Both the position numbers and the translations under genes were made by a program. Under the pieces are notes generated by a model. That model made no database searches, was not told where the DNA came from, and saw only the letters and a program-made list of their open reading frames with translations. From Akkermansia sp. (GTDB lineage Bacteria > Verrucomicrobiota > Verrucomicrobiia > Verrucomicrobiales > Akkermansiaceae), in the NCBI GenBank assembly GCA_017549485.1, contig JAFYUT010000001.1:1-64000 (forward strand): a DNA stretch of 64,000 nucleotides, given 5' to 3'. Shown here piece by piece: positions 1 to 64,000 of the stretch; position 1 is the stretch's first letter; every line of letters starts with the position of its first letter.

Positions 1-120
1 CAACCAATGCTACGATCAAAAGAATCCAATCTAAGGCCTGCGGTATCTTCGATGTAGAGTATTTGTTTCTAAAATTGCGTCAAATATACTATCTCAAGCT
101 TCAAAAATGGACTAAAATGC
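1..120. other. window edge, no gene seen
   Basis: AT-rich stretch left of the decayed transposase-like frame. No open frame of any length, hairpin or promoter stands out. It may hold the rest of the mobile-element relic, whose catalytic part would lie in this direction. Confidence 0.4.
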
Positions 121-753
121 CTATATCCTACTACCAGCAAATCTGAAACTGACCCCTTTACACTCGGAATACTCAAATTTGCCTTGACTATCCTCGCCCT
201 TTCCTGTAATTTTCAAGTACTTCAAAAACACAACACAGGGCATAGTAGGAGTTTCCTCCTCCATGCTCAATCTTTTTGTGCGTTTTATTATTACTTTTCT
301 CCGTCTTTTTTTCTTCATCCATCTGGTCATTCCACAATGTTAGACGAAGAGCCTCGGGCGTACTTCATCCAAGAGGGTGAGAATATCCTTATCGGCTCGT
401 AGAATACTGCTTTGAGACAGGCGTAAAAGTTTGGAAAGCAGTCTCGAGGAGGTCTCCTGCATTAACCGAGCTATGTACCCCATAAGGCGCAGAGTCATGC
501 ATCGCTGTATGCATTGAGGTCTAACTACGGCGTATTTCTTGCAATAAGGACAGTATAAACAGGGCGTCTCAGTCTGCAACTCAATATCGTATTGCATGTA
601 GGGGGTATCTACTACGGAAAGTTGTCGACATCCTCGCCTTTGCATTTGCCGATTGCATAGCCTACACTTGAATGTCTCAGAAGAGACAAACTCGTACTTG
701 ACAACTATCTGATTCCCTGTACAATCTGACGCAGTGCCGATTATAGCACGCCA
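121..753 (-). pseudogene. decayed transposase fragment, probably ISL3-like zinc finger plus HTH
   Basis: A minus-strand frame runs open from just past the recF stop codon to a TAA at 340-342, then continues in the same frame to 121. Its first part has two CxxC pairs (CRLC about 26 residues in, CPYC further on), followed by a short helical segment (MTLRLMGYIARLMQETSSRL) resembling a helix-turn-helix. This order matches the N-terminal zinc finger and HTH of ISL3-family transposases. There is no convincing ATG before position 645, an in-frame stop splits the frame, and no DDE catalytic domain is visible. I therefore read it as a truncated, dead element abutting recF. The residue pattern is seen; the ISL3 assignment is inference. 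The Lys/Arg-rich part after the stop could be unrelated. Confidence 0.38.
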
Positions 754-754
754 A

Positions 755-1816
755 TTAAACTTCGCTATAATGAATCATGGCGTTATTGATGCGCAACAAA
801 GGCAAGGGGGGCGGCGAGTCTTGCAACCAATCTGTATGCGTAGTGGTAATGAAAATCTGAGAATCGGTCGGAAGCTGCGCCAGTAAAGCTCGACGACGGG
901 CGGGGTCAAGTTCTCCGAAAATATCGTCTATCAGCAGAGTAGGGGCATAACCGGTTTGAACTTGCAGCAACCCCGATTGAGCAAGAACAAGGGACGTAGC
1001 CAGCGTGCGTTGTTGACCTTCGGAGGCAAACTCGGCAGCAGCACGGCCACCGATATTAAGAGCAAAGTCATCCCGATGTGGGCCTACGGTAGTGAAGCCC
1101 GCGCGAATATCGGTATCCAGAGATTGCAGCAAGGCTTCTTCTAAAGGCAAGTCAGAAGAAGGACGATAGGTAATGGTTATAGCTTCTTGCCCACCGGATA
1201 TATCAGAATGTAGACGGCAGATATGAGGTCGGAGTAATTCTATGAGACGCGAGCGCAAATCGCACAGGATTCTACCATTGTAGGCAAGAATAGCGGCATA
1301 GCTATGCAGGGTCTCTTTTGAGCAACGCGGATTGCGCAATAATAAATTGCGTGATTTCAGCGCTTTGCGGTACGATAAAAGTGCAGGCCTATATGCCGGG
1401 TGCCATTGCGAGCCTAGAAAATCCAGATAGTTACGACGGGCCTCTGCCGCACCGGTAACCAGAGTCATATCGGTATTGCCCAGCCACACTACAGGCCGAG
1501 AATCCGTGAGGTAATCAGTAAAATCTTTTTTACTTGCTCCGTTTACCTGCATATTGAGTTTCTTATTGCTCCAATACAGGCGGCGTGTCCCTTCATCTGA
1601 GTCAAGCGATATGCCGAACTCCTCCGTGCCGAGCATCGCCATGCGATCCATTCTCGAGGTACGCGGCGTGTGTAGCGTGAGCGCAAAGCAGATGGCCTCA
1701 AGCAAGCTGGTTTTCCCCTGAGCGTTGTCGCCATAAAGCAAGGCACCCTCAGCGGGAATATCCCAGTTGAGGGTGGGGTAACAGCGAAAGTTTCGCAGCC
1801 TCAGGGTAAGAAGCAT
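755..1816 (-). CDS. recF: DNA replication/repair protein RecF
   Basis: A 353-residue SMC-like ATPase that helps load RecA at single-stranded gaps together with RecO/RecR. The N-terminus LRLRNFRCY is typical of RecF, followed by a Walker A motif GDNAQGKTS at about residues 29-37. The C-terminus carries the ABC-type signature region (SEGQQRTLATSL) and a Walker B LLIDDIFGELD. Length is normal for the family. It is the last gene of a minus-strand run, 9 bp after plsC. In many bacteria recF sits beside dnaA-dnaN; here dnaA is 8 kb away and dnaN is not in the window. Confidence 0.95.
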   Translation of the reverse strand: MLLTLRLRNFRCYPTLNWDIPAEGALLYGDNAQGKTSLLEAICFALTLHTPRTSRMDRMAMLGTEEFGISLDSDEGTRRLYWSNKKLNMQVNGASKKDFTDYLTDSRPVVWLGNTDMTLVTGAAEARRNYLDFLGSQWHPAYRPALLSYRKALKSRNLLLRNPRCSKETLHSYAAILAYNGRILCDLRSRLIELLRPHICRLHSDISGGQEAITITYRPSSDLPLEEALLQSLDTDIRAGFTTVGPHRDDFALNIGGRAAAEFASEGQQRTLATSLVLAQSGLLQVQTGYAPTLLIDDIFGELDPARRRALLAQLPTDSQIFITTTHTDWLQDSPPPLPLLRINNAMIHYSEV

Positions 1817-1825
1817 GGGGAACTA

Positions 1826-2467
1826 TCAGGGCTGCACCGGCAGCGCACGAATGGCATCCATAATCTTCTTGCCAAGTGCTAAATGCCCCTCGCGACCACG
1901 GGGACGAAGCTCTTCCGGAGTGAAGGGAATGGGGTCACCTACGCTGACGGTAAGCGGGCAAAAACGCACTTTCTTAGCATGGATAGGCAGAGAATCATAA
2001 GCGCCCTCAATACGCAAAGGCTGAATGGGGACACCTGCCAATTTGCTGAGAATCAAACCTATGCCGGGCATAGCGTCATGAATTTCACCGTCAGGGCAAC
2101 GAGACCCCTCAGGGAAGATAACAATACTGCCACCGGATTTAACGTGGCGAAGCACCTTAAGAATACTGCCCGGGTCCGGACGTTTCTGATCAATGGGCAA
2201 AGCATTGCAAAGCGGCAAAGCCCACTTCATGAACCAATGGTCAAACAAGGTCTTACGGGCCAAGAAGTGAACAGGGTTTTCAAAGACCGCAGCCAACAGG
2301 GGAGGGTCCAAAAAGCTCTGGTGATTGCACACATAGATACAGGGAGTGTGGCCATCGTCTATCAGTTTGTCTCGGTTTATGACTTTAACGCCGAAAAAGG
2401 CCTTTGTAAGACCTTTAAACACGGTATGAGCCGTGTAATAAACCGGATTCATTTTCAATGATGCCAT
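1826..2467 (-). CDS. plsC: 1-acyl-sn-glycerol-3-phosphate acyltransferase (PlsC/LPLAT family)
   Basis: A 213-residue membrane-associated acyltransferase that would convert lysophosphatidic acid to phosphatidic acid in phospholipid synthesis. The catalytic NHxxxxD motif appears as NHQSFLD near residue 48. Downstream come the family's FPEGSRCPDG motif (EGxR, substrate binding) and a proline-containing block near GVPIQPLRIEGAY. The N-terminal part is hydrophobic but lacks long membrane spans, as usual. It lies between cmk (32 bp) and recF (9 bp). The cmk-plsC pairing is common and probably operonic. Confidence 0.9.
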   Translation of the reverse strand: MASLKMNPVYYTAHTVFKGLTKAFFGVKVINRDKLIDDGHTPCIYVCNHQSFLDPPLLAAVFENPVHFLARKTLFDHWFMKWALPLCNALPIDQKRPDPGSILKVLRHVKSGGSIVIFPEGSRCPDGEIHDAMPGIGLILSKLAGVPIQPLRIEGAYDSLPIHAKKVRFCPLTVSVGDPIPFTPEELRPRGREGHLALGKKIMDAIRALPVQP

Positions 2468-2499
2468 AGTGCGTAAGTATGTTCGGTTTTAAGAAAAAA

Positions 2500-3138
2500 T
2501 CAGGCCATGCGGCTGCGGATATCGGCAGCTATAGAAGCAACCACCTGCTCGATGGTCATATCTGAGGTATCTACCAATTGAGCATCGTCTGCCTTAGTGA
2601 GAGGAGCGCATGCGCGAGCGGAATCCTTGCGGTCACGCTCGGCAATAGAATCGGTAAGACCTTGGGCAGCTCGACGTGCGGCACGCACCTCCTCAGAGGC
2701 TGTCACGAAATATTTATAAGGAGTATTCGGGAACACCACGGTGCCGATGTCGCGGCCCTCCATTACCACCGGCTCGGTAAGATTATATTCACGCTGTTTT
2801 TCAACCAACAATGCGCGCACCTCGGGAATAGCAGCTATGGTAGACACGTTATCATTGGTGGATTGCAGAGTAAGCTCCTCACCCAATACACGCCCCTCAC
2901 ACATGACGGTAGAAACGGCTCCATCTTTACCGAAAGAAAGGGGGATATCGGCAAGCACAGCCTTCACAGCTTCAGCATCGGCGGGGTTAATGCCTTGCTG
3001 CAAAACATACCAAGTGACGGCGCGGTACATTGCTCCTGTATTGATAAAAGTAAAGCCCAACTCTTTAGCAATCAGTTTGGCTACAGTAGATTTTCCGGAA
3101 GCGGCGGGGCCGTCAATGGCAATGGCTGGAGGATTCAT
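2500..3138 (-). CDS. cmk: cytidylate kinase
   Basis: A 212-residue nucleoside monophosphate kinase that phosphorylates CMP/dCMP for nucleotide recycling. The P-loop GPAASGKSTVAK sits at residues 9-20, followed by FINTGAMYRAVTWY (substrate-binding TGAMYRA motif) and EGRDIGTVVFPN, both diagnostic of Cmk. ARRAAQGL and a DRKDSARACAPL lid region follow. The ATG is preceded at 8 nt by a perfect TATAAT box, so the cmk-plsC-recF group probably has its own promoter in the 44-bp gap after rpoN. Confidence 0.95.
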   Translation of the reverse strand: MNPPAIAIDGPAASGKSTVAKLIAKELGFTFINTGAMYRAVTWYVLQQGINPADAEAVKAVLADIPLSFGKDGAVSTVMCEGRVLGEELTLQSTNDNVSTIAAIPEVRALLVEKQREYNLTEPVVMEGRDIGTVVFPNTPYKYFVTASEEVRAARRAAQGLTDSIAERDRKDSARACAPLTKADDAQLVDTSDMTIEQVVASIAADIRSRMA

Positions 3139-3146
3139 ACGTGTGT

Positions 3147-3175
3147 ATTATACGCTTTGCTACCTGATTTGTCGA
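3147..3175 (-). promoter_or_regulatory. predicted promoter of cmk-plsC-recF
   Basis: On the minus strand TCGACA and TATAAT are separated by 17 nt. The -10 box ends 8 nt before the cmk ATG, so transcription would start almost at the start codon. It lies in the gap between rpoN and cmk. Confidence 0.5.
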
Positions 3176-3182
3176 GCAAAAA

Positions 3183-4472
3183 TCACCGTTTCTTGCGTAG
3201 GGATGCCGGCAATATCTTGAGCTGCTCTCTATATTTTGCAATGGTGCGGCGGGCAATATGAATGTTTTGTTCTTGCAAAAGGGTTTCTAATTTTGCATCA
3301 GATAAGGGATGAACCGGGTCTTCAGCAAGGATTAGACCGCGTATCAGCTGCTTCACTTCATCGGCAGATACATCATCCGATGAAACAGCCACTGAGAAAA
3401 ACGAGCGTAACTCAAACACGCCCGAGGCACATTTAAGGTATTTACCGCGCACTGCACGAGAAACGGTTGAAATATGCAGCCCCGTAGTTTGGGCAATGTC
3501 TTCCATCTTCAAGGGTAGTAAAGGGCTGCCTTTTTGCCGGAAAAAGGGTTGCTGCGCTTGAACAATGGCTTCTGCTACCGCAAGCATGGTGGTGTAGCGG
3601 TCATTCAACGCGCGGATAAACTCTCTGCCATCGCGAAAACAACGTGATAGGTACTGCCTTACTTCTACTTTATCGGCATGAGCCGCCATCATTTCACGAT
3701 ATTCGGCTGAGAGCGCCATCTGTGGAGAAGTCTCTTTTGTAAGCGTTACTTGCAGTTCATTATCCACAAGAGTTACCTCAATATCCGGCGTTACCACCAG
3801 AAGCTCGGCGCGAGAGAAGCCGCTCCCGGGATCCGGGTTGAGTCTGGCTATGCGCCGTGCCGCCAATTCGGCAGCTTCTTCTTCAATATCCAATGCTTTG
3901 GCGATATCTGCATATCGGTGTCGTACAAGAGCATCCCAATGAAAGCGCAGCAGCTTTATAGGGAGCCCTTTACTTTCTCCCAAACGTGTCAATTGAATAA
4001 TGAGACTCTCTCTCAAATCTTCAGCGCCTACACCGGCCGGGTCGCAATCACAGATAGCACGCCGAGCTTGTTGAAAAACTTTATCACTAAGACCGGTTTC
4101 ACCCTGTACCACAGCAGGCGGTTCTGCAAAGAAGCCATGTTGATTCAACCATGGAATGATTTGTAAAGCAGCGGATTCTGTTTTGGCAGGCAATCCACTG
4201 CGCCTGATTTGCTCTTCAAGATAATCAGCCAGGGTTTGAGTAGAACTGAGACTATCCAACACAAAATCACGGCGTGCTGACAGAGAGGCGTCCTGCTCCT
4301 CGGCAAGCTCATCTTCTTTTACTTCTTCCAGCGCAGGGTTAGCGGCCAAAGCTTCGGCTATCAACTCTTGCAATTCAGTTTGATTGGCCTGTAATGCACG
4401 CATGCTCAGCTGCATGGCGGGCGTTGCCACCATGCCTTGCTTCATTCCCTGTATCATCCCGGCTGAGCTCAT
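3183..4472 (-). CDS. rpoN: RNA polymerase sigma-54 factor
   Basis: A 429-residue alternative sigma factor for enhancer-dependent transcription. The glutamine-rich activator-interacting region I lies at the N-terminus (QGMKQGMVATPAMQLSMRAL), followed by an acidic stretch. A central core-binding domain follows. Near the C-terminus are the HTH and the RpoN box ARRTIAKYRE (about residues 408-417), the family's diagnostic DNA-binding motif. Slightly shorter than the E. coli protein (477). Its start overlaps the dnaG stop by 4 bp, so the two are translationally coupled. No sigma-54 activator (AAA+ enhancer-binding protein) is present in the window. Confidence 0.94.
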   Translation of the reverse strand: MSSAGMIQGMKQGMVATPAMQLSMRALQANQTELQELIAEALAANPALEEVKEDELAEEQDASLSARRDFVLDSLSSTQTLADYLEEQIRRSGLPAKTESAALQIIPWLNQHGFFAEPPAVVQGETGLSDKVFQQARRAICDCDPAGVGAEDLRESLIIQLTRLGESKGLPIKLLRFHWDALVRHRYADIAKALDIEEEAAELAARRIARLNPDPGSGFSRAELLVVTPDIEVTLVDNELQVTLTKETSPQMALSAEYREMMAAHADKVEVRQYLSRCFRDGREFIRALNDRYTTMLAVAEAIVQAQQPFFRQKGSPLLPLKMEDIAQTTGLHISTVSRAVRGKYLKCASGVFELRSFFSVAVSSDDVSADEVKQLIRGLILAEDPVHPLSDAKLETLLQEQNIHIARRTIAKYREQLKILPASLRKKR

Positions 4473-6334
4473 ATTATCTTATTGCCATTGAGCAAGCGCT
4501 GTAAGTCTGTCAATTCTCGGAATAAGTCTGCCACCGCTTCTTGAGAGATATTACCGCTGCGAATACGGGTTTTAATGGAGTCAATACGGGCATTGACTGC
4601 ATCTCTGGCTGCGTGAGCGCATGCTTGTTCCATGAACGCCTCGGCATCATTCAACGCTATCTCTGTGTTGTCTATATTACGTAAGGCCGCAGCTTGTTCG
4701 GGCGGGAGCTCTGCCACAAATGCAGTCCACGCCGCAGCATTACCGGGCTCCGGCAACACTTCCAGCAATTTCTGCAAGATGATACCGCCGGAAAGCGAGT
4801 TGATAGGCTCTTGCAGCTCTTCTATACGCTCCACAAGTGCGTGCTGGGCTGCTTTATTCTGGGCGGCATAGCACAGCAAATTGCGAATGGTCGGGTGTAA
4901 TCTTACAGCCGTTACACGGGCAGGGGGGGTATATACCTGCGCTTCACCGGGCGAATCAGCATTCTCGTCTTCGTATTCGTCCTCGGGATAATACGGTTCA
5001 GGCTCAGCAGAACGCGGTTCTTCTTTGCGATTACGGATAATATCATTCACCGTATTTCGGAAATCTTCCAACCCGGTATTGAGACGTACCGACAAATCGG
5101 CTATTATGACATCTCGGCTGATGGGATCTGTAACTTCTGCAACCAAATCTGCCATGCGCGGGATAAGAGCCGCACGGCTGTTAGCATCTTGACCCGCAGT
5201 ACGTTGTTCTATTTCGGCTCTCACTTCCAGATACGGACGCGCATTTGCGATTGCCTCACGTAAAGCTTCTGCTCCTTGCGTACGGATGAGGGAGTCAGGG
5301 TCTTCACCGGCCGGGAGAGAGGCCATCGCTACCTCCATCCCCACAGCCGCTAGCTTGCGGTAGGTTTTCTCACTGGCTTTAATCCCTGCATTGTCACCAT
5401 CGTAACAGAGAACGGCTTTTTTAGCGTATTTACGCAGCGTTGCGGCGTGTTCATCGGTAAACGCCGTTCCTAAGCCGGCTACGGCATTGCGAATATCGGC
5501 TTTTTCATGACAAGCAATGACATCTAACTGTCCCTCGCAAATGACTACGCACATACCAGCACGCGCAATGTGGGAGGTAGCTTTGAACAACCCGAACAAC
5601 AGTTCACCTTTGTGGAAAGCAACCGTATCCCCGGTGTTGACATACTTGCGCGGATCTTGCCCCTCTGCCATGATGCGCCCCGAAAAACCGACAATCTCGC
5701 CGCGCACGTTATGTATGGGGAACATGAGGCGGTCTCTGAATACCGCATAGGAGCCGCGACTGTTGTTTTGCAGTAAATACGCCTCTGTAAGCAAATGCGT
5801 ATCCATTTGTTTGCTTGCAGCCAATTGGCGCAAATTGCTGAAATCGGGTGGAGCCCAACCGAGTTGCCACGCCTTGGCGACCTCAATATTGAATTCTCGC
5901 TGTTTGAGGTATTCTCTTACATGACTTGCCTCAAGGTTACGGCATAATTGGCGGTGAAAATAATCTGAGGCCAATTGATTAGCCTCAATGATACGCCCGC
6001 GAAGTCTGCGCCGCCGCTGTTGCTCGGGGTTTTCATCTTCTTCCACAACGGCTACGCCGTTTTTATCAGCCACACGTCGCAATGCCGTGGGGTAGTCAAG
6101 ATTCTCAAACATCATGAGAAACTTGATAGCATCTCCGCCCACACCGCAACCGAAACAATGGAATGTTTGGCGGGCCGGGTTTACGTGAAATGATGGCGTT
6201 TTCTCGTTATGAAAGGGGCAGCACGCTTTCCATGAATTACCGGCTCGGCGTAATTGTATGCACCCCCCGACGATATCAACAATATCGGCAGAGTCTTTAA
6301 TGCGAGCTACGCACTCCTCGGTAATTCTGGCCAT
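4469..6334 (-). CDS. dnaG: DNA primase DnaG
   Basis: A 621-residue primase that makes RNA primers at the replication fork. The N-terminal zinc-binding domain has CPFHNEKTPSF and CFGCGVGGDA (CHC2 zinc finger, about residues 38-68). The core has GRIIEA, the EGQLDVIACHEK motif and the Toprim acidic residues LCYDGDNAGIKA. The C-terminal helicase-binding region (after about 450) is poorly conserved, with an acidic linker around YYPEDEYEDENADS. It follows aroA by 3 bp and overlaps rpoN by 4 bp. In many bacteria dnaG is followed by the housekeeping sigma rpoD; here the neighbour is sigma-54. Confidence 0.95.
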   Translation of the reverse strand: MARITEECVARIKDSADIVDIVGGCIQLRRAGNSWKACCPFHNEKTPSFHVNPARQTFHCFGCGVGGDAIKFLMMFENLDYPTALRRVADKNGVAVVEEDENPEQQRRRRLRGRIIEANQLASDYFHRQLCRNLEASHVREYLKQREFNIEVAKAWQLGWAPPDFSNLRQLAASKQMDTHLLTEAYLLQNNSRGSYAVFRDRLMFPIHNVRGEIVGFSGRIMAEGQDPRKYVNTGDTVAFHKGELLFGLFKATSHIARAGMCVVICEGQLDVIACHEKADIRNAVAGLGTAFTDEHAATLRKYAKKAVLCYDGDNAGIKASEKTYRKLAAVGMEVAMASLPAGEDPDSLIRTQGAEALREAIANARPYLEVRAEIEQRTAGQDANSRAALIPRMADLVAEVTDPISRDVIIADLSVRLNTGLEDFRNTVNDIIRNRKEEPRSAEPEPYYPEDEYEDENADSPGEAQVYTPPARVTAVRLHPTIRNLLCYAAQNKAAQHALVERIEELQEPINSLSGGIILQKLLEVLPEPGNAAAWTAFVAELPPEQAAALRNIDNTEIALNDAEAFMEQACAHAARDAVNARIDSIKTRIRSGNISQEAVADLFRELTDLQRLLNGNKII

Positions 6335-6337
6335 AAG

Positions 6338-7651
6338 TTAAAGTTGAGCGGTCAATTGATTCAGGTGCTCCTCAAAACCGGGATATGAGGTATTAATATT
6401 TTCGCAATGAAGCAACGTGGTACGCCCCTCTGCCTGCAAACCGGCTATAAGGAAGCCCATAGCGATGCGGTGGTCTCCGTAACTATCCATCTCAGCACCG
6501 TGTAGCGGGGTACCTCCCGTTACGGCAAGGCCATCTTCAAACTCCTCAACATCAGCCCCCATTGCTCGCAGATTGCCTACTGTGGTGGCGATGCGGTCGC
6601 TCTCCTTAACGCGTAGCTCAGCGGCATTGCGAATTGTAGTGGTTCCCTTGGCGTATGCCGCGGCAACAGCCAACACGGGAATCTCATCAATAAGATTCGG
6701 TATTTCCGCAGCCAAAACCTCCGCACCGTGCAATTCCGGGGCATAGCGCACGGTAATATCACCATACGGCTCGCCGTCCATAGTGTGTGGGGTAATTTCA
6801 ATATCTGCGCCCATGCGCTTCAGTACTGTGATAATGGCATCTCTCGTAGGATTCAATCCCACATTTTTCAACGTCAGTTCACTCCCCGGAACAACAGAAG
6901 CAGCAACCAGCCAAAAGGCTGCAGAAGATATATCTCCGGGTACAGTGATATCCTTGGCCTTGATATGAACAGGCCCTTCAACGCTGATATCAAGGCCATC
7001 TTCGGACACGCGGCAGGGAATGCCGAAGTGAGCGAAAAGACGCTCTGTATGGTCTCTTGTGATAGCCGGCTGGTGTACGGTGGTTGTGCCGTGAGTCAGC
7101 ATCCCCGCCAACAATACAGCACTCTTTACCTGAGCACTGGCCATGGGTAACGTGTAATCAACCGACTTGAGAGTTCCTCCCATGATGCGTAACGGCGCAC
7201 AGCCGGGTTTGGTTCCGCAGGCACGGATATCAGCTCCCATCAGGCACAATGGCTCCATGATGCGCTTCATGGGGCGTTTGCTCAACGATTCATCACCATA
7301 CATGCACGAATTGAACGGCAGCGCAGCCAATACACCGGCCATAAGGCGCATGCCGGTGCCGGAATTACCGCAATCAATATCATGCGTCGGTGCTATCGGT
7401 GCCATGCCGGTGCCGGTCAGGGTAAATGAGCCTTCCTTTTCTCCGGGGGTAACGGTAGCGCCTAATTGCTGCATGGCCCGAAGCGTGTTCATGCAATCCG
7501 CACTGCATAAATAGTTCTGCACACGCATGCTGCCATGAGCCAACGCGCCCAGTATGGCAACACGGTGTGAAATGCTTTTATCGCCCGGTACGGTAAGCGT
7601 ACCGCGCAACCCGTGTGTAAGTTTCTGTACGGAAATGGTGTTACTTGCCAT
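6338..7651 (-). CDS. aroA: 3-phosphoshikimate 1-carboxyvinyltransferase (EPSP synthase)
   Basis: Sixth step of the shikimate pathway: transfers enolpyruvyl from PEP to shikimate-3-phosphate. The N-terminal motif VPGDKSISHRVAILGALA is diagnostic; GNSGTGMRLMAG (the PEP-binding NxGTxxR signature) follows at about residue 90. Later come DHTERLF and the ADVEEFEDGLAV region, then GDHRIAMGFLIAGL near the C-terminus. I chose the ATG at 7651 because the product then begins MASNTISVQKLTHGLRG, as in the family; a longer frame to 7708 overlaps the upstream gene more deeply. It overlaps the preceding isomerase gene by 11 bp. Confidence 0.93.
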   Translation of the reverse strand: MASNTISVQKLTHGLRGTLTVPGDKSISHRVAILGALAHGSMRVQNYLCSADCMNTLRAMQQLGATVTPGEKEGSFTLTGTGMAPIAPTHDIDCGNSGTGMRLMAGVLAALPFNSCMYGDESLSKRPMKRIMEPLCLMGADIRACGTKPGCAPLRIMGGTLKSVDYTLPMASAQVKSAVLLAGMLTHGTTTVHQPAITRDHTERLFAHFGIPCRVSEDGLDISVEGPVHIKAKDITVPGDISSAAFWLVAASVVPGSELTLKNVGLNPTRDAIITVLKRMGADIEITPHTMDGEPYGDITVRYAPELHGAEVLAAEIPNLIDEIPVLAVAAAYAKGTTTIRNAAELRVKESDRIATTVGNLRAMGADVEEFEDGLAVTGGTPLHGAEMDSYGDHRIAMGFLIAGLQAEGRTTLLHCENINTSYPGFEEHLNQLTAQL

Positions 7652-8669
7652 GGATAATGATTCTGTTTTTCTTGTTTGCCTCATGGATATTGGCATCAAA
7701 CCATGCATCTACGGCCTTGGTTTTCTTGTAGTTGATGATGGCTGAACGCACACTGTATGCATATTCCTCATCAGTAAGGGGCCGCGGTTCTTGAATCTCC
7801 CCGGCAAGAATAATGTGAAGCCCCCATTTACTGCGCACCAGTGTCGGCGTATGCGCGGGTATGGCATTCTCGCCAAAGAGATTAAGCTCAGAAAGCGGGT
7901 GAGCAGGATAAACCGAGAGCACACCTAAATTCCCCCCTTGTTTAGCCGTGCGGTAATCTTGACTGTGCTGCGCTGCCAACTCTGAAAAACGCTGCGGGTT
8001 TGCTTGCAGCAGGGCCAGCAATTCCTCGGCCTTGGCCTGTACAGCCGCTTCATCTTGATGCAGCGTCGCCAAGAAAATATGGCTTACCTGACGCGTTTGC
8101 GGCATGACCAAATAATCGCCGATTTGTCCTGCAACAGAGAGCAGCTCTGAATCTGACACGCTTGTTTGCTCCTTGAGAATTTGTTGTAAATAATACTCTT
8201 GGCGCATGATTGCCGCAAGTTTAAGAGTGAAACTCTCTTGCGTGTATCCCTGAGAGGAGAACCACTCGGATGCCTGTTCTGCACTCGCTGCCCGTGTGAG
8301 AAGTCGTTCTACTTCCTCTTCAGCCTCGCTCAAAAAATCAGGAATACGGGAGTCATTGTAACGGGCTCTCATGCGGAGCAGTGCGTTATTAATCAAATCC
8401 TGTTCTGCCATGGATTGAACATTTTGCTCACCGGTGACAGTTTGAAACTCTTTCGCGCGTCTTTCAAGTTGACGGGTTGACAATTTTTCGCCGTAAACGG
8501 TAAGAGCCGTGGGGGGCAGCTCTGCCGTATCGGTTTTATCTTTGCTATTATCGTGCATCATACCCCACAACGGGCCTTGCCACACAAAGAGGTCAATGCC
8601 CACATAGAGCAAACCGCCTGTGTACAACGCCAGTTTCATGGCATATATCTTGAGGGAACTCAACTTCAC
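7641..8669 (-). CDS. exported parvulin-type peptidyl-prolyl isomerase (PpiC/SurA-like)
   Basis: Predicted periplasmic chaperone/foldase. An N-terminal hydrophobic segment (MKLALYTGGLLYVGIDLFVW) anchors or exports it. A SurA-N-like helical region follows, with a parvulin rotamase domain in the C-terminal half: VSHIFLATLHQDE, FSELAAQHSQDYRTAKQGG and KWGLHIILAGE are typical. The open frame extends to 8705, but a TTGCAA/TATAAT promoter overlaps the ATG at 8678, so a transcript could not include it. The next in-frame starts are the GTG at 8669 (leaderless) and the ATG at 8639. I give 8669; annotation pipelines may choose 8678 or 8705. The stop overlaps the aroA start. Confidence 0.85.
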   Translation of the reverse strand: MKLSSLKIYAMKLALYTGGLLYVGIDLFVWQGPLWGMMHDNSKDKTDTAELPPTALTVYGEKLSTRQLERRAKEFQTVTGEQNVQSMAEQDLINNALLRMRARYNDSRIPDFLSEAEEEVERLLTRAASAEQASEWFSSQGYTQESFTLKLAAIMRQEYYLQQILKEQTSVSDSELLSVAGQIGDYLVMPQTRQVSHIFLATLHQDEAAVQAKAEELLALLQANPQRFSELAAQHSQDYRTAKQGGNLGVLSVYPAHPLSELNLFGENAIPAHTPTLVRSKWGLHIILAGEIQEPRPLTDEEYAYSVRSAIINYKKTKAVDAWFDANIHEANKKNRIIIHGK

Positions 8670-8676
8670 GCGCGAC

Positions 8677-8705
8677 ATTATACGCCTTACGGCTCTGTTT
8701 TGCAA
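8677..8705 (-). promoter_or_regulatory. predicted promoter of the PpiC-type isomerase/aroA/dnaG operon
   Basis: TTGCAA, 17 nt, TATAAT on the minus strand. The last bases of the -10 box form part of an in-frame ATG at 8678, which therefore cannot be the start of a transcript from this promoter. An in-frame GTG at 8669 falls where transcription should begin. Confidence 0.55.
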
Positions 8706-8774
8706 ACAAAAAGCGTGTTCCGCAAGCCTTACTCGCGCTTTTGTGCCTTTTAGAGCGACTTGCAGATATTTTAC

Positions 8775-8803
8775 TTGCGGAGATTATGATGAGGTGGTAA
8801 GAT
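8775..8803 (+). promoter_or_regulatory. predicted promoter of tatA
   Basis: TTGCGG, 17 nt, TAAGAT on the plus strand. The -10 box ends 6 nt before the tatA ATG, which predicts a leaderless mRNA. Divergent from the isomerase promoter. Confidence 0.4.
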
Positions 8804-8809
8804 ACGCAC

Positions 8810-9031
8810 ATGATTCCGGCCATTGCAAATCTAGGTTCTCCCACACATTGGTTTATTCTTTTCGTGCTGATTCTGATAGTATTCGGCGCTCGTCGTTTGC
8901 CGGAAATTGCCCGCAACCTCGGCAAAGGATTGGCAGAATTCAAAAAGGCCAAGCGCGAGTTCGAGCACGAGCTTACAAAAGATGATACGCCTAATAAGTC
9001 CACAGAGGCTAAACAAGAGAAAAATGATTGA
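8810..9031 (+). CDS. tatA: twin-arginine translocase subunit TatA/TatE
   Basis: A 73-residue protein of the Tat system, which exports folded proteins across the inner membrane. A short N-terminal membrane span (HWFILFVLILIVFG, residues 13-26) is followed by the hinge and amphipathic helix ARRLPEIARNLGKGLAEFKK, the TatA/B signature. A charged tail follows. The typical F-G hinge motif is present (VFGARRLPEI). Length fits TatA/E and is short for TatB. No tatC is present in the window. It stands alone, divergent from the isomerase operon. Confidence 0.92.
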   Translation: MIPAIANLGSPTHWFILFVLILIVFGARRLPEIARNLGKGLAEFKKAKREFEHELTKDDTPNKSTEAKQEKND

Positions 9032-9083
9032 TTTTAAAGGGGTATAAAGACTCTTCTTCTTTCATTGACGAGACTATTCAAAA

Positions 9084-9118
9084 GAAAGGGCGCACATGTT
9101 ATGCATGTGCGCCCTTTC
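9084..9118. terminator. bidirectional terminator-like hairpin between tatA and rrf2
   Basis: A perfect 15-bp inverted repeat (9084-9098 with 9104-9118, 5-nt loop) between two convergent genes. T-tracts are weak on both sides, but the convergent position fits a shared terminator. Confidence 0.7.
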
Positions 9119-9136
9119 CATGTCGGTAAAAATGTA

Positions 9137-9571
9137 TTAATTCTCGCAGAATTGAGAGTTTTCTCCCTCCCGCAGCAGTTGATCAAGCGTATAGCCTTTC
9201 AGATATTCCTGCACGATATTATCAAGCCCTTTCCACATAGGTAAGGTGGGGCAGGTGCCTTGCAGGGGGCAATCGTTTACAGACGTAGCCAGACATTGTA
9301 CAGGGGCAAGATTGCCTTCTGCCGCATGAAGAATCTCGTACACATCATAATCCTTCGGAGCTCGCGTAAGTTTGTACCCCCCGGATTTACCACGGCTGCT
9401 TATCACTAACTCTTCTCTCAACAGAAGCGACATAATGCTTTCCATATACTTGAGAGTCACATTTTGGCGTTCGGCCACGGCACGCAGAGACACAGGGCCT
9501 TCCTCAACATGGTGGGCAAGGTCAATCATGATACGAAGCGCATAGCGGCCTTTGGTAGATATCTTTAACAT
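9137..9571 (-). CDS. Rrf2-family transcriptional regulator, IscR-like with three cysteines
   Basis: A 144-residue winged-helix regulator. The N-terminus STKGRYALRIMIDLA and recognition region LKYMESIMSLLLREELV followed by SRGKSGGYKLTR are typical of Rrf2/IscR. Three cysteines (Cys93, Cys101, Cys107) lie after the dimerisation helix where IscR/NsrR ligate an iron-sulfur cluster, although the spacing CX7CX5C differs from the CX5CX5C of E. coli IscR. It may therefore sense cluster status, iron or nitric oxide. It is monocistronic. The suf operon in this window (48.9-52.7 kb) is an obvious possible target, but that is inference. Confidence 0.88.
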   Translation of the reverse strand: MLKISTKGRYALRIMIDLAHHVEEGPVSLRAVAERQNVTLKYMESIMSLLLREELVISSRGKSGGYKLTRAPKDYDVYEILHAAEGNLAPVQCLATSVNDCPLQGTCPTLPMWKGLDNIVQEYLKGYTLDQLLREGENSQFCEN

Positions 9572-9583
9572 AGGCGTGCCGTT

Positions 9584-9612
9584 TATTTATCATAATTGTT
9601 AGTTAGAGTCAA
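9584..9612 (-). promoter_or_regulatory. predicted promoter of the rrf2 gene
   Basis: TTGACT, 17 nt, TAAATA on the minus strand, with the -10 box ending 12 nt before the ATG. The -35 box lies right beside the dnaA terminator hairpin. Confidence 0.42.
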
Positions 9613-9615
9613 GAT

Positions 9616-9649
9616 AAAAGCCACTTTTCTGGTAGGAAAAGTGGCTTTT
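9616..9649 (-). terminator. dnaA terminator
   Basis: A 14-bp perfect stem (9616-9629 with 9636-9649) with a 6-nt loop, just downstream of the dnaA stop on the minus strand. The stem ends in a short T-run. Confidence 0.75.
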
Positions 9650-9681
9650 TGACGGAAATAACGAGTATAGATTTGAGAAAA

Positions 9682-11100
9682 TTAAGCAAATTGAGCAGAT
9701 AAGCGAGAAATTACCTCTTGCAGCTCGTAATCGGAAGCGAGCTTTTCTTCGATTGTTTTAGCCGCATGAATCACAGTGCCATGGTCTCTGCCACCGAAGG
9801 CAGCGCCGATATCCTGCAAAGAGCTCTGAGTATGCTTGCGGGCAAGATACATAGCAACCTGGCGGGGGTGTGCCACATTGGCCGTACGACGGCGACCATT
9901 GATGTCAGCCACACGAATCTTGAACTCCTGGGCTACGAGGTTTTGAATATCGGAGATAGAAACATCTGCCACATTCTTTTCCTCCTGCAGCATATCACGC
10001 AGCTGCATACGGGCCTCCATGATAGAGGGCTTCTTTTGTGTGAATGAGGCAAAGGTAGCCAAACGAATCAGTGCGCCTTCCAGTCGGCGAACAGATTTGG
10101 TGATATTCTTGGCAAGATATTCCAGCACCTCATCACTGATAAGATTGCTCTTCCATTGACGGCGCTTCTTGCGGAGAATAGCGATGCGTGTCTCAAGGTC
10201 AGGCACGGTGAGTGCCACGGTGAGCCCTTGCTCAAAACGAGATGTCAAACGCTCGTCCAAGCGGGAGATGTTGGCAGCAGGGCAATCAGACGCCAGAACA
10301 ATCTGTTTGCCACTGGCAAAAAGAGCGTTGAAGGTGTGGAAGAACTCCTCCTGAGTTTTATCTTTCTGAGAAAGGAACTGTATATCGTCAATCAGCAGAA
10401 CATCTGCCTTGCGATATTTGCTGCGGAAATTGCTCAGGGCATCACCTTTGCGGGAAATAGCATCGATGTACGTATTCGTGAAATCCTCACATGTTACATA
10501 CTGAACTCGTACATTTTCATCTTTTTCGCGAATGGCATTGCCTATGGCTGTCAGCAAGTGGGTTTTACCCAAGCCTGAGGAGCCATGTATGAAGAGAGGG
10601 TTATACATAGAGCAGGGGGAGTTAACCACAGCCTGTGCAGCTGCTACGGCAAACTCGCTGTTGGACCCCACCACAAACCCGTCAAAGGTCAAATCCGGGT
10701 TCAGCCCGCTATCATACTTTGCCTTGCTTTGTGTTTTCTTGCGAGAGTTGGTGTTCTTCTTGGAGGCTACGGGAGAGAGACCCGTCTGAACAGCCGTTGC
10801 GGCAGGGATGATGTCGGAAGTCTCTTCATGCTCCTCTGAGGCAGCCTGCACAAACTCTAGTTCTCTGGCAGCTTGCAGTACGCGAGAGGCTGAAATTTTG
10901 ATGTCTACGGCATAGTAAGACTCCACCCATTCTACCAACATGCCGGCCGGATACTCCAGTATGAGCTTCGTGCCGGTATCTTTCTTCAGTGTAAGCTGTG
11001 AGATATAAGCCTCGAACCCGTACTCACCCACGTTGCCCTGCACACGGAGATCCTTCATGATCTCCTCCCAAAGGGCCTTTTCCTTATCCTGATGGTTCAT
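9682..11100 (-). CDS. dnaA: chromosomal replication initiator DnaA
   Basis: The replication initiator: binds DnaA boxes and opens the origin. Domain I starts with KALWEEIMKDLRVQ; a variable linker with SKKNTNSRKKTQSKAKY follows. Domain III begins LTFDGFVVGSNSEFA and has Walker A GSSGLGKTHLLTAIGN and Walker B VLLIDDIQFLSQKDKTQEEF. Domain IV carries the DNA-binding signature RRTANVAHPRQVAMYLARKH and GGRDHGTVIHA. I chose the ATG at 11100 (MNHQDKEKALW, 472 residues); a longer frame to 11187 adds a basic stretch not typical of DnaA. It stands alone with its own terminator. Confidence 0.96.
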   Translation of the reverse strand: MNHQDKEKALWEEIMKDLRVQGNVGEYGFEAYISQLTLKKDTGTKLILEYPAGMLVEWVESYYAVDIKISASRVLQAARELEFVQAASEEHEETSDIIPAATAVQTGLSPVASKKNTNSRKKTQSKAKYDSGLNPDLTFDGFVVGSNSEFAVAAAQAVVNSPCSMYNPLFIHGSSGLGKTHLLTAIGNAIREKDENVRVQYVTCEDFTNTYIDAISRKGDALSNFRSKYRKADVLLIDDIQFLSQKDKTQEEFFHTFNALFASGKQIVLASDCPAANISRLDERLTSRFEQGLTVALTVPDLETRIAILRKKRRQWKSNLISDEVLEYLAKNITKSVRRLEGALIRLATFASFTQKKPSIMEARMQLRDMLQEEKNVADVSISDIQNLVAQEFKIRVADINGRRRTANVAHPRQVAMYLARKHTQSSLQDIGAAFGGRDHGTVIHAAKTIEEKLASDYELQEVISRLSAQFA

Positions 11101-11476
11101 TGCTTTTTTATCTCGTTCGTTTTCGTTTTTCCGTGTTACCCCGTTTTTGCTGCCGGGGTGCGTTGCGGACGGTAATATGCCACGCACCGCTGTTGAAAAA
11201 AAGTTTTTTTATTTTTCATCCCGTTAGAGCAGGGCTCTTTTCTATTGTTCCATGGGAGTTCCACAGCTTTATAATTTTTTTGTCATCTCGGTTTCGATAG
11301 TTAAGCATTCTTGATAATTATATTTGAAACCAGAGAAGCACGATCAACGCGCGTGGAACAATCTTTCAATTTGGCGCAAAGAGTTAAGTATAAGCATGCT
11401 AACTAATTTTACAAACAAGACAAAACAATAGATTATGTTAGATATACAAATAAATAGATGATTGAAAAAACGGGGG
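11101..11476. other. 376-bp intergenic region upstream of dnaA, possible origin
   Basis: The longest gene-free stretch of the window. Its far side (11380-11470) is very AT-rich. No perfect DnaA box (TTATCCACA) is present. There are three related sites sharing a GTTCCA core: 11244-11253, 11256-11264 and, inverted, 11351-11361 (GTGGAACAAT). A position next to dnaA and an AT-rich flank are features of origins, but the boxes are too weak for a call. A convincing dnaA promoter was not found. Confidence 0.28.
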
Positions 11477-12361
11477 TTATGCACTAAAGTGCTGCCACCC
11501 TCCGCTGAGGGTGTTTCTCAAAGAATTTGTCAATTTTCCGATGGGGAAAAGAGACAGCTGCGGGTGTTGGTTCACACATGCTGCATCTAAGGGAGAAAGC
11601 GTGAGCAACAGCTCATAATCTTCCCCATCATTAAGGGCTTGTTCAACAGAGCAGCCGGGGTTGCACGGTATGAATTCACGGGTCAATTCAAAACCGCAAC
11701 CGGATGCAGCAGCCAAGCGTGGCAGGTCGGCAGCAATGCCGTCTGACAAATCCATCATGGCAGTGGGGCGAAGCCCAAGCAACATCAAGGAGCGAGCTAA
11801 ATGCACGCGAGGAGTAAAATCTAAATGATGCTCAGAGGGGAAACTCCCCCCCAGCGGGCCAGTAACAAAGATGACATCACCTGCTCGGCCACCGCTGCGC
11901 AGAATGGCCTGCCCGTGCTCTACCCTGCCGGTGAGTGCTACATTAATGACAAGCCCATCGTAGGGGATGGATGAAGTCTCCCCGCCGGCAACAGAAATAT
12001 TGAATTGAGTTGCTATCTCATCAATACCGCGATAAATGCCCTCAAGCAGCTCTACAGGGCGGCTTTTATGAGCAAGTATGGTAATGAGAGCATGCTCAGG
12101 CAAACCACCCATTGCCGCGATGTCTGACACGGCGCGAGCCAAAGCTTTTCGTCCAATGCGGCGAGGCTCCGTATCGGGGGTAAAGTGAACATTCTCTACC
12201 ACAACATCGGTTTTCAACAAGGTATCCCACTCTTCATTACGGGCAACAACGGCACAATCATCCCCGGGCCCAACCATCATGGGGGCAGAATCGTGTAGGC
12301 ATGACAGCAAGCGTTGTAGTACTGCATTTTCGCCCAACCCCTGTAAGGGTGTGTGTGACAT
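11477..12361 (-). CDS. thiL: thiamine-monophosphate kinase
   Basis: Phosphorylates thiamine monophosphate to the active cofactor thiamine diphosphate, which MenD (encoded at 29.6-31.2 kb) requires. Family motifs: GPGDDCAVV near residue 31, LLKTDVVVENVHF, the AMGGLPEHALITI block and DLSDGIAADLPRL, all for metal-ATP and substrate binding in the AIR-synthase-like fold. I use the ATG at 12361; a TTG four codons upstream overlaps the preceding gene's stop. It is the last gene of its operon, overlapping or abutting the CPBP gene. Confidence 0.92.
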   Translation of the reverse strand: MSHTPLQGLGENAVLQRLLSCLHDSAPMMVGPGDDCAVVARNEEWDTLLKTDVVVENVHFTPDTEPRRIGRKALARAVSDIAAMGGLPEHALITILAHKSRPVELLEGIYRGIDEIATQFNISVAGGETSSIPYDGLVINVALTGRVEHGQAILRSGGRAGDVIFVTGPLGGSFPSEHHLDFTPRVHLARSLMLLGLRPTAMMDLSDGIAADLPRLAAASGCGFELTREFIPCNPGCSVEQALNDGEDYELLLTLSPLDAACVNQHPQLSLFPIGKLTNSLRNTLSGGWQHFSA

Positions 12362-12369
12362 CGGCAAAA

Positions 12370-13212
12370 TCAAGCGGAAGGTATGAAGAAAATCTGAATG
12401 ACGACTATGGCATTAAAGATAGCGTGAAGAATCATCGGATAAATGATAGAGCGGGTCTGCGCATAGAGCATACACTGCACAAAACCGAAAATGGATAAGA
12501 CTACGGTTTGAATCAAAGAAAGGTGAACAGCCCCGAACAAGATTCCAGATAGAAGGGCAGCCGATACAATGCCGATGCGACAACTGAGAAGCCTGAAAAT
12601 AAACCCGCGAAAAAAGATTTCCTCAACAATGGGAGCTATCACAATGGCGCTGACTGCCAATGGCATCATCTCAACCGGTGACGCTTGTTTCAAAGTTTTG
12701 ACGCTCTGCTGCATTTCCGGAGACCCGGTCACGTGTATCAACCATTCATAGAACCCGGATACGTCTATTATGATATTCAGCACGTAAATGCACATCAAAG
12801 CGGGGATAACAAGCAGGAAAGAGCGTAGAGATACCCATTTTTCGGAATTAAAGGTACTCGTATATCTTACCAGCAGAGGCATGTAAAGAAACAAGGGGAA
12901 CAACATGTCAATCCATGCTTCCAACAAACCGGGCTCTCGCACCGAGTTTTCTGCGGCTTCATCAGACATGAAAAACGAGGCAGAAAACAGCAGCGTGTTG
13001 ACACATATATAGAAAAGAGTAAACAATTTATCCGCAAGAACAGGGTATTTTGCTTGCAGCACGGGCTCTAACGGGGGAAGCTCATAAATAACACCGGCCG
13101 ATTCAACATACCTTTTGGACGGTAACGGTAGGAGACAGAAAAAGAAGACAAGCCCCGCACTGCTGAGAAGGAGTGCTAAATTTATTTGCTCGTAAAATTG
13201 TAGATTATCCAT
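12370..13212 (-). CDS. CPBP-family intramembrane metalloprotease (Abi/CAAX protease-like)
   Basis: A 280-residue multi-span membrane protein with about eight hydrophobic segments. The conserved motifs of the CPBP/Abi family are visible: VEEIFFRGFIFRLL (EExxxR, near residue 203), then LFGAVHLSLIQ (FxxxH) and LHAIFNAIVV (HxxxN/D). These coordinate the metal and the catalytic glutamate in prokaryotic relatives of Rce1. Substrates of bacterial members are mostly unknown; some protect against bacteriocins. Its own promoter (TTGAAA/TAAAAT) lies across the end of the preceding gene. thiL follows with overlap. Confidence 0.88.
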   Translation of the reverse strand: MDNLQFYEQINLALLLSSAGLVFFFCLLPLPSKRYVESAGVIYELPPLEPVLQAKYPVLADKLFTLFYICVNTLLFSASFFMSDEAAENSVREPGLLEAWIDMLFPLFLYMPLLVRYTSTFNSEKWVSLRSFLLVIPALMCIYVLNIIIDVSGFYEWLIHVTGSPEMQQSVKTLKQASPVEMMPLAVSAIVIAPIVEEIFFRGFIFRLLSCRIGIVSAALLSGILFGAVHLSLIQTVVLSIFGFVQCMLYAQTRSIIYPMILHAIFNAIVVIQIFFIPSA

Positions 13213-13226
13213 CTGTTCCGTTGGTT

Positions 13227-13255
13227 ATTTTAGCTTGCTTTACGGGTATTTTCAA
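13227..13255 (-). promoter_or_regulatory. predicted promoter of the CPBP protease-thiL operon
   Basis: TTGAAA, 17 nt, TAAAAT on the minus strand. The -10 box ends 14 nt before the ATG; the -35 box overlaps the stop end of the phosphopantetheinyl transferase gene. Confidence 0.5.
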
Positions 13256-13824
13256 GAAGAAAGTCGGTAGGCAACAGCCCCGCAATAGTCTGAATGAGGT
13301 TGAAAAAGCTCCACGGCAATAGATGTATCCCCCATGACATCAACACGGCCATGATTCAAAACAAAGGGATAATCCAAGGCTTTCCATATCGTGGCGCCGT
13401 GCAGTTTAACAAGAGATTCGGCAATGCTCCAGCACGTAAAAAACACCTCTGCCGGCTCTCCCTGTGAGCGAAATCTCTGCAATTGTTCAGCGCCCATAAT
13501 ACGAGGAGCCGATTTAGAAATAAGGGCATTGCCGCGTTTTTGTTGAATATCAACACCAATAGGAGCATGATGAAACGCCATGCACAAATAATCACCGGAA
13601 TGGCTGATATTGAAATGCACCCCTTGAGTCAAAGGTTTACCGTGTTCGTTCTGAGTAAAGCAAACATCGGCAGCGGCTATACCTACTCTGCGAGCAATTT
13701 CATGACGGAGAAGAGCCCTCGCCATACGGCGAGAGAGAGGGAATTCCCGCTCCTCTTGCGTCAATACGGAAACATCCAACGCAAGCTTTGAGACTTCATT
13801 AAGCCTGTAACAGAGATAATCCAT
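13252..13824 (-). CDS. 4'-phosphopantetheinyl transferase, Sfp/EntD type
   Basis: A 190-residue enzyme expected to attach the phosphopantetheine arm from CoA to acyl or peptidyl carrier proteins. The family's blocks are present: HFNISHSGDYLCMAF, PIGVDIQQ (metal-binding GVDI) at about residues 103-110, and FFTCWSIAESLVKLHG. In the last block the usual W-x-x-K-E-[AS]-x-x-K is WSIAESLVK, so the first lysine is alanine while E and the second K remain. No carrier-protein or polyketide genes are nearby, so it may serve fatty-acid ACP. It begins 1 bp after the phosphodiesterase gene stop. Confidence 0.85.
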   Translation of the reverse strand: MDYLCYRLNEVSKLALDVSVLTQEEREFPLSRRMARALLRHEIARRVGIAAADVCFTQNEHGKPLTQGVHFNISHSGDYLCMAFHHAPIGVDIQQKRGNALISKSAPRIMGAEQLQRFRSQGEPAEVFFTCWSIAESLVKLHGATIWKALDYPFVLNHGRVDVMGDTSIAVELFQPHSDYCGAVAYRLSS

Positions 13825-13825
13825 A

Positions 13826-14317
13826 TCAGATTCGGTAAAAGCTTACATCATTGGTTGCTGTATCATATACGGCAAACCCCGGCGGACGCCGCACCCCGCC
13901 AACCTCACCGGGGTTAACAACAAGCGTGCCTATATGGATAAACTTTTCAGCCACGTGAGTATGCCCGAAAAACACGGCATGATAATTGCCGCTTTCAGCT
14001 TTGGCTGATGCACGGTATGGCAAATGGGTGAAATATATGTTGCGATGCTCAATCTCTAACGCTGCTTCATCCCCATGGTGAACAGCATCGGAAAAAAGAG
14101 AAGCGATGCGCTGGTGCGCGGCTCGGTCATATTCATTGTTACCGAAAACGATATCTGCCGGCATTTGCCACTCTTCAAGTAACAACTTAAGTGTAGATAT
14201 CTCTACGATATCACCCATAAAAAACAAGCGTGTGCAGCCTGCCTCCTTGGCAGCATGCAGTGCCAGAAGCATATTTTCCGTGCGGTCATGCACATCTGAA
14301 AGCAATGCAATTTTCAT
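13826..14317 (-). CDS. YfcE/MJ0936-type metallophosphoesterase
   Basis: A 163-residue calcineurin-like phosphodiesterase. The metal-binding motifs run in the expected order: LLSDVHDR (DxH), FFMGDIVE (GD), FGNNEYD (GNHD variant, with N for H), and FFGHTHVAE (GHTH), followed by NPGEVGG, typical of the YfcE clade. Substrate unknown. It overlaps the preceding 710-residue membrane protein gene by 4 bp, so it may be translated with the three-gene cluster, or merely share its operon. Confidence 0.85.
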   Translation of the reverse strand: MKIALLSDVHDRTENMLLALHAAKEAGCTRLFFMGDIVEISTLKLLLEEWQMPADIVFGNNEYDRAAHQRIASLFSDAVHHGDEAALEIEHRNIYFTHLPYRASAKAESGNYHAVFFGHTHVAEKFIHIGTLVVNPGEVGGVRRPPGFAVYDTATNDVSFYRI

Positions 14318-16446
14318 GGATTCTTACGTTCGGCTGCAAAAAGAGGGGAGAGAGGCAGAGCCTCCGATGGTGCTTCATCCTCCGTAAAATAGCGAACACC
14401 ATCCGCTGACACATACCACAGGGGGTCACCATCCTTGCGCTCGCGGCAGAGATGCATCTTTCCTGCGGCATTAACATAGCCACAGAAACGAGCTGTAGCA
14501 GCATAGGCAGCAAGGAAATTATCGGCCATTTCGGCACGGTAATCATGCCCGCGGTGAGTCTTGAACCACTCAGCAAAGGCGTTTTCAGCACGGCGCACAT
14601 CGGCAGCTGTGCTGAGCCAACATCCGGGAACTAAATTCAACCGATGTCGTTTCAACAGTTCTGCAAATGAAGCAGAATGAGCTTTCAACGTCGGAGAGAA
14701 ACGCACACCACTCAACAAGGGATGCGGGTGGGCATTCGTCAACTTCAGCAATACCCAATAAATATACGCCTGAGCTAATGCCGGGTGTTTACCCTCGGGA
14801 TAATTCAGCACCTTCGTCAGCAAATCAGGTATATTTTTTTGTATAAATAGGGTATTGCGTTCAATGTCTAAATTAATGGGTAGGGTGCTGGCATCTATCT
14901 CACCCAACTCATAGGTGTCATCGTTCTGAAACTCGCGGTAGGTATCTTCCGGCGTATAGGCTGGGTCAATCGTGCTGCGGCGGTAGGTGATAAAATTCGT
15001 TTTGTCCAGCTGAGGTTGAATCGTGCTGTACCAAGTTACCGAATCCGACACTTTGAGAGTATATACCTTATGCCGGTATGAGGGAGCCGTAAATAAATCT
15101 TCGGCTATCTGCAAGACTTCGGGTGAAGCAGGGAATTGTTGTGTAAAACTGGAAGCGCCGTTGAGAAATACGGCGGTTGCAGCCGACAACTGTTCAGCAG
15201 AAATATCGCCCTCGGGAGCAGATACATGTACCATCATTTCTTCCTCAGAAGGCAAATGTGGCTTAATGGTCAACAATCGTTGAGCAGGGGCATATACCGC
15301 AAAGTCAGTCTCTTCAAGTATTTTACGGTATGATTTATAGCTTCGGCATGCAGATATTCGCGTAAAGAATTGTTGAAGCTGCTTGATATCTCGCAGCAAC
15401 ATGCGATTATCATCAAGAGCTTCGTTTATAGAAGCAGGCATATCGGAGCTGATGCCATACAATCTAATAGTTGCATCAGTTTCCGCAAGCCTCTTCAAAA
15501 GGGCTTCTTTGTGTGCCGTTAAAAGCTTAATATCCTCCCCGGCATTCCCTGTCAATTCCGGGGAGAGCGGCAAAGGCTTCTCCAGTTCATGCTGTATTTC
15601 TGTTTTGTGAGCAACTAATTCATTGTATTGGAGCCTGCAAACATCATGCCATCGGCTACGTAATTGTTCTCGGCCTCGGGGTGAGGCGTCAATTTCTGCA
15701 TCCAACTCAGCAAGAGCACTTGGTGACAAGTCAGATACTTTCTTTTTTCCTGATTCAAAGTGTGATAACAGGGAATCTATTTTATGGTAATGTTTAGCTA
15801 CTCCTCGCAGCCAATTCTGCGCGTTAGCTCCGGCATTTTTCAATTCCGGGCAAAAGTATCGGTACAATGCACTATCTGCTGAATGCAAGGCGGTTTCCAC
15901 ATTGTCAACAGTCGGGTGTTCCATTGCTTGCATGAGTTGTTCGTATCGACTTTGAGCATTGTTATTCAAAGCAACACATACAGAAACAACCAGGGTTAAA
16001 GCGCTTGCAACCAATCCCCCCTGTAGGAGGATACGTTTTCTCTTACGCCCCCCCAATTCACGAATCCTTTTTTTCAGCAAGCGTAGATAACGAATATATT
16101 GCTCTGACAGTTCAACTCCGCATCGTTTCAAAATAGCGGCATGATGCTCAAAGGCACTTAATGAATTTGATAATTCATCTTTGCTCATCATACGCAGTTT
16201 TTCCTCGGGGTGGTCATCCATTAACCAATCTAACGCTTTCCGCGCATCATTAGCGGCAGCCTCACGGCGTTCGGCCGCTGACAAGGTTAAACGCATAGGC
16301 TCCCCATGATTCAATCGATACAGCTCTTCTTTTGCTTCAAGGTCCTGCGGATTTTCCTCAATATAGTCAGACAAACAAGAGCGCACGTCATCCCACCGCT
16401 CAGCCAAAGCCATGCGTCTGAGAATGCGCTGTATGTTTGCGTTCAT
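14314..16446 (-). CDS. large membrane-anchored helical protein of the GTPase/GAP1-like cluster
   Basis: A 710-residue protein I do not recognise. Residues 1-130 are helical and charged, with a short TPR-like start (AERWDDVRSCLSDYIEENPQ). A strongly basic stretch (GGRKRKR, about 136-142) precedes one membrane span (LVASALTLVVSVCVAL). The remaining 540 residues are mostly predicted helices, ending in a region with tryptophans and aromatic residues. The basic residues before the span suggest N-in, C-out topology: cytoplasmic N-terminus, large periplasmic part. It follows the GAP1-like gene by 17 bp and overlaps the phosphodiesterase gene. A link to the GASH-type helical partners of GTPase systems is possible but I cannot show it. 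Confidence 0.75.
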   Translation of the reverse strand: MNANIQRILRRMALAERWDDVRSCLSDYIEENPQDLEAKEELYRLNHGEPMRLTLSAAERREAAANDARKALDWLMDDHPEEKLRMMSKDELSNSLSAFEHHAAILKRCGVELSEQYIRYLRLLKKRIRELGGRKRKRILLQGGLVASALTLVVSVCVALNNNAQSRYEQLMQAMEHPTVDNVETALHSADSALYRYFCPELKNAGANAQNWLRGVAKHYHKIDSLLSHFESGKKKVSDLSPSALAELDAEIDASPRGREQLRSRWHDVCRLQYNELVAHKTEIQHELEKPLPLSPELTGNAGEDIKLLTAHKEALLKRLAETDATIRLYGISSDMPASINEALDDNRMLLRDIKQLQQFFTRISACRSYKSYRKILEETDFAVYAPAQRLLTIKPHLPSEEEMMVHVSAPEGDISAEQLSAATAVFLNGASSFTQQFPASPEVLQIAEDLFTAPSYRHKVYTLKVSDSVTWYSTIQPQLDKTNFITYRRSTIDPAYTPEDTYREFQNDDTYELGEIDASTLPINLDIERNTLFIQKNIPDLLTKVLNYPEGKHPALAQAYIYWVLLKLTNAHPHPLLSGVRFSPTLKAHSASFAELLKRHRLNLVPGCWLSTAADVRRAENAFAEWFKTHRGHDYRAEMADNFLAAYAATARFCGYVNAAGKMHLCRERKDGDPLWYVSADGVRYFTEDEAPSEALPLSPLFAAERKNP

Positions 16447-16463
16447 ATTAAAAGCAGCTGTAT

Positions 16464-17936
16464 TTAATGAGCTAATTGACGAATAATGGGGCGCATGTGA
16501 TGTTGCAACCGTCTGTCATTTGAAACCGCTTGCTTGAGTTGCGGATATTTTTTAAATAGGTTCTTCCAACCGTGTAAAACAGTTGTATCGCTATTCAACT
16601 GTACCCACTCCTCAGCAGGATAATCACGCGTGGCTGTTATTAAATAATAATGGCATAACTCCTCAGGCTTTAATTCCAGCATAGTTGCATGGGTGAGCAG
16701 GTAGAGCAAATTATCAGGGTGCCCCTCTGCTTTGTGAGCTGACGCAAGCAACAAGTCAATACATTCTGCCAATATGGCATGGCGAGGGTGCATTGATGGG
16801 AGTAATGAGGCCTTGAGACGCTGCAATTGCGGCTCAGCCGGCTGAGATTGACGAACAATAGCAGCAAACTCATGTACGGCACGTTGTTCCTCTTGGGTGG
16901 TAAGCACTTCATCGCTTACCGGCGCTGAGGCAAAATCCACATAGTTACTGACCACAACATACACCAGCACAGTTAAACCCAAGAGGCCACCTATATATCG
17001 GAGCCATCGCGCATGAGAACCTATCGGCGGCTTGACATCAAATGTTTCGTAGTCTTGGGCTTCAGTGTATTTATAGGGTTCCGGAGTAAAAGAGGGCGCA
17101 GCCATAGGCGTTTGCCTCTGTTCGGCCTGTGGCATAACAAGGGGCGCACCGCTGCGAACAAATGAGCTGCGAGTACCGGAATCTTCTTCCAGGATTGAGA
17201 GATTATTATTAATTACCAGTATGGGAATAGGATGTGCAGCAAGCCTGAAAGAGTCTTCCTCTGCACTGTTGGTGCATGTTACAGCTATGTCTACCGCATC
17301 AAAATCGGTAACAGAACCGGAGAAAAAAGAGCTGAAACATTTTCCCCAACCACGGGTTACCGATAACCATGTACTTTCATGTAAAAGCCTCAATGCCTTA
17401 GCATTCGTTAATTCGGGAGATATGCTCATCAGACATTTACCGAGATAGGGAGGAGCCAGCAATGCTGTGGCGTTACGCTTGTGTCCGGTATATAATTTCC
17501 AGCACTCTTGGGTAGATGCATCCGGCAATTGAGAGGCGGATACCTTCGGTTCTTGTGGGGAAGACGTCGGTGATGAGGAAGATGTTTGCCAAAAGTCAAC
17601 GGAATACAAGGTCTCAATTATTCCTGCTGGAGTCGGTCGAGAGGAGTTTTTCTGCAACGCAATTACTTCCTCTTCCGTCAGCACCAAATGGTGGATTCTG
17701 ACCCCGGAAGCGTCTTGATAACTCATGGCGCTGAGCACATGATGTTGCCCCATGATATGATAGCAGAAATGAGTTTGCGCAACACGCGGAACTTTAACAC
17801 TGAGAGTTTTGCAGAACTCTTGCAGTAAAGATTGCAGATTCTCCGGCATATCAGCACTGACAGCAAGCACCTCAACTCGGGGCGAACAGTATTCCTCTCC
17901 GAGAATCTGGGTTTGGCTGATGTGTTGATACGACAT
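16464..17936 (-). CDS. GAP1-N2-like protein with one membrane span
   Basis: About 490 residues. The N-terminal 110 residues resemble the GAP1 N-terminal domain of GTPase-associated conflict-type systems: VEVLAVSADMPENLQSLLQEF, then THFCYHIMGQHHVLSAMSY, ending RIHHLVLTEEE, which matches the AHHLVL-E signature. A Ser/Pro-rich linker, a second globular region and a proline-rich stretch follow. One membrane span (YIGGLLGLTVLVYVVVSNYV, about residue 320) leads to a C-terminal helical region. I use the ATG at 17936; the frame opens at 17960, inside the previous gene. It is co-transcribed with its flanking genes. The domain assignment is by pattern and should be treated as probable. Confidence 0.7.
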   Translation of the reverse strand: MSYQHISQTQILGEEYCSPRVEVLAVSADMPENLQSLLQEFCKTLSVKVPRVAQTHFCYHIMGQHHVLSAMSYQDASGVRIHHLVLTEEEVIALQKNSSRPTPAGIIETLYSVDFWQTSSSSPTSSPQEPKVSASQLPDASTQECWKLYTGHKRNATALLAPPYLGKCLMSISPELTNAKALRLLHESTWLSVTRGWGKCFSSFFSGSVTDFDAVDIAVTCTNSAEEDSFRLAAHPIPILVINNNLSILEEDSGTRSSFVRSGAPLVMPQAEQRQTPMAAPSFTPEPYKYTEAQDYETFDVKPPIGSHARWLRYIGGLLGLTVLVYVVVSNYVDFASAPVSDEVLTTQEEQRAVHEFAAIVRQSQPAEPQLQRLKASLLPSMHPRHAILAECIDLLLASAHKAEGHPDNLLYLLTHATMLELKPEELCHYYLITATRDYPAEEWVQLNSDTTVLHGWKNLFKKYPQLKQAVSNDRRLQHHMRPIIRQLAH

Positions 17937-17946
17937 TCCGGTATTA

Positions 17947-19671
17947 TCAAGTATCGGCAAAAACGCCGTTTTCGTAGAGATTCAACACCCACATAAAGGG
18001 ATCAGTCACGTGTGCCGGTGTTAGTTTCCCACTTTCAGGGGCGATGTAATGTTCACCCAGTAATTCATCTTCAAAAACTTCCGGCTGTACGCCGAAGGAT
18101 GAAACAGCAAAATAACACACTTGGTCGGATATTGCTTCCGCTTTGGCCGGAATCTCCGGGGCAATTCGGAAGAGGAGTTCTCTCAATCGTGCAGAGTTGG
18201 CGTATATGTTATGAGGCTTAAGATTACGGTTTCTGACGGTGGGGAGCAGGGGCTCGGGCCCAAGCAACTCTTCCCACATATCGCTTTTAGTGAGGATAAA
18301 TGCTATGGGAACATTTGTTTTTGTACCATGATGCAAGTTAAGCGCTTGTCTCAAATGCATTTCCATATCGGACAACAACAAGGATTGCCCCGCATAGGCG
18401 CGCCCGGGAGATGCAGTCTTATTGGTGTGCGTGTGAATAATCTCTCGGAATGCCGGATACTGGGTAGGGTCAAACAGGCAGAAAATAGCATCAGCCGTTT
18501 TCAACACGTCGCGGTCGAATGCCCGAGATTCAGATGATGAAGAAGCGGCCATCCCATTATAAAATATAAGAGAATGAGAAGAGCGCCCACGGTTAAGAGT
18601 GTAAATAAATGGATGCGGAAGTTTTTCAAAAACACTTTTTCTCCACACCGAACTGTGAAGTTTCCCCTCTAAGAACAAGCGCCCCTCGCGAAACTCCTCA
18701 GGCGTGTCAGAATAAAACACGCGTATTCGCATATCATTCAGGGCAGCATTCTGCTCCGGGTCTGCATCTCGGAAAGGCATGTCGAAATTACCGGGCAAAT
18801 CGCGCTCAAGTCTATGAATGAGGGAGGCCATGTAATACCCCATTCCGGCACCTTCGGCGCCCACAATGGCAATCCTATGGTGTTGCATACGCTCATAGAA
18901 AGGCGGCAGTTTATGGTGACACTCGGGACACGCAAAATCCTGACAAATACCGCCCATTTCATCTATAACCATGCCATCGGCCGTATAATTCTCTGGGGTA
19001 AAGCGTTTCATTGCACCCGCACCGAGCACTGTATCGCCTCTCAATAAAGGATGAGAAGCTATGGCTAATGATTGACCGGGTTGAAGCACACTGTGACAGA
19101 ACGGACAACGGAAAACGGTCTCTTTCTGTTTAACCAGCGATTGAGTCTCTATGGCCTCCCCGTCTTTTTTACGAAGAAGAATGGCAACTTCCCGTAAATC
19201 CGTAATACGGAAAGCATTATGACCTAAACCGTAAAACGTAGCCAAGAGCGCATCATCATATCGGTCGGATTCTTGTAAAAGATGGCGAAACTCAATTTCA
19301 TCACTCCACTCATCCGTTTGAGGGTTGTAGGTATACCAGCAATCTGAATTGAACGCCCCGAAGTCGGGTCTGGAATCATCATTACCGTACCAAGCGATAA
19401 AACACCCGCCTTGCAACACGAATAAATAAAATCGCTCAGGCTTGATATGAGCCGTACCATTCGTACGATTGCCATTGATAGAATACTCTGCAACCTTATG
19501 ATTGGGAAAAAATCTGCATACACCGCTGCGCTGAGCAAATACGCCGGCACTCTCGGCATCCGTAAGGATACGGAAGTTATTTTGTTTGCCTGCACCTATG
19601 GCCATGAAATCCCCATCAGAAACGCGAAGTTTTCCGGTAAGGCAATCGTATATGTAAAGTTGGTCTTTCAT
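17947..19671 (-). CDS. FHA-like, zinc-ribbon and degenerate TRAFAC GTPase-like protein
   Basis: 574 residues. Residues 1-100 look like an FHA-type beta domain (AIGAGKQNNF, YSINGNRTNGT). Two cysteine pairs, CPFC (189-192) and CPEC (248-251), form a split zinc ribbon. A P-loop GTPase-like domain starts IAIVGAEGAGMGYYMASL (268-285), but the GxxxxGK[ST] motif reads GAEGAGMG: both the lysine and the Ser/Thr are lost. The switch-II region reads LIFYNGMA, where active relatives have an aspartate. A G4-like ILTKSD (459-464) and a G5-like FAVSSFG remain. The zinc-ribbon/GTPase order matches the DO-GTPase2-type family. It is probably a pseudo-GTPase that binds nucleotide weakly or not at all. First gene of the cluster. 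Confidence 0.72.
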   Translation of the reverse strand: MKDQLYIYDCLTGKLRVSDGDFMAIGAGKQNNFRILTDAESAGVFAQRSGVCRFFPNHKVAEYSINGNRTNGTAHIKPERFYLFVLQGGCFIAWYGNDDSRPDFGAFNSDCWYTYNPQTDEWSDEIEFRHLLQESDRYDDALLATFYGLGHNAFRITDLREVAILLRKKDGEAIETQSLVKQKETVFRCPFCHSVLQPGQSLAIASHPLLRGDTVLGAGAMKRFTPENYTADGMVIDEMGGICQDFACPECHHKLPPFYERMQHHRIAIVGAEGAGMGYYMASLIHRLERDLPGNFDMPFRDADPEQNAALNDMRIRVFYSDTPEEFREGRLFLEGKLHSSVWRKSVFEKLPHPFIYTLNRGRSSHSLIFYNGMAASSSSESRAFDRDVLKTADAIFCLFDPTQYPAFREIIHTHTNKTASPGRAYAGQSLLLSDMEMHLRQALNLHHGTKTNVPIAFILTKSDMWEELLGPEPLLPTVRNRNLKPHNIYANSARLRELLFRIAPEIPAKAEAISDQVCYFAVSSFGVQPEVFEDELLGEHYIAPESGKLTPAHVTDPFMWVLNLYENGVFADT

Positions 19672-19696
19672 TAAAACGGCGGCATGATTCCTGCCG

Positions 19697-19726
19697 TTTA
19701 TACCATAATGTTCCGTATAGAGTCAA
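19697..19726 (-). promoter_or_regulatory. predicted promoter of the GTPase/GAP1-like cluster
   Basis: TTGACT, 18 nt, TATAAA on the minus strand, with 25 nt to the ATG. The short leader contains an imperfect inverted repeat (ACGGC...GCCGT) that could occlude or shape the start region. Confidence 0.45.
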
Positions 19727-19747
19727 GAATATACGATGCCATAAAAA

Positions 19748-19776
19748 GGCTTCTCTCCCTCGGAGGAAGAGAAGCC
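19748..19776 (-). terminator. RND operon terminator
   Basis: A 9-bp stem (19748-19756 with 19768-19776), extendable inward, followed on the minus strand by a run of five T. It lies just after the efflux pump stop codon. Confidence 0.7.
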
Positions 19777-19802
19777 GAAATATTGATCTGAATCAGAGGC
19801 TA

Positions 19803-22800
19803 TCAGGAGTGTTCATCAGCCTCCAGTTTAGCATAGGCGCTTACCTCATCAGGATCTGCACCATGCTGAGCTTTCTCAATTTTGCTGCGGAACAGCTTCA
19901 TCACGAAAACGAAGGAGCAGGGGATAAAGAATACGCCGATAAGGGAGGCCACACTCATACCTACCACCACCACCACACCGATGGCGTTGCGAGCAAGTGC
20001 GCCGGCTCCTTCTGCGGTAAGCAACGGTACGCAGCCCAAAATGAAGGCAAAAGAGGTCATCAGAATGGGGCGCAAGCGCATGCGTGCAGCCGTTACGGCA
20101 GCATCAATCAGAGATTGTCCACGCTCCATTTGCAATACGGCAAATTCTACAATCAGAATGGCATTCTTGGCAGCAAGACCCACCAACATGACCAAACCAA
20201 TCTGGGCGTAAATGTCCATACTCAATCCGAACATCCACAAACCGACAAATGCGCCGAGTACAGCAATGGGCACGGAAAGGAAGATGGCAATGGGCAAGGT
20301 CCATTTTTCATACAAAGCGGCCATAATCAAGAAGGCAAATACACCGGAGAGCGTGAAAATGGCACCCAAACCAAGACCATCTTGTACCTTCTTCTCTTGG
20401 AAGCTCATATCCACATAGCTCATGGAGAACTTAGTAACATCCATGGTCTGAGCAAACACCTCGTCAATAGCAGCCATTGCTTGGGCAGATGAGTAACCTG
20501 CGGCGGGTTTTACACTGATTTTGCCTGCATTGTAGTTATTGTTATGCAATACGAACTCAGTATCGGCAATATCGGTAATGGTCACAAGGGTGTCCATCGG
20601 CACTTGCTCGCCTTTGCTATTGGCAACATAGAAGTTGGCAATTTGATCAGTATTGACACGGTGAGCACCGTCAGCCTGCATGTATACCTGCCATTGTTGC
20701 CCGAATTGTGTGTAGTAATTTACAAAACGAGAACCGTTAAAGCATTGCAACAGAGAGTTTGCCGCAGAATAATCTACACCCTGGGCCAAGCATTTTTCTT
20801 TATCAATAGCAATGCCTTTCTGCGGCACTGCAGGCAACATCATGTCTGAGGCCGATTCAATTGCTTCATGTGCATTGAGTGCAGCCTCAAGCTTTTTCAC
20901 TTGCTTGTACAAAACGGCAACACCTTGGCCTTCTTTGTCTTCCAAAACGAAAGAAATGTCGTTACCCGTACCTACGCCGGGAATAGCGGGAGGGCTCACC
21001 ATGAACACCATGCCGTCTACACCGGCAGTGGACAAAGCCGGCATCAGGCGCTTTAACAAGTCATCGGCAGTGGGTTTTCTGCCATCTTCCATTGCTTCTC
21101 GCTCTTCGAAATCTTTAAGCTTCACAAAGTAGGTCATGGCATTGGTGGTTTGAACACCGATTACCATGTTCATACCCACCACAGATACCACATTATCTAC
21201 ACCGGGGTCTGCCAACAACACATTTTCAATGGTCGGACTTTGCTCAACCAAGCGTTGCAAAGAAACACCGGGGGTCATAATCACACCGGCTATAAGGAAG
21301 CCTTGGTCTTCTGCCGGCAAGAATCCTCCCGGAACCTGCTTGGAGGCAGGAATAATCAATACAGACAATCCGGCTAAAGCAGTGATAGAGATAGTAAGAT
21401 TGCGGCAAAGGAATCCACAACAGGCAGCAAAAGCCTCTGCAATCTTGTCGTACACCTTATTGAAGCCGTTGTAGAAAGGTGTAAGAAGCGATTTATGTTC
21501 TTTCTTAGGCTTGAGCATCAGTGCAGAAAGCGCAGGGGAAAGAGTCAAAGCATTGAATGCCGATATCAACATGGAGATAGCAATTGTTACAGCAAACTGC
21601 TGGAAGAGCGTACCGGTAATGCCGGGCAGCAAAACAGAGGGCAGGAATACTGCAGCCAGCACTAAAGCGATGGCCACCACGGGGCCACTCACTTCCTTCA
21701 TGGCGGCAAAGGTTGCCTCTCGGGCATTCATGCCGTTTTCCATGTGGGACTCTACGGCTTCCACTACCACAATGGCATCGTCTACCACAAGGCCGATTGC
21801 CAGCACCATGCCCAACAAACAGATGGTGTTGAGAGAGAAACCGAGAATCGGGAAGAAACAGAAGGTCGTCACCAGAGAGACCGGAACGGCTATAAGCGGA
21901 ATAAGAGTAGCACGCCAGCCCTGCAAGAAGAGGAACACTACGAAAGCCACCAATACAAGTGCTTCAAAGAGGGTGTGGATGATTTCGTTAATAGAATCCT
22001 GCACCGTGGTCGTGGTGTCAAGAGCCACAAACCCACGCATGCCTTCCGGCATAACCATCTCTTTCTCCTTGAATAATTTCTCAAGATTTGCTACGGTTTC
22101 AAGAGCATTGGCATCCGCCGCCTGATAAATGGCCAACACCGTGGCAGGGCGGCTGTGTCCAAGCTCGCTTTGTCCGACGCGGCCCGCAAGGGAATAACTT
22201 TGAGAACCGAGCTCAATCTTGGCAATATCCTTAAGGCGTACAGACTGAGTATCATCTTGGTGCACAATGATAGTTCCGAACTCCTCTATACTCTCCATTC
22301 GGCCTTTATTGCGGATGGTGTAGGTAAATTCCTGTCCATCGGGCATGGGCTCTGCGCCAACGGCACCGCCGGGATTAATGGCATTCTGAGAATTAATAGC
22401 GTTGTATACTTGGTTTACCGAGATGTTCTTTTGAGCCATCTTCTCTGAGTCAAGCCAAATACGCACGGCATAGCGACCACCGAAAACCATGACATCACCC
22501 ACACCCTTGACTCGCTTCACGGGGTCTACCAAGTTAAGGTAGGCATAATTAGTGAGGTCAATAGGATTAAAGAAGCCCTCCGGTGAGTCGATGGCATACA
22601 ACATCATGGGCAGGCCGGAGGATTGCTTGATGGTAATACCCATCTTAGATACCTCCTGAGGCAACTGTGCCGTTGCCTGACTATATTTCATATAGGTGAG
22701 CTGCTGATTGGTATTGGCATCTGTTCCGGGCTCAAAGATAACATTGAGAGAGCAGGTGCCGTTGTTAGAAGAGGTGGACGATAAGTAGTCCATCCCTTGA

Positions 22801-23015
22801 ATACCGGAAAGCTGCAATTCAATGGGTGTAGCTACAGAGTCGGCTACCTCCTGAGCATTCGCACCGGGATAAGTAGCACTCAGGTTAATGGTAATGGGAG
22901 CGATATCCGGGTATTGCGAAATCGGCAATCCGAGCATGCAAATGACGCCCAGCATTGTCGTTACAATAGAGATGACGCCGGCAATAATCGGGTGTTTAAT
23001 AAAGAATGGGGACAT
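19803..23015 (-). CDS. RND multidrug efflux pump, HAE1/AcrB type
   Basis: A 1070-residue inner-membrane proton/drug antiporter. It begins SPFFIKHPIIAGVISIVTTMLG, the standard HAE1 start, and ends with TM12 and an acidic tail. The proton-relay aspartates are visible in TM4 (AIGLVVDDAIVVVEAVE) and the lysine in TM10 (GLAAKNAILIVEFAV). The porter-domain strand QYPDIAPITINLSATYPGA and the motif GQSLIDAAVTAARMRLRPILMTS are typical. Length matches AcrB (1049). Gene order is adaptor then pump, 13 bp apart. No outer-membrane channel gene (TolC/OprM) is present here, so the tripartite pump must use one encoded elsewhere. Confidence 0.95.
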   Translation of the reverse strand: MSPFFIKHPIIAGVISIVTTMLGVICMLGLPISQYPDIAPITINLSATYPGANAQEVADSVATPIELQLSGIQGMDYLSSTSSNNGTCSLNVIFEPGTDANTNQQLTYMKYSQATAQLPQEVSKMGITIKQSSGLPMMLYAIDSPEGFFNPIDLTNYAYLNLVDPVKRVKGVGDVMVFGGRYAVRIWLDSEKMAQKNISVNQVYNAINSQNAINPGGAVGAEPMPDGQEFTYTIRNKGRMESIEEFGTIIVHQDDTQSVRLKDIAKIELGSQSYSLAGRVGQSELGHSRPATVLAIYQAADANALETVANLEKLFKEKEMVMPEGMRGFVALDTTTTVQDSINEIIHTLFEALVLVAFVVFLFLQGWRATLIPLIAVPVSLVTTFCFFPILGFSLNTICLLGMVLAIGLVVDDAIVVVEAVESHMENGMNAREATFAAMKEVSGPVVAIALVLAAVFLPSVLLPGITGTLFQQFAVTIAISMLISAFNALTLSPALSALMLKPKKEHKSLLTPFYNGFNKVYDKIAEAFAACCGFLCRNLTISITALAGLSVLIIPASKQVPGGFLPAEDQGFLIAGVIMTPGVSLQRLVEQSPTIENVLLADPGVDNVVSVVGMNMVIGVQTTNAMTYFVKLKDFEEREAMEDGRKPTADDLLKRLMPALSTAGVDGMVFMVSPPAIPGVGTGNDISFVLEDKEGQGVAVLYKQVKKLEAALNAHEAIESASDMMLPAVPQKGIAIDKEKCLAQGVDYSAANSLLQCFNGSRFVNYYTQFGQQWQVYMQADGAHRVNTDQIANFYVANSKGEQVPMDTLVTITDIADTEFVLHNNNYNAGKISVKPAAGYSSAQAMAAIDEVFAQTMDVTKFSMSYVDMSFQEKKVQDGLGLGAIFTLSGVFAFLIMAALYEKWTLPIAIFLSVPIAVLGAFVGLWMFGLSMDIYAQIGLVMLVGLAAKNAILIVEFAVLQMERGQSLIDAAVTAARMRLRPILMTSFAFILGCVPLLTAEGAGALARNAIGVVVVVGMSVASLIGVFFIPCSFVFVMKLFRSKIEKAQHGADPDEVSAYAKLEADEHS

Positions 23016-23028
23016 GATGACTCAGAAA

Positions 23029-25746
23029 TCAGAATTTATTAAGATTGGGAACAGGTGCTTTATCGGCAGTGATAGAGGGTTCTACCGTCTTGGGTGCAGT
23101 ATAGATGAAGTCTCGGGGGATGACCTTATTGGCGCGTCCGTTTGCTTTCATGTTAGCCTGCAAAGCCATGCCGGCGGGGATGGTTCCTTCTACAATGACT
23201 TTCACTTGGCTTGGGTCCGGGAATCCTACAGCCTGAAGTATTTGGGGGTTAATCTCAACAATCTGCATGGGTTGAATCACCTCTTTACCATCCGGTCCGG
23301 TAACGGGAATGGTAACAATCGGCCCACGCTTGATGGGAAGCGGGGTAGGTGCATTATCTGCCCCAAGCAGTATGATGATATCATTACCATCAGCATTCAT
23401 GGGGGCACGGGCAGGTACCAAGTATGCATTTTTGAACTCACGCAACCCGGCACGCACTGTCACGGGCATACCGCTGCGCAAGCCATTTGTCACATTTTCC
23501 ACTTCACCCACAATGCCGAAGGTACCGGTGCTCTTTTTAACCACATTATCGGGAGAAACAATTTTACCTTTGGCCGGATACAGGGAGCCGTTCTCTAAAA
23601 GGATATCGAACTCCATGCCTCCGTTCGGGTTATTTTTGCCAACTCTGTTGGTAATCTGCAGTGCATCCCTACCACTTACTTGGAAATCCACGCGCATGGG
23701 ATTAACAGATGACAGTGTTACCAACGGCTCAACCGCAGAGGGCGATACCAATGAGCCGATGGAGGGATTGCTGATACCGGCACGCCCGGTAAAGGGAGCT
23801 TTAATGGTGGTGTAACTCAAGTTGATTTCAGCCGTCAGAACAGCGGCATTCATTTGCTCTACGGCAGCTTCCGCTTGGCGTAAAGCGGCTTGCTTGGTTT
23901 GTACGGCACTGCGGGCATCGGTAATATCTTTCTCGGCAACAGCTCCATGTGTTGTCTCATTTGCCTTTGTATAGCGTTCTAAATCGCTTTGAGCCTTTTC
24001 AAGCTCAACCATGGCGGCCTCCTTGCGAGCAATCGAGGAATCAAGGTTAGCCTTGGCTTGAGCCAAAGCGGCTTCATAGGGCGCCGGATCTATAGTAAAC
24101 AATACATCACCTTCCTTGACAATTGTACCATTGCGGAAATGCTGTTTAAGCAGGAACCCGCTGATTTGTGGGCGAATCTCCGTCTCTTCTTTACCTCTTA
24201 CCGTGCCATACCAATCTACGGATACGCATACATCTTGTTGCAACAAAGGTGCAACTTTTACAAGAGCCGGCGGGAGCGTGGCTTTGGCATTCGTGTTAAG
24301 CGGTTTCTGCTGCTGATTTGCGGCCTGAATGGGAGCATTAGGCTTGAAGCTGAGAGTTTCCGTGAGGATGGAGGCAGGCTTAATGGTGTCGGGAGAGGGC
24401 ACTTCGTCTTCCAAGCCTACGGCTACCAGCAGGGAGCTCAGTAAGCTGTTTTCCTGCTCCTTGCGAGCTTCTTCCAATGCCTTCTTCTCTTGAGAAATGC
24501 GAGCGTTGGCAGAGGATATATTCATAGCCTGTACACCATTGTCTGCATCTGCCACAACAGGCACAGCAGTGACATCCTCATACCCGTATGATTTGAATGC
24601 ATCGGTCAAGGATTTGTCCTGATAGTCAGATACGGCTACAAGTTTTTGTGTGGATTTAAAACCATCTGCCTCTTCTATCTCGACTTCATATACACCTTCC
24701 GTCGTAACGGGAAGAGAGTGGGGAACATTCTGTTTATCAACCACAAGAATGAAGTTGTTGCGCATAACCGTGCGGATTGCGCTTTCAGGCACAAGCATAG
24801 CCTCTTTGGTGCTCAGGGGAATCTTCACGTTGATTTTCATACCACCGCGCAATTTACCCTCGGGGTTAGCTATCTCACCCACAATATCAATGAGCCCGGT
24901 ACTGTCTACTTTGCTGTTCATGGAGAGCAGCTTACCCTTGTGGGCGTATGTGGAGCCGTCTTCCAGCAACAATTCAAACTCGGGGGAGGCGTCTTTGAGC
25001 TCAGGGTCTTGCTTGTCCGACTCTACTTTGCCATAGCGTTTGAATGAATCGAGTAATGCATCACTATTGATAGAAAAGTCTACTCTCAACGGGCCATCGG
25101 AAGTGATGTTACCGAGCTTTGTTGAGGGGCCTACCAATGCACCGGTAGATACATTAGAAGTGCCGACAAATCCGGAGTAGGGAGCCTTTACCCCGGCATA
25201 TTGAAGGTTGATTTCAGCCGTCATGACTGAGGCCTCCTGCTGCTTGATATCAGCCAAACATGCATCTACCTTGGCCTTTGCCGCATTCAGATTGTGCTGA
25301 GCATCGGTAAGTTGTTTATCGGAAACGGCGCCGGTTTTAACCAATTGGGTATAACGGTCAACATCCAGCTGCAATTGGTCTCGATTTACCTGAGCCTGCT
25401 CCAGAGAAGCATTTGCTGCATCAAGATTTGCCTTTGCTCGGGCGAGTTCCGCTTCAAAAGGCTTGGGGTCAATTTGGTAAATAACCTCACCTTCTTCAAC
25501 GTACTGTCCTTCCTTGTAAGAAACAATGAATCCCGACACTCTCGGATAAAGGTCTGTATCTTGAACACCTCTGAGATACCCCATCCACTCACCCGTATCA
25601 GTTACGGTCTTCTTTTGAATGGGAAATACCTTTACGGAGCGTTGTTGTAGTTGAGTACCGGTTTTTTCTCCATCTGAGCATGAGGTCAGGAGTAAACCTG
25701 CTGTGCACAAACTGAAAGCCAGTGCTGTAATGGTTGTTCTGGTCAT
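23029..25746 (-). CDS. tandem-fused RND periplasmic adaptor (two AcrA-like units in one lipoprotein)
   Basis: 905 residues, about twice the size of AcrA/MexA. A signal peptide ends in a lipobox with Cys23 (LLTSC). Unit A (about 38-340) and unit B (about 495-800) each contain the full adaptor order: beta-barrel and lipoyl half, helical hairpin, second lipoyl half, barrel. Matching pairs: YQIDPKPFEAELARAKANLD versus FTIDPAPYEAALAQAKANLD, and TAEINLQYAGVKAPYSG versus TAEINLSYTTIKAPFTG. A 150-residue linker with a charged helix joins them. The two units are clearly diverged, so this is an old duplication. RND pumps use six adaptors as three unlike-interface pairs; here each pair would be covalent. 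It is followed by the pump gene. Confidence 0.9.
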   Translation of the reverse strand: MTRTTITALAFSLCTAGLLLTSCSDGEKTGTQLQQRSVKVFPIQKKTVTDTGEWMGYLRGVQDTDLYPRVSGFIVSYKEGQYVEEGEVIYQIDPKPFEAELARAKANLDAANASLEQAQVNRDQLQLDVDRYTQLVKTGAVSDKQLTDAQHNLNAAKAKVDACLADIKQQEASVMTAEINLQYAGVKAPYSGFVGTSNVSTGALVGPSTKLGNITSDGPLRVDFSINSDALLDSFKRYGKVESDKQDPELKDASPEFELLLEDGSTYAHKGKLLSMNSKVDSTGLIDIVGEIANPEGKLRGGMKINVKIPLSTKEAMLVPESAIRTVMRNNFILVVDKQNVPHSLPVTTEGVYEVEIEEADGFKSTQKLVAVSDYQDKSLTDAFKSYGYEDVTAVPVVADADNGVQAMNISSANARISQEKKALEEARKEQENSLLSSLLVAVGLEDEVPSPDTIKPASILTETLSFKPNAPIQAANQQQKPLNTNAKATLPPALVKVAPLLQQDVCVSVDWYGTVRGKEETEIRPQISGFLLKQHFRNGTIVKEGDVLFTIDPAPYEAALAQAKANLDSSIARKEAAMVELEKAQSDLERYTKANETTHGAVAEKDITDARSAVQTKQAALRQAEAAVEQMNAAVLTAEINLSYTTIKAPFTGRAGISNPSIGSLVSPSAVEPLVTLSSVNPMRVDFQVSGRDALQITNRVGKNNPNGGMEFDILLENGSLYPAKGKIVSPDNVVKKSTGTFGIVGEVENVTNGLRSGMPVTVRAGLREFKNAYLVPARAPMNADGNDIIILLGADNAPTPLPIKRGPIVTIPVTGPDGKEVIQPMQIVEINPQILQAVGFPDPSQVKVIVEGTIPAGMALQANMKANGRANKVIPRDFIYTAPKTVEPSITADKAPVPNLNKF

Positions 25747-25765
25747 ACGTATAGTTTTGATAAAA

Positions 25766-26224
25766 TTACGAGCACGATTTGGAAATCAACAAGAAAAGTA
25801 CGATAAGAATGATGATGATAGCAGTGGAGCCGATACCTTCTTCCTCCTTTTTTTTACCCTTGATAACAGTGGGAGTCTTGTGGCGAGCCGGTGTAGACTT
25901 GGGCACAGGCGGAAGATAATCTGTATAATCGGGTGTATAAGTGGGCTCGGGGGTATATGCAGGCTGGCTCACGACCGGAGGTTGAGGCACATTTTGGGCA
26001 TACTTGCGCTTTTTCTGTTGAGGCTCAAAAGGCTTTACCTGCGGTGGCACCTGTGTAGGAAGAGCAGAAAGAGAATGCTGGTGTGCAGCAAAATCTCGGG
26101 CACGAGCTTCTTGTTCTGCCACCATCTGATTCAATTTACGCACCAAATCAGCGGACATGTCTTCCAAAGCGCGGCGTTGGGGCTCTGTTGTAACCAGATT
26201 TGCAGGAGTATGAGGTTGTTTCAT
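25766..26224 (-). CDS. small tail-anchored protein, function unknown
   Basis: A 152-residue protein with a charged, glutamine-rich helical N-terminal half (EPQRRALEDMSADLVRKLNQMVAEQ reduced here to its pattern), a proline/tyrosine-rich linker with repeated YTPE/YTPD motifs, a basic patch (GKKKEEE) and a single C-terminal membrane span (IIIILIVLFLLISKSCS). The layout predicts a cytoplasmic protein held in the inner membrane by its tail. It lies between the DUF5069-like gene (6 bp) and the adaptor gene (19 bp), so it is likely co-transcribed with the efflux system. A pump accessory role is possible but unsupported by homology. Confidence 0.7.
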   Translation of the reverse strand: MKQPHTPANLVTTEPQRRALEDMSADLVRKLNQMVAEQEARARDFAAHQHSLSALPTQVPPQVKPFEPQQKKRKYAQNVPQPPVVSQPAYTPEPTYTPDYTDYLPPVPKSTPARHKTPTVIKGKKKEEEGIGSTAIIIILIVLFLLISKSCS

Positions 26225-26230
26225 AGGTAA

Positions 26231-26827
26231 TCAATCAAGTTGAAGTTCGCGTTGAACGGCCTTGGGCATAGCCGGCATTTGTTTAGACGGGTTCTTTTTA
26301 TGAGCGGCATTCATGGCATTGATTACCGCCGTAATCATGCGCTGGCGGTCACCATGTGCTGCCCATGTGAGATGCAGAAAATCAGCAGGGTGAATATCCC
26401 CATGGCTTCGTAAAAACTCGCGGTCTTTTGCGCAATAGTACATCAAATCTGCACTTAGGGTACCATGAAGTTTAGCCTCGGCTTTGCGCATAATACGAGG
26501 CAGATAGCGAATTTCTTGAAAATCTTCATCTTCTGCGGGCAAATCAGCTTCGGTAACAGGCCGAGCATTGCCGAAAATACCGCGTTGAGAGGTAATGAAG
26601 AAACAGCGTCTCGTTGCCGCTATAAGCAGAATAGTGCTGGGAGAGGGGTCCCCCATAGTGGCATAATCCCTTACATAGCCATACATTTCAGCAGGCGTAT
26701 ACCCTATCTCGGCCAAAAAGTCACATTCAGCAGGAAGGAAAAATGATGCTGCCGGCGCATTCGGTTGCTCGTGATAGCGAGCAACGGCGTCTTTCAACAG
26801 AATCATAAACGTATTATCCCATTCCAT
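26231..26827 (-). CDS. DUF5069-like protein
   Basis: 198 residues, cytoplasmic, no signal. The C-terminal half has the pattern of DUF5069: RYLPRIMRKAEAKLHGTLSA, then MYYCAKDREFLRSHGDIHPADF and a following segment HGDRQRMITAVINAMNA. In that family the corresponding blocks are LPRxxDKxRA and CxLDxxFLxFxGI. The function of the family is not known. The N-terminal half (about 1-85) is additional and unrecognised. First gene of the operon running into the efflux genes, with a predicted promoter ending 9 nt before the ATG. Confidence 0.68.
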   Translation of the reverse strand: MEWDNTFMILLKDAVARYHEQPNAPAASFFLPAECDFLAEIGYTPAEMYGYVRDYATMGDPSPSTILLIAATRRCFFITSQRGIFGNARPVTEADLPAEDEDFQEIRYLPRIMRKAEAKLHGTLSADLMYYCAKDREFLRSHGDIHPADFLHLTWAAHGDRQRMITAVINAMNAAHKKNPSKQMPAMPKAVQRELQLD

Positions 26828-26836
26828 GTGTAGAAT

Positions 26837-26864
26837 TGTATAATAATAGGGAGTCTCAATGCAA
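26837..26864 (-). promoter_or_regulatory. predicted promoter of the DUF5069-efflux operon
   Basis: TTGCAT, 16 nt, TATACA on the minus strand; the -10 box ends 9 nt before the ATG. Confidence 0.42.
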
Positions 26865-26980
26865 GTATAAATCGTGACTTATATGTGTTAACTTGACTTC
26901 ATGTAACATGACAGCATGAACGCTTGCTAAATATCTCAGTAAAAGGCAAACTGTATGCAGTGCGCACGATAGAACAGAAA

Positions 26981-27796
26981 ATGATTAAACCCTGGTGGAT
27001 GCTTCCGGCACTCTGGGGGGTGGACGTTTCGCTTGTTGCGCTGTGTTGGGGGGTGCTGATTGCTGCATTATTCGGCATTTCCTTGCTCACATTCGGGCCA
27101 TTATTATTGTTGTTCGGCATGGTGTGGTCCTATACGCTTACCTCGCGAGTACTGCGAGCCTTGTTGGGTAGAGAAGTTATATTTGCGGATTATTACCGAG
27201 GGCACGTATTCCCGATGTTATTGGTAGCGCTCTGTGTACTATTGGCAACAATGTGGCTGCTGTTTTTCAATGTAGGGCAATACCTCATTGCCTTTTTCTC
27301 TGTTCCTCTTTTGATTGCATTGGCCACACATGCCCCGTTACTGAAAAATGTTCCGCACTACAAAGATTCCATGCAGGCCTCAGCGTTTATATTTTCGTGT
27401 GCCGTGCCAGCCTATTTTTATGGCTTTTTGTACGCGCCTGTTCAAATGGTATTCAACCCACACTTGTGGTGTTTGATTTGTTTATTTTTGTTGTTCAATG
27501 TAGAACGAAACAAACCAACCAATGGTCCGGAAGGAGAAAAAGCAAGCTATTGGGTACAAGTGGGGCTTTTGATTCTCTTTATACCTTGCGCATACAAAGT
27601 GTTAACAGCCGATGGTTCTCTATATGACCGCCAATTTTACGGTTCTATTTGTATTGCTGCGGCCTCGTTGCATTTTATCAGTAAGTGGCGTAATAAGGTG
27701 AGTGAAAGCGTATGGTTTGCGCTCAGCTGGTTATGTATGGGAGTTCCGGCACTATTGGGAGTTCTGCTGTTTGCTCCCGAAATGTGGTTTAATTAA
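26981..27796 (+). CDS. UbiA-like polytopic membrane protein lacking the aspartate motif
   Basis: About 271 residues with seven to eight hydrophobic spans. The N-terminus (WGVDVSLVALCWGVLIA) and the block VWSYTLTSRVLRALLGRE align by eye with UbiA-superfamily proteins of planctomycete/verrucomicrobial type, where the latter reads W-x-x-Y-x-x-D-R-x-x-D. Here the aspartates are replaced (TSR, RAL). A later FNVERNKPTNG resembles the second loop. With the prenyl-diphosphate ligands missing, prenyltransferase activity is doubtful. I use the ATG at 26981; the frame opens with a TTG at 26924. It is convergent with menC and overlaps its end by 8 bp, which makes a menaquinone link tempting but unproven. 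Confidence 0.6.
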   Translation: MIKPWWMLPALWGVDVSLVALCWGVLIAALFGISLLTFGPLLLLFGMVWSYTLTSRVLRALLGREVIFADYYRGHVFPMLLVALCVLLATMWLLFFNVGQYLIAFFSVPLLIALATHAPLLKNVPHYKDSMQASAFIFSCAVPAYFYGFLYAPVQMVFNPHLWCLICLFLLFNVERNKPTNGPEGEKASYWVQVGLLILFIPCAYKVLTADGSLYDRQFYGSICIAAASLHFISKWRNKVSESVWFALSWLCMGVPALLGVLLFAPEMWFN

Positions 27797-28808
27797 AACA
27801 GAGCTGCGTGCCTTGCAAGCTCACTCTACCCGGCTCGTCATCGACAAATAAGCGTCCCGTGCCCAACCCCTGCATACGATTCGGGGCGGCGTATGCACAC
27901 CATTCAGCCAATGCAGTAAGGCCAACATTGCTCTCCAATGCAGAGTTTACCCACCAATCTATCCCGCGGTCAGTAGCAGCAGAAGCCCATTGCTCCGCAG
28001 CAAGCAGGCCTCCATGCAAAGAAGGCTTAATTACTATGGCGGCAGGAGAAATAGAATCCAGCAAAAGAGACATATCTTCTGCATGAATCAATTCTTCATC
28101 CAGAGCAATGGGCAGGGGGGAATGCTTGCATAATTCAGCCATGTGTACCCATTGCTTCGTGCCAATCGGTTGCTCAATGCTGCTGACACCGAGTTCTGCC
28201 AGAGCGGTTAATTTAGAGAGGGCTTCAGCCGGATGAAATGCACCATTGGCATCTACCCTGATTTCTGCGGATGGAAACACACGTTTAACCTCGCGAAGCA
28301 TGTCAATCTCTTGATTAAACGGCAGCGCCCCGACCTTCATTTTCAAACAAGTAAAGCCACGTTGAATCCCCTCATGTATATGGTGCAACATGGTATCAGC
28401 ATCAGCCATCCATATCAGACAATGTATTGGGATTCCGGATTCACCACGCGTAAAGGGAGTATCCCACCTGGGGGCCCCGCCTCGCAACGCACTGAGAACA
28501 GCTGTCTCTATGCCAAAACGCACAGGTGCCGGGGCGGACGGCAGAATGGCGGTATGGTTCAATTCTGCTTGATTGCACCAATAATCAAGGGTCGGCGGCT
28601 CAATTTCTGCAAGCAATCCGGGCATGATACAACATTCTCCATACCCCACACCATGATTACAAGTGGCTTCTATAATGTAAGTAACACGTTCTTTAAGAGC
28701 ACCACGAGAAGTCATGGCCGGCACCCTAAAATGCAACACACGCCGTTGCCAACGCAAACGAACGTTTTGCGGCAAATGACGCAACGGCGCTGTGTCTATT
28801 CGATGCAT
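27789..28808 (-). CDS. menC: o-succinylbenzoate synthase, enolase superfamily
   Basis: 339 residues; dehydrates SHCHC to o-succinylbenzoate in menaquinone synthesis. Enolase-superfamily residues are in order: the KxK of LKMKVG (catalytic bases), RVDANG, SIEQPI and ALDEE (three metal ligands D-E-D), then the second catalytic lysine in IVIKPSLHGG. An N-terminal capping region precedes the barrel. menC overlaps the menB stop by 1 bp. The convergent neighbour overlaps its 3' end. Confidence 0.9.
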   Translation of the reverse strand: MHRIDTAPLRHLPQNVRLRWQRRVLHFRVPAMTSRGALKERVTYIIEATCNHGVGYGECCIMPGLLAEIEPPTLDYWCNQAELNHTAILPSAPAPVRFGIETAVLSALRGGAPRWDTPFTRGESGIPIHCLIWMADADTMLHHIHEGIQRGFTCLKMKVGALPFNQEIDMLREVKRVFPSAEIRVDANGAFHPAEALSKLTALAELGVSSIEQPIGTKQWVHMAELCKHSPLPIALDEELIHAEDMSLLLDSISPAAIVIKPSLHGGLLAAEQWASAATDRGIDWWVNSALESNVGLTALAEWCAYAAPNRMQGLGTGRLFVDDEPGRVSLQGTQLCFN

Positions 28809-29632
28809 CAGGGCATCTTGGGGTATTGAGAAAAGTCCGGTTTACGCTTCTCCAAAAAAGCGCGAGAACCTTCATGCGCTTCATCACACATGTAGAAGAG
28901 CATGGTAGCATCACCGGCCAGCTCTTGGATACCGGCTTGTCCATCAAGCTCTGCGTTCAATCCGGCTTTAATCATACGCATAGCAATGGGGGAATGCTGC
29001 ATCATCTCTTCTGCCCACTGTACATATTCATCTTCAAGCTGTTCCAACGGCACCACTTTATTAACCAGCCCCATATCAAGGGCCTCTTGTGCATTGTATT
29101 TACGGCAAAGGAACCATATTTCACGGGTTTTCTTCTGGCCTATGCAACGCGCCATGTATGATGAACCGAACCCGGCATCAAAACTCCCGACTCGTGGGCC
29201 GGTTTGCCCGAATATGGCATTTTCAGATGCAATCGAGATATCACACACCACATGCAACACATGGCCACCGCCTATGGCGAAACCATTTACCGCGGCTATA
29301 ACCGGCTTAGGCAGAGAGCGTATTTGTTTTTGCACATCCAACACGGAGAGTCGCGGGATTCCCTGTTGATCCACATAACCGCCATACCCTTTCACATTCA
29401 TGTCACCGCCGGCGCAAAATGCTACCTCTCCGGCCCCGGTAAGAACAACAACGGCTACATCTTGCATCTCTCGGCACAAGCGCAAGGCATCACTCATTTC
29501 TGCCGTGGTAAGAGGCGTAAAAGCGTTGCGATAACGCTCTCGGTTAATGGTAATGCGGGCTATGCCCCCATATTGTTCAAAGAGGATTTCCTCATACTGC
29601 TTGATAGTTTTCCACTCGCGTTTCATATTCAA
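28808..29632 (-). CDS. menB: 1,4-dihydroxy-2-naphthoyl-CoA synthase
   Basis: 274 residues of the crotonase superfamily; closes the naphthoquinone ring of menaquinone from OSB-CoA. Signature segments: [34 protein letters not shown] (oxyanion hole), and [21 protein letters not shown], the block typical of MenB. Its C-terminus [13 protein letters not shown] is also characteristic. The start may be Met1 or Met3 (29626). The gene overlaps menD by 4 bp. menE, needed to make OSB-CoA, is not in the window. Confidence 0.95.
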
Positions 29633-31242
29633 TGTTCTCTGTAAAATTTCTTAATAATTTCAGCGTCTTGATTGCTATCGGTAAAAGCTTCCACCAAAAC
29701 AGGGGATTCCGAGTGATGAAGTAGGGTGTCCAACGCATCGGGCCACTCTTCGGCATTACATACGCTGCGGTATTCAAACCCACGGCTGATTGACCACGCC
29801 TCAGCCGTGGCATTATGCGGGGCGGAAACGCAATCAAGACTCGGCGTGCCAATGGTAGAGAAAATGCCCCCACAGCCGTTATTTAGCAGCAAAATACGCA
29901 CATTGGTAGAAATACCGTTCATCCACAAGGCATTCATATCATAGAAGAAGCTCAAATCTCCTATAATCAGAAATTGAGGGCGGGCATCGCCTGCTGCGTA
30001 GCCGAGAGCAGTAGACAAAGAGCCCTCTATACCGTTAACACCGCGATTGCATTCAACCTGCACCCCTTTGGGTAAGGGGAAAAGGCGTGAATAGCGCACT
30101 GCGGAACTATTGCCTAAATGCAAAACACAGGGAGAAGGAAGAGCGGCCATCAAATCTCCCACCATGCTCATGCCGCAATGGGGCGCTTTAAACTCAGCCG
30201 GTGGGGTCAACCACAGGCGGCGGTATGACTCATCCCCCTCTTCGGCAAAGGCTCCCAATAACTCCAACAACTCGCTCATATCACCCTCAATCACGCGCGT
30301 AAGACAACAGAAGGTGTCACACACCTCGCCGTCTGCACTCAAATGCCAGTGCTCAGTAGGCGGATTTTTTCGCAACATGCGCTTGAGGCGCTTGGATATA
30401 ACATCTCCCCCCATTGTTATCAACAAATCGGGTGAGGGTATATCAGGAAAATTATCATCGGGCCCTATAAGCGTATCCGGGCGAGAGCAATCTGCCACAT
30501 CACAGTTGCTCAGGTGTTCACCTACCAGTGCAAAGCCGTGGTCCTCCATCAATTCGGGAGGGAAATAGGGGGCTTTATCCATTTGCCCCATCACTATCAA
30601 TCTACGGGGTAATACGGCCGTAATTTCAAGCAACTCCTGTTCTTCGTCTGCCGTCATTTTGGCCAATTCCGTGCGGCGAATAACTCGCGGCATGGGCAAC
30701 GGCTCTGCCGTAGTCTGGAACAACGGTTCACACAAAGGCACGTTTATGTGTACCGGGCCACCGCCACGGTGAGTAAGCTCCAGCAAGGCTTCGTTAATGA
30801 GACGGTTCGTGTACCAGCCCTCGGGGTCATACTCGGGCAAGGCAGCACTCATACGGTTGAGCTTACCGAACACATCAGGCTGGGGAATTGTTTGTCCATC
30901 TTGCTGCCCTATCCATTCTGCAGGGCGATCTGCAGAAATAACCAAAATCGGAATATTGCGATAAGAAGCTTCTGCCACAGCAGGATGCAGATTCAACACA
31001 GCAGAACCGGATGTAACGCACACCGCCACAGGTGCTTGAGACTGAGCGGCCCATCCCAATGCAACAAACCCGGCACTACGTTCATCCGTCACATTGCGAC
31101 ATTCAAAATCGACATCTGCAGCCAAGGTTGCACATATAGGAGCATTACGACTACCGGGGCACAACACACAACGCGTTACACCATGAGCCTTCATCAATGC
31201 AGCCAGCTCTCGTACCACCTCTTTACTGCTCGTCTCTGCCAT
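29629..31242 (-). CDS. menD: 2-succinyl-5-enolpyruvyl-6-hydroxy-3-cyclohexene-1-carboxylate synthase
   Basis: About 537 residues; thiamine-diphosphate enzyme that joins 2-oxoglutarate and isochorismate. The N-terminal pyrimidine-binding domain has [11 protein letters not shown] and [14 protein letters not shown] (catalytic glutamate), followed by [17 protein letters not shown] and [17 protein letters not shown]. The C-terminal domain has [12 protein letters not shown] and [13 protein letters not shown] (ThDP-Mg binding GD...N). I use Met3 (31242): a TTGCCA/TAGAAT promoter ends directly at the first ATG (31248), so a transcript would begin at about the third codon. First gene of menD-menB-menC. 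Confidence 0.94.
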
Positions 31243-31248
31243 GCCCAT

Positions 31249-31277
31249 ATTCTACCATATGCACCATATCATGGCAA
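31249..31277 (-). promoter_or_regulatory. predicted promoter of menDBC
   Basis: TTGCCA, 17 nt, TAGAAT on the minus strand. The -10 box touches the first ATG of the frame; the second ATG, 6 nt further on, coincides with the expected transcription start, which predicts a leaderless mRNA. Confidence 0.5.
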
Positions 31278-31297
31278 GGTCTTTTGAAATAAAAAGG

Positions 31298-31328
31298 CGC
31301 GCCCGATTTCTGAGAAAAATCGGGCGCG
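31298..31328 (-). terminator. terminator of the arginine-rich protein gene
   Basis: A 12-bp GC-rich stem (31298-31309 with 31317-31328), 7-nt loop, followed on the minus strand by CC and a run of five T. It sits between this gene's stop and menD, so it also insulates the menD promoter. Confidence 0.8.
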
Positions 31329-31356
31329 AAAATGATATTAACCAAAAGTAAAAGCC

Positions 31357-32811
31357 TTACTCAGCGGCGGGCTTGGGCTCGGCAGTTTTTTTACCTTTCT
31401 TATGCTTGTTAGAGCGTTTGCGGGGCTCAGGGGCGGCAGGTTTGGGAGCAGCCTCACCCTTGGGATACCAAATGGCGTTATCGTTTGTAACAACAATAAA
31501 GCCTTGCTCCAACAACCAAATCATATCGGCGGCAAAGGGAGCGTATGCATCAGAGGCAGCCTTCTTGCTCTCCTCATCCGTACCCACCGGCACACCGGAA
31601 AGCGCTGCAAACATGGCTTCTACTTTCTCACCGGAATGCTCTTTGCTCCAGTTGACGATTTCCATCATGCGGTCGGCCAATACCGTACCCTCGGGGATAG
31701 CACGAACGCGGCTGGGGCCGGTGTAGTGATTTCCCTGCCATTTATAGATGGGCATGTGATGGCGAGCCAACCCATGGCAAAGGTTCGGAATCAGCATTTG
31801 CGGAGACTTGCGCGTGCGGTCGGAAAGGGTACCCAAGTGGGCGGCAAGACCGGGGGAAAGAACCTTACGGGGAGTAGCGCCGTTGATAAACACCTTATCA
31901 ACTACCTCGTAGACATGGTTATAATGATTAGCGGCAAAATCAGCCTCTACGGCCTTAGCATCTTCCAGCACAATCTCCTCGGCCCCCTCACGAGTGGGTT
32001 TCCATACCGTCTTTTTGCCGGCGGAAGCAAGCCATGCAGCCACAGCTTCATCATCCTTATTAAGTGTTACTTTCGCCTTAAACACATCCAACGGCATGTT
32101 GGCGTATTTTGTGCGGTAAATACCCATGAGAGCTGCTTGATAGCCGTGCCAGTTGACAGGGCCAATAACCTCGCCACCCAGCTGGCAAACGGCAATAGCA
32201 GTAAAGTTGCCCTTAGGAGCTTCAACTTCTACCTCCTCCGTGGTGTACAACTCACTGAACCAGGGGGAAGACCAAAGGTAGGCCATAGCTTCAGACTCCG
32301 TCATCCAGCATGCGCCATCGCCCTTGGTTGAGTGTACCAACATGCTGCCGTTCTCAAGCTTCATGAACACAAGGTCGTAACGGTCTTTGCCGGCCATGAC
32401 GATGCGAGCCAAATCAAGCAATGAGAGAGCTCGTTTCTGTTTCTGAATCTCTTTCGTGAAAATCTCCAAGATTCCGTTAGTGGGACGCAACTCTACACGA
32501 TAACCCTCCGCCGGGGCGGGGAGCTCACGGCGCGGACGTTCCTCGCGGTTATCGCGGCGGTCACGGCGCGGGCCATCCTTACGGAAAGAACGGCGGTTAT
32601 CAGATGCACCCTCGGGACGAGGCCCGCGGCGCTCACGGTCACCGGAGGGGCGGCGGGGGCCACCACGGCGCTCGGGGCGATCTATTTGGTGCATTTTCGG
32701 CAGTGCGGATGCAGTATCAGCTCCCGGCTTAGCCCATGCGGGGCCAAACTGGAAACCGGTCAGCTCGGTAAGGTCAAAGGGCATATCGCCCCCCTGGTTG
32801 CTGTCTTCCAT
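31357..32811 (-). CDS. conserved-type protein with arginine-rich low-complexity region
   Basis: 484 residues, no signal peptide or membrane span. After a short acidic N-terminus, residues about 45-105 are rich in Arg, Gly, Pro and Asp (repeats like RRGGPRR, RRDRRDNREERPRRE), the type of disordered segment found in RNA-binding proteins. The remaining 350 residues look folded: YRVELRPTNGILEIF, DRYDLVFMKLENGSML, SRVRAIPEGTVLADRMMEIV. The C-terminus is a basic Lys/Pro tail. I do not recognise a named family; a nucleic-acid-binding role is inferred from composition. A TATACA box sits 1 nt from the first ATG, so Met10 (32784) may be the true start. Confidence 0.72.
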   Translation of the reverse strand: MEDSNQGGDMPFDLTELTGFQFGPAWAKPGADTASALPKMHQIDRPERRGGPRRPSGDRERRGPRPEGASDNRRSFRKDGPRRDRRDNREERPRRELPAPAEGYRVELRPTNGILEIFTKEIQKQKRALSLLDLARIVMAGKDRYDLVFMKLENGSMLVHSTKGDGACWMTESEAMAYLWSSPWFSELYTTEEVEVEAPKGNFTAIAVCQLGGEVIGPVNWHGYQAALMGIYRTKYANMPLDVFKAKVTLNKDDEAVAAWLASAGKKTVWKPTREGAEEIVLEDAKAVEADFAANHYNHVYEVVDKVFINGATPRKVLSPGLAAHLGTLSDRTRKSPQMLIPNLCHGLARHHMPIYKWQGNHYTGPSRVRAIPEGTVLADRMMEIVNWSKEHSGEKVEAMFAALSGVPVGTDEESKKAASDAYAPFAADMIWLLEQGFIVVTNDNAIWYPKGEAAPKPAAPEPRKRSNKHKKGKKTAEPKPAAE

Positions 32812-32954
32812 ATGTATAATCCTGGTAAAAGAGAGATTTTGTAACTGTTTCTAGACTACCGCGAATCCCGCGTGATTGCAATCTTTTTTTGCGGTCGGAC
32901 TTCAAAAAAACGAGGATTTTGCACACAAAGCCACCATCAGAAGCCACGTATGGC
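32812..32954. other. intergenic region, no gene
   Basis: 143 bp between the PP2C phosphatase stop and the arginine-rich protein gene. A TATACA box adjoins the downstream ATG but no good -35 box matches it. The stretch has poly-T/A runs but no clear hairpin. Confidence 0.5.
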
Positions 32955-34592
32955 TCATTCTTCGATAAATTCTACTCCCAAAAGACAGATATCATCATCT
33001 TGGCGGGTAGACTCTGTAAAGCGGTGCATACCGGCAAGAGAGATATCAATCATCTCCTTGATACTTTGAGGAGAATTCTGTTGTAGATACGATATGACCC
33101 GCTGCACCCCCATTTCATCCCCCTGAGGATTAGTTGCCTCATAAAGGCCATCGGTGTACAACATGAGTTTCATGCCGGGCTCTAACGCAATTTCGCTCTC
33201 TCGGTACAGGGCTGAATCTAACAATCCCAGTGCAGGGGAGCGCGGTATCGGTGGCAATATGGCGCGACCATCGGCAGACAGCACAATGGGAGCAGGATGC
33301 CCCGCGCCGGAGAGAGTCAGGCGGCGCTTATCCAAATCCAAATACACATAGCAAGCAGAAGCAAACATGGTAATGTTTGCCTGACTGAAAATACGGAACA
33401 GCTGACGATTAAGAGAAGAAAGCAGCAAGCCGGGGGTATCGGCCAAAGTTGAAACTTGCTCCATCAACCCGCGGAGCATAGATGCGATAAGAGCAGCACG
33501 CACACCATGGCCCATCACATCGCAAATCAACATGCCCACACCGGATTCTCTCACCGGGAACACGGCAAAACAATCTCCCGCTACACCGGTACAGGGCATA
33601 TACACGTGGTGGAAACGAGCAATGCGTTTCTTTTCTGAATCGGCATCCTTCCATACCCGATCCGGTATACGCAGCGGTTGCAACGCATGCTGAATCTCAC
33701 GCGCAAGGCTGATTTCTTTTTCCAACGCGCGGTTACGCTCGTCCAGCTGCTCAGCCATACGGCGGTATCGTTGCTGGGTTTCTACCAGCTCCGTAACATC
33801 GGAGGATATACCTACAATACCTTTTACCTCACCATGAGCATCATACCAAGGGAACTTGGAAAGCCTGCACCAAGAGCTCTCTCCGTCTTTCCAAGTCTCT
33901 CGGTGAATCCGATTGGTAATCGGCACTTTCGTACGCATGATTTCCAACTCTTCCTGTCGCGCCACCTCGGTGGTATCATCAGCAAAGAAATGCGTGTCTT
34001 TACAGCCGATAAGATCAGATGGCGTATCAACACCCATTTTTCGAGCAGTGGCCTCATTGGCCATCACAAACCGAGATTCACGATTTTTGTAGTAGATGTT
34101 GTCAGGCAAGAAGTTAATGAGATTACGGAACAAATCTCGGTCTTCCATGGCATGCATATCAGCCATCTTTCGGCGGGTTATGTCAACCCACACACCTACC
34201 AATTGAATATTCTTCTTGTTTTTATCACGCTCCAGCAAGCCATTGACTCGAATCCAGCGCCAACCGCGAGAGCGTAAATTCAGCAAACGAATCTCGACAC
34301 GCAATGGTGCAACAGTAGGGCGGCCAAGGTATTTCTGTACTTCTGTGATAAAAAATTGTCTATCGTCCTCGTGAATCGTTTGCTCGGGTGCGGTAAATAT
34401 ATTGGGGGCCCACTCATCGAACGGCAAGCCCATCATGCGCAAACATTGTTCCGTATAAAAAATCTCTCCGCTTTCAATATTCCAGCAATAAACACCTTCT
34501 TCAGCAGCCCTCAATGCTTTACGCACCATTTTCCAGTTAAAAACACCCGGAACGGTTTTACCTGCGTTACTGTTATCGGAACTGCCACTCAT
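32955..34592 (-). CDS. PAS-PAS-PP2C (SpoIIE/RsbU type) serine phosphatase
   Basis: 545 residues, cytoplasmic. Two PAS domains come first (about 20-140 and 150-272; each ends with a PAC-type motif such as GVWVDITRRKMAD and GIVGISSDVTEL). A coiled-coil linker follows, including EKEISLAREIQHALQPL, typical of SpoIIE-type phosphatases. The C-terminal PP2C domain shows GVAGDCFAVFP, LICDVMGHGVRAALIA and LYTDGLYEATN, with the metal-binding aspartates in place. Such proteins usually dephosphorylate an anti-anti-sigma factor in partner-switching pathways; no anti-sigma pair is encoded here. Monocistronic with its own promoter. Confidence 0.92.
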   Translation of the reverse strand: MSGSSDNSNAGKTVPGVFNWKMVRKALRAAEEGVYCWNIESGEIFYTEQCLRMMGLPFDEWAPNIFTAPEQTIHEDDRQFFITEVQKYLGRPTVAPLRVEIRLLNLRSRGWRWIRVNGLLERDKNKKNIQLVGVWVDITRRKMADMHAMEDRDLFRNLINFLPDNIYYKNRESRFVMANEATARKMGVDTPSDLIGCKDTHFFADDTTEVARQEELEIMRTKVPITNRIHRETWKDGESSWCRLSKFPWYDAHGEVKGIVGISSDVTELVETQQRYRRMAEQLDERNRALEKEISLAREIQHALQPLRIPDRVWKDADSEKKRIARFHHVYMPCTGVAGDCFAVFPVRESGVGMLICDVMGHGVRAALIASMLRGLMEQVSTLADTPGLLLSSLNRQLFRIFSQANITMFASACYVYLDLDKRRLTLSGAGHPAPIVLSADGRAILPPIPRSPALGLLDSALYRESEIALEPGMKLMLYTDGLYEATNPQGDEMGVQRVISYLQQNSPQSIKEMIDISLAGMHRFTESTRQDDDICLLGVEFIEE

Positions 34593-34601
34593 TAAAATAT
34601 A

Positions 34602-34629
34602 TTTATACCTTGTTATCTTTGTTTTTCAA
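34602..34629 (-). promoter_or_regulatory. predicted promoter of the PP2C phosphatase
   Basis: TTGAAA, 16 nt, TATAAA on the minus strand. The -10 box ends 9 nt before the ATG, leaving an AT-only leader. Confidence 0.48.
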
Positions 34630-34658
34630 GCTTTTTTTGAGAGTTTGTATAAAAAGCT

Positions 34659-35888
34659 TCATTTCTTGTTTTGTCGGGCATTTTTTAAAATGCGCCGTAT
34701 AGCCGCAGCATTGGGGCCACCCACACAATCATCTACCGTAGCGCCTTTTGCGGTTAGGGCATCCAAATCGGCACCATGCTCCACCAACCATTTCACCAAT
34801 TCAACATGGCTCAGCCCGCACGCATTGTGCAAGAGAGTGGTCCCGTTAGCATTGGCTATCACGTAGTTAATGTCTGCGCCATAAAGAATGGAGTTTAAGC
34901 CTTCCATCAATCTTTTACGGTATAAATTTTCCACAGCTGATTCATATCTTATTAATGATAAGTCTTGAATCATTTGCTTAATTTCAGAATTACCGTTATT
35001 ATCAACCTCGATATTCTCAGGATAAACGACCTCCGGCGAGGATGTCTGCACATCACGTATCGTAAACGTAGCCCCTTTGATATCGAAGCCCCATCCCTCG
35101 TCATAACCTAACAGCACATGGGCCACCCCGGATTGGGAATCTTCAAAATCCAATTCGACAGTCACAACATGAGAACGACCTTGGACAGAGATTTCTGCAC
35201 AGGTGCCTATGCGCCCGTAATTGACAGACATCGGAGGGTAAGGAGACTCCTCCGTATCTGGTATGAAATGAGGTATTTCAAAATGATTACTATCAATCGG
35301 GAACCGGAACACAAACGGAGTGGCATAGCACTGATGCCACGCAGAGTATACTTCCTCTACTCCTTCTTGCATAATCGTGCGTTTTACAGCACCTTTGAAG
35401 TTTATTTCTACAACCTTACCGGCTATACTGCGGGGCACAATATCGCCCACGGGCTCCCCCATACGTTGAAGATATGAAGCACCCTCTGAGGTATCCTGTA
35501 TCCGGAATTTGAGATGGTAGTATTTGATATTGTTCCAAGTCATGTGGGCGGTTCCACATAACGCATTGTCAAATTTTAATTGAATTTCTGCTTGGTCCTT
35601 ACTGCCTTTAATGAATAAAACTCCGCTTTTATTTCGTGCATTGGGTTCATAATTCAGTATGCAGGTTCTGTTTTCCCCCTCAAGTTGATAGCTGTTTTCT
35701 GCATCTTTTATGGGCTTACCGCAGTGAATGATAAGAGGCGTAAATTTGAAAGCAGGAGAGTAACTGAAATGAATCTTTTTAACGTCCAAAGACGTTGTTA
35801 TATGCTCCTGCTCGGCGGTTGTGATGTTCATACAACACGCAATTGTCACAATTGAGCCGAAAAAGCTTTTAGAAAAAGGGGCCAACAT
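34659..35888 (-). CDS. exported protein with C-terminal ankyrin repeats
   Basis: 409 residues. The N-terminus is a signal-peptide-like stretch (FFGSIVTIACCMNITTAEQ). Residues 30-320 are beta-rich and unrecognised. At the C-terminus is an ankyrin-type pair: NGTTLLHNACGLSHVELVKW, then LVEHGADLDALTAKGAT. Ankyrin repeats usually mediate protein contacts. Its promoter lies inside the pgk terminator upstream. A second exported ankyrin-type protein is encoded at 38365, on the other side of pgk. Confidence 0.72.
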   Translation of the reverse strand: MLAPFSKSFFGSIVTIACCMNITTAEQEHITTSLDVKKIHFSYSPAFKFTPLIIHCGKPIKDAENSYQLEGENRTCILNYEPNARNKSGVLFIKGSKDQAEIQLKFDNALCGTAHMTWNNIKYYHLKFRIQDTSEGASYLQRMGEPVGDIVPRSIAGKVVEINFKGAVKRTIMQEGVEEVYSAWHQCYATPFVFRFPIDSNHFEIPHFIPDTEESPYPPMSVNYGRIGTCAEISVQGRSHVVTVELDFEDSQSGVAHVLLGYDEGWGFDIKGATFTIRDVQTSSPEVVYPENIEVDNNGNSEIKQMIQDLSLIRYESAVENLYRKRLMEGLNSILYGADINYVIANANGTTLLHNACGLSHVELVKWLVEHGADLDALTAKGATVDDCVGGPNAAAIRRILKNARQNKK

Positions 35889-35896
35889 ACAGCTTT

Positions 35897-35925
35897 TTTA
35901 TAACAAAAAAAGGCGGGTTCGTCAA
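35897..35925 (-). promoter_or_regulatory. predicted promoter embedded in the pgk terminator
   Basis: TTGACG, 17 nt, TATAAA on the minus strand. The -35 box occupies the loop of the pgk terminator hairpin and the spacer spans its 3' arm and T-tract. The -10 box ends 8 nt before the ATG of the ankyrin protein gene. Confidence 0.5.
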
Positions 35926-35937
35926 GAACCCGCCTTT
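35909..35937 (-). terminator. pgk terminator
   Basis: A 12-bp perfect stem (35909-35920 with 35926-35937), 5-nt loop, followed on the minus strand by a run of seven T: a textbook intrinsic terminator. It overlaps the next gene's promoter. Confidence 0.85.
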
Positions 35938-35959
35938 GAAATCTATATGAAAGCAAGCA

Positions 35960-37159
35960 TTACTTCTCGCTCAGAGAGCCGATACCGGGCAGAACCTTGC
36001 CCTCAAGCAGCTCAAGAGAAGCGCCACCACCGGTGGAGCAGAAGGAGAGCTTGTCAGCCACCTTGAACTTCTTGGCAGCCGTTACGGAGTCACCACCACC
36101 CACGATGGAGATGCAGTCGGACTCGGCCAAGCACTCTGCGATAGCCTTGGTGCCCTTAGCGAAAGAATCCAGCTCGAACACGCCCAAGGGGCCGTTCCAC
36201 AGCACGGTCTTAGCACCGCGGATGATGTTGCAGAACTCTTCGATAGCCTTGTCGCCGATGTCGATACCCATGCCATCAGCAGGTATTTCGCCGCCCTCAG
36301 CCCAAGGAGCAGTGCAGAATGTCTCAGCACCTTCCTCAAACTTGTAGGAGTAGCGGGTGTCGGCGGGCAACACGAACTTAACGCCCTTGGCAGCAGCATC
36401 TGCAAGAATCTCGTTTGCGAGATCAAGCTTATCGGCTTCAATCTTGGAGTTGCCTACGTTCTTGCCCTGAGCGGCAAGGAAGGTGTTGGCCATTGCGCCA
36501 CCAATGATGAAGGTCTGGCTCTTCTCCATGAGCTTAGAGAGCACCTGAATCTTGTCAGAAACCTTAGCACCACCCATGATAACAACGAAGGGCTGGGCAG
36601 GGGCATCAAGCTTACCCTCAAGGTACTCAAGCTCGTGCTCAATGAGGAAGCCCATGGCGCTCTTCTCAGCGTAATGGGTTACACCCTCGGTGGAGGCGTG
36701 GGCGCGGTGAGCGGAACCGAAAGCGTCGTTGACATACAGCTTGGCATCACCGAGAAGGGCCTTGGCGAACTCAGGGTCGTTCTTCTTCTCTTTCTTATCG
36801 AAACGAACGTTGTCAAGCAGCATCACATCGCCGTCCTGAAGAGCAGCGCGGGCAGCAGTGGCAGCCTCGCCGATGGTCTCGGGTACGAAAGCAACCGGCT
36901 TGCCGAGGTGGCCGGAAAGGCACTCAGCAGCAGCCTTCAGAGAGAACTCGGCCTGATAGCCTGTACCCTCGGGGCGGCCCAAGTGAGAGCAGAGAACAAG
37001 GCGAGCGCCATTATCAAGCAAGTACTTGATTGTGGGCAGAGCAGCAACGATGCGGGCATCGTTGGTGATTACGCCGTCCTTCATGGGAACATTGAAGTCT
37101 ACTCGCATGAGGACTTCCTTACCGGCAACGTCGAGGTCGCGTACAGTCAATTTAGCCAT
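35960..37159 (-). CDS. pgk: phosphoglycerate kinase
   Basis: 399 residues; glycolytic enzyme making ATP from 1,3-bisphosphoglycerate. The N-domain has VLMRVDFNVPMKDG, LCSHLGRPEGTG and MLDNVRF-like LLDNVRFDKKEKKN; the C-domain has VIMGGAKVSDKIQVL, LWNGPLGVFE and VGGGDSVTAAKKF with CSTGGGASLELLEG at the nucleotide-binding end. Full length for the family. The codon and strand context indicate strong expression: it has its own good promoter and terminator and stands alone. Confidence 0.97.
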   Translation of the reverse strand: MAKLTVRDLDVAGKEVLMRVDFNVPMKDGVITNDARIVAALPTIKYLLDNGARLVLCSHLGRPEGTGYQAEFSLKAAAECLSGHLGKPVAFVPETIGEAATAARAALQDGDVMLLDNVRFDKKEKKNDPEFAKALLGDAKLYVNDAFGSAHRAHASTEGVTHYAEKSAMGFLIEHELEYLEGKLDAPAQPFVVIMGGAKVSDKIQVLSKLMEKSQTFIIGGAMANTFLAAQGKNVGNSKIEADKLDLANEILADAAAKGVKFVLPADTRYSYKFEEGAETFCTAPWAEGGEIPADGMGIDIGDKAIEEFCNIIRGAKTVLWNGPLGVFELDSFAKGTKAIAECLAESDCISIVGGGDSVTAAKKFKVADKLSFCSTGGGASLELLEGKVLPGIGSLSEK

Positions 37160-37221
37160 AATGTTGATGTATGTTTGTGTTTGGAAAATGTTTTACCGTA
37201 AGTATACACTCAGGCGGGGCT

Positions 37222-37250
37222 ATTTTAGCGTGTTGAGCCGTGTTTTTCAA
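37222..37250 (-). promoter_or_regulatory. predicted pgk promoter
   Basis: TTGAAA, 17 nt, TAAAAT on the minus strand, with 62 nt to the ATG. It is one of the few promoters in the window with a long leader. Confidence 0.5.
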
Positions 37251-37332
37251 GGCAAATCACACGGTAGGACATTAAAACATGCTCGATTCATCCAAAAAGA
37301 GATGAATAAATGGCGCCGAACAGAACCTTAGC

Positions 37333-37360
37333 TTGACAAATCATCACTTTAAGTCATAAT
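37333..37360 (+). promoter_or_regulatory. predicted promoter of the exported repeat protein
   Basis: TTGACA, 16 nt, CATAAT on the plus strand. The -10 box ends 6 nt before the ATG at 37367, so the mRNA is predicted to be leaderless. Confidence 0.52.
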
Positions 37361-37366
37361 CAAAGT

Positions 37367-38359
37367 ATGAAGAGAACATTCGGTCTTACCTTTCTCAGCC
37401 TTGTGACACCGGCATTACTGCACGCACAAGAAGAGAATACAGACACCGTTTCACTGACGCCTCTGCTGATGTACGTAGCAGATTACGCCGGTGCAGAGGC
37501 GGTTGCCCCGCGGGTTGCTGCCTTGATTGAGCAAACGCCCAAGGAAAAGCTGGTAATAGACGAATTTGACCGTGTGTTGTTGGAATCAACCGGATGTTTC
37601 GGCTCCGTTCAATTAAGTAATGCCTTGGCTCCATTTTTGGAGCTTCCCCCGGCAGAAGACATGCCGGAGATTGCCCAGCACATGGCGTTATTGCACGAAA
37701 TGTGGAACATGTTTGACCAAGTGACACAAGCGCTGGAACTGATAAAGACTAAAGAAGACGCAGAGATTGCCGCCAATATTCTTGAGAGCTTCAAACCTTT
37801 CATGTTCACATGGTCGCAAGCTGTATCAGAAGTGCAGGAGCCCGATAGTGATTTAGCTAAGCGCAGGTTACGCATGGCGTATCTGGTAGAAACACGCCCC
37901 CGCATCGGCAAGTTACTTAACGCTTGGGCTGATTTGGCGCTGAGGGATGCGGAATATTACGGTTCAAGCCGTCTGGTAGAAGGGTTGCAAGACGTGTGCG
38001 ACGTGCTGGAGAATATGGACATGGCGGCTGACCCTGACGTCATGCCGGCCCTGGCAACAACAACTCGCCAACTGATTCCGTTACTCAATCAGTGGGTAGG
38101 CATTATAAGCCTCGTAAGAGATAAAGATACGGCTGATGCCGCCGCGCCGCACATTGTACGCCTGCACAAGCAAATGGCCTTGGTGATGCAACAAGCAGCC
38201 CTTTCTCGTGTACATGAACAGGATTTATTCAATGTTTCCCCCCGGTTTGAGGTAATGGCGCATGTATGCGACCGCATTATGCACTACTTGCTTGATGAGG
38301 TAAAGCCCCCATGCTTCGGTTCCGAAAAACTACAACAGGCCTTACAACACGAAGATTAA
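37367..38359 (+). CDS. exported helical repeat protein (three units)
   Basis: 330 residues with a signal peptide (MKRTFGLTFLSLVTPALLHA, likely cut after AHA-type LLHA). The mature part consists of three loosely repeated helical units of about 100 residues. Each pairs an Ala-rich segment (AEAVAPRV at 43, AEIAANIL at 132, ADAAAPHI at 257) with a [CY][FY]GS-xx-L motif (CFGS at 77, YYGS at 197, CFGS at 316). The same two motifs recur in the exported protein encoded at 48126-48896. I do not recognise a named family. The next gene starts 5 bp after its stop, so they are probably co-transcribed. Confidence 0.75.
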   Translation: MKRTFGLTFLSLVTPALLHAQEENTDTVSLTPLLMYVADYAGAEAVAPRVAALIEQTPKEKLVIDEFDRVLLESTGCFGSVQLSNALAPFLELPPAEDMPEIAQHMALLHEMWNMFDQVTQALELIKTKEDAEIAANILESFKPFMFTWSQAVSEVQEPDSDLAKRRLRMAYLVETRPRIGKLLNAWADLALRDAEYYGSSRLVEGLQDVCDVLENMDMAADPDVMPALATTTRQLIPLLNQWVGIISLVRDKDTADAAAPHIVRLHKQMALVMQQAALSRVHEQDLFNVSPRFEVMAHVCDRIMHYLLDEVKPPCFGSEKLQQALQHED

Positions 38360-38364
38360 ACATT

Positions 38365-39528
38365 ATGAAACTGCCCATATTATTGGCCGGGCTCTGTGCA
38401 ACAGCTTCCGCAACAGAGCAGAGTCAGCCTTTACCCTTGTCTCCTTTACCGAGTTTCCATGAATCATGGTCAGACGGTGAAATTCAACTCATATCTGCCT
38501 TTGCCAACCGTATAGACAGATTTTTACTTGATAACCACGCCGATACTGATAATCAGCGAGCAACTGAGATTTACTCTCGATTCAGGCAAGCGCTGCATCA
38601 AGCTATTGCAACAGGCAAGGTTGAGCCGTCTTTCCAAGGAGACACCATGGCAAGATGGGCTGCCATGGTGGATGATGATTTAGCCGTACAGGTGTTTATC
38701 GGGCACGGAGAAGATCCTCATGCCAGGTATTACATTGAAGATTTAGAGTTAGAATCAGGCCTCGTTCAAGAAGTGATTTGGGCAAAAAATCTTACGGGTC
38801 ATGCATCAATGTTCGACCGCATTCAATTATTGAATTGGTTAAAAAGCAAAGGCTGGGATCCCGTTGCAGATCAGGACTTGGTTGTGCATGCCATTTCGCT
38901 TGCGTTACTGGCAGAGCCTAACAATATGGAACCCATGTTGAAATGGTTTTTCGAGCAGTCTATTGAATTAAAAGAAGAGCAAAAATCTCATTTCTATCGG
39001 GGGATTTTGGTGGCAGATGGCAGTCTTCCTTACCTCAAGCAGTTGGTTGAGAAAGGAGAAATCCCGTTAAATGAACCCATAGATGACCTTTTACCGCTTC
39101 AAACTGTCTGCTCCTGGACGTTTTTAGAGAAACAAATTAATCTGGATAATTTAGCATACCTTTTAGAAGCCGGGGCAGATCCGAATCTCATACTTGCGGA
39201 AGAAGACGGAATTGCAGACACTGGCAACTATGACCCGGAAGGGTACGAGGAAGATGATTTACCCCGCGATGATATGGACAGTTTCTCAACGCCCATTGAA
39301 ATTATTTTTGACCAATATCGAAGCGATGCCAGCGAACGCAACCATAAGCGAGAATCTAATTTCTTAGCAGCGATAGATTTATTGTTGCTCCACGATGCAG
39401 AGCTGGATATTGAAGACGATGAATGCAACGATGAGGATGCTGAATCGACTGCTTATGCAGAGGTCAGAAAGCGTTTGGAAATGACGTCGGAACAGCTTCG
39501 CGAAGATTTTGAACGCCTCACTGAATGA
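38365..39528 (+). CDS. exported protein with ankyrin-like repeats
   Basis: 387 residues from the ATG at 38365; an upstream in-frame start would overlap the preceding gene and bury the signal peptide (MKLPILLAGLCATASAT). The mature N-terminal part is helical and acidic. Ankyrin-like features follow in the middle: GSLPYLKQLVEKGEIPLNEP and LAYLLEAGADPNLIL. The C-terminus is highly acidic (DIEDDECNDEDAES). Probably a periplasmic protein-binding protein. Partner of the upstream exported protein by operon structure; no enzymatic motif seen. Confidence 0.72.
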   Translation: MKLPILLAGLCATASATEQSQPLPLSPLPSFHESWSDGEIQLISAFANRIDRFLLDNHADTDNQRATEIYSRFRQALHQAIATGKVEPSFQGDTMARWAAMVDDDLAVQVFIGHGEDPHARYYIEDLELESGLVQEVIWAKNLTGHASMFDRIQLLNWLKSKGWDPVADQDLVVHAISLALLAEPNNMEPMLKWFFEQSIELKEEQKSHFYRGILVADGSLPYLKQLVEKGEIPLNEPIDDLLPLQTVCSWTFLEKQINLDNLAYLLEAGADPNLILAEEDGIADTGNYDPEGYEEDDLPRDDMDSFSTPIEIIFDQYRSDASERNHKRESNFLAAIDLLLLHDAELDIEDDECNDEDAESTAYAEVRKRLEMTSEQLREDFERLTE

Positions 39529-39553
39529 GTTCTATTCTCCGCCTTTTCAGAGC

Positions 39554-39594
39554 AACAAAAAGACCTTGCACTTGTAGCGCAAGGTCTTTTTGTT
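39554..39594. terminator. bidirectional terminator
   Basis: A 16-bp perfect stem (39554-39569 with 39579-39594), 9-nt loop, with A-run and T-run on opposite arms, between the plus-strand ankyrin gene and the minus-strand phosphate transporter gene. It would serve both. Confidence 0.85.
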
Positions 39595-39614
39595 GATAAC
39601 TATCAAAGGGAGCA

Positions 39615-41807
39615 TTAGTCTTCGTATACCTCTTTGATTCGCTCAATGAGGGCAAAGGCATGGCTGACCATGGCGCGAGTCTCGTTGAGCAAGGTGAGGT
39701 ACAAGATACCGTTACGCATGCTGCTTTCATCGGCATCACCCTGCATCAGGTGCCGAGTAATGCACTCACCGAAGTCATCCCCCAACTGGTAACGGCCTTC
39801 AAGTTTGGCTTCTACACCGGCATAATCCTTGGCTTTAAGCATATCCAACAAATCAGGATAGAACGAGCCTATTTTTTCGGTAAGCCAGAGCAAATCTTTA
39901 CCTTGGGCTTCTTCCAAACCTGCATGGAAGTTGTCAATATGGTTGAATGCAGCCTTGACGATAGTGAAGAGGCGCTCAGCCGTATTGGCAGAAATCTCAG
40001 TAATACGGAAAATAAGCTGCCCGCGGTCCGCCAAATCTTTGGGAATGCCGGCCAAAGCAGGCAGCACCTCATTCTCGCGCACCACTTCAATATCACGCTT
40101 AATGGAGCGAGCCTTTTTCTTCAAGCGACTGAGCCCTTCCAAATCCTCTTTAAGCAGGGCAGGTACCATGGCCTTATAAATACCGACCATACGACCGAGG
40201 CGCCCGGCTGCTGTAGAAGCAAACTCGTGCATGCAAGAGGCTTTGCTGACATCTACAATGTTATAGTTTTCTTTATTCAGTTTAGCAAAGAAAGTAGACT
40301 TAATAAGCAACCCGGCGGCAATGGCCATCATGATAACTATACCCCAGAAATCACCGTAAGCCATAATAAGGGCTACGGCCATGGCGGCCAAGGTAGCAGC
40401 AATAGCTGTAATCAGCCAACCACCGATTACTGTGAGCACGCCGGTAATACGGTAAACGGCACTGTCACGCCCCCATGCTTTATCTGCCAGTGAGCTACCC
40501 ATGGATACCATAAAGATAACGTAGGTGGTAGAGAGAGGCAACCCAAGATCCGTACCCACGGAGATAAGCAAAGCTGCCAAGGTAAGGTTCACCGAAGCGC
40601 GAATCATGTCGTAATTAGCCCCGGTTTCCTCCTCAGGCGTAAGCGGGGTAAAACGCTTACCGATGAAATCAGTCACTTTCTTGGGAGTAATACGCTCAAA
40701 GAAACGCACAGTATTGATGGTGTAGCGAACGAGCATACGCGCGGGCTTGCTGGAGCCGAAACGCTCTTTACCCGTGTTAGAGGAGGAGAGTTTAAGCTCC
40801 GTCTCCGTAACCTTACGAGCTTTTTGGGAAAGGAAGAGGGCGGCAACCATAATGGCACCGGAACCCAACAGGTACGCCAAACTGGCAGAGGCACCATCTC
40901 CGGCAAGAATCTCACCCATATTGGTATCTACCGTGATACCGGTAGTAAACAGCGCATCTTTGGATGCCATGAATACACCGATGAAGTTCACCATGTCATT
41001 GCCGGCAAATGCGAGTGCCAACGCCCCCGTACCGGCCAGTACAGCTATGCGCAAGGTATTCACGCGGCAAAGGTATTGAAGAAGGGCTGAGAAGAGTGAC
41101 CAGAACAAGAACATCACACCTACAATCGCCCAAATATTATACTGGCTGGTAAGAGCGGCAATATCCTCTCTGAAAACACTGCCTTTGAGACCTTTGAAAA
41201 TAATGAAGTAACTGATAGCAGTGAATGCCAAGGAACACCACAACGGCCCGATGTAGCGGTATGCTTTACCGAAACGGAAGCTGAAAATAAGGCGAGCAAC
41301 CCACATAACAGAGGTGCCGACCACGAAAGCGATAGCCACTGAGGCAAAAATTGCCAGTATCATTGTCAGGCATTTTTCCTCATTGATGTAATCCAGAAGC
41401 GGGCAGGTAAGAACTTGACCACTGCTGAATATAGCCATACCGATGCCGGCACCTAACAAACAGAATACCAGAGCCACGGTGGTAGACGTAGGCAAGCCCA
41501 AAGTATTGAACGTATCCAGCAAAATAATGTTGGCAACCATCACCGCCAAATACAACAACATGACTTGGTGAAAGTTGAACATCTCAGGCTCAATCACGCC
41601 GTTTCTCGCAACAGCCATCATTCCGCTGGAGAAACAAGCACCCAAGATAACGCCGACAGCGGCAACCATAACAGCCTGATTATAGGTACCGGCCTTTGAA
41701 CCGATAGAAGAATTCAGGAAGTTACAAGCGTCGTTACTGACACCTACAATCAATCCGAAAACGGAGAGAACAGCAATAAGGCCGAAAATGATGTAATATA
41801 TTTCCAT
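39615..41807 (-). CDS. PiT-family phosphate transporter fused to a PhoU-like domain
   Basis: 730 residues. The two PiT halves each carry the family signature: GVSNDACNFLNSSIGSKAG (about 22-40) and FAGNDMVNFIGV (about 267-278), and each a GLP[TL]STT segment (104-110 and 422-428). About ten to twelve membrane spans reach to residue 510. Residues 520-730 are helical and PhoU-like (EFASTAAGRLGRMVGIYKAM, ending ETRAMVSHAFALIERIK), replacing the separate PhoU/DUF47 protein found beside pit in other bacteria. It should import phosphate with H+ or Na+. Monocistronic, with promoter and terminator. Confidence 0.9.
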   Translation of the reverse strand: MEIYYIIFGLIAVLSVFGLIVGVSNDACNFLNSSIGSKAGTYNQAVMVAAVGVILGACFSSGMMAVARNGVIEPEMFNFHQVMLLYLAVMVANIILLDTFNTLGLPTSTTVALVFCLLGAGIGMAIFSSGQVLTCPLLDYINEEKCLTMILAIFASVAIAFVVGTSVMWVARLIFSFRFGKAYRYIGPLWCSLAFTAISYFIIFKGLKGSVFREDIAALTSQYNIWAIVGVMFLFWSLFSALLQYLCRVNTLRIAVLAGTGALALAFAGNDMVNFIGVFMASKDALFTTGITVDTNMGEILAGDGASASLAYLLGSGAIMVAALFLSQKARKVTETELKLSSSNTGKERFGSSKPARMLVRYTINTVRFFERITPKKVTDFIGKRFTPLTPEEETGANYDMIRASVNLTLAALLISVGTDLGLPLSTTYVIFMVSMGSSLADKAWGRDSAVYRITGVLTVIGGWLITAIAATLAAMAVALIMAYGDFWGIVIMMAIAAGLLIKSTFFAKLNKENYNIVDVSKASCMHEFASTAAGRLGRMVGIYKAMVPALLKEDLEGLSRLKKKARSIKRDIEVVRENEVLPALAGIPKDLADRGQLIFRITEISANTAERLFTIVKAAFNHIDNFHAGLEEAQGKDLLWLTEKIGSFYPDLLDMLKAKDYAGVEAKLEGRYQLGDDFGECITRHLMQGDADESSMRNGILYLTLLNETRAMVSHAFALIERIKEVYED

Positions 41808-41820
41808 GGTCTACGGGGGA

Positions 41821-41849
41821 TTTCTACCATGAATTCGCAGGAAAGACAA
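41821..41849 (-). promoter_or_regulatory. predicted promoter of the phosphate transporter
   Basis: TTGTCT, 17 nt, TAGAAA on the minus strand; the -10 box ends 13 nt before the ATG. Confidence 0.42.
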
Positions 41850-41932
41850 GGAAAAACGCAGTCTGTAGGCTAAAATTATTCTTCGACTCATCAGAATCGA
41901 TTGAAAAAGAAAACCGCAGACAACATAGAAGC

Positions 41933-41960
41933 TTGACAACACAAGTGCATCGTATATAAT
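41933..41960 (+). promoter_or_regulatory. strong predicted promoter of the two-lipoprotein operon
   Basis: Consensus TTGACA and TATAAT separated by 16 nt, 36 nt upstream of the small lipoprotein ATG. It is the best match to the housekeeping consensus in the window. Confidence 0.65.
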
Positions 41961-41996
41961 TGACGCGTTATTTTCAACAGACCATACACTTTTACA

Positions 41997-42167
41997 ATGA
42001 ACGAGCCTGATAGACCGTCCGTTTTTCTTTCCCGAATCCACATTCTTTTTCGGTTCGCCATTCTGTTTTGTTGCACAAGCTTGTTGACTTCCTGCGGCAT
42101 GGTAGGCGGTTTGTTGAATTATCTTATCAGCTTGCCGTTCAAGGTATTTAATGCCGTTTGCCCATGA
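41997..42167 (+). CDS. 56-residue predicted lipoprotein
   Basis: A short gene easily missed. ATG at 41997 opens a 56-codon frame: a basic N-terminus, a hydrophobic core (FAILFCCTSLLTSC) and a lipobox ending in Cys33 (LTSC), then only 23 residues (GMVGGLLNYLISLPFKVFNA and three more). Its TGA overlaps the ATG of the next gene in an ATGA arrangement, and a consensus promoter lies 36 nt upstream. These three signs support a real gene. Small lipoproteins like entericidins or Lpp-type proteins are of similar size, but there is no sequence similarity that I can see. Confidence 0.68.
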   Translation: MNEPDRPSVFLSRIHILFRFAILFCCTSLLTSCGMVGGLLNYLISLPFKVFNAVCP

Positions 42168-42577
42168 GAACATTTACCATACGATTCCTTATTTTATTGT
42201 TGGCGGGGCTATTTATGGTTGCCTGCCAACAACCTTATTACGGTTCTGGCAATGTCGGGGTTAAAGACCACTCCGACTCCGTGGTTCACATTAATCAGGT
42301 AGACCCTGCCTACCGTGGCTATTTTGCAGACCAACACGATTCCAACTATTCACTGCAAGATCAAAGAAAAGCTTTCTATGAGGCCGTTAAAACCTCAAAA
42401 ACGCCGGTGCAGCAAGATGCTCGACATATGAGCAAAAACACAGCCAAAAAGAAAACGACTTCCAAAAAAGCGTCCCGCTCAACCAAATCTTCAAAGAAAA
42501 AGGTTGTTAAACGCAAAGCGTCAACCAAATCCAAGGCTAAGCCCAAAAAGAAAACAACGAGTCGCAAAAAACGCTGA
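42164..42577 (+). CDS. lipoprotein with lysine-rich histone-like tail
   Basis: 137 residues. Signal peptide with Cys21 (LFMVAC), then a tyrosine-containing mature segment (about 22-85), then a C-terminal tail of about 50 residues made almost only of Lys, Ser, Thr, Ala and Arg (KKKTTSKKASRSTKSSKKK and on). Such tails resemble histone H1 and chlamydial Hc1, but here follow an export signal, so the partner is more likely peptidoglycan, LPS or another anionic polymer than chromosomal DNA. The ATG overlaps the stop of the small lipoprotein by 4 bp; a TTG two codons earlier is less likely. The next gene starts within its stop (TGATG). Confidence 0.78.
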   Translation: MRTFTIRFLILLLAGLFMVACQQPYYGSGNVGVKDHSDSVVHINQVDPAYRGYFADQHDSNYSLQDQRKAFYEAVKTSKTPVQQDARHMSKNTAKKKTTSKKASRSTKSSKKKVVKRKASTKSKAKPKKKTTSRKKR

Positions 42578-44043
42578 TGACCATGGCTGATACGCAAGAT
42601 TCGGAAAAGGCGCTGACGCCGGATATCGTCACTCCGAGTGAGGCTGAAAAAAATGAAAACCGTCCGATGCGTCGGGCGAGTGACTTGAAGTTTGCAGCAC
42701 TTGATTATGAACATGCCGACATTGCCCCCTTGCCGGCTCCCGATGCAAACAAACCGGAAGAGAAGAAAATTGACGCATCTGTAAAGCAATTACCGCTGCC
42801 TGACGAAAAAGAGCATGCTGAGGCTCCGGAGTCCCAAACCGAATCAAACGGCGGTGATGATGAACCGCCCATGAGGGGCATTCTGATACCACCTGTACTT
42901 TCATGGGTGCTGGGTTTTATGTCTTTGCTACTGTTTTTGGTAGCAGTTGGTTTGCTGATGGCTCGTTTTTGGGATTCAATACCCATGATGGTTCGGGTAT
43001 GTTCTCTTATAAGTGTACCGGCCTTTTTGTGGACGGTGTATATCATCGGCTTCAAAAAAGGGCACCGCGCACCCGAGCTTGCCTCTCTTCTGGCCGCTAT
43101 TTCATGGCTGGACGCCGTATTGATATATCAATTATGCATACAAACCCTCCCGCTGTGGATAATGGGGAGCGTGTTTGTGTTTGGGCTAATGCTCATACCC
43201 CTTGTTAAGCCTTGGAAGATGGCGGTATGTTCGCTGTTGACCGGAGCTCTTGTGCAATATGGCTTAATGGGCTACTGCATGGCAACGGCATCAACCTATG
43301 GAGAATGGGCGTTGATTTGGGCATCTGCCGTGTCTATGACCATGGTATGGAGCCACATCGGCTCTTGGTGTGCACTGACACAGAGAAAAGGCTTCAATAC
43401 ATACAGTTTTATAGGCCCATTGGCCCAATTCATCTTCTTATTAATGCTTATCACCATGTTGGTGTATCCGCGACTGCTGATTCCCATGGAGCTGAATGAG
43501 GCTGCTACCATGAATGAGTGGCTTGCCATCTTGGGAGTATGGATTGTAGCCATGTTGCCGATTCTGCCTTTGCAACGCCATTTTGCCGAGGTGTGCAATC
43601 ACCCCAACATCAGCAACTCCTTTTTATTATACTGGTCCGTATCCATCATGACATTGCCGCTGGGGTTGTTATTGGTGAAAGACGTACATACCCTATTGCT
43701 CATGCCTCTGATATTGGGATATCTTTTCAGCATGGTATACTATGGGGCGGATTATCATGTACCCAGCTTTGTCATTATGGGTAGCATCGGTATTTTCCTT
43801 ACTGTCATCTCCATCCCTATTCACGTGGGAACCGGTTTGATTGGGAGTGCCGTTATTCTCTTTGCATTATCCACCGGGTTCTTTATGAGCATGGTGTGGC
43901 TCAATAAACGCAGAAAAACGCTTATTATGCGTCGCAAAGAGGAATTAGATGCTCTCAGAGCCGTTGAAAAAGAGCGACAAAACATCAAAGCGTATCACGA
44001 AAAAGAACGCTTTACCATTGAATTGCCCAATTACGAGAAGTAA
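42577..44043 (+). CDS. DUF2157-like polytopic membrane protein
   Basis: 488 residues. A 100-residue soluble, acidic N-terminus (rich in Asp, Glu, Pro, Lys) precedes about ten membrane spans. The segments SLLAAISWLDAVLIYQLCIQ and WALIWASAVSMTMVWSHIG resemble the DUF2157 pattern of consecutive short helices with a Gln near the second span. The C-terminus is a charged coiled coil (RRKEELDALRAVEKERQNIK). Function unknown. It is translationally coupled to the lysine-rich lipoprotein, so the three genes likely form one envelope-related operon. Confidence 0.68.
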   Translation: MTMADTQDSEKALTPDIVTPSEAEKNENRPMRRASDLKFAALDYEHADIAPLPAPDANKPEEKKIDASVKQLPLPDEKEHAEAPESQTESNGGDDEPPMRGILIPPVLSWVLGFMSLLLFLVAVGLLMARFWDSIPMMVRVCSLISVPAFLWTVYIIGFKKGHRAPELASLLAAISWLDAVLIYQLCIQTLPLWIMGSVFVFGLMLIPLVKPWKMAVCSLLTGALVQYGLMGYCMATASTYGEWALIWASAVSMTMVWSHIGSWCALTQRKGFNTYSFIGPLAQFIFLLMLITMLVYPRLLIPMELNEAATMNEWLAILGVWIVAMLPILPLQRHFAEVCNHPNISNSFLLYWSVSIMTLPLGLLLVKDVHTLLLMPLILGYLFSMVYYGADYHVPSFVIMGSIGIFLTVISIPIHVGTGLIGSAVILFALSTGFFMSMVWLNKRRKTLIMRRKEELDALRAVEKERQNIKAYHEKERFTIELPNYEK

Positions 44044-44075
44044 AGGAACTCTCAGGGAGTGAGCCTATCGGCCCA

Positions 44076-48115
<4,040 letters not shown>

Positions 48116-48125
48116 AGGAGCCGCG

Positions 48126-48896
48126 TTATTTGATAAGGTTTAGGTATTCCGGCATCAAAAGCGGGAGGTCAGGTTCACCGAAGAATTGCAGTTCCTTGAG
48201 GCGCTCATACTCTCGCTCTAATTCCGTCCTTAAATTGATAAGGGAATCCTGTAGCCTACGGTCGTTTTCGGATTGCTCCTCAAGGCTACTCAGCGTAACA
48301 AGCTCATCCATCAATCGGCGATGTTCGGCGAGTGATTCAGACACGATGAGCGCAGCATCTTTGGCTGTAGCAATATCGGCAGCTTTGCGCAAACTATACA
48401 CGGCACTGCTGAGGGCCGTCTCCATGCTCTGATAGATTTGAGCATAAGGAGCAGTATCCGGCGCAGGCTCCTCTTCATAATAGTCGTTGTCAGAGTTGTG
48501 CTTATGCAGGTGCTCCATTAAAGCCGACGAACCGTAGGCATTTTTCTCCAGTAACTCTTGAATGAGAGGCATGTAGGACTGATATATATGAGTCAGAGCA
48601 GACATTTGCCTAGTGATGATATTAGTTGTTTCGGCATCGAATGGCAATGTCTCCAACCCGGCCAACAGGGTACGCATCTCCCTCAACTGTTGCTCAAGTT
48701 TGGGAGCCGCAGCTTCAGCACTGGCAGTATCTTTTACGGAGTGCAGAAGAGAATCAATCGTTTTAGCGTTATCAATCAGCTTTTTGCATAAAACCTCCGC
48801 TTCATTGGGCTCGCTTTCAACAGCGCGTGCACCATCCCATGCCATAAGAGGCATGTTACATAATAACAAGGGGATAATCAGCGCAACGGCTCTCAT
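48126..48896 (-). CDS. exported helical repeat protein (two units)
   Basis: 256 residues with signal peptide (ALIIPLLLCNMPLMAWDG). The mature part is helical with two units that carry the same paired motifs as the 330-residue exported protein at 37.4 kb: AEAAAPKL (60) with AYGS (120), and AKDAALIV (178) with FFGE (238). A coiled-coil-like C-terminus (LRTELEREYERLKELQ) ends it. Family unnamed as far as I can tell. It heads an operon with the PHP phosphatase, ligA and the PfkB kinase; its promoter reaches into the end of sufD. Confidence 0.75.
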   Translation of the reverse strand: MRAVALIIPLLLCNMPLMAWDGARAVESEPNEAEVLCKKLIDNAKTIDSLLHSVKDTASAEAAAPKLEQQLREMRTLLAGLETLPFDAETTNIITRQMSALTHIYQSYMPLIQELLEKNAYGSSALMEHLHKHNSDNDYYEEEPAPDTAPYAQIYQSMETALSSAVYSLRKAADIATAKDAALIVSESLAEHRRLMDELVTLSSLEEQSENDRRLQDSLINLRTELEREYERLKELQFFGEPDLPLLMPEYLNLIK

Positions 48897-48908
48897 TCGG
48901 TCTCTTCT

Positions 48909-48936
48909 ATTCTACTCAGAGTCTTCGTATTGTCAA
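48909..48936 (-). promoter_or_regulatory. predicted promoter of the repeat protein-ligA-pfkB operon
   Basis: TTGACA, 16 nt, TAGAAT on the minus strand; the -10 box ends 12 nt before the ATG and the -35 box overlaps the sufD stop. Confidence 0.55.
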
Positions 48937-50078
48937 GATGATTGAGATTCTCCGTGAAATTTATTCAACACATCGGCCAAGAATCCATCGGCTACCAACA
49001 ACTGAGCATCGCGGCGGGAAATACCGCGCGAGCAGAGGTAGAAAAGCTGCTCATCATCCATGGGGGCACTGGCACTACCGTGCGAGCAACGCACTTTGTC
49101 TGCCAGAATCTCCAGCCCGGGTAATGAATGAACAGTAGCTTTTTCACTGAGCAACATGTTGCGATTGCTTTGGTAAGCATCTGTGTTGTGGGCTCCGGGG
49201 GCCACGTAGATATTGCCGGCAAAAATGGCTGTAGCATTATCATCTACAACATTTTTATAGAGAAGGTCGCTTGAGGCACCGCCCACATGGTGAATTTGTC
49301 GGGTATGCTGGTCAAGCACACTGTCACCAACCAGGCGATTGGCTGAAAAAAGCTTAGTTTCGGAGCCGGGGGAATAAAGTTCGGCCACGGTTTCTTCTCG
49401 CGCCCAGCGCAGGCCACGATATTCCGTAAGATGCATGACCTTACCCCCCATATTCTGAATGTTGGTAATAATCATACAACGCCCGTCGGAGCCATCGCTT
49501 TCGGCCTGCACACGCACCTTAAGCTCAGCCCCTGCGGCCACCTGAATATTGCAAGCAGCAAAAATATTACCGATTTCAAGACAACTGTAAATGATATGCA
49601 CCTCTGCCTTTACGCCGGGAGCCACCATAATGAATGTGGAAGGGGAGCAGAAGCTGCGCGTTTCATACACCAGCTCGATTACCTCTGTTGTGTCTTCCTC
49701 TATGTAGAGGGAATAGCCGTCCTCAAAGCGCTCGATATGCCGCTTAAGCAGAGCATCGGAGCCGATTGTCTGCATGAGCATCTCGGTCTGTAATAAATCA
49801 TCATCATCACGAGTCAGGCGCGTTGCAGCATTGCCCTTATCGCAGATTACCATTCGCTCGAAGTAATTATGATTGTCTCTTGCTGTGATGGTATCGACCA
49901 ATTGTTTTGCGTACACGTGAGGACGGCCAAAGCGCCAATCTTCGTTTCGACGGTCGGGCATTTTCGCTTTGTCAAAGCGCGCTTGGCATTCGTTGAGTGC
50001 CGCTTTAAGCTTTGCCTCGGCCTCTGCAAGGGCAAAAGCTTCTTCCATGCTCATATTTTGAGGAAAATCCATAATCAA
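48933..50078 (-). CDS. sufD: Fe-S cluster assembly protein SufD
   Basis: 381 residues, beta-helix scaffold partner of SufB. The C-terminal SufBD signature is clear: QIHHVGGASSDLLYKNVVDD, then FAGNIYVAPGAHNTDAYQSN and VRCSHGSASAPMDDEQLFYL. The N-terminal part is variable (MDFPQNMSMEEAFALAEA). Start at Met1 (50078) or Met3 (50072). It is the last gene of fur-sufC-sufB-sufD, 16 bp after sufB. The cysteine desulfurase SufS and the sulfur carrier SufE/SufU are not in the window. Confidence 0.93.
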   Translation of the reverse strand: MIMDFPQNMSMEEAFALAEAEAKLKAALNECQARFDKAKMPDRRNEDWRFGRPHVYAKQLVDTITARDNHNYFERMVICDKGNAATRLTRDDDDLLQTEMLMQTIGSDALLKRHIERFEDGYSLYIEEDTTEVIELVYETRSFCSPSTFIMVAPGVKAEVHIIYSCLEIGNIFAACNIQVAAGAELKVRVQAESDGSDGRCMIITNIQNMGGKVMHLTEYRGLRWAREETVAELYSPGSETKLFSANRLVGDSVLDQHTRQIHHVGGASSDLLYKNVVDDNATAIFAGNIYVAPGAHNTDAYQSNRNMLLSEKATVHSLPGLEILADKVRCSHGSASAPMDDEQLFYLCSRGISRRDAQLLVADGFLADVLNKFHGESQSS

Positions 50079-50094
50079 TACACAGTGCAGGGGG

Positions 50095-51498
50095 TTAGCC
50101 GATGGAATCTTCCATCTCCAAATCGATAAGACGTCTCAGCTCAACCGAGTACTCCATGGGGAATTCTTTTACCAAATCATTGATAAAACCGTTGACAGCC
50201 AAACTCATGGCTTGAGCGCGAGTTAATCCGCGTTGCTGCATATAGAAAAGCATCTCCTCATCCACCTGAGAAACAGAGGCCTCATGCTGCACGGCGGAGG
50301 CATTGCCGTTAACGCTGATGGCAGGATACGTATCCGTACGGCTGGTTGCGTTGATAAGCAAGGCATCACACTCGGTATTGTTTTTGCAGCCTTTCATTCC
50401 CTTCAGGACATTAACTTCACCACGATAACTGGCGCGGCCCTCTCCAATGGAAATAGATTTGGCCACGATGTTGGACGTCGTTTCGGGGGCAGCATGAATC
50501 ATACGAGCACCGGTATCTTGCAACTGCCCGCTATGAGCCAATGAAATGCTGATAACCTCACCACGAGCGCGACGCCCCTGCAACACAACGGCAGGATATT
50601 TCATGGTAAGACCGGAACCGATGTTGCAGTCAATCCAGCGGATTTCTGCATCCTCCATAGCCAAGCCACGCTGAATCACCAAATTATATACATTGGTTGC
50701 CCAGTTCTGCACGGTGACGTATTGAATCTTGGCACCTTTAAGGGCTACGAGCTCAACAACACCGGAGTGCAGGGTAGCACTATCATATTTAGGTGCCGTA
50801 CAGCCCTCCATATACATCAACTCAGCACCTTCATCGGCAATGATAAGAGTGCGCTCAAATTGCCCCATGCTCTCAGAGTTGATACGGAAATATGCCTGCA
50901 AAGGCTGAGACAGTTTCACCCCCTTAGGAACATAGATGAACGAGCCACCGGAAAAAGCAGCATGATTAAGCGCAGAAAACTTGTTATCATTCACAGGAAT
51001 CACCTTACCGAACCAAGGACGGAAGATGTGTTCATATTCACGCAATCCTTCTGTTGAGTTTACAAAGATAACGCCTTGTTTGCTGAGCTCCTCGCGCATG
51101 TTGTTATATGCTGTCTCAGAATCATACTGAGCATCCACACCGGCAAGGAATGCACGCTCCTGCTCAGGTACGCCCAATCTCTCGAACGTACGTTTCACGT
51201 CATCCGGCACATCCTCCCAGCTCTTATAAGGAGCCGTACCGTGAGCAAGATAATAGCGAATCTTATCAAAATCCAAGTCGTTGATGCCTTCAGGCGCCCA
51301 ATGTGTAGGCATAGGCATCTCATGGAAGCGACGCAGAGCATCCTTACGGAATGCACGCACCCAATCGGGCTCACCCTTGGCATCACAGATGTAATCAATC
51401 GTAGCTTCTGTTAAGCCATAGCCCGCATCAAAACGGTGATTCTCCGGGAAGACAAACTCACCGCGAGTATCTATCTGGAAGGGAGATTCATCCATCAC
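50095..51498 (-). CDS. sufB: Fe-S cluster assembly scaffold SufB
   Basis: 467 residues. Diagnostic segments: PAFKKDA-like [52 protein letters not shown] and [17 protein letters not shown], followed by a C-terminal [18 protein letters not shown] block. The conserved cysteine thought to receive sulfur lies in MEGCTAP. It overlaps sufC by 4 bp. Function: scaffold on which the cluster is built, with SufC ATPase and SufD. Confidence 0.96.
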
Positions 51499-52241
51499 GC
51501 TTCAGTTTTCAAAAAGTCAAAGCCGTTTTCTTCAATTTGCTCAACAAGCTCATACCCGGCGGTGCGTACAATCTTTCCTTTGTACAACACATGCACCACA
51601 TCGGGGCGAATGTAGTCAAGCAAACGCTTGTAGTGGGTAATAATCATGAAGCTGCGGAAAGGTGCTCGCATAGCGTTAACACCGTCGGACACAATGCGCA
51701 GGGCATCTACGTCCAAGCCACTATCCGTCTCATCAAGAATAGCATACGTGGGCTCAAGCATCATCATCTGCAATACATCATTACGCTTCTTTTCACCACC
51801 GGAGAACCCCTCATTAACAGCACGTGCCGTAAACTTGGTATCCATGCCCAACTGAGCCATGGTGGAACGCATGGTCTTGTAAAAAGAAACGGCATCCAAC
51901 TCTTCGCCCTTGGGCAAACGAGCTTGCAATGCAGCTCGCATGAAATTAGCATTACTTACACCGGGTACTTCAACCGGATACTGGAACGCTAAGAAAAGAC
52001 CGGCGCGGCTTCTCTCATCCACGCTCATGGCAAACAAGTCCTGACCGTCCAGCTCTGCCGTACCGGAGATAACCTCATAGTCAGGATGCCCGCACAGTAC
52101 TTTGGAAAGTGTACTTTTGCCGGAGCCATTGGGGCCCATGATGGCATGTACCTCGCCTTTGGGGATTTCAAGACTTACACCGTTAAGAATAGTCGCGCCA
52201 TCTTTCACGCGCGCGTACAGATTTTTGATTACAAGACTCAT
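51495..52241 (-). CDS. sufC: Fe-S assembly ATPase SufC
   Basis: 248 residues; ABC-type ATPase of the SufBCD complex. Walker [15 protein letters not shown], signature [15 protein letters not shown] and Walker [16 protein letters not shown] are exact for SufC, as is the C-terminal [19 protein letters not shown]. It follows the Fur-family gene by 2 bp and overlaps sufB by 4 bp. Confidence 0.96.
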
Positions 52242-52243
52242 GA

Positions 52244-52702
52244 TTAATGTTCAGAAAAATACTTATCGGGAATAGCCCCGTGCAAATAGGCCTCCATGGT
52301 GTCAATCGTTACACCTTCGGGCAAGTCAAATACATCCTCAGGGGTAAGGCCATCTCTCAGTTGCACATCAATAACACGCTGAGTTTTATCATCCATCAAG
52401 TGAATATGCGGCACAACATTGGGGCAATAGCGGCTGGGCCCATTGTCGGGATGCAAATGATTCACCAGCTTGGCCTCCACCAAGGCCTCTAAACTATTGT
52501 AAATGGTAGCCAAGGATATACCCGGCATCACCGCTCGCGAGCGTTCGTATATCTGTGCAGCAGTCGGATGATCCTCCGATGCCAGCAAAATATCAATCAC
52601 AATACGGCGCTGACGCGTCATGCGCAGACGAGAACAACGCATCATGAACGAAGACGGCACGTTGCGCTTACAACTACTTGATAAATATGAGGTCTTTTGC
52701 AT
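52244..52702 (-). CDS. Fur-family transcriptional regulator heading the suf operon
   Basis: 152 residues (fewer if Met21 or Met28 is the start). The HTH is typical of Fur/Per[53 protein letters not shown]. The dimerisation part reads [20 protein letters not shown], short, with the HxH position kept but without the CxxC pairs that hold the structural zinc in Fur and PerR. It is the first gene of the suf operon, 2 bp before sufC, under a clear TTGCTA/TATAAT promoter. Likely an autoregulator of Fe-S assembly responding to iron or peroxide; which of these cannot be told. Confidence 0.85.
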
Positions 52703-52740
52703 ACCGATACACTAGGAGCCGGCAGGCCTCCTGCGCCCAC

Positions 52741-52769
52741 ATTATAACGGTTCAAAATGTATTTAGCAA
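52741..52769 (-). promoter_or_regulatory. predicted promoter of the fur-suf operon
   Basis: TTGCTA, 17 nt, TATAAT on the minus strand, 38 nt from the Fur-family ATG. The leader contains an AGGAGG and a short imperfect inverted repeat (GGAGGCC...GGCTCC), but that AGGAGG lies 24 nt before the ATG, too far for a normal ribosome binding site. Confidence 0.6.
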
Positions 52770-52822
52770 GGCAATTCGCACATAATATGCGCTGCATCCT
52801 GTCAGTAAAGTGCATTTTTCGC

Positions 52823-52851
52823 TTGCAGATACGCCTCGGGTATGGCAGAAT
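52823..52851 (+). promoter_or_regulatory. possible argJ promoter
   Basis: TTGCAG, 17 nt, CAGAAT on the plus strand, preceded by a TATG near the -10 box; 27 nt to the ATG at 52879. Weak -10, so tentative. Confidence 0.3.
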
Positions 52852-52878
52852 CTAAGGGTACTCAGTAACATATTTGCC

Positions 52879-54135
52879 ATGTCAGATTGCTCATTCAAGG
52901 AGATTACGGGCGGCGTAACAGCTGCCAAGGGTTATGTAGCCAATGCTCTCGCCTGCGGAATCAAGAAACCTACCGCTACACGACTGGATTTAGCACTTGT
53001 ATATTCTACCGAGCCGACAACGTCTGCCGGCACATTCACCACTAACCGAGTTAGGGCAGCATGTGTACGTGTAAGCCAAAGCCACTTGAAGAGAGGCAAC
53101 GTGCGAGCCATCGTAGCAAACAGCGGCAACGCTAATGCCTGTACCGGAGCCGCCGGTGTGGCAGTGGCTCGTAAGGAGTGCAGCATTATTGCCAAAAATC
53201 TCGGCTTGAAAGCCTCTGAAGTTGCCGTATGTTCAACCGGCGTTATCGGCTTACCCATGCCCATGGTACGCATTGAACCCCGCTTGCCGGAACTGTGTGA
53301 AAATCTCTCCGCAGAGAAGGGGCACGATGTAGCCTCTGCCATTATCACCAGTGACACACGAGAAAAAGAAGTGGCGGTAGAGGTAACTATCGGCGGCAAG
53401 ATTGTACGCATTGGTTCCTGTTGCAAAGGCGCAGGCATGATTGCCCCTTGCATGGCTACTATGATTTGCCTCGTGTGCACGGATGCTGCCATAAGCCGTG
53501 AAGATTTGGACGCCATTGTTAAAAACGGAGTTTCCAAAACCTTTAACCGCATCACCATTGATGGTGACATGAGCACCAATGACACATGCTTGGTATTGGC
53601 CAACGGTGCAGCCGGTGTTACCTTGGCCCCGGGCTCGGAAGGTTGGGATACTTTCGTGCAGGCTCTGGAGTACGTGCTGATGGAGCAGGCTCGTCGCATT
53701 GTTCAAGATGGTGAGCGTGTTACCAAGTTTGTTACCGTGCAGGTGGAGGGTGCTCCCACTGCAGCCGAAGCAAAGCGCGTAGCAGAAGGTGTCGCGAAAT
53801 CCTCGCTCGTTAAGAGTTCCTGGAACGGTGGCGACCCCAACTGGGGACGCATCATTCATGCCGTTGGTTACAGCGGAACTCGTGTTCGCGAAGAAAAAAT
53901 AGACATCGATATCGCCGGGTTACCTGCCTGCCGTGGCGGTGAACAAACCGATACCCCCAGTGATGATTTGCGTGAGCGTGTGCAGGCCAAAGAGTTCACC
54001 GTGAGAATCAATCTCAACCTCGGTAATGAAGAATATGTGGTATATACCACCGACTTGTCTCCTGAGTATGTGGACTTCAATCGCTCCGAGTACGCATACT
54101 GGAATCAAGCAAAACAAGATGGTCTTACCAAGTAA
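52879..54135 (+). CDS. argJ: bifunctional ornithine acetyltransferase/N-acetylglutamate synthase
   Basis: 418 residues from the ATG at 52879 (MSDCSFKEITGGVTAAKGY); an earlier in-frame ATG at 52810 would precede the predicted promoter. ArgJ recycles acetyl groups in arginine biosynthesis. The self-cleavage site is seen in CKGAGMIAPCMATMICLV (KGxGMIxPxMAT), where Thr becomes the nucleophile of the beta subunit. GNANACTG and the C-terminal GGDPNWGRIIHAVGYSG are typical. Stands alone; the rest of the arginine pathway is not in the window. Confidence 0.94.
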   Translation: MSDCSFKEITGGVTAAKGYVANALACGIKKPTATRLDLALVYSTEPTTSAGTFTTNRVRAACVRVSQSHLKRGNVRAIVANSGNANACTGAAGVAVARKECSIIAKNLGLKASEVAVCSTGVIGLPMPMVRIEPRLPELCENLSAEKGHDVASAIITSDTREKEVAVEVTIGGKIVRIGSCCKGAGMIAPCMATMICLVCTDAAISREDLDAIVKNGVSKTFNRITIDGDMSTNDTCLVLANGAAGVTLAPGSEGWDTFVQALEYVLMEQARRIVQDGERVTKFVTVQVEGAPTAAEAKRVAEGVAKSSLVKSSWNGGDPNWGRIIHAVGYSGTRVREEKIDIDIAGLPACRGGEQTDTPSDDLRERVQAKEFTVRINLNLGNEEYVVYTTDLSPEYVDFNRSEYAYWNQAKQDGLTK

Positions 54136-54172
54136 ATTTTACCGATATTCCCGATTTTAAGGCAGAATTATC

Positions 54173-54201
54173 TTGTCACATCGGGAAATCTATGCTATAC
54201 A
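54173..54201 (+). promoter_or_regulatory. predicted promoter of the metallophosphatase-lptG operon
   Basis: TTGTCA, 17 nt, TATACA on the plus strand; the -10 box ends 12 nt before the ATG. Confidence 0.48.
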
Positions 54202-54213
54202 AGTCAGTATAAC

Positions 54214-54993
54214 ATGTCGAGAACGGCAATCATCAGTGATATTCATTCGAATTACCACGCGTTGTACGCGGTAATGACGGATGCTTTTGACCAGGAACGA
54301 TGCACCGAAGTGGTGTGTCTGGGCGATATTGTTGGCTACAATGCCTACCCGGGAACCTGCGTAGACTATATCCGACAATTGAATTGTCCGGTGGTAAAAG
54401 GAAATCACGATGCTGAGGTGGTGAATCCGGTCTACGAAAAGATGAACGATTTGGCCAGAGAAGCAATGGAGTGGACGGTTCGCCAACTGAACGATGAGCA
54501 GCTCCAATGGCTGGCACGCCTGCAATACCAGCGCATAGTGCGCCCAAGCGGGGGTAAACCATCATCTTTTACCATTGTGCATTCCACCTTGGATCAACCC
54601 AAGGCTTGGAATTATATCATTAACGCCAACGATGCTGCCGGTAACTTCGCGCGGCAATTCTCGCAATTATGCTTCCATGGGCATACCCATATACCCAAGA
54701 TTTATTGTTGGGACGGCCGCCACGCGACCGAGGATTATGATTTTGCGCATAATTTGGTAATGAATGGTTATGCTGAGTTGTATCCGAGTGATGGGCACAA
54801 ATATTTTGTGAATGTCGGCTCTGTGGGGCAACCCCGAGACAATGACCCGCGCGCGTGTTATGCCATTTTCGACTCAGATATCAACATGGTCATCATGAAG
54901 AGAGTTGTGTATGATATTGCAGGTGCACAGAATGCTATATTGGAGGCAGGCTTGCCCTCATATCTTGCAGAGCGTTTAGCCAGAGGTTGTTGA
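54214..54993 (+). CDS. calcineurin-like metallophosphoesterase
   Basis: 259 residues. Motifs in order: AIISDIHSNYHAL (DxH), VCLGDIVGYNAYP (GDIVGY, typical of the YvnB/ApaH-like subgroup), VKGNHDAEV (GNHD), and CFHGHTHIPKIY (GHTH), with NVGSVGQPRD near the end. Probably acts on a phosphoester such as a nucleotide; substrate unknown. First gene of a short operon with the LptF/LptG-type permease and the HAD hydrolase. Confidence 0.88.
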   Translation: MSRTAIISDIHSNYHALYAVMTDAFDQERCTEVVCLGDIVGYNAYPGTCVDYIRQLNCPVVKGNHDAEVVNPVYEKMNDLAREAMEWTVRQLNDEQLQWLARLQYQRIVRPSGGKPSSFTIVHSTLDQPKAWNYIINANDAAGNFARQFSQLCFHGHTHIPKIYCWDGRHATEDYDFAHNLVMNGYAELYPSDGHKYFVNVGSVGQPRDNDPRACYAIFDSDINMVIMKRVVYDIAGAQNAILEAGLPSYLAERLARGC

Positions 54994-55018
54994 TAAACGA
55001 TAACAGGAGAGCAGGGGT

Positions 55019-56383
55019 TTGAAGAATATCGTACAAAGATTAATGCCGGCAATTATTTGGCTGGTGCTGGGTACACTTTTAGCATGGTATCTTGTGCCAT
55101 CTGAATTAGAGCAGATGAAATGGGAAGTACCCGGTATGCCCGAAAGTTATCCCATCGAACAGTTATGCAGACCGATTTTTTTAGGTTTGCTTTGCTATCT
55201 GCCGTTTATAGGCGCTCTCTGCTATGCGTTTATGAGCACAATAGACAGGTACATGTCGCGTAACTTCATCAGTTACTTCATGATGTGTACTCTTATTTTG
55301 CTGCTCATCTACATTTTGGCAGACTTTACCGACAACATGGAGCGTTTTCGCTCTCGTTTTGATGACCCGGTCATTCAGGCTCTGAAGTTCTATGGCTCTC
55401 AGATGCCGATGTTCATGTACCAGATTTTACCTTACACATTGATGATGGGCACCATGTGGTGCTTGAGCAAGTTGTCCGGCACATGTGAAATTGTGGGTAT
55501 GATGCAGTCCGGGCGCTCGCTACTGAGCTTGTGCAGACCCATTTTCATCTTTGGTGTCATTATCTCCGTTGCCTACGGCATATTCGGTTTTCACTGGGCG
55601 CCCAACGGTATGCTGTACAGACAAATACAGTTAAAGCAGCAGAGAAATGCAGATGGCAGCGCGGCTGCTGTTGTATACCGCAGCGAATCCAGCGCCCGTC
55701 ACTGGATTGTAAATCATCCCTCAACTATTGATAATCCCGGGGCTCCCATGAAAGATGTCGAAATCAAACAGTTCGACAAAACGAATAAGGGAAAACCCGT
55801 GGTGCAGTATTTTGCTGATGAAGCTATTTGGAACAAGGCTGATGCAACGTGGACTCTGTACAATGTCTACATTCACGAAAATGCAGAACCCAATGTGAGA
55901 CCCTCTGATGGTGTGCATCATGAGAAATTGGTGTGCGATTTCGATGAGAAACCTTACCAAATTATCAGCCCGGGCCCGGGAGGAAGAATCGATGCGATGG
56001 GTACGTCTGCCTTATATGATTACATCAAGTCCGGAGCAGGGTCCAGAGAAGATCGCTACAAACGCCGCACGGAGTGGCATGTAAGAATAGCAAGAATCTT
56101 TACTTGCATGGTGCTTGTATTGCTTGCAATTCCCAGTTCTGTAACATTCCAGCGCCGTGGTACTATGAAGGGTATTGGTATTGCCATTATTCTTGCAGCG
56201 CTCATGCTGTTCTTATACCGCGTATTCCCGGCCATGGGTGAAGCCGGCGTTATCCAAGCTTGGATAAGTGCATGGATTCCCAATGTCATTTACACGGTTA
56301 TAGCTATTTATATCTTCCGTAAAAACTTGGCTCACAGATCATTCCGTGAATGGATGCAAGCCAGAATGAAAGGTGAACTCTGA
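55019..56383 (+). CDS. LptF/LptG-type (YjgP/YjgQ) permease
   Basis: 454 residues with about six membrane spans and a central periplasmic beta-jellyroll-like region (residues about 200-330). STIDRYMSRNFISYFMMC is the characteristic N-terminal block, and GMMQSGRSLLSLCRP follows. Such permeases, in pairs with LptB, extract lipopolysaccharide from the inner membrane; only one copy is here, so the partner lies elsewhere. The start is a TTG at 55019, supported by AGGAG at 55005-55009. An extra N-terminal hydrophobic stretch of about 60 residues precedes the usual start. Confidence 0.85.
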   Translation: MKNIVQRLMPAIIWLVLGTLLAWYLVPSELEQMKWEVPGMPESYPIEQLCRPIFLGLLCYLPFIGALCYAFMSTIDRYMSRNFISYFMMCTLILLLIYILADFTDNMERFRSRFDDPVIQALKFYGSQMPMFMYQILPYTLMMGTMWCLSKLSGTCEIVGMMQSGRSLLSLCRPIFIFGVIISVAYGIFGFHWAPNGMLYRQIQLKQQRNADGSAAAVVYRSESSARHWIVNHPSTIDNPGAPMKDVEIKQFDKTNKGKPVVQYFADEAIWNKADATWTLYNVYIHENAEPNVRPSDGVHHEKLVCDFDEKPYQIISPGPGGRIDAMGTSALYDYIKSGAGSREDRYKRRTEWHVRIARIFTCMVLVLLAIPSSVTFQRRGTMKGIGIAIILAALMLFLYRVFPAMGEAGVIQAWISAWIPNVIYTVIAIYIFRKNLAHRSFREWMQARMKGEL

Positions 56384-57030
56384 TGCCGGTTAAAGGAATC
56401 ATTTTCGACTTCGACGGCGTACTCGTTGATACTGAATGGGCTATATACCAATCATGGGTACATTTGTTCCGCAGAGAGGGACAAACGATTGATATTGAAA
56501 CGTATTCTCCATGTTTAGGAGCCGGTTATTCTCACTGGAATCCTGCGGATTATCTGGAATCTCTCACCGGCAAAAAATATGATTGGGAGGTAGAAACTCC
56601 GGCCAGACAAGCCATGCTGGAAGCCGATTTGGAACGCATGGGGTTAATGCCGGGTGCTGCGGAGCTGCTTCAATGGTGTAAAGAACACGATATCCCCATG
56701 GCCGTTGCGTCGTCATCCTCCAGACGATGGGTTGCCGGATGGTTGGAAAAACTTGGCATCATGCATTACTTCAAAGGCGTATTTACGCGTACGGATGGAT
56801 TCCCGGTAAAACCCAATCCGGCTTTGTTTCTGGCTGCGCGAGAATGCCTTGACGTACCGCCTGAGCATTGTATCATTATTGAAGATTCGGAGAACGGCAC
56901 CATTTCCGCAGCACGCGCCGGAATTCCATGTGTAGCCATTCCTAACCGTATGACTAAGGCATCCGATTTCTCAGCCGCTACTGAACAAATGAGTGATTTA
57001 CACCAACTCCTTAAATCTATTTCTGCCTGA
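56383..57030 (+). CDS. HAD-superfamily hydrolase, beta-phosphoglucomutase-like
   Basis: 215 residues. HAD motif I is FDFDGVLVDTEWA (DxD), motif II VASSSSRRW, motif III the lysine in VKPNPALF, and motif IV IEDSENGTISAARAG. The cap and the FDGVLVDTE pattern match the subgroup of sugar-phosphate mutases and phosphatases. The substrate is unknown. The ATG lies within the stop of the permease gene (TGATG), so they are coupled. Confidence 0.88.
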   Translation: MPVKGIIFDFDGVLVDTEWAIYQSWVHLFRREGQTIDIETYSPCLGAGYSHWNPADYLESLTGKKYDWEVETPARQAMLEADLERMGLMPGAAELLQWCKEHDIPMAVASSSSRRWVAGWLEKLGIMHYFKGVFTRTDGFPVKPNPALFLAARECLDVPPEHCIIIEDSENGTISAARAGIPCVAIPNRMTKASDFSAATEQMSDLHQLLKSISA

Positions 57031-57239
57031 GATTTCGTTTTGCCGTAGAGATGTACACACAGAATCTGAATTTTCAATTCTCACGCAAATTTAAAGAGAA
57101 AAGCAGAAATAGTAATCCAAGTTGCGACTTCGCATAATATATGTAATGCAAAATTATAAATAGCATTTCCGCATATATGAGTCAACACGGTACTTTCCGC
57201 TTGAAACGCAGGAGAAAGATGATAGAATAGACAACGCGT
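57031..57239. other. intergenic region before the Gld-type ABC operon
   Basis: 209 bp, AT-rich. It holds the promoter of the downstream operon at its right end. No small gene or strong hairpin is seen in the rest. Confidence 0.5.
57201..57228 (+). promoter_or_regulatory. predicted promoter of the Gld-type ABC operon
   Basis: TTGAAA, 16 nt, TAGAAT on the plus strand. The -10 box ends 11 nt before the ATG at 57240 and 17 nt before a second in-frame ATG. Confidence 0.45.
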
Positions 57240-58181
57240 ATGAGCATGGTAGTAGCAGAACATTTACACAAAACGTTCGGTCGTTTCACAGCGGTAAAGG
57301 ATGCGAGTTTTACGATTGAGAAAGGAGAAATCGTAGGTTTTCTCGGGCCGAACGGCGCGGGAAAAACAACAACAATGAAAATGTTGACGGGATATCTGCC
57401 GCCGACAGCCGGCACCGCAAGAATTGCGGGATACGATATACTGGATCAACCGGTAGAATCCCGCCGTCATTTAGGCTACATGCCTGAGAATGTACCGTTG
57501 TATGATGAAATGCGCGTTACGGATTACCTTATTTACCGTGCTCGATTAAAGGGGTTAAGGGGTAGCGATATACGCAAACAGGTAGGATACGTTATTGACA
57601 CATGTGGCCTCGACCCGAAACGCAAAAACCTAATCAGTACGCTTTCCAAAGGGTATCGCCAGCGTGTAGGGTTGGCAGACGCCCTGCTCTCCAAACCTGA
57701 TTTGCTGATACTGGATGAACCGACCAACGGTTTAGACCCCAATCAAATACGACAAATTCGCGAACTTATACGTTCATTATCAGAAAATCACACTGTTATT
57801 CTTTCCACTCACATCCTCAGTGAGGTAGAAATGATTTGCAATAAAGTCATTATCATAGACCAAGGCGAAATTAAAGCCGCGGATACGCCGTTGAATCTCA
57901 CCAAAGGACTTCGCGCGGCCGGTCGTGTATCCATTGAATTTAAAGGAGATTTGGATACAATTGTACGAGAACTTGAAGCATTTGAACCCGTCAAAAAGGT
58001 TATAGTGGAGGACACCCTGCCGGGAGATTGGCACCGCTTACTTGTGCGCGCTGAGCCCGGCACCGATACACGAGAAAAAGCTGCCGCCATTATAGCAGCA
58101 CACGGGTATGCAACCCGCCATATTTACCGACATATCCCCAGCTTGGAAGATGTGTTTGTTGAAATGACCCGCCGCGACTGA
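57240..58181 (+). CDS. ABC transporter ATP-binding protein, GldA/NosF-like
   Basis: 313 residues. Walker A GPNGAGKTTTMKML, signature LSKGYRQRVGLADALL, Walker B LLILDEPTNGLDPNQ and the switch histidine in ILSTHILSEVE are all present. The segment GYLPPTAGTARIAGYDI is typical of ABC-2 exporter ATPases. The C-terminal 80 residues form the accessory domain of the GldA type. First gene of a four-gene operon with a permease, a GldG-like protein and a DUF4340 protein. Confidence 0.9.
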   Translation: MSMVVAEHLHKTFGRFTAVKDASFTIEKGEIVGFLGPNGAGKTTTMKMLTGYLPPTAGTARIAGYDILDQPVESRRHLGYMPENVPLYDEMRVTDYLIYRARLKGLRGSDIRKQVGYVIDTCGLDPKRKNLISTLSKGYRQRVGLADALLSKPDLLILDEPTNGLDPNQIRQIRELIRSLSENHTVILSTHILSEVEMICNKVIIIDQGEIKAADTPLNLTKGLRAAGRVSIEFKGDLDTIVRELEAFEPVKKVIVEDTLPGDWHRLLVRAEPGTDTREKAAAIIAAHGYATRHIYRHIPSLEDVFVEMTRRD

Positions 58182-58207
58182 TAACGCTCTATACTCTTAT
58201 AATACAC

Positions 58208-59080
58208 ATGGAAACTGAAATGAAAGACTCTACTGCATCTTGCCCCCCTGCTCCGGCTACAAAAAAAACGGGGGCTTTCATGCGTAATCTGCAAAGCTAC
58301 TTCTCAACACTTTGGGTGATTTACACCAAAGAACTCAAAGGATATCTTTGTGTACCATTCGGCTGGGTAATTCTTACCTGCACAATGGGTATTCAGGGAT
58401 TAATGCTGCAAGCTGTGCTGGAGACAATGACACAAGCCACGGGTAATGGAGTCATGTACTACATGACCGATAGTCTCTTCTTCCTGCTGCTCTTCATATT
58501 CATATTCCCGCTCATTACCATGAGAACATTCGCAGAGGAAGAGCGACTCGGCACATTGGAAGGTCTTTTGACAGCCCCTGTTACAACAAGCCAAATTCTC
58601 ATGGGCAAATATCTGGCTGCATATACCTTCTATATCATACTCTGGCTACCCATGCTGCTTTATCCTTGGATGAGCGAAATCGGCAACTTTTATACACTCA
58701 TCCGCTACGCTGAGCAAAGTGAAACGACTATAACCTACATGTTGGCCGATTGGGTTGGTGTCTATTGCATTTTGGCATTAACGGGTGCATTCTTTATTGC
58801 CTTGGGGATTCTCTGCTCATCTGTTACAAGAAGCCAGATTATTTCCGCCATTTTCTGCACATGTCTCATGATTATGTATTACTTTATGGGACGTGTAACA
58901 GATTTGTGGGGAGAGTTCCCCGCAGCGCCGATTTTCCATTATATTTCCTGCTCTGAGCAATTCCGCTCATTTACAAGCGGCGTAATGGATACACGCCCGG
59001 TAGTACTCTATCTTTCAATGACTGTCTGCATTCTCGCCTTAACTAAGCGCTTGGTTGACTACCGCCGCTGGACCCGCTGA
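58208..59080 (+). CDS. ABC-2 type permease, GldF-like
   Basis: 290 residues with about six membrane spans. IYTKELKGYLCVPFGWVILT at the N-terminal cytoplasmic side and LLFIFIFPLITMRTFAEEERLGTLEGLLT (here shown only in part: MRTFAEEERLGTLEGLL) are typical of the GldF/ABC-2 family. A proline/serine-rich N-terminal extension precedes the first span. It is the membrane partner of the ATPase gene 26 bp upstream. Confidence 0.86.
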   Translation: METEMKDSTASCPPAPATKKTGAFMRNLQSYFSTLWVIYTKELKGYLCVPFGWVILTCTMGIQGLMLQAVLETMTQATGNGVMYYMTDSLFFLLLFIFIFPLITMRTFAEEERLGTLEGLLTAPVTTSQILMGKYLAAYTFYIILWLPMLLYPWMSEIGNFYTLIRYAEQSETTITYMLADWVGVYCILALTGAFFIALGILCSSVTRSQIISAIFCTCLMIMYYFMGRVTDLWGEFPAAPIFHYISCSEQFRSFTSGVMDTRPVVLYLSMTVCILALTKRLVDYRRWTR

Positions 59081-59110
59081 TTCACCACAACTATTTACCT
59101 TTCAAAATTT

Positions 59111-60718
59111 ATGAGCAAAAAAGAATATACCGGACACCCCGATGCGCGCCGCCCGAAAGGCTCACCGTTGGCATGGTTGAATCTGGTGTTATTAATAATC
59201 ATTGTTATCTGCTGCAACTATATCGGTTGCCGCGAATATGGCCGCGTAGACCTGTCGGAGTATGAAAGTTACTCCATTTCCGAGAGAACTAAAAATGTTC
59301 TCACGAGCGATGCCATTCAAAAACGAGAAACGCCCATCCGTATCATTTTTGCATTCCCCTCATCTGTACCGGGTTACCACCGCATGTATGTTCTGCTGGA
59401 GGAGTACAAGCGTTACGCTAACGGTAAGATTGAGGTAGAATGCTTTGACCCGCTGCGCCAACCCGGCAGAGCTCACGAAATTGAAGATATTTACAAAGTT
59501 AAGTTCAATCAAGAACTTTGTATTGTGGACGCGCGTGAAAATAAAGAGGCGCCCATCGACCATTATGATGCAGACCCGGAAAAAGCAAATCAGTACAGCC
59601 GCATTCCGGGCTCAGCATTCCTTAAATATGAAACCCAGCCCGATGGCAAGAGAAACGTAGTGGCCCTCATGATGGACGAGGTTCTTTGCACGGAAATCAT
59701 CAAGGCTATAGAAGGACGACAACGCAAAATGTACGTTGTGGCCAATAAAGGCGGTGTTCAACTTGACCAAAACGGACAGCTTCAATATGAAACCATTTCT
59801 TTGATTCGTACCATCACCGGTTCCCTCAATATCAAGCTGGAACCCATTGTTTTGAGTGAAACAGACGAGCAGGAAATGCCGGATGATGCAGAAGGGCTTA
59901 TCATTATAGCGCCGCAATTTGATTTTGAGCCGTGCCAAGTAGCTACGCTGCGCAAGTTCTGGGATAGAAATGAGCGTAAATCCATCTTCATAGCACTTGA
60001 CCCCTCCCTGCCCTATTTTGATACTAAAACTTTGAAAAACGAAGAAGGAACACAAGCTAAAGCTGTAAGAGGCCCACGTTTGAGTAACTTGTACCAGTTC
60101 CTCCGCGAAAACGGTATCCAACCTAACGGAGATGATCGTATTTTGCTCAAAGACAGCCAGAGATTAGTAAACAACATCTCTGTATTCTTCCCCAAGAGCT
60201 TGGATTGTGCTACGAATTTCTGGAACAACACCACGCAACTTGAGGGGCGTTGCCGCTCCTTCTCCTTAAACAATGCTGATGAAAGCATTGCCTCAGCTAA
60301 GCGTTTGAATCAATACCCTCTCATCATGACCTCTATGGACTATTATGGTGAGACTAACCCCAGCCGAGGTGCAAGAATTGACGGAGACGACATTGATGGG
60401 CCCCTGTGCGTAGCAGCAGCCACTACTCGTGGTAGTGCCGATGACCCCAACAGACTTAATACCTTGGTAGCGGTCGGCAACCTTGACATGTTGTCAGAAG
60501 AAGGTGCACGTAAAGAGGTGCGCGATTACTTGCGCTCTATCTGGGCATGGATGACGGAACGCCCTGAATATGCAGGCAAAAGCTCCAATTATGACCTAAC
60601 GGTTAAGATTGACTTGAACAGACATTCCCGCAGCGCGGTTGAACACCTCACTCTTATCATCATGCCGCTTATGTCTCTGCTGATTGCCATTTTCATTTGG
60701 AACACGAGACGCCATTAA
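59111..60718 (+). CDS. GldG-like auxiliary protein of ABC transporter
   Basis: 535 residues with one membrane span near the N-terminus (WLNLVLLIIIVICCNYIG) and one at the C-terminus (LTLIIMPLMSLLIAIFIW). The long periplasmic part includes RVDLSEYESYSISERTKNVL, a hallmark start of the GldG/DUF4350-like family, and FALPS-like FAFPSSVPGYHRMYVLLEEY, which resembles the fold of IFT52/GldG domains. It probably binds the exported substrate or holds the permease. Follows the permease by 30 bp. Confidence 0.83.
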   Translation: MSKKEYTGHPDARRPKGSPLAWLNLVLLIIIVICCNYIGCREYGRVDLSEYESYSISERTKNVLTSDAIQKRETPIRIIFAFPSSVPGYHRMYVLLEEYKRYANGKIEVECFDPLRQPGRAHEIEDIYKVKFNQELCIVDARENKEAPIDHYDADPEKANQYSRIPGSAFLKYETQPDGKRNVVALMMDEVLCTEIIKAIEGRQRKMYVVANKGGVQLDQNGQLQYETISLIRTITGSLNIKLEPIVLSETDEQEMPDDAEGLIIIAPQFDFEPCQVATLRKFWDRNERKSIFIALDPSLPYFDTKTLKNEEGTQAKAVRGPRLSNLYQFLRENGIQPNGDDRILLKDSQRLVNNISVFFPKSLDCATNFWNNTTQLEGRCRSFSLNNADESIASAKRLNQYPLIMTSMDYYGETNPSRGARIDGDDIDGPLCVAAATTRGSADDPNRLNTLVAVGNLDMLSEEGARKEVRDYLRSIWAWMTERPEYAGKSSNYDLTVKIDLNRHSRSAVEHLTLIIMPLMSLLIAIFIWNTRRH

Positions 60719-60733
60719 TAAAAGAATCGCTCC

Positions 60734-63055
60734 ATGAAACTTTTCACGACCATATTACTGGCAATAGTAACAGCATTGCTGATTACCGCATCTGTCTTTC
60801 TGACAATTGACGGTAATCTTGCAAAACTCACCGGTTGGTATCGTGTAACTCCCGGCATGCCGCTTTTCACCAATGAACACACTCAGCATTTTGATAAGGT
60901 TTGCTGGATGAGATTGACGGATTTGCACGAAAAAATTGAGTGCGAAAAAGATGCTAACGGTGATTGGTGGATAATCACCCCCTTTAAGGATAAGCTTAAT
61001 CCCGTGGTTGCAGAATATATCTTGGCATTTGCCGAAAGTGCAACCATTATCGATACACTCAGCTTAGACGAGACAGCCCGTCGCAACATGAGAGACTTCG
61101 GGTTTGCCTCAGACTTTTGCGCCGTTACGCTCAAAATGCCTTCCGGCGATAACTTGACAACGGCTGCGCGCTTCAAACTGGGCAAAGAAGCCCCATGGCT
61201 GGCTTCCGTCGGTGACGGCAAACATGTAGTACCTACTACCTATTTGCAAACAAACTTTTATGGAGATGATGAGCGAGTACACGTTGTGAGTGGCAACATT
61301 ACCCCACTCTTTGCAAACGGACTGCGTAATCTCCGAGACCCGAAGCCTTTGCGCTTTGACCCGAATCAAGTTATAGAAATTCAGCTTCAGACAGAAGATA
61401 ACAGCACACTTGTACTGCACAGAAATAACTGCGATTCTCCATGGTATCTTAAAACAGAACACAACAACACACTTGCAGACCAAGAAGTAGCAGCTAAGCT
61501 ATTGGGTATGCTTTGCAGCCTAGAAGCGGTGCGAGTTCAAAACGCAACCGATGTAAAGTTGAAATCCACTCCGGCTCATTCTATAACTATTCGTTGTAAA
61601 AATGATAAAACCGGTGCCGAAAGCACACAAAGCATACACTTATATTCACCGTTTGCAGCACAATCAGAGTTCTCGACCATTGGGGCTATGTGCTACGCAA
61701 CCGTAAATAACCGAGATGTGGTATTTACCCTACAGGCAGAGCCGAAAATGCGCCGCAAAGGTGGGTTCTCATCTATTGTAAACGGTGTTTTCAGCATGCC
61801 CGTATTACCGGCAGATGATATTGCCAAATACCGCGGACTCAATGAAATCTATACTGGAGATTTACCTCTTGCGCAAGATGACTTACGCTCCAAACGTTTA
61901 ACATCTTTCGATGAGCGAGATGTTGAATGTGTTCTCATACGCTCACGCAACAGCCGTTACCCCCTCCGCCTGACTCTCATCCCCGGCATTAAAGAAAGTA
62001 ATACACAAGATGCGTGGACTGTAGAAGCACAGGGGCGCCGCCCGATTGAAGCAGAAACCGAAATTGTTCGTAATTTCCTGCGTAGTTTCCGCACAATTCC
62101 TGTTGAAGCTATTGTGGAAGATTTACCCACTGCTACGGATGAACAAAGCCAAGCTAAACGCAGTGAGCTCATTCGCAAATACGGTTTGTATACGCCGGAT
62201 TACCGTATCTTCATTACTCCTCGCTCATGTGCATTCCGCACCTCGATTTTCGGTACGGATTTACCCTTAATCAAAGATCGTGCGGTAAAAATATACTCGA
62301 TTGCCCTTCAGCAAGATGGCGAAACCGGTGCTTTTGTACGCTACGCCATGGAGGAAAACGGAGACGCTATCTACAAGCTCAGTCATAAACATACGCGTAA
62401 TTTAGCCTTACAACAGAATGCTTGGAAGGCCAGAAACTTGCTCAGTTTCCACATATCTGAGCTGAAGCGCTTTACTCTCGGTTACCACCAAGCGCCGTTG
62501 GTTCTCGATTATGAATCAATAGCCGAGTCTTGGAGCGGCACACTGGGAGGCGTTGACATTACTGCAAACATTAACCCGCACCGTGCACTGAACTGCGTGG
62601 ACCGAGTGCGTAAAATTAAGGTGAAAGAATGGTTGGATGATTATGACGAGGACGCTGTCAGAAAACTGCAAAATCCTGTTTTCACTCTTACCGTTGAGTT
62701 GGAAGTTATCGATCACTCCAACGCTGAGGCCATCATAGCAGATGCGCACGAGCTCGGGCATGACAATATGGACGAGAGCGGAAGCTACCGACAAGATGGA
62801 GCGGAAGCCGCATTAGATGATAATTCTGAACTGGCTGACAAATTCCGAGAGCAGGCATTCAATGTAAGACCTGTTAAAAACGTAACATACACTATAGAAT
62901 TGGCGCCGGCCAACAATCATGAAGACACCCCGCTCTTTTACGGGCAAATCAAAGAAACTGGGCAGCTTTTCCTGATGTCGTTTGAAGATGCTCAAAGTTT
63001 GGGTTCTTCCCCCTTAGAGGATAACGTGCAATTGATGCAAACCGAAAAACAATAA
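60734..63055 (+). CDS. DUF4340-domain membrane-anchored protein
   Basis: 773 residues. A single N-terminal span (LLAIVTALLITASVFLTI) anchors a large periplasmic part, mainly beta, which starts with WMRLTDLHEKIECEKDANGD and DWWIITPFKDKLNPVVAEYI, typical of DUF4340. Proteins of this family are usually encoded beside GldG-like genes, as here (15 bp). The C-terminal third contains an acidic segment (DNMDESGSYRQDGAEAALDD). Function unknown; probably part of the same export or envelope complex. Confidence 0.82.
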   Translation: MKLFTTILLAIVTALLITASVFLTIDGNLAKLTGWYRVTPGMPLFTNEHTQHFDKVCWMRLTDLHEKIECEKDANGDWWIITPFKDKLNPVVAEYILAFAESATIIDTLSLDETARRNMRDFGFASDFCAVTLKMPSGDNLTTAARFKLGKEAPWLASVGDGKHVVPTTYLQTNFYGDDERVHVVSGNITPLFANGLRNLRDPKPLRFDPNQVIEIQLQTEDNSTLVLHRNNCDSPWYLKTEHNNTLADQEVAAKLLGMLCSLEAVRVQNATDVKLKSTPAHSITIRCKNDKTGAESTQSIHLYSPFAAQSEFSTIGAMCYATVNNRDVVFTLQAEPKMRRKGGFSSIVNGVFSMPVLPADDIAKYRGLNEIYTGDLPLAQDDLRSKRLTSFDERDVECVLIRSRNSRYPLRLTLIPGIKESNTQDAWTVEAQGRRPIEAETEIVRNFLRSFRTIPVEAIVEDLPTATDEQSQAKRSELIRKYGLYTPDYRIFITPRSCAFRTSIFGTDLPLIKDRAVKIYSIALQQDGETGAFVRYAMEENGDAIYKLSHKHTRNLALQQNAWKARNLLSFHISELKRFTLGYHQAPLVLDYESIAESWSGTLGGVDITANINPHRALNCVDRVRKIKVKEWLDDYDEDAVRKLQNPVFTLTVELEVIDHSNAEAIIADAHELGHDNMDESGSYRQDGAEAALDDNSELADKFREQAFNVRPVKNVTYTIELAPANNHEDTPLFYGQIKETGQLFLMSFEDAQSLGSSPLEDNVQLMQTEKQ

Positions 63056-63062
63056 ATTAACA

Positions 63063-63917
63063 ATGATGTGGGTTTGGAAAAAAACGATTTATAAAGCCAA
63101 CGAAGTAGAATGGCAAGATAAGCTCAGCCATCTGCCGGGGGCTGTGTTTTCTGAAGGCTTTAATGCCGAGAGAGTCAATATTGATGTATACACAGAAAAC
63201 GAAGAAGAGGCTTACATATTACAGGCCTGCTATGCAGGTAAAACAGAAAAAGTAGATACGGTAGATTGGGTAGCAGCAACGGCTCCCGAAAACACACCGC
63301 CGTTGATTATTCGCGACAGATTAGTTATTTCTGCCAGTTCTGATGCTAAAATCCTAGCGGCCTTGCAGCAGCAGTATCCGGGCAGAATCATTTTAACATT
63401 CCCGGCAGAACGAGCATTCGGCACAGGCAACCACGCCACAACATCCACTTGCCTGCGCATGCTGTGTGATGAAATAAAATCAAGAAAGCAACCTTGGACA
63501 CTCACCGATATAGGGTGCGGCACCGGCGTATTGGCTTTAGCCGGCCTGAGACTCGGTGCTGAAAAAGCCATCAGTTTTGATTTTGACCCCATTGCGGTAG
63601 AAGTTGCACGTAAAAACATTGATAGAAACGGAGGTGCCGACAATTTAGAGCTTTTCCAAGCCGATGTTTTTGAATGGGCTCCCTCGAGCGAAGAAAAAGC
63701 AGATGTGGTATTGGCAAACCTTTTTTCTGCTGTACTGGTTAAAGCTTTTGCCCGTTTAAAAGCAGCAATGAAACCGAAAAACAGCATTCTTATTATCTCC
63801 GGCATTCTGAATTCTCAAGCCGAGGAAACACTTGCAGCCGCACGTGCGGAAGGTCTTAAGGTATTAAAAGTTGTATCTCGCGGCAAATGGACAACTGCAA
63901 AACTCACCCATGCATGA
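63063..63917 (+). CDS. prmA: ribosomal protein L11 methyltransferase
   Basis: 284 residues. The SAM-binding motif I is LTDIGCGTGVLALAGLRLGA; upstream AFGTGNHATTSTCLRML is the signature region of PrmA, and QADVFEW with NLFSAVLVKAF follow. The N-terminal domain, about 110 residues, recognises L11. Follows the DUF4340 gene by 7 bp and overlaps the next gene by 4 bp. Confidence 0.9.
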   Translation: MMWVWKKTIYKANEVEWQDKLSHLPGAVFSEGFNAERVNIDVYTENEEEAYILQACYAGKTEKVDTVDWVAATAPENTPPLIIRDRLVISASSDAKILAALQQQYPGRIILTFPAERAFGTGNHATTSTCLRMLCDEIKSRKQPWTLTDIGCGTGVLALAGLRLGAEKAISFDFDPIAVEVARKNIDRNGGADNLELFQADVFEWAPSSEEKADVVLANLFSAVLVKAFARLKAAMKPKNSILIISGILNSQAEETLAAARAEGLKVLKVVSRGKWTTAKLTHA

Positions 63918-64000
63918 ACATTCTTGCCATTGAAACCTCTACAAAAGATGCATCCCTCTGCTTAATGAAGGGCGAAGAGATGTGTAGCACAGCGGTGTGG
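63914..64000 (+). CDS. tsaB: tRNA threonylcarbamoyladenosine biosynthesis protein TsaB (partial)
   Basis: The first 29 codons run off the window: MNILAIETSTKDASLCLMKG, which matches the conserved ILAIETS start of TsaB (ASKHA fold), partner of TsaD in making t6A in tRNA. The ATG overlaps the prmA stop as ATGA. Only the N-terminus is visible, so the closely related TsaD-like start is not fully excluded. Confidence 0.72.
   Translation, partial: MNILAIETSTKDASLCLMKGEEMCSTAVW

Follow-up and report, generated by a model that had tools for sequence, protein, structure and literature searches.

What becomes of a GTPase-based module when its GTPase loses the motifs with which nucleotide is bound and switched? 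Most known pseudo-GTPases are eukaryotic, and as a rule only the end point of such a change is seen. The question is raised here by a three-gene locus of an Akkermansia species, in what we call the window, the whole 64,000-nucleotide stretch of DNA that was analyzed. A first-pass annotation of this DNA had described three adjacent, co-directional genes at 14314-19671, and these are present as minus-strand open reading frames (the minus strand is marked (-) below). P1 (17947..19671 (-)) encodes a zinc-ribbon, DO-GTPase2-like pseudo-GTPase of 574 aa. P2 (16464..17936 (-)) encodes a GAP1-N2-like membrane protein of 490 aa when read from an ATG, or 498 aa when read from a TTG at 17960. P3 (14314..16446 (-)) encodes a third core protein of 710 aa, predicted to have a helical cytosolic N-domain, one membrane span, and a long noncytosolic part. 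P1 and P2 overlap or almost touch, depending on the start of P2, and P2 and P3 are separated by 17 nt. P3 overlaps by 4 nt with the gene for an associated YfcE-like metallophosphoesterase (MPE; 13826..14317 (-); PF12850, 3e-26), whose metal motifs (D-x-H, GD, GN, H, and GHTH) can be read in the sequence. Next comes a second associated gene and conserved neighbor, which encodes a 4'-phosphopantetheinyl transferase (PPT; 13252..13824 (-); PF01648, 1.3e-8), and the downstream flank of the same gene run consists of a CPBP/Rce1-like protease gene (12370..13212 (-); PF02517, 1.1e-20) and a thiL-like kinase gene (11477..12373 (-); AIRS domains). The order in the window is P1-P2-P3-MPE-PPT-CPBP-thiL, then dnaA. 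On the other side, between P1 and an upstream RND permease gene, lies a terminator-like hairpin (19748..19776 (-); 13 pairs, 7 of them GC, and a T-run), which is a consensus match only. The source genome is a MAG-like assembly of 108 contigs with 87.6% completeness, and its nearest named relatives are Akkermansia or Akkermansiaceae MAGs, one of them from goat cecum. Separately, an RND periplasmic adaptor of 905 aa, in which two RND_mfp domains are fused in tandem, is encoded at positions 23029-25746 of the window; the orthologous open reading frames in L007 and L008 are 922 to 932 aa long.

Pfam, NCBIfam, and PADLOC scans of the three window proteins gave no match at a usable score; for P1 this includes DO-GTPase2 (PF19993), against which it stayed below the curated cutoff. 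Profile searches against PDB sequences also returned no match. The family had nevertheless been guessed as DO-GTPase and GAP1, a guess borne out through orthologs that pass the cutoffs of both models: the P1 ortholog in L010 scores 28.0 bits against PF19993 (cutoff, 27), and the P2 orthologs in L009, L010, and L012 score 44 to 66 bits against GAP1-N2 (PF20013; cutoff, 24). More widely, 15 of 27 sampled P1 relatives match DO-GTPase2 with an E value of 0.01 or better, and 10 of 27 sampled P2 relatives match GAP1-N2. Because full-length P1 is 42 to 63% identical to its closer orthologs and ~30% identical to the most distant ones, L010 among them, its homology to the DO-GTPase2 family via these orthologs can be taken as secure. 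An FHA-like domain had also been proposed for the N terminus of P1, for which we found no profile match and no support. The AlphaFold model of P1, made with three sequences as input, had a pLDDT of 34 and was left out of the fold search. A profile search of the window's genome found no other DO-GTPase; further GTPase-like matches to the DO-GTPase2 model in that genome were dismissed as background, since all 14 control genomes have such matches too.

To see which motifs P1 has lost, we used an alignment of 71 homologs, 55 from Akkermansiaceae and 16 from other Verrucomicrobiae. Lys277, Asp372, Ala374, and Gly375 are invariant in 60 of them, here called intact; the remaining 11, all from Akkermansia, lack the switch-II D-x-A-G and are called degenerate. 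P1, for which a zinc ribbon had been reported, has two, each with a cysteine pair conserved across the homologs, the CxxC of C189 and C192 (19096..19107 (-); 59/60 intact and 11/11 degenerate) and the CPxC of C248 and C251 (18919..18930 (-); 60/60 and 11/11). The P-loop, residues 271 to 278, reads GAEGAGMG (18838..18861 (-)), and the codons GGC GCC GAA GGT GCC GGA ATG GGG confirm what had been said of it, that the lysine and the Ser/Thr are gone: Lys277, present in 60/60 intact homologs, is Met, and Ser/Thr278 is Gly. The switch-II aspartate is likewise absent, as had been claimed. Residues 370 to 376 (G3; 18544..18564 (-)) read FYNGMAA, in which N, M, and A replace D372, A374, and G375, all three invariant in the YD-x-AG (D-x-A-G-E region) of 60/60 intact homologs. 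Residues 332 to 339 (18655..18678 (-)), probably a switch I element, have also changed; T332 (59/60 intact) and Y339 (60/60) are Leu and His in the window, and both are gone in most of the 11 degenerate homologs. G4 had been described as kept, which is true of K462 and D464 in TKSD (residues 461 to 464; 18280..18291 (-)), invariant in 71/71 homologs, but not of the preceding Gly461, which is found in 60/60 intact homologs and is Thr in the window and has changed to Thr or Ser in its clade. D302 and N308 are retained in the window, as are most core residues of P1 in the degenerate homologs. From these motifs, window P1 is predicted neither to bind nor to hydrolyze nucleotide. A different reading would have P1 bind nucleotide noncanonically, with a lysine from elsewhere or from a partner, so that only hydrolysis or switching is lost. 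The retained TKSD, D302, and N308 would fit it, as would L054 and L090, in which switch II is missing and the P-loop lysine remains; however, the window lacks both that lysine and the Mg-coordinating Ser/Thr, and the G4 glycine is replaced in its clade. We consider noncanonical binding improbable and rank it after the slow decay discussed below.

The degenerate homologs form a series. In the P1 tree, six of them make up one clade (the window, L051, L052, L054, L079, and L090), four make up a second group (L078, L084, L085, and L086), and L095 is a third case. A P-loop residue is lost in 5 of the 11 homologs without switch II versus none of the 60 with it (Fisher P = 4e-5, which is descriptive only, as the sequences are related). 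The variants are GMG in the window, GKA in L051 and L052, GKV in L079, and GRS in L085; L051 and L052 thus retain the lysine and lose the serine, and the window is without both. L054 and L090 have no switch II yet keep intact P-loops (GKT/GKS). Since L054, with its GKT, nests inside the window's clade, the tree places the loss of switch II before that of P-loop residues and calls for at least four P-loop losses, unless residues were regained. In the second group, switch II itself may have disappeared on more than one occasion, because the P3 and DnaA trees place an intact homolog, L068, inside that group. The first-pass annotation had asked whether the lysine is missing in relatives as well. 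Lys277 is lost in L085 and kept in L051, L052, and L079, and the full motif GxxxxGK[ST] is present in 50/55 Akkermansiaceae and 16/16 class-level homologs. Because orthologous clusters with an intact P-loop account for 50 of the 55 in the family, the sequences indicate that its loss is a derived and recurrent state within one genus. Sequencing error as the whole explanation was rejected: there are at least two P-loop substitutions, the loss of switch II is common to five other species and runs through the whole six-species clade, and P-loop residues were lost at least four times. The window's Lys277Met depends on a single assembly, a caveat that does not extend to the wider loss.

Whether such genes are still maintained bears on the main rival explanation, a slow decay in which the function of the module is fading in the clade and P1 is heading for deletion, as in other lineages. 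Against it, all 11 degenerate P1 genes are open, with no internal stop, across divergent species, and dN/dS in close degenerate pairs lies at 0.06 to 0.11 (0.062 for L051/L052, 0.108 for L085/L086, and 0.058 for L078/L084, where dS is high), within the range of 0.01 to 0.24 for intact pairs; these pairs exclude the window, which has no relative close enough for dS. The retained zinc ribbons and core residues also argue against decay. In its favor, degenerate P1 evolves faster than intact P1. For a given thiL or dnaA divergence, the identity of degenerate pairs falls 14 to 24 points short of the value predicted from intact pairs, although the deficit is small relative to MPE and vanishes relative to PPT. 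These results indicate a constraint on degenerate P1 that is weaker but still present. Both P2 and P3 evolve more quickly than P1.

Decay is also seen in P2. Its degenerate GAP1-N2-like domain, about residues 1 to 110 (17607..17936 (-)), contains the motif HHLVLTEEE at about residues 82 to 90 (MSYQ numbering), just as had been noted. Against a GAP1-N2 profile that we built from class-level homologs and Akkermansiaceae paralogs, the window's P2, which has no Pfam match, scores 13.8 bits, at the low end of a graded series that rises through its relatives to 200: class-level homologs score 173 to 200 bits, and the median in Akkermansia is 119 where the GTPase is intact and 27 where it is degenerate. 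Low scores also occur in L068, L089, and L096 despite an intact GTPase, so the decay of GAP1-N2 in step with that of the GTPase is a trend. P2 has also become short, 312 to 500 aa in the window's clade versus about 900 in most others. GAP1-M and GAP1-C gave no Pfam match in window P2, and GAP1-M was found in 1 of 27 relatives. Both the domain decay and the shortening count in favor of slow decay of the module.

The single membrane span attributed to each partner protein was recovered by prediction, at residues 320 to 338 of the 498-aa reading of P2 (16947..17003 (-); hydropathy, 1.83) and residues 139 to 157 of P3 (15976..16032 (-); flanking charge, +8 / 0); none was predicted in P1. As the N side of its span is strongly positive, P3 is likely oriented N-in. 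The P3 model has a pLDDT of 58, about 80 in the helical N-domain and low in the C-terminal half. It found no significant match in the PDB, and the best hit, CHIP-TPR at an E value of about 1, weakly suggests a TPR-like N-domain. P3 homologs occur together with P1 in 50/55 Akkermansiaceae and 16/16 class-level loci. Three of the exceptions (L080, L083, and L087) have lost P3 and kept P2 and a P1 with an intact GTPase, and P2 there leads straight to MPE; L088 shows no P3 either, and L069 is cut by a contig end. P1 and P2 are adjacent in all 55 and all 16 loci. Chance is excluded for the trio, whose gene content and gene order recur in 50 of 55 Akkermansiaceae loci.

By an alignment-profile search, 52 of 76 Akkermansia genomes have a full-length P1, and the patchy distribution suggested by a single-sequence search (4 of 97 family genomes) was rejected on that basis. 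The P1, P3, and DnaA trees agree: in each, the window's pseudo-GTPase species group with one another and nest in the same way, which indicates that the trio is vertically inherited in Akkermansia. G145, G161, and a tight group of near-complete genomes that we read as A. muciniphila-like branch outside and are without the trio; the MPE of the A. muciniphila-like genomes has other neighboring genes and was taken to be a paralog. In most Akkermansia loci, the trio is followed directly by MPE and usually then by PPT, and the CPBP-thiL order is kept in about half. The gene-order survey that had been proposed thus turned up fixed P3-MPE-PPT neighbors within the genus and, elsewhere in the class, a rare trio. 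A deeper second paralog group of the trio, present in some Akkermansiaceae (L010, L088, L091, L100, and L012), has intact GTPases throughout; within it, L010 adjoins an IS-like transposase, and L100 has upstream GYF-type proteins.

P1 has been lost outright in several genomes: P2-P3 are kept in G002 and G150, P3-MPE is kept in G154 and G159, and G147 retains a shortened P3. In G152, an 83-aa remnant of the P1 N terminus directly precedes P3 (L128:8445-8696), apparently left by deletion of the remaining P1 and all of P2. These losses are what slow decay would lead one to expect, but all of them lie outside the pseudo-GTPase clade, in clades whose other members have intact GTPases. We regard slow decay as the strongest of the rivals and still an unlikely one.

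Of the roughly 260 class genomes from outside Akkermansia (286 searched in all), 15 carry the trio, at 16 loci, and the GTPase is intact in every one. In 8 of the 16, some of which are cut by contig ends, the trio is followed by a gene for a MotA/TolQ/ExbB-family protein (PF01618; E value of about 1e-9), usually accompanied by genes for a GYF-type membrane protein and for single-span, ExbD-like proteins, one or two per locus (L159:1656-8032, L161:9492-16432, L160, L162, L166, L167, L172, and L174). This arrangement suggests a GTPase-linked ion-channel complex at the class-level loci. The rarity of the trio, its homology to the family, and the faster evolution of P2 and P3 would also suit an active anti-invader (conflict) system of the type described by Kaur et al., with P2 and P3 as fast-evolving sensors. 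However, domain scans found no effector domain, in keeping with the earlier remark that no toxic effector is visible; the neighbors are fixed rather than variable, no trio protein has a PADLOC match, and the trio holds a vertically inherited position with MPE-PPT and often CPBP-thiL-dnaA. We regard a conflict system as very unlikely, the least favored of the explanations, and, because of this inheritance and this fixed run, favor a role in cell physiology over one in defense.

The reading that we prefer, at a probability of roughly 0.6, is that the trio encodes a membrane-anchored, vertically inherited DO-GTPase2/GAP1-N2/P3 complex in which the GTPase no longer cycles and serves as a constitutive structural subunit. 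P1 would sit in the cytosol and dock, via its zinc ribbons and core, on the cytosolic parts of P2 (GAP1-N2) and P3 (the helical, TPR-like N-domain). P3 would pass a signal or load through the membrane to the long part of the protein on the outer side, and MPE and PPT would be operon partners and perhaps also partners in function. Control by nucleotide would have been bypassed in the window's lineage, so that the module is always assembled or is controlled by its membrane proteins. We infer the scaffold role of P1 from the order of motif losses, the open genes, the low dN/dS, the zinc ribbons in 11/11 degenerate homologs, the parallel decay of GAP1-N2, the concordant trees, and the absence of a second DO-GTPase from the window's genome. 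The weaker constraint on P1, the repeated loss of P1 with P3 kept elsewhere, and the retained G4 count against it, and those losses mean that the path may end in loss. That there is an ordered, repeated route (switch II, then the P-loop Ser/Thr or Lys) to a selected nucleotide-free scaffold, with GAP1-N2 losing conservation in parallel and all forms coexisting at one locus in one genus, we hold to be about evenly balanced between true and false. With every stage of the series represented at a single locus of one bacterial genus, exchanging intact for degenerate versions and the reverse could test in what order the losses came and why the switch is dispensable. The locus also offers a predicted conflict-system module that has settled into vertical inheritance in a gut-bacterial genus, with a conserved third core protein, P3, now identified.

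Among known systems, the class-level relatives resemble the Zorya-like ZorA/ZorB and ExbB/ExbD proton channels in that the trio precedes a MotA/TolQ/ExbB-family gene, with weak PADLOC matches to ZorA. Unlike in Zorya, the channel gene is absent from the window's cluster and from the orthologous Akkermansia clusters examined; the window is not a Zorya system. The trio itself is akin to the GTPase-centric GAP1-N2 systems of Kaur et al. (2020, PMC7159879), which are membrane associated, have been recorded from verrucomicrobiae among others, and have a zinc-ribbon GTPase gene preceding a GAP1 gene, in many cases for a protein with a span toward its C terminus. The window has this layout too, with its zinc-ribbon, DO-GTPase2-like P1 preceding a GAP1-N2-like P2 that has a predicted span. 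It differs in having a single GTPase without P-loop and switch II, a degenerate GAP1-N2, and fixed P3-MPE-PPT neighbors, and in the near absence of GAP1-M from its relatives; FNIII, tubulin, HSP70, and kinase partners were not seen in its cluster. The main text of that founding survey includes neither Akkermansia nor MotA/ExbB/TolQ partners such as those of the class-level relatives. P1 can also be compared with eukaryotic pseudo-GTPases. Septins (PMC10731463), p190RhoGAP domains (PMC5593906), and the fungal dynein light intermediate chain (PMC4359372) have, like P1, a GTPase fold in which the nucleotide motifs or their role have changed and a role in assembly persists. Those families are unrelated to P1, a bacterial TRAFAC-type zinc-ribbon protein, and in contrast to them, P1 can be followed from intact through half-lost to fully lost across the species of a single genus.
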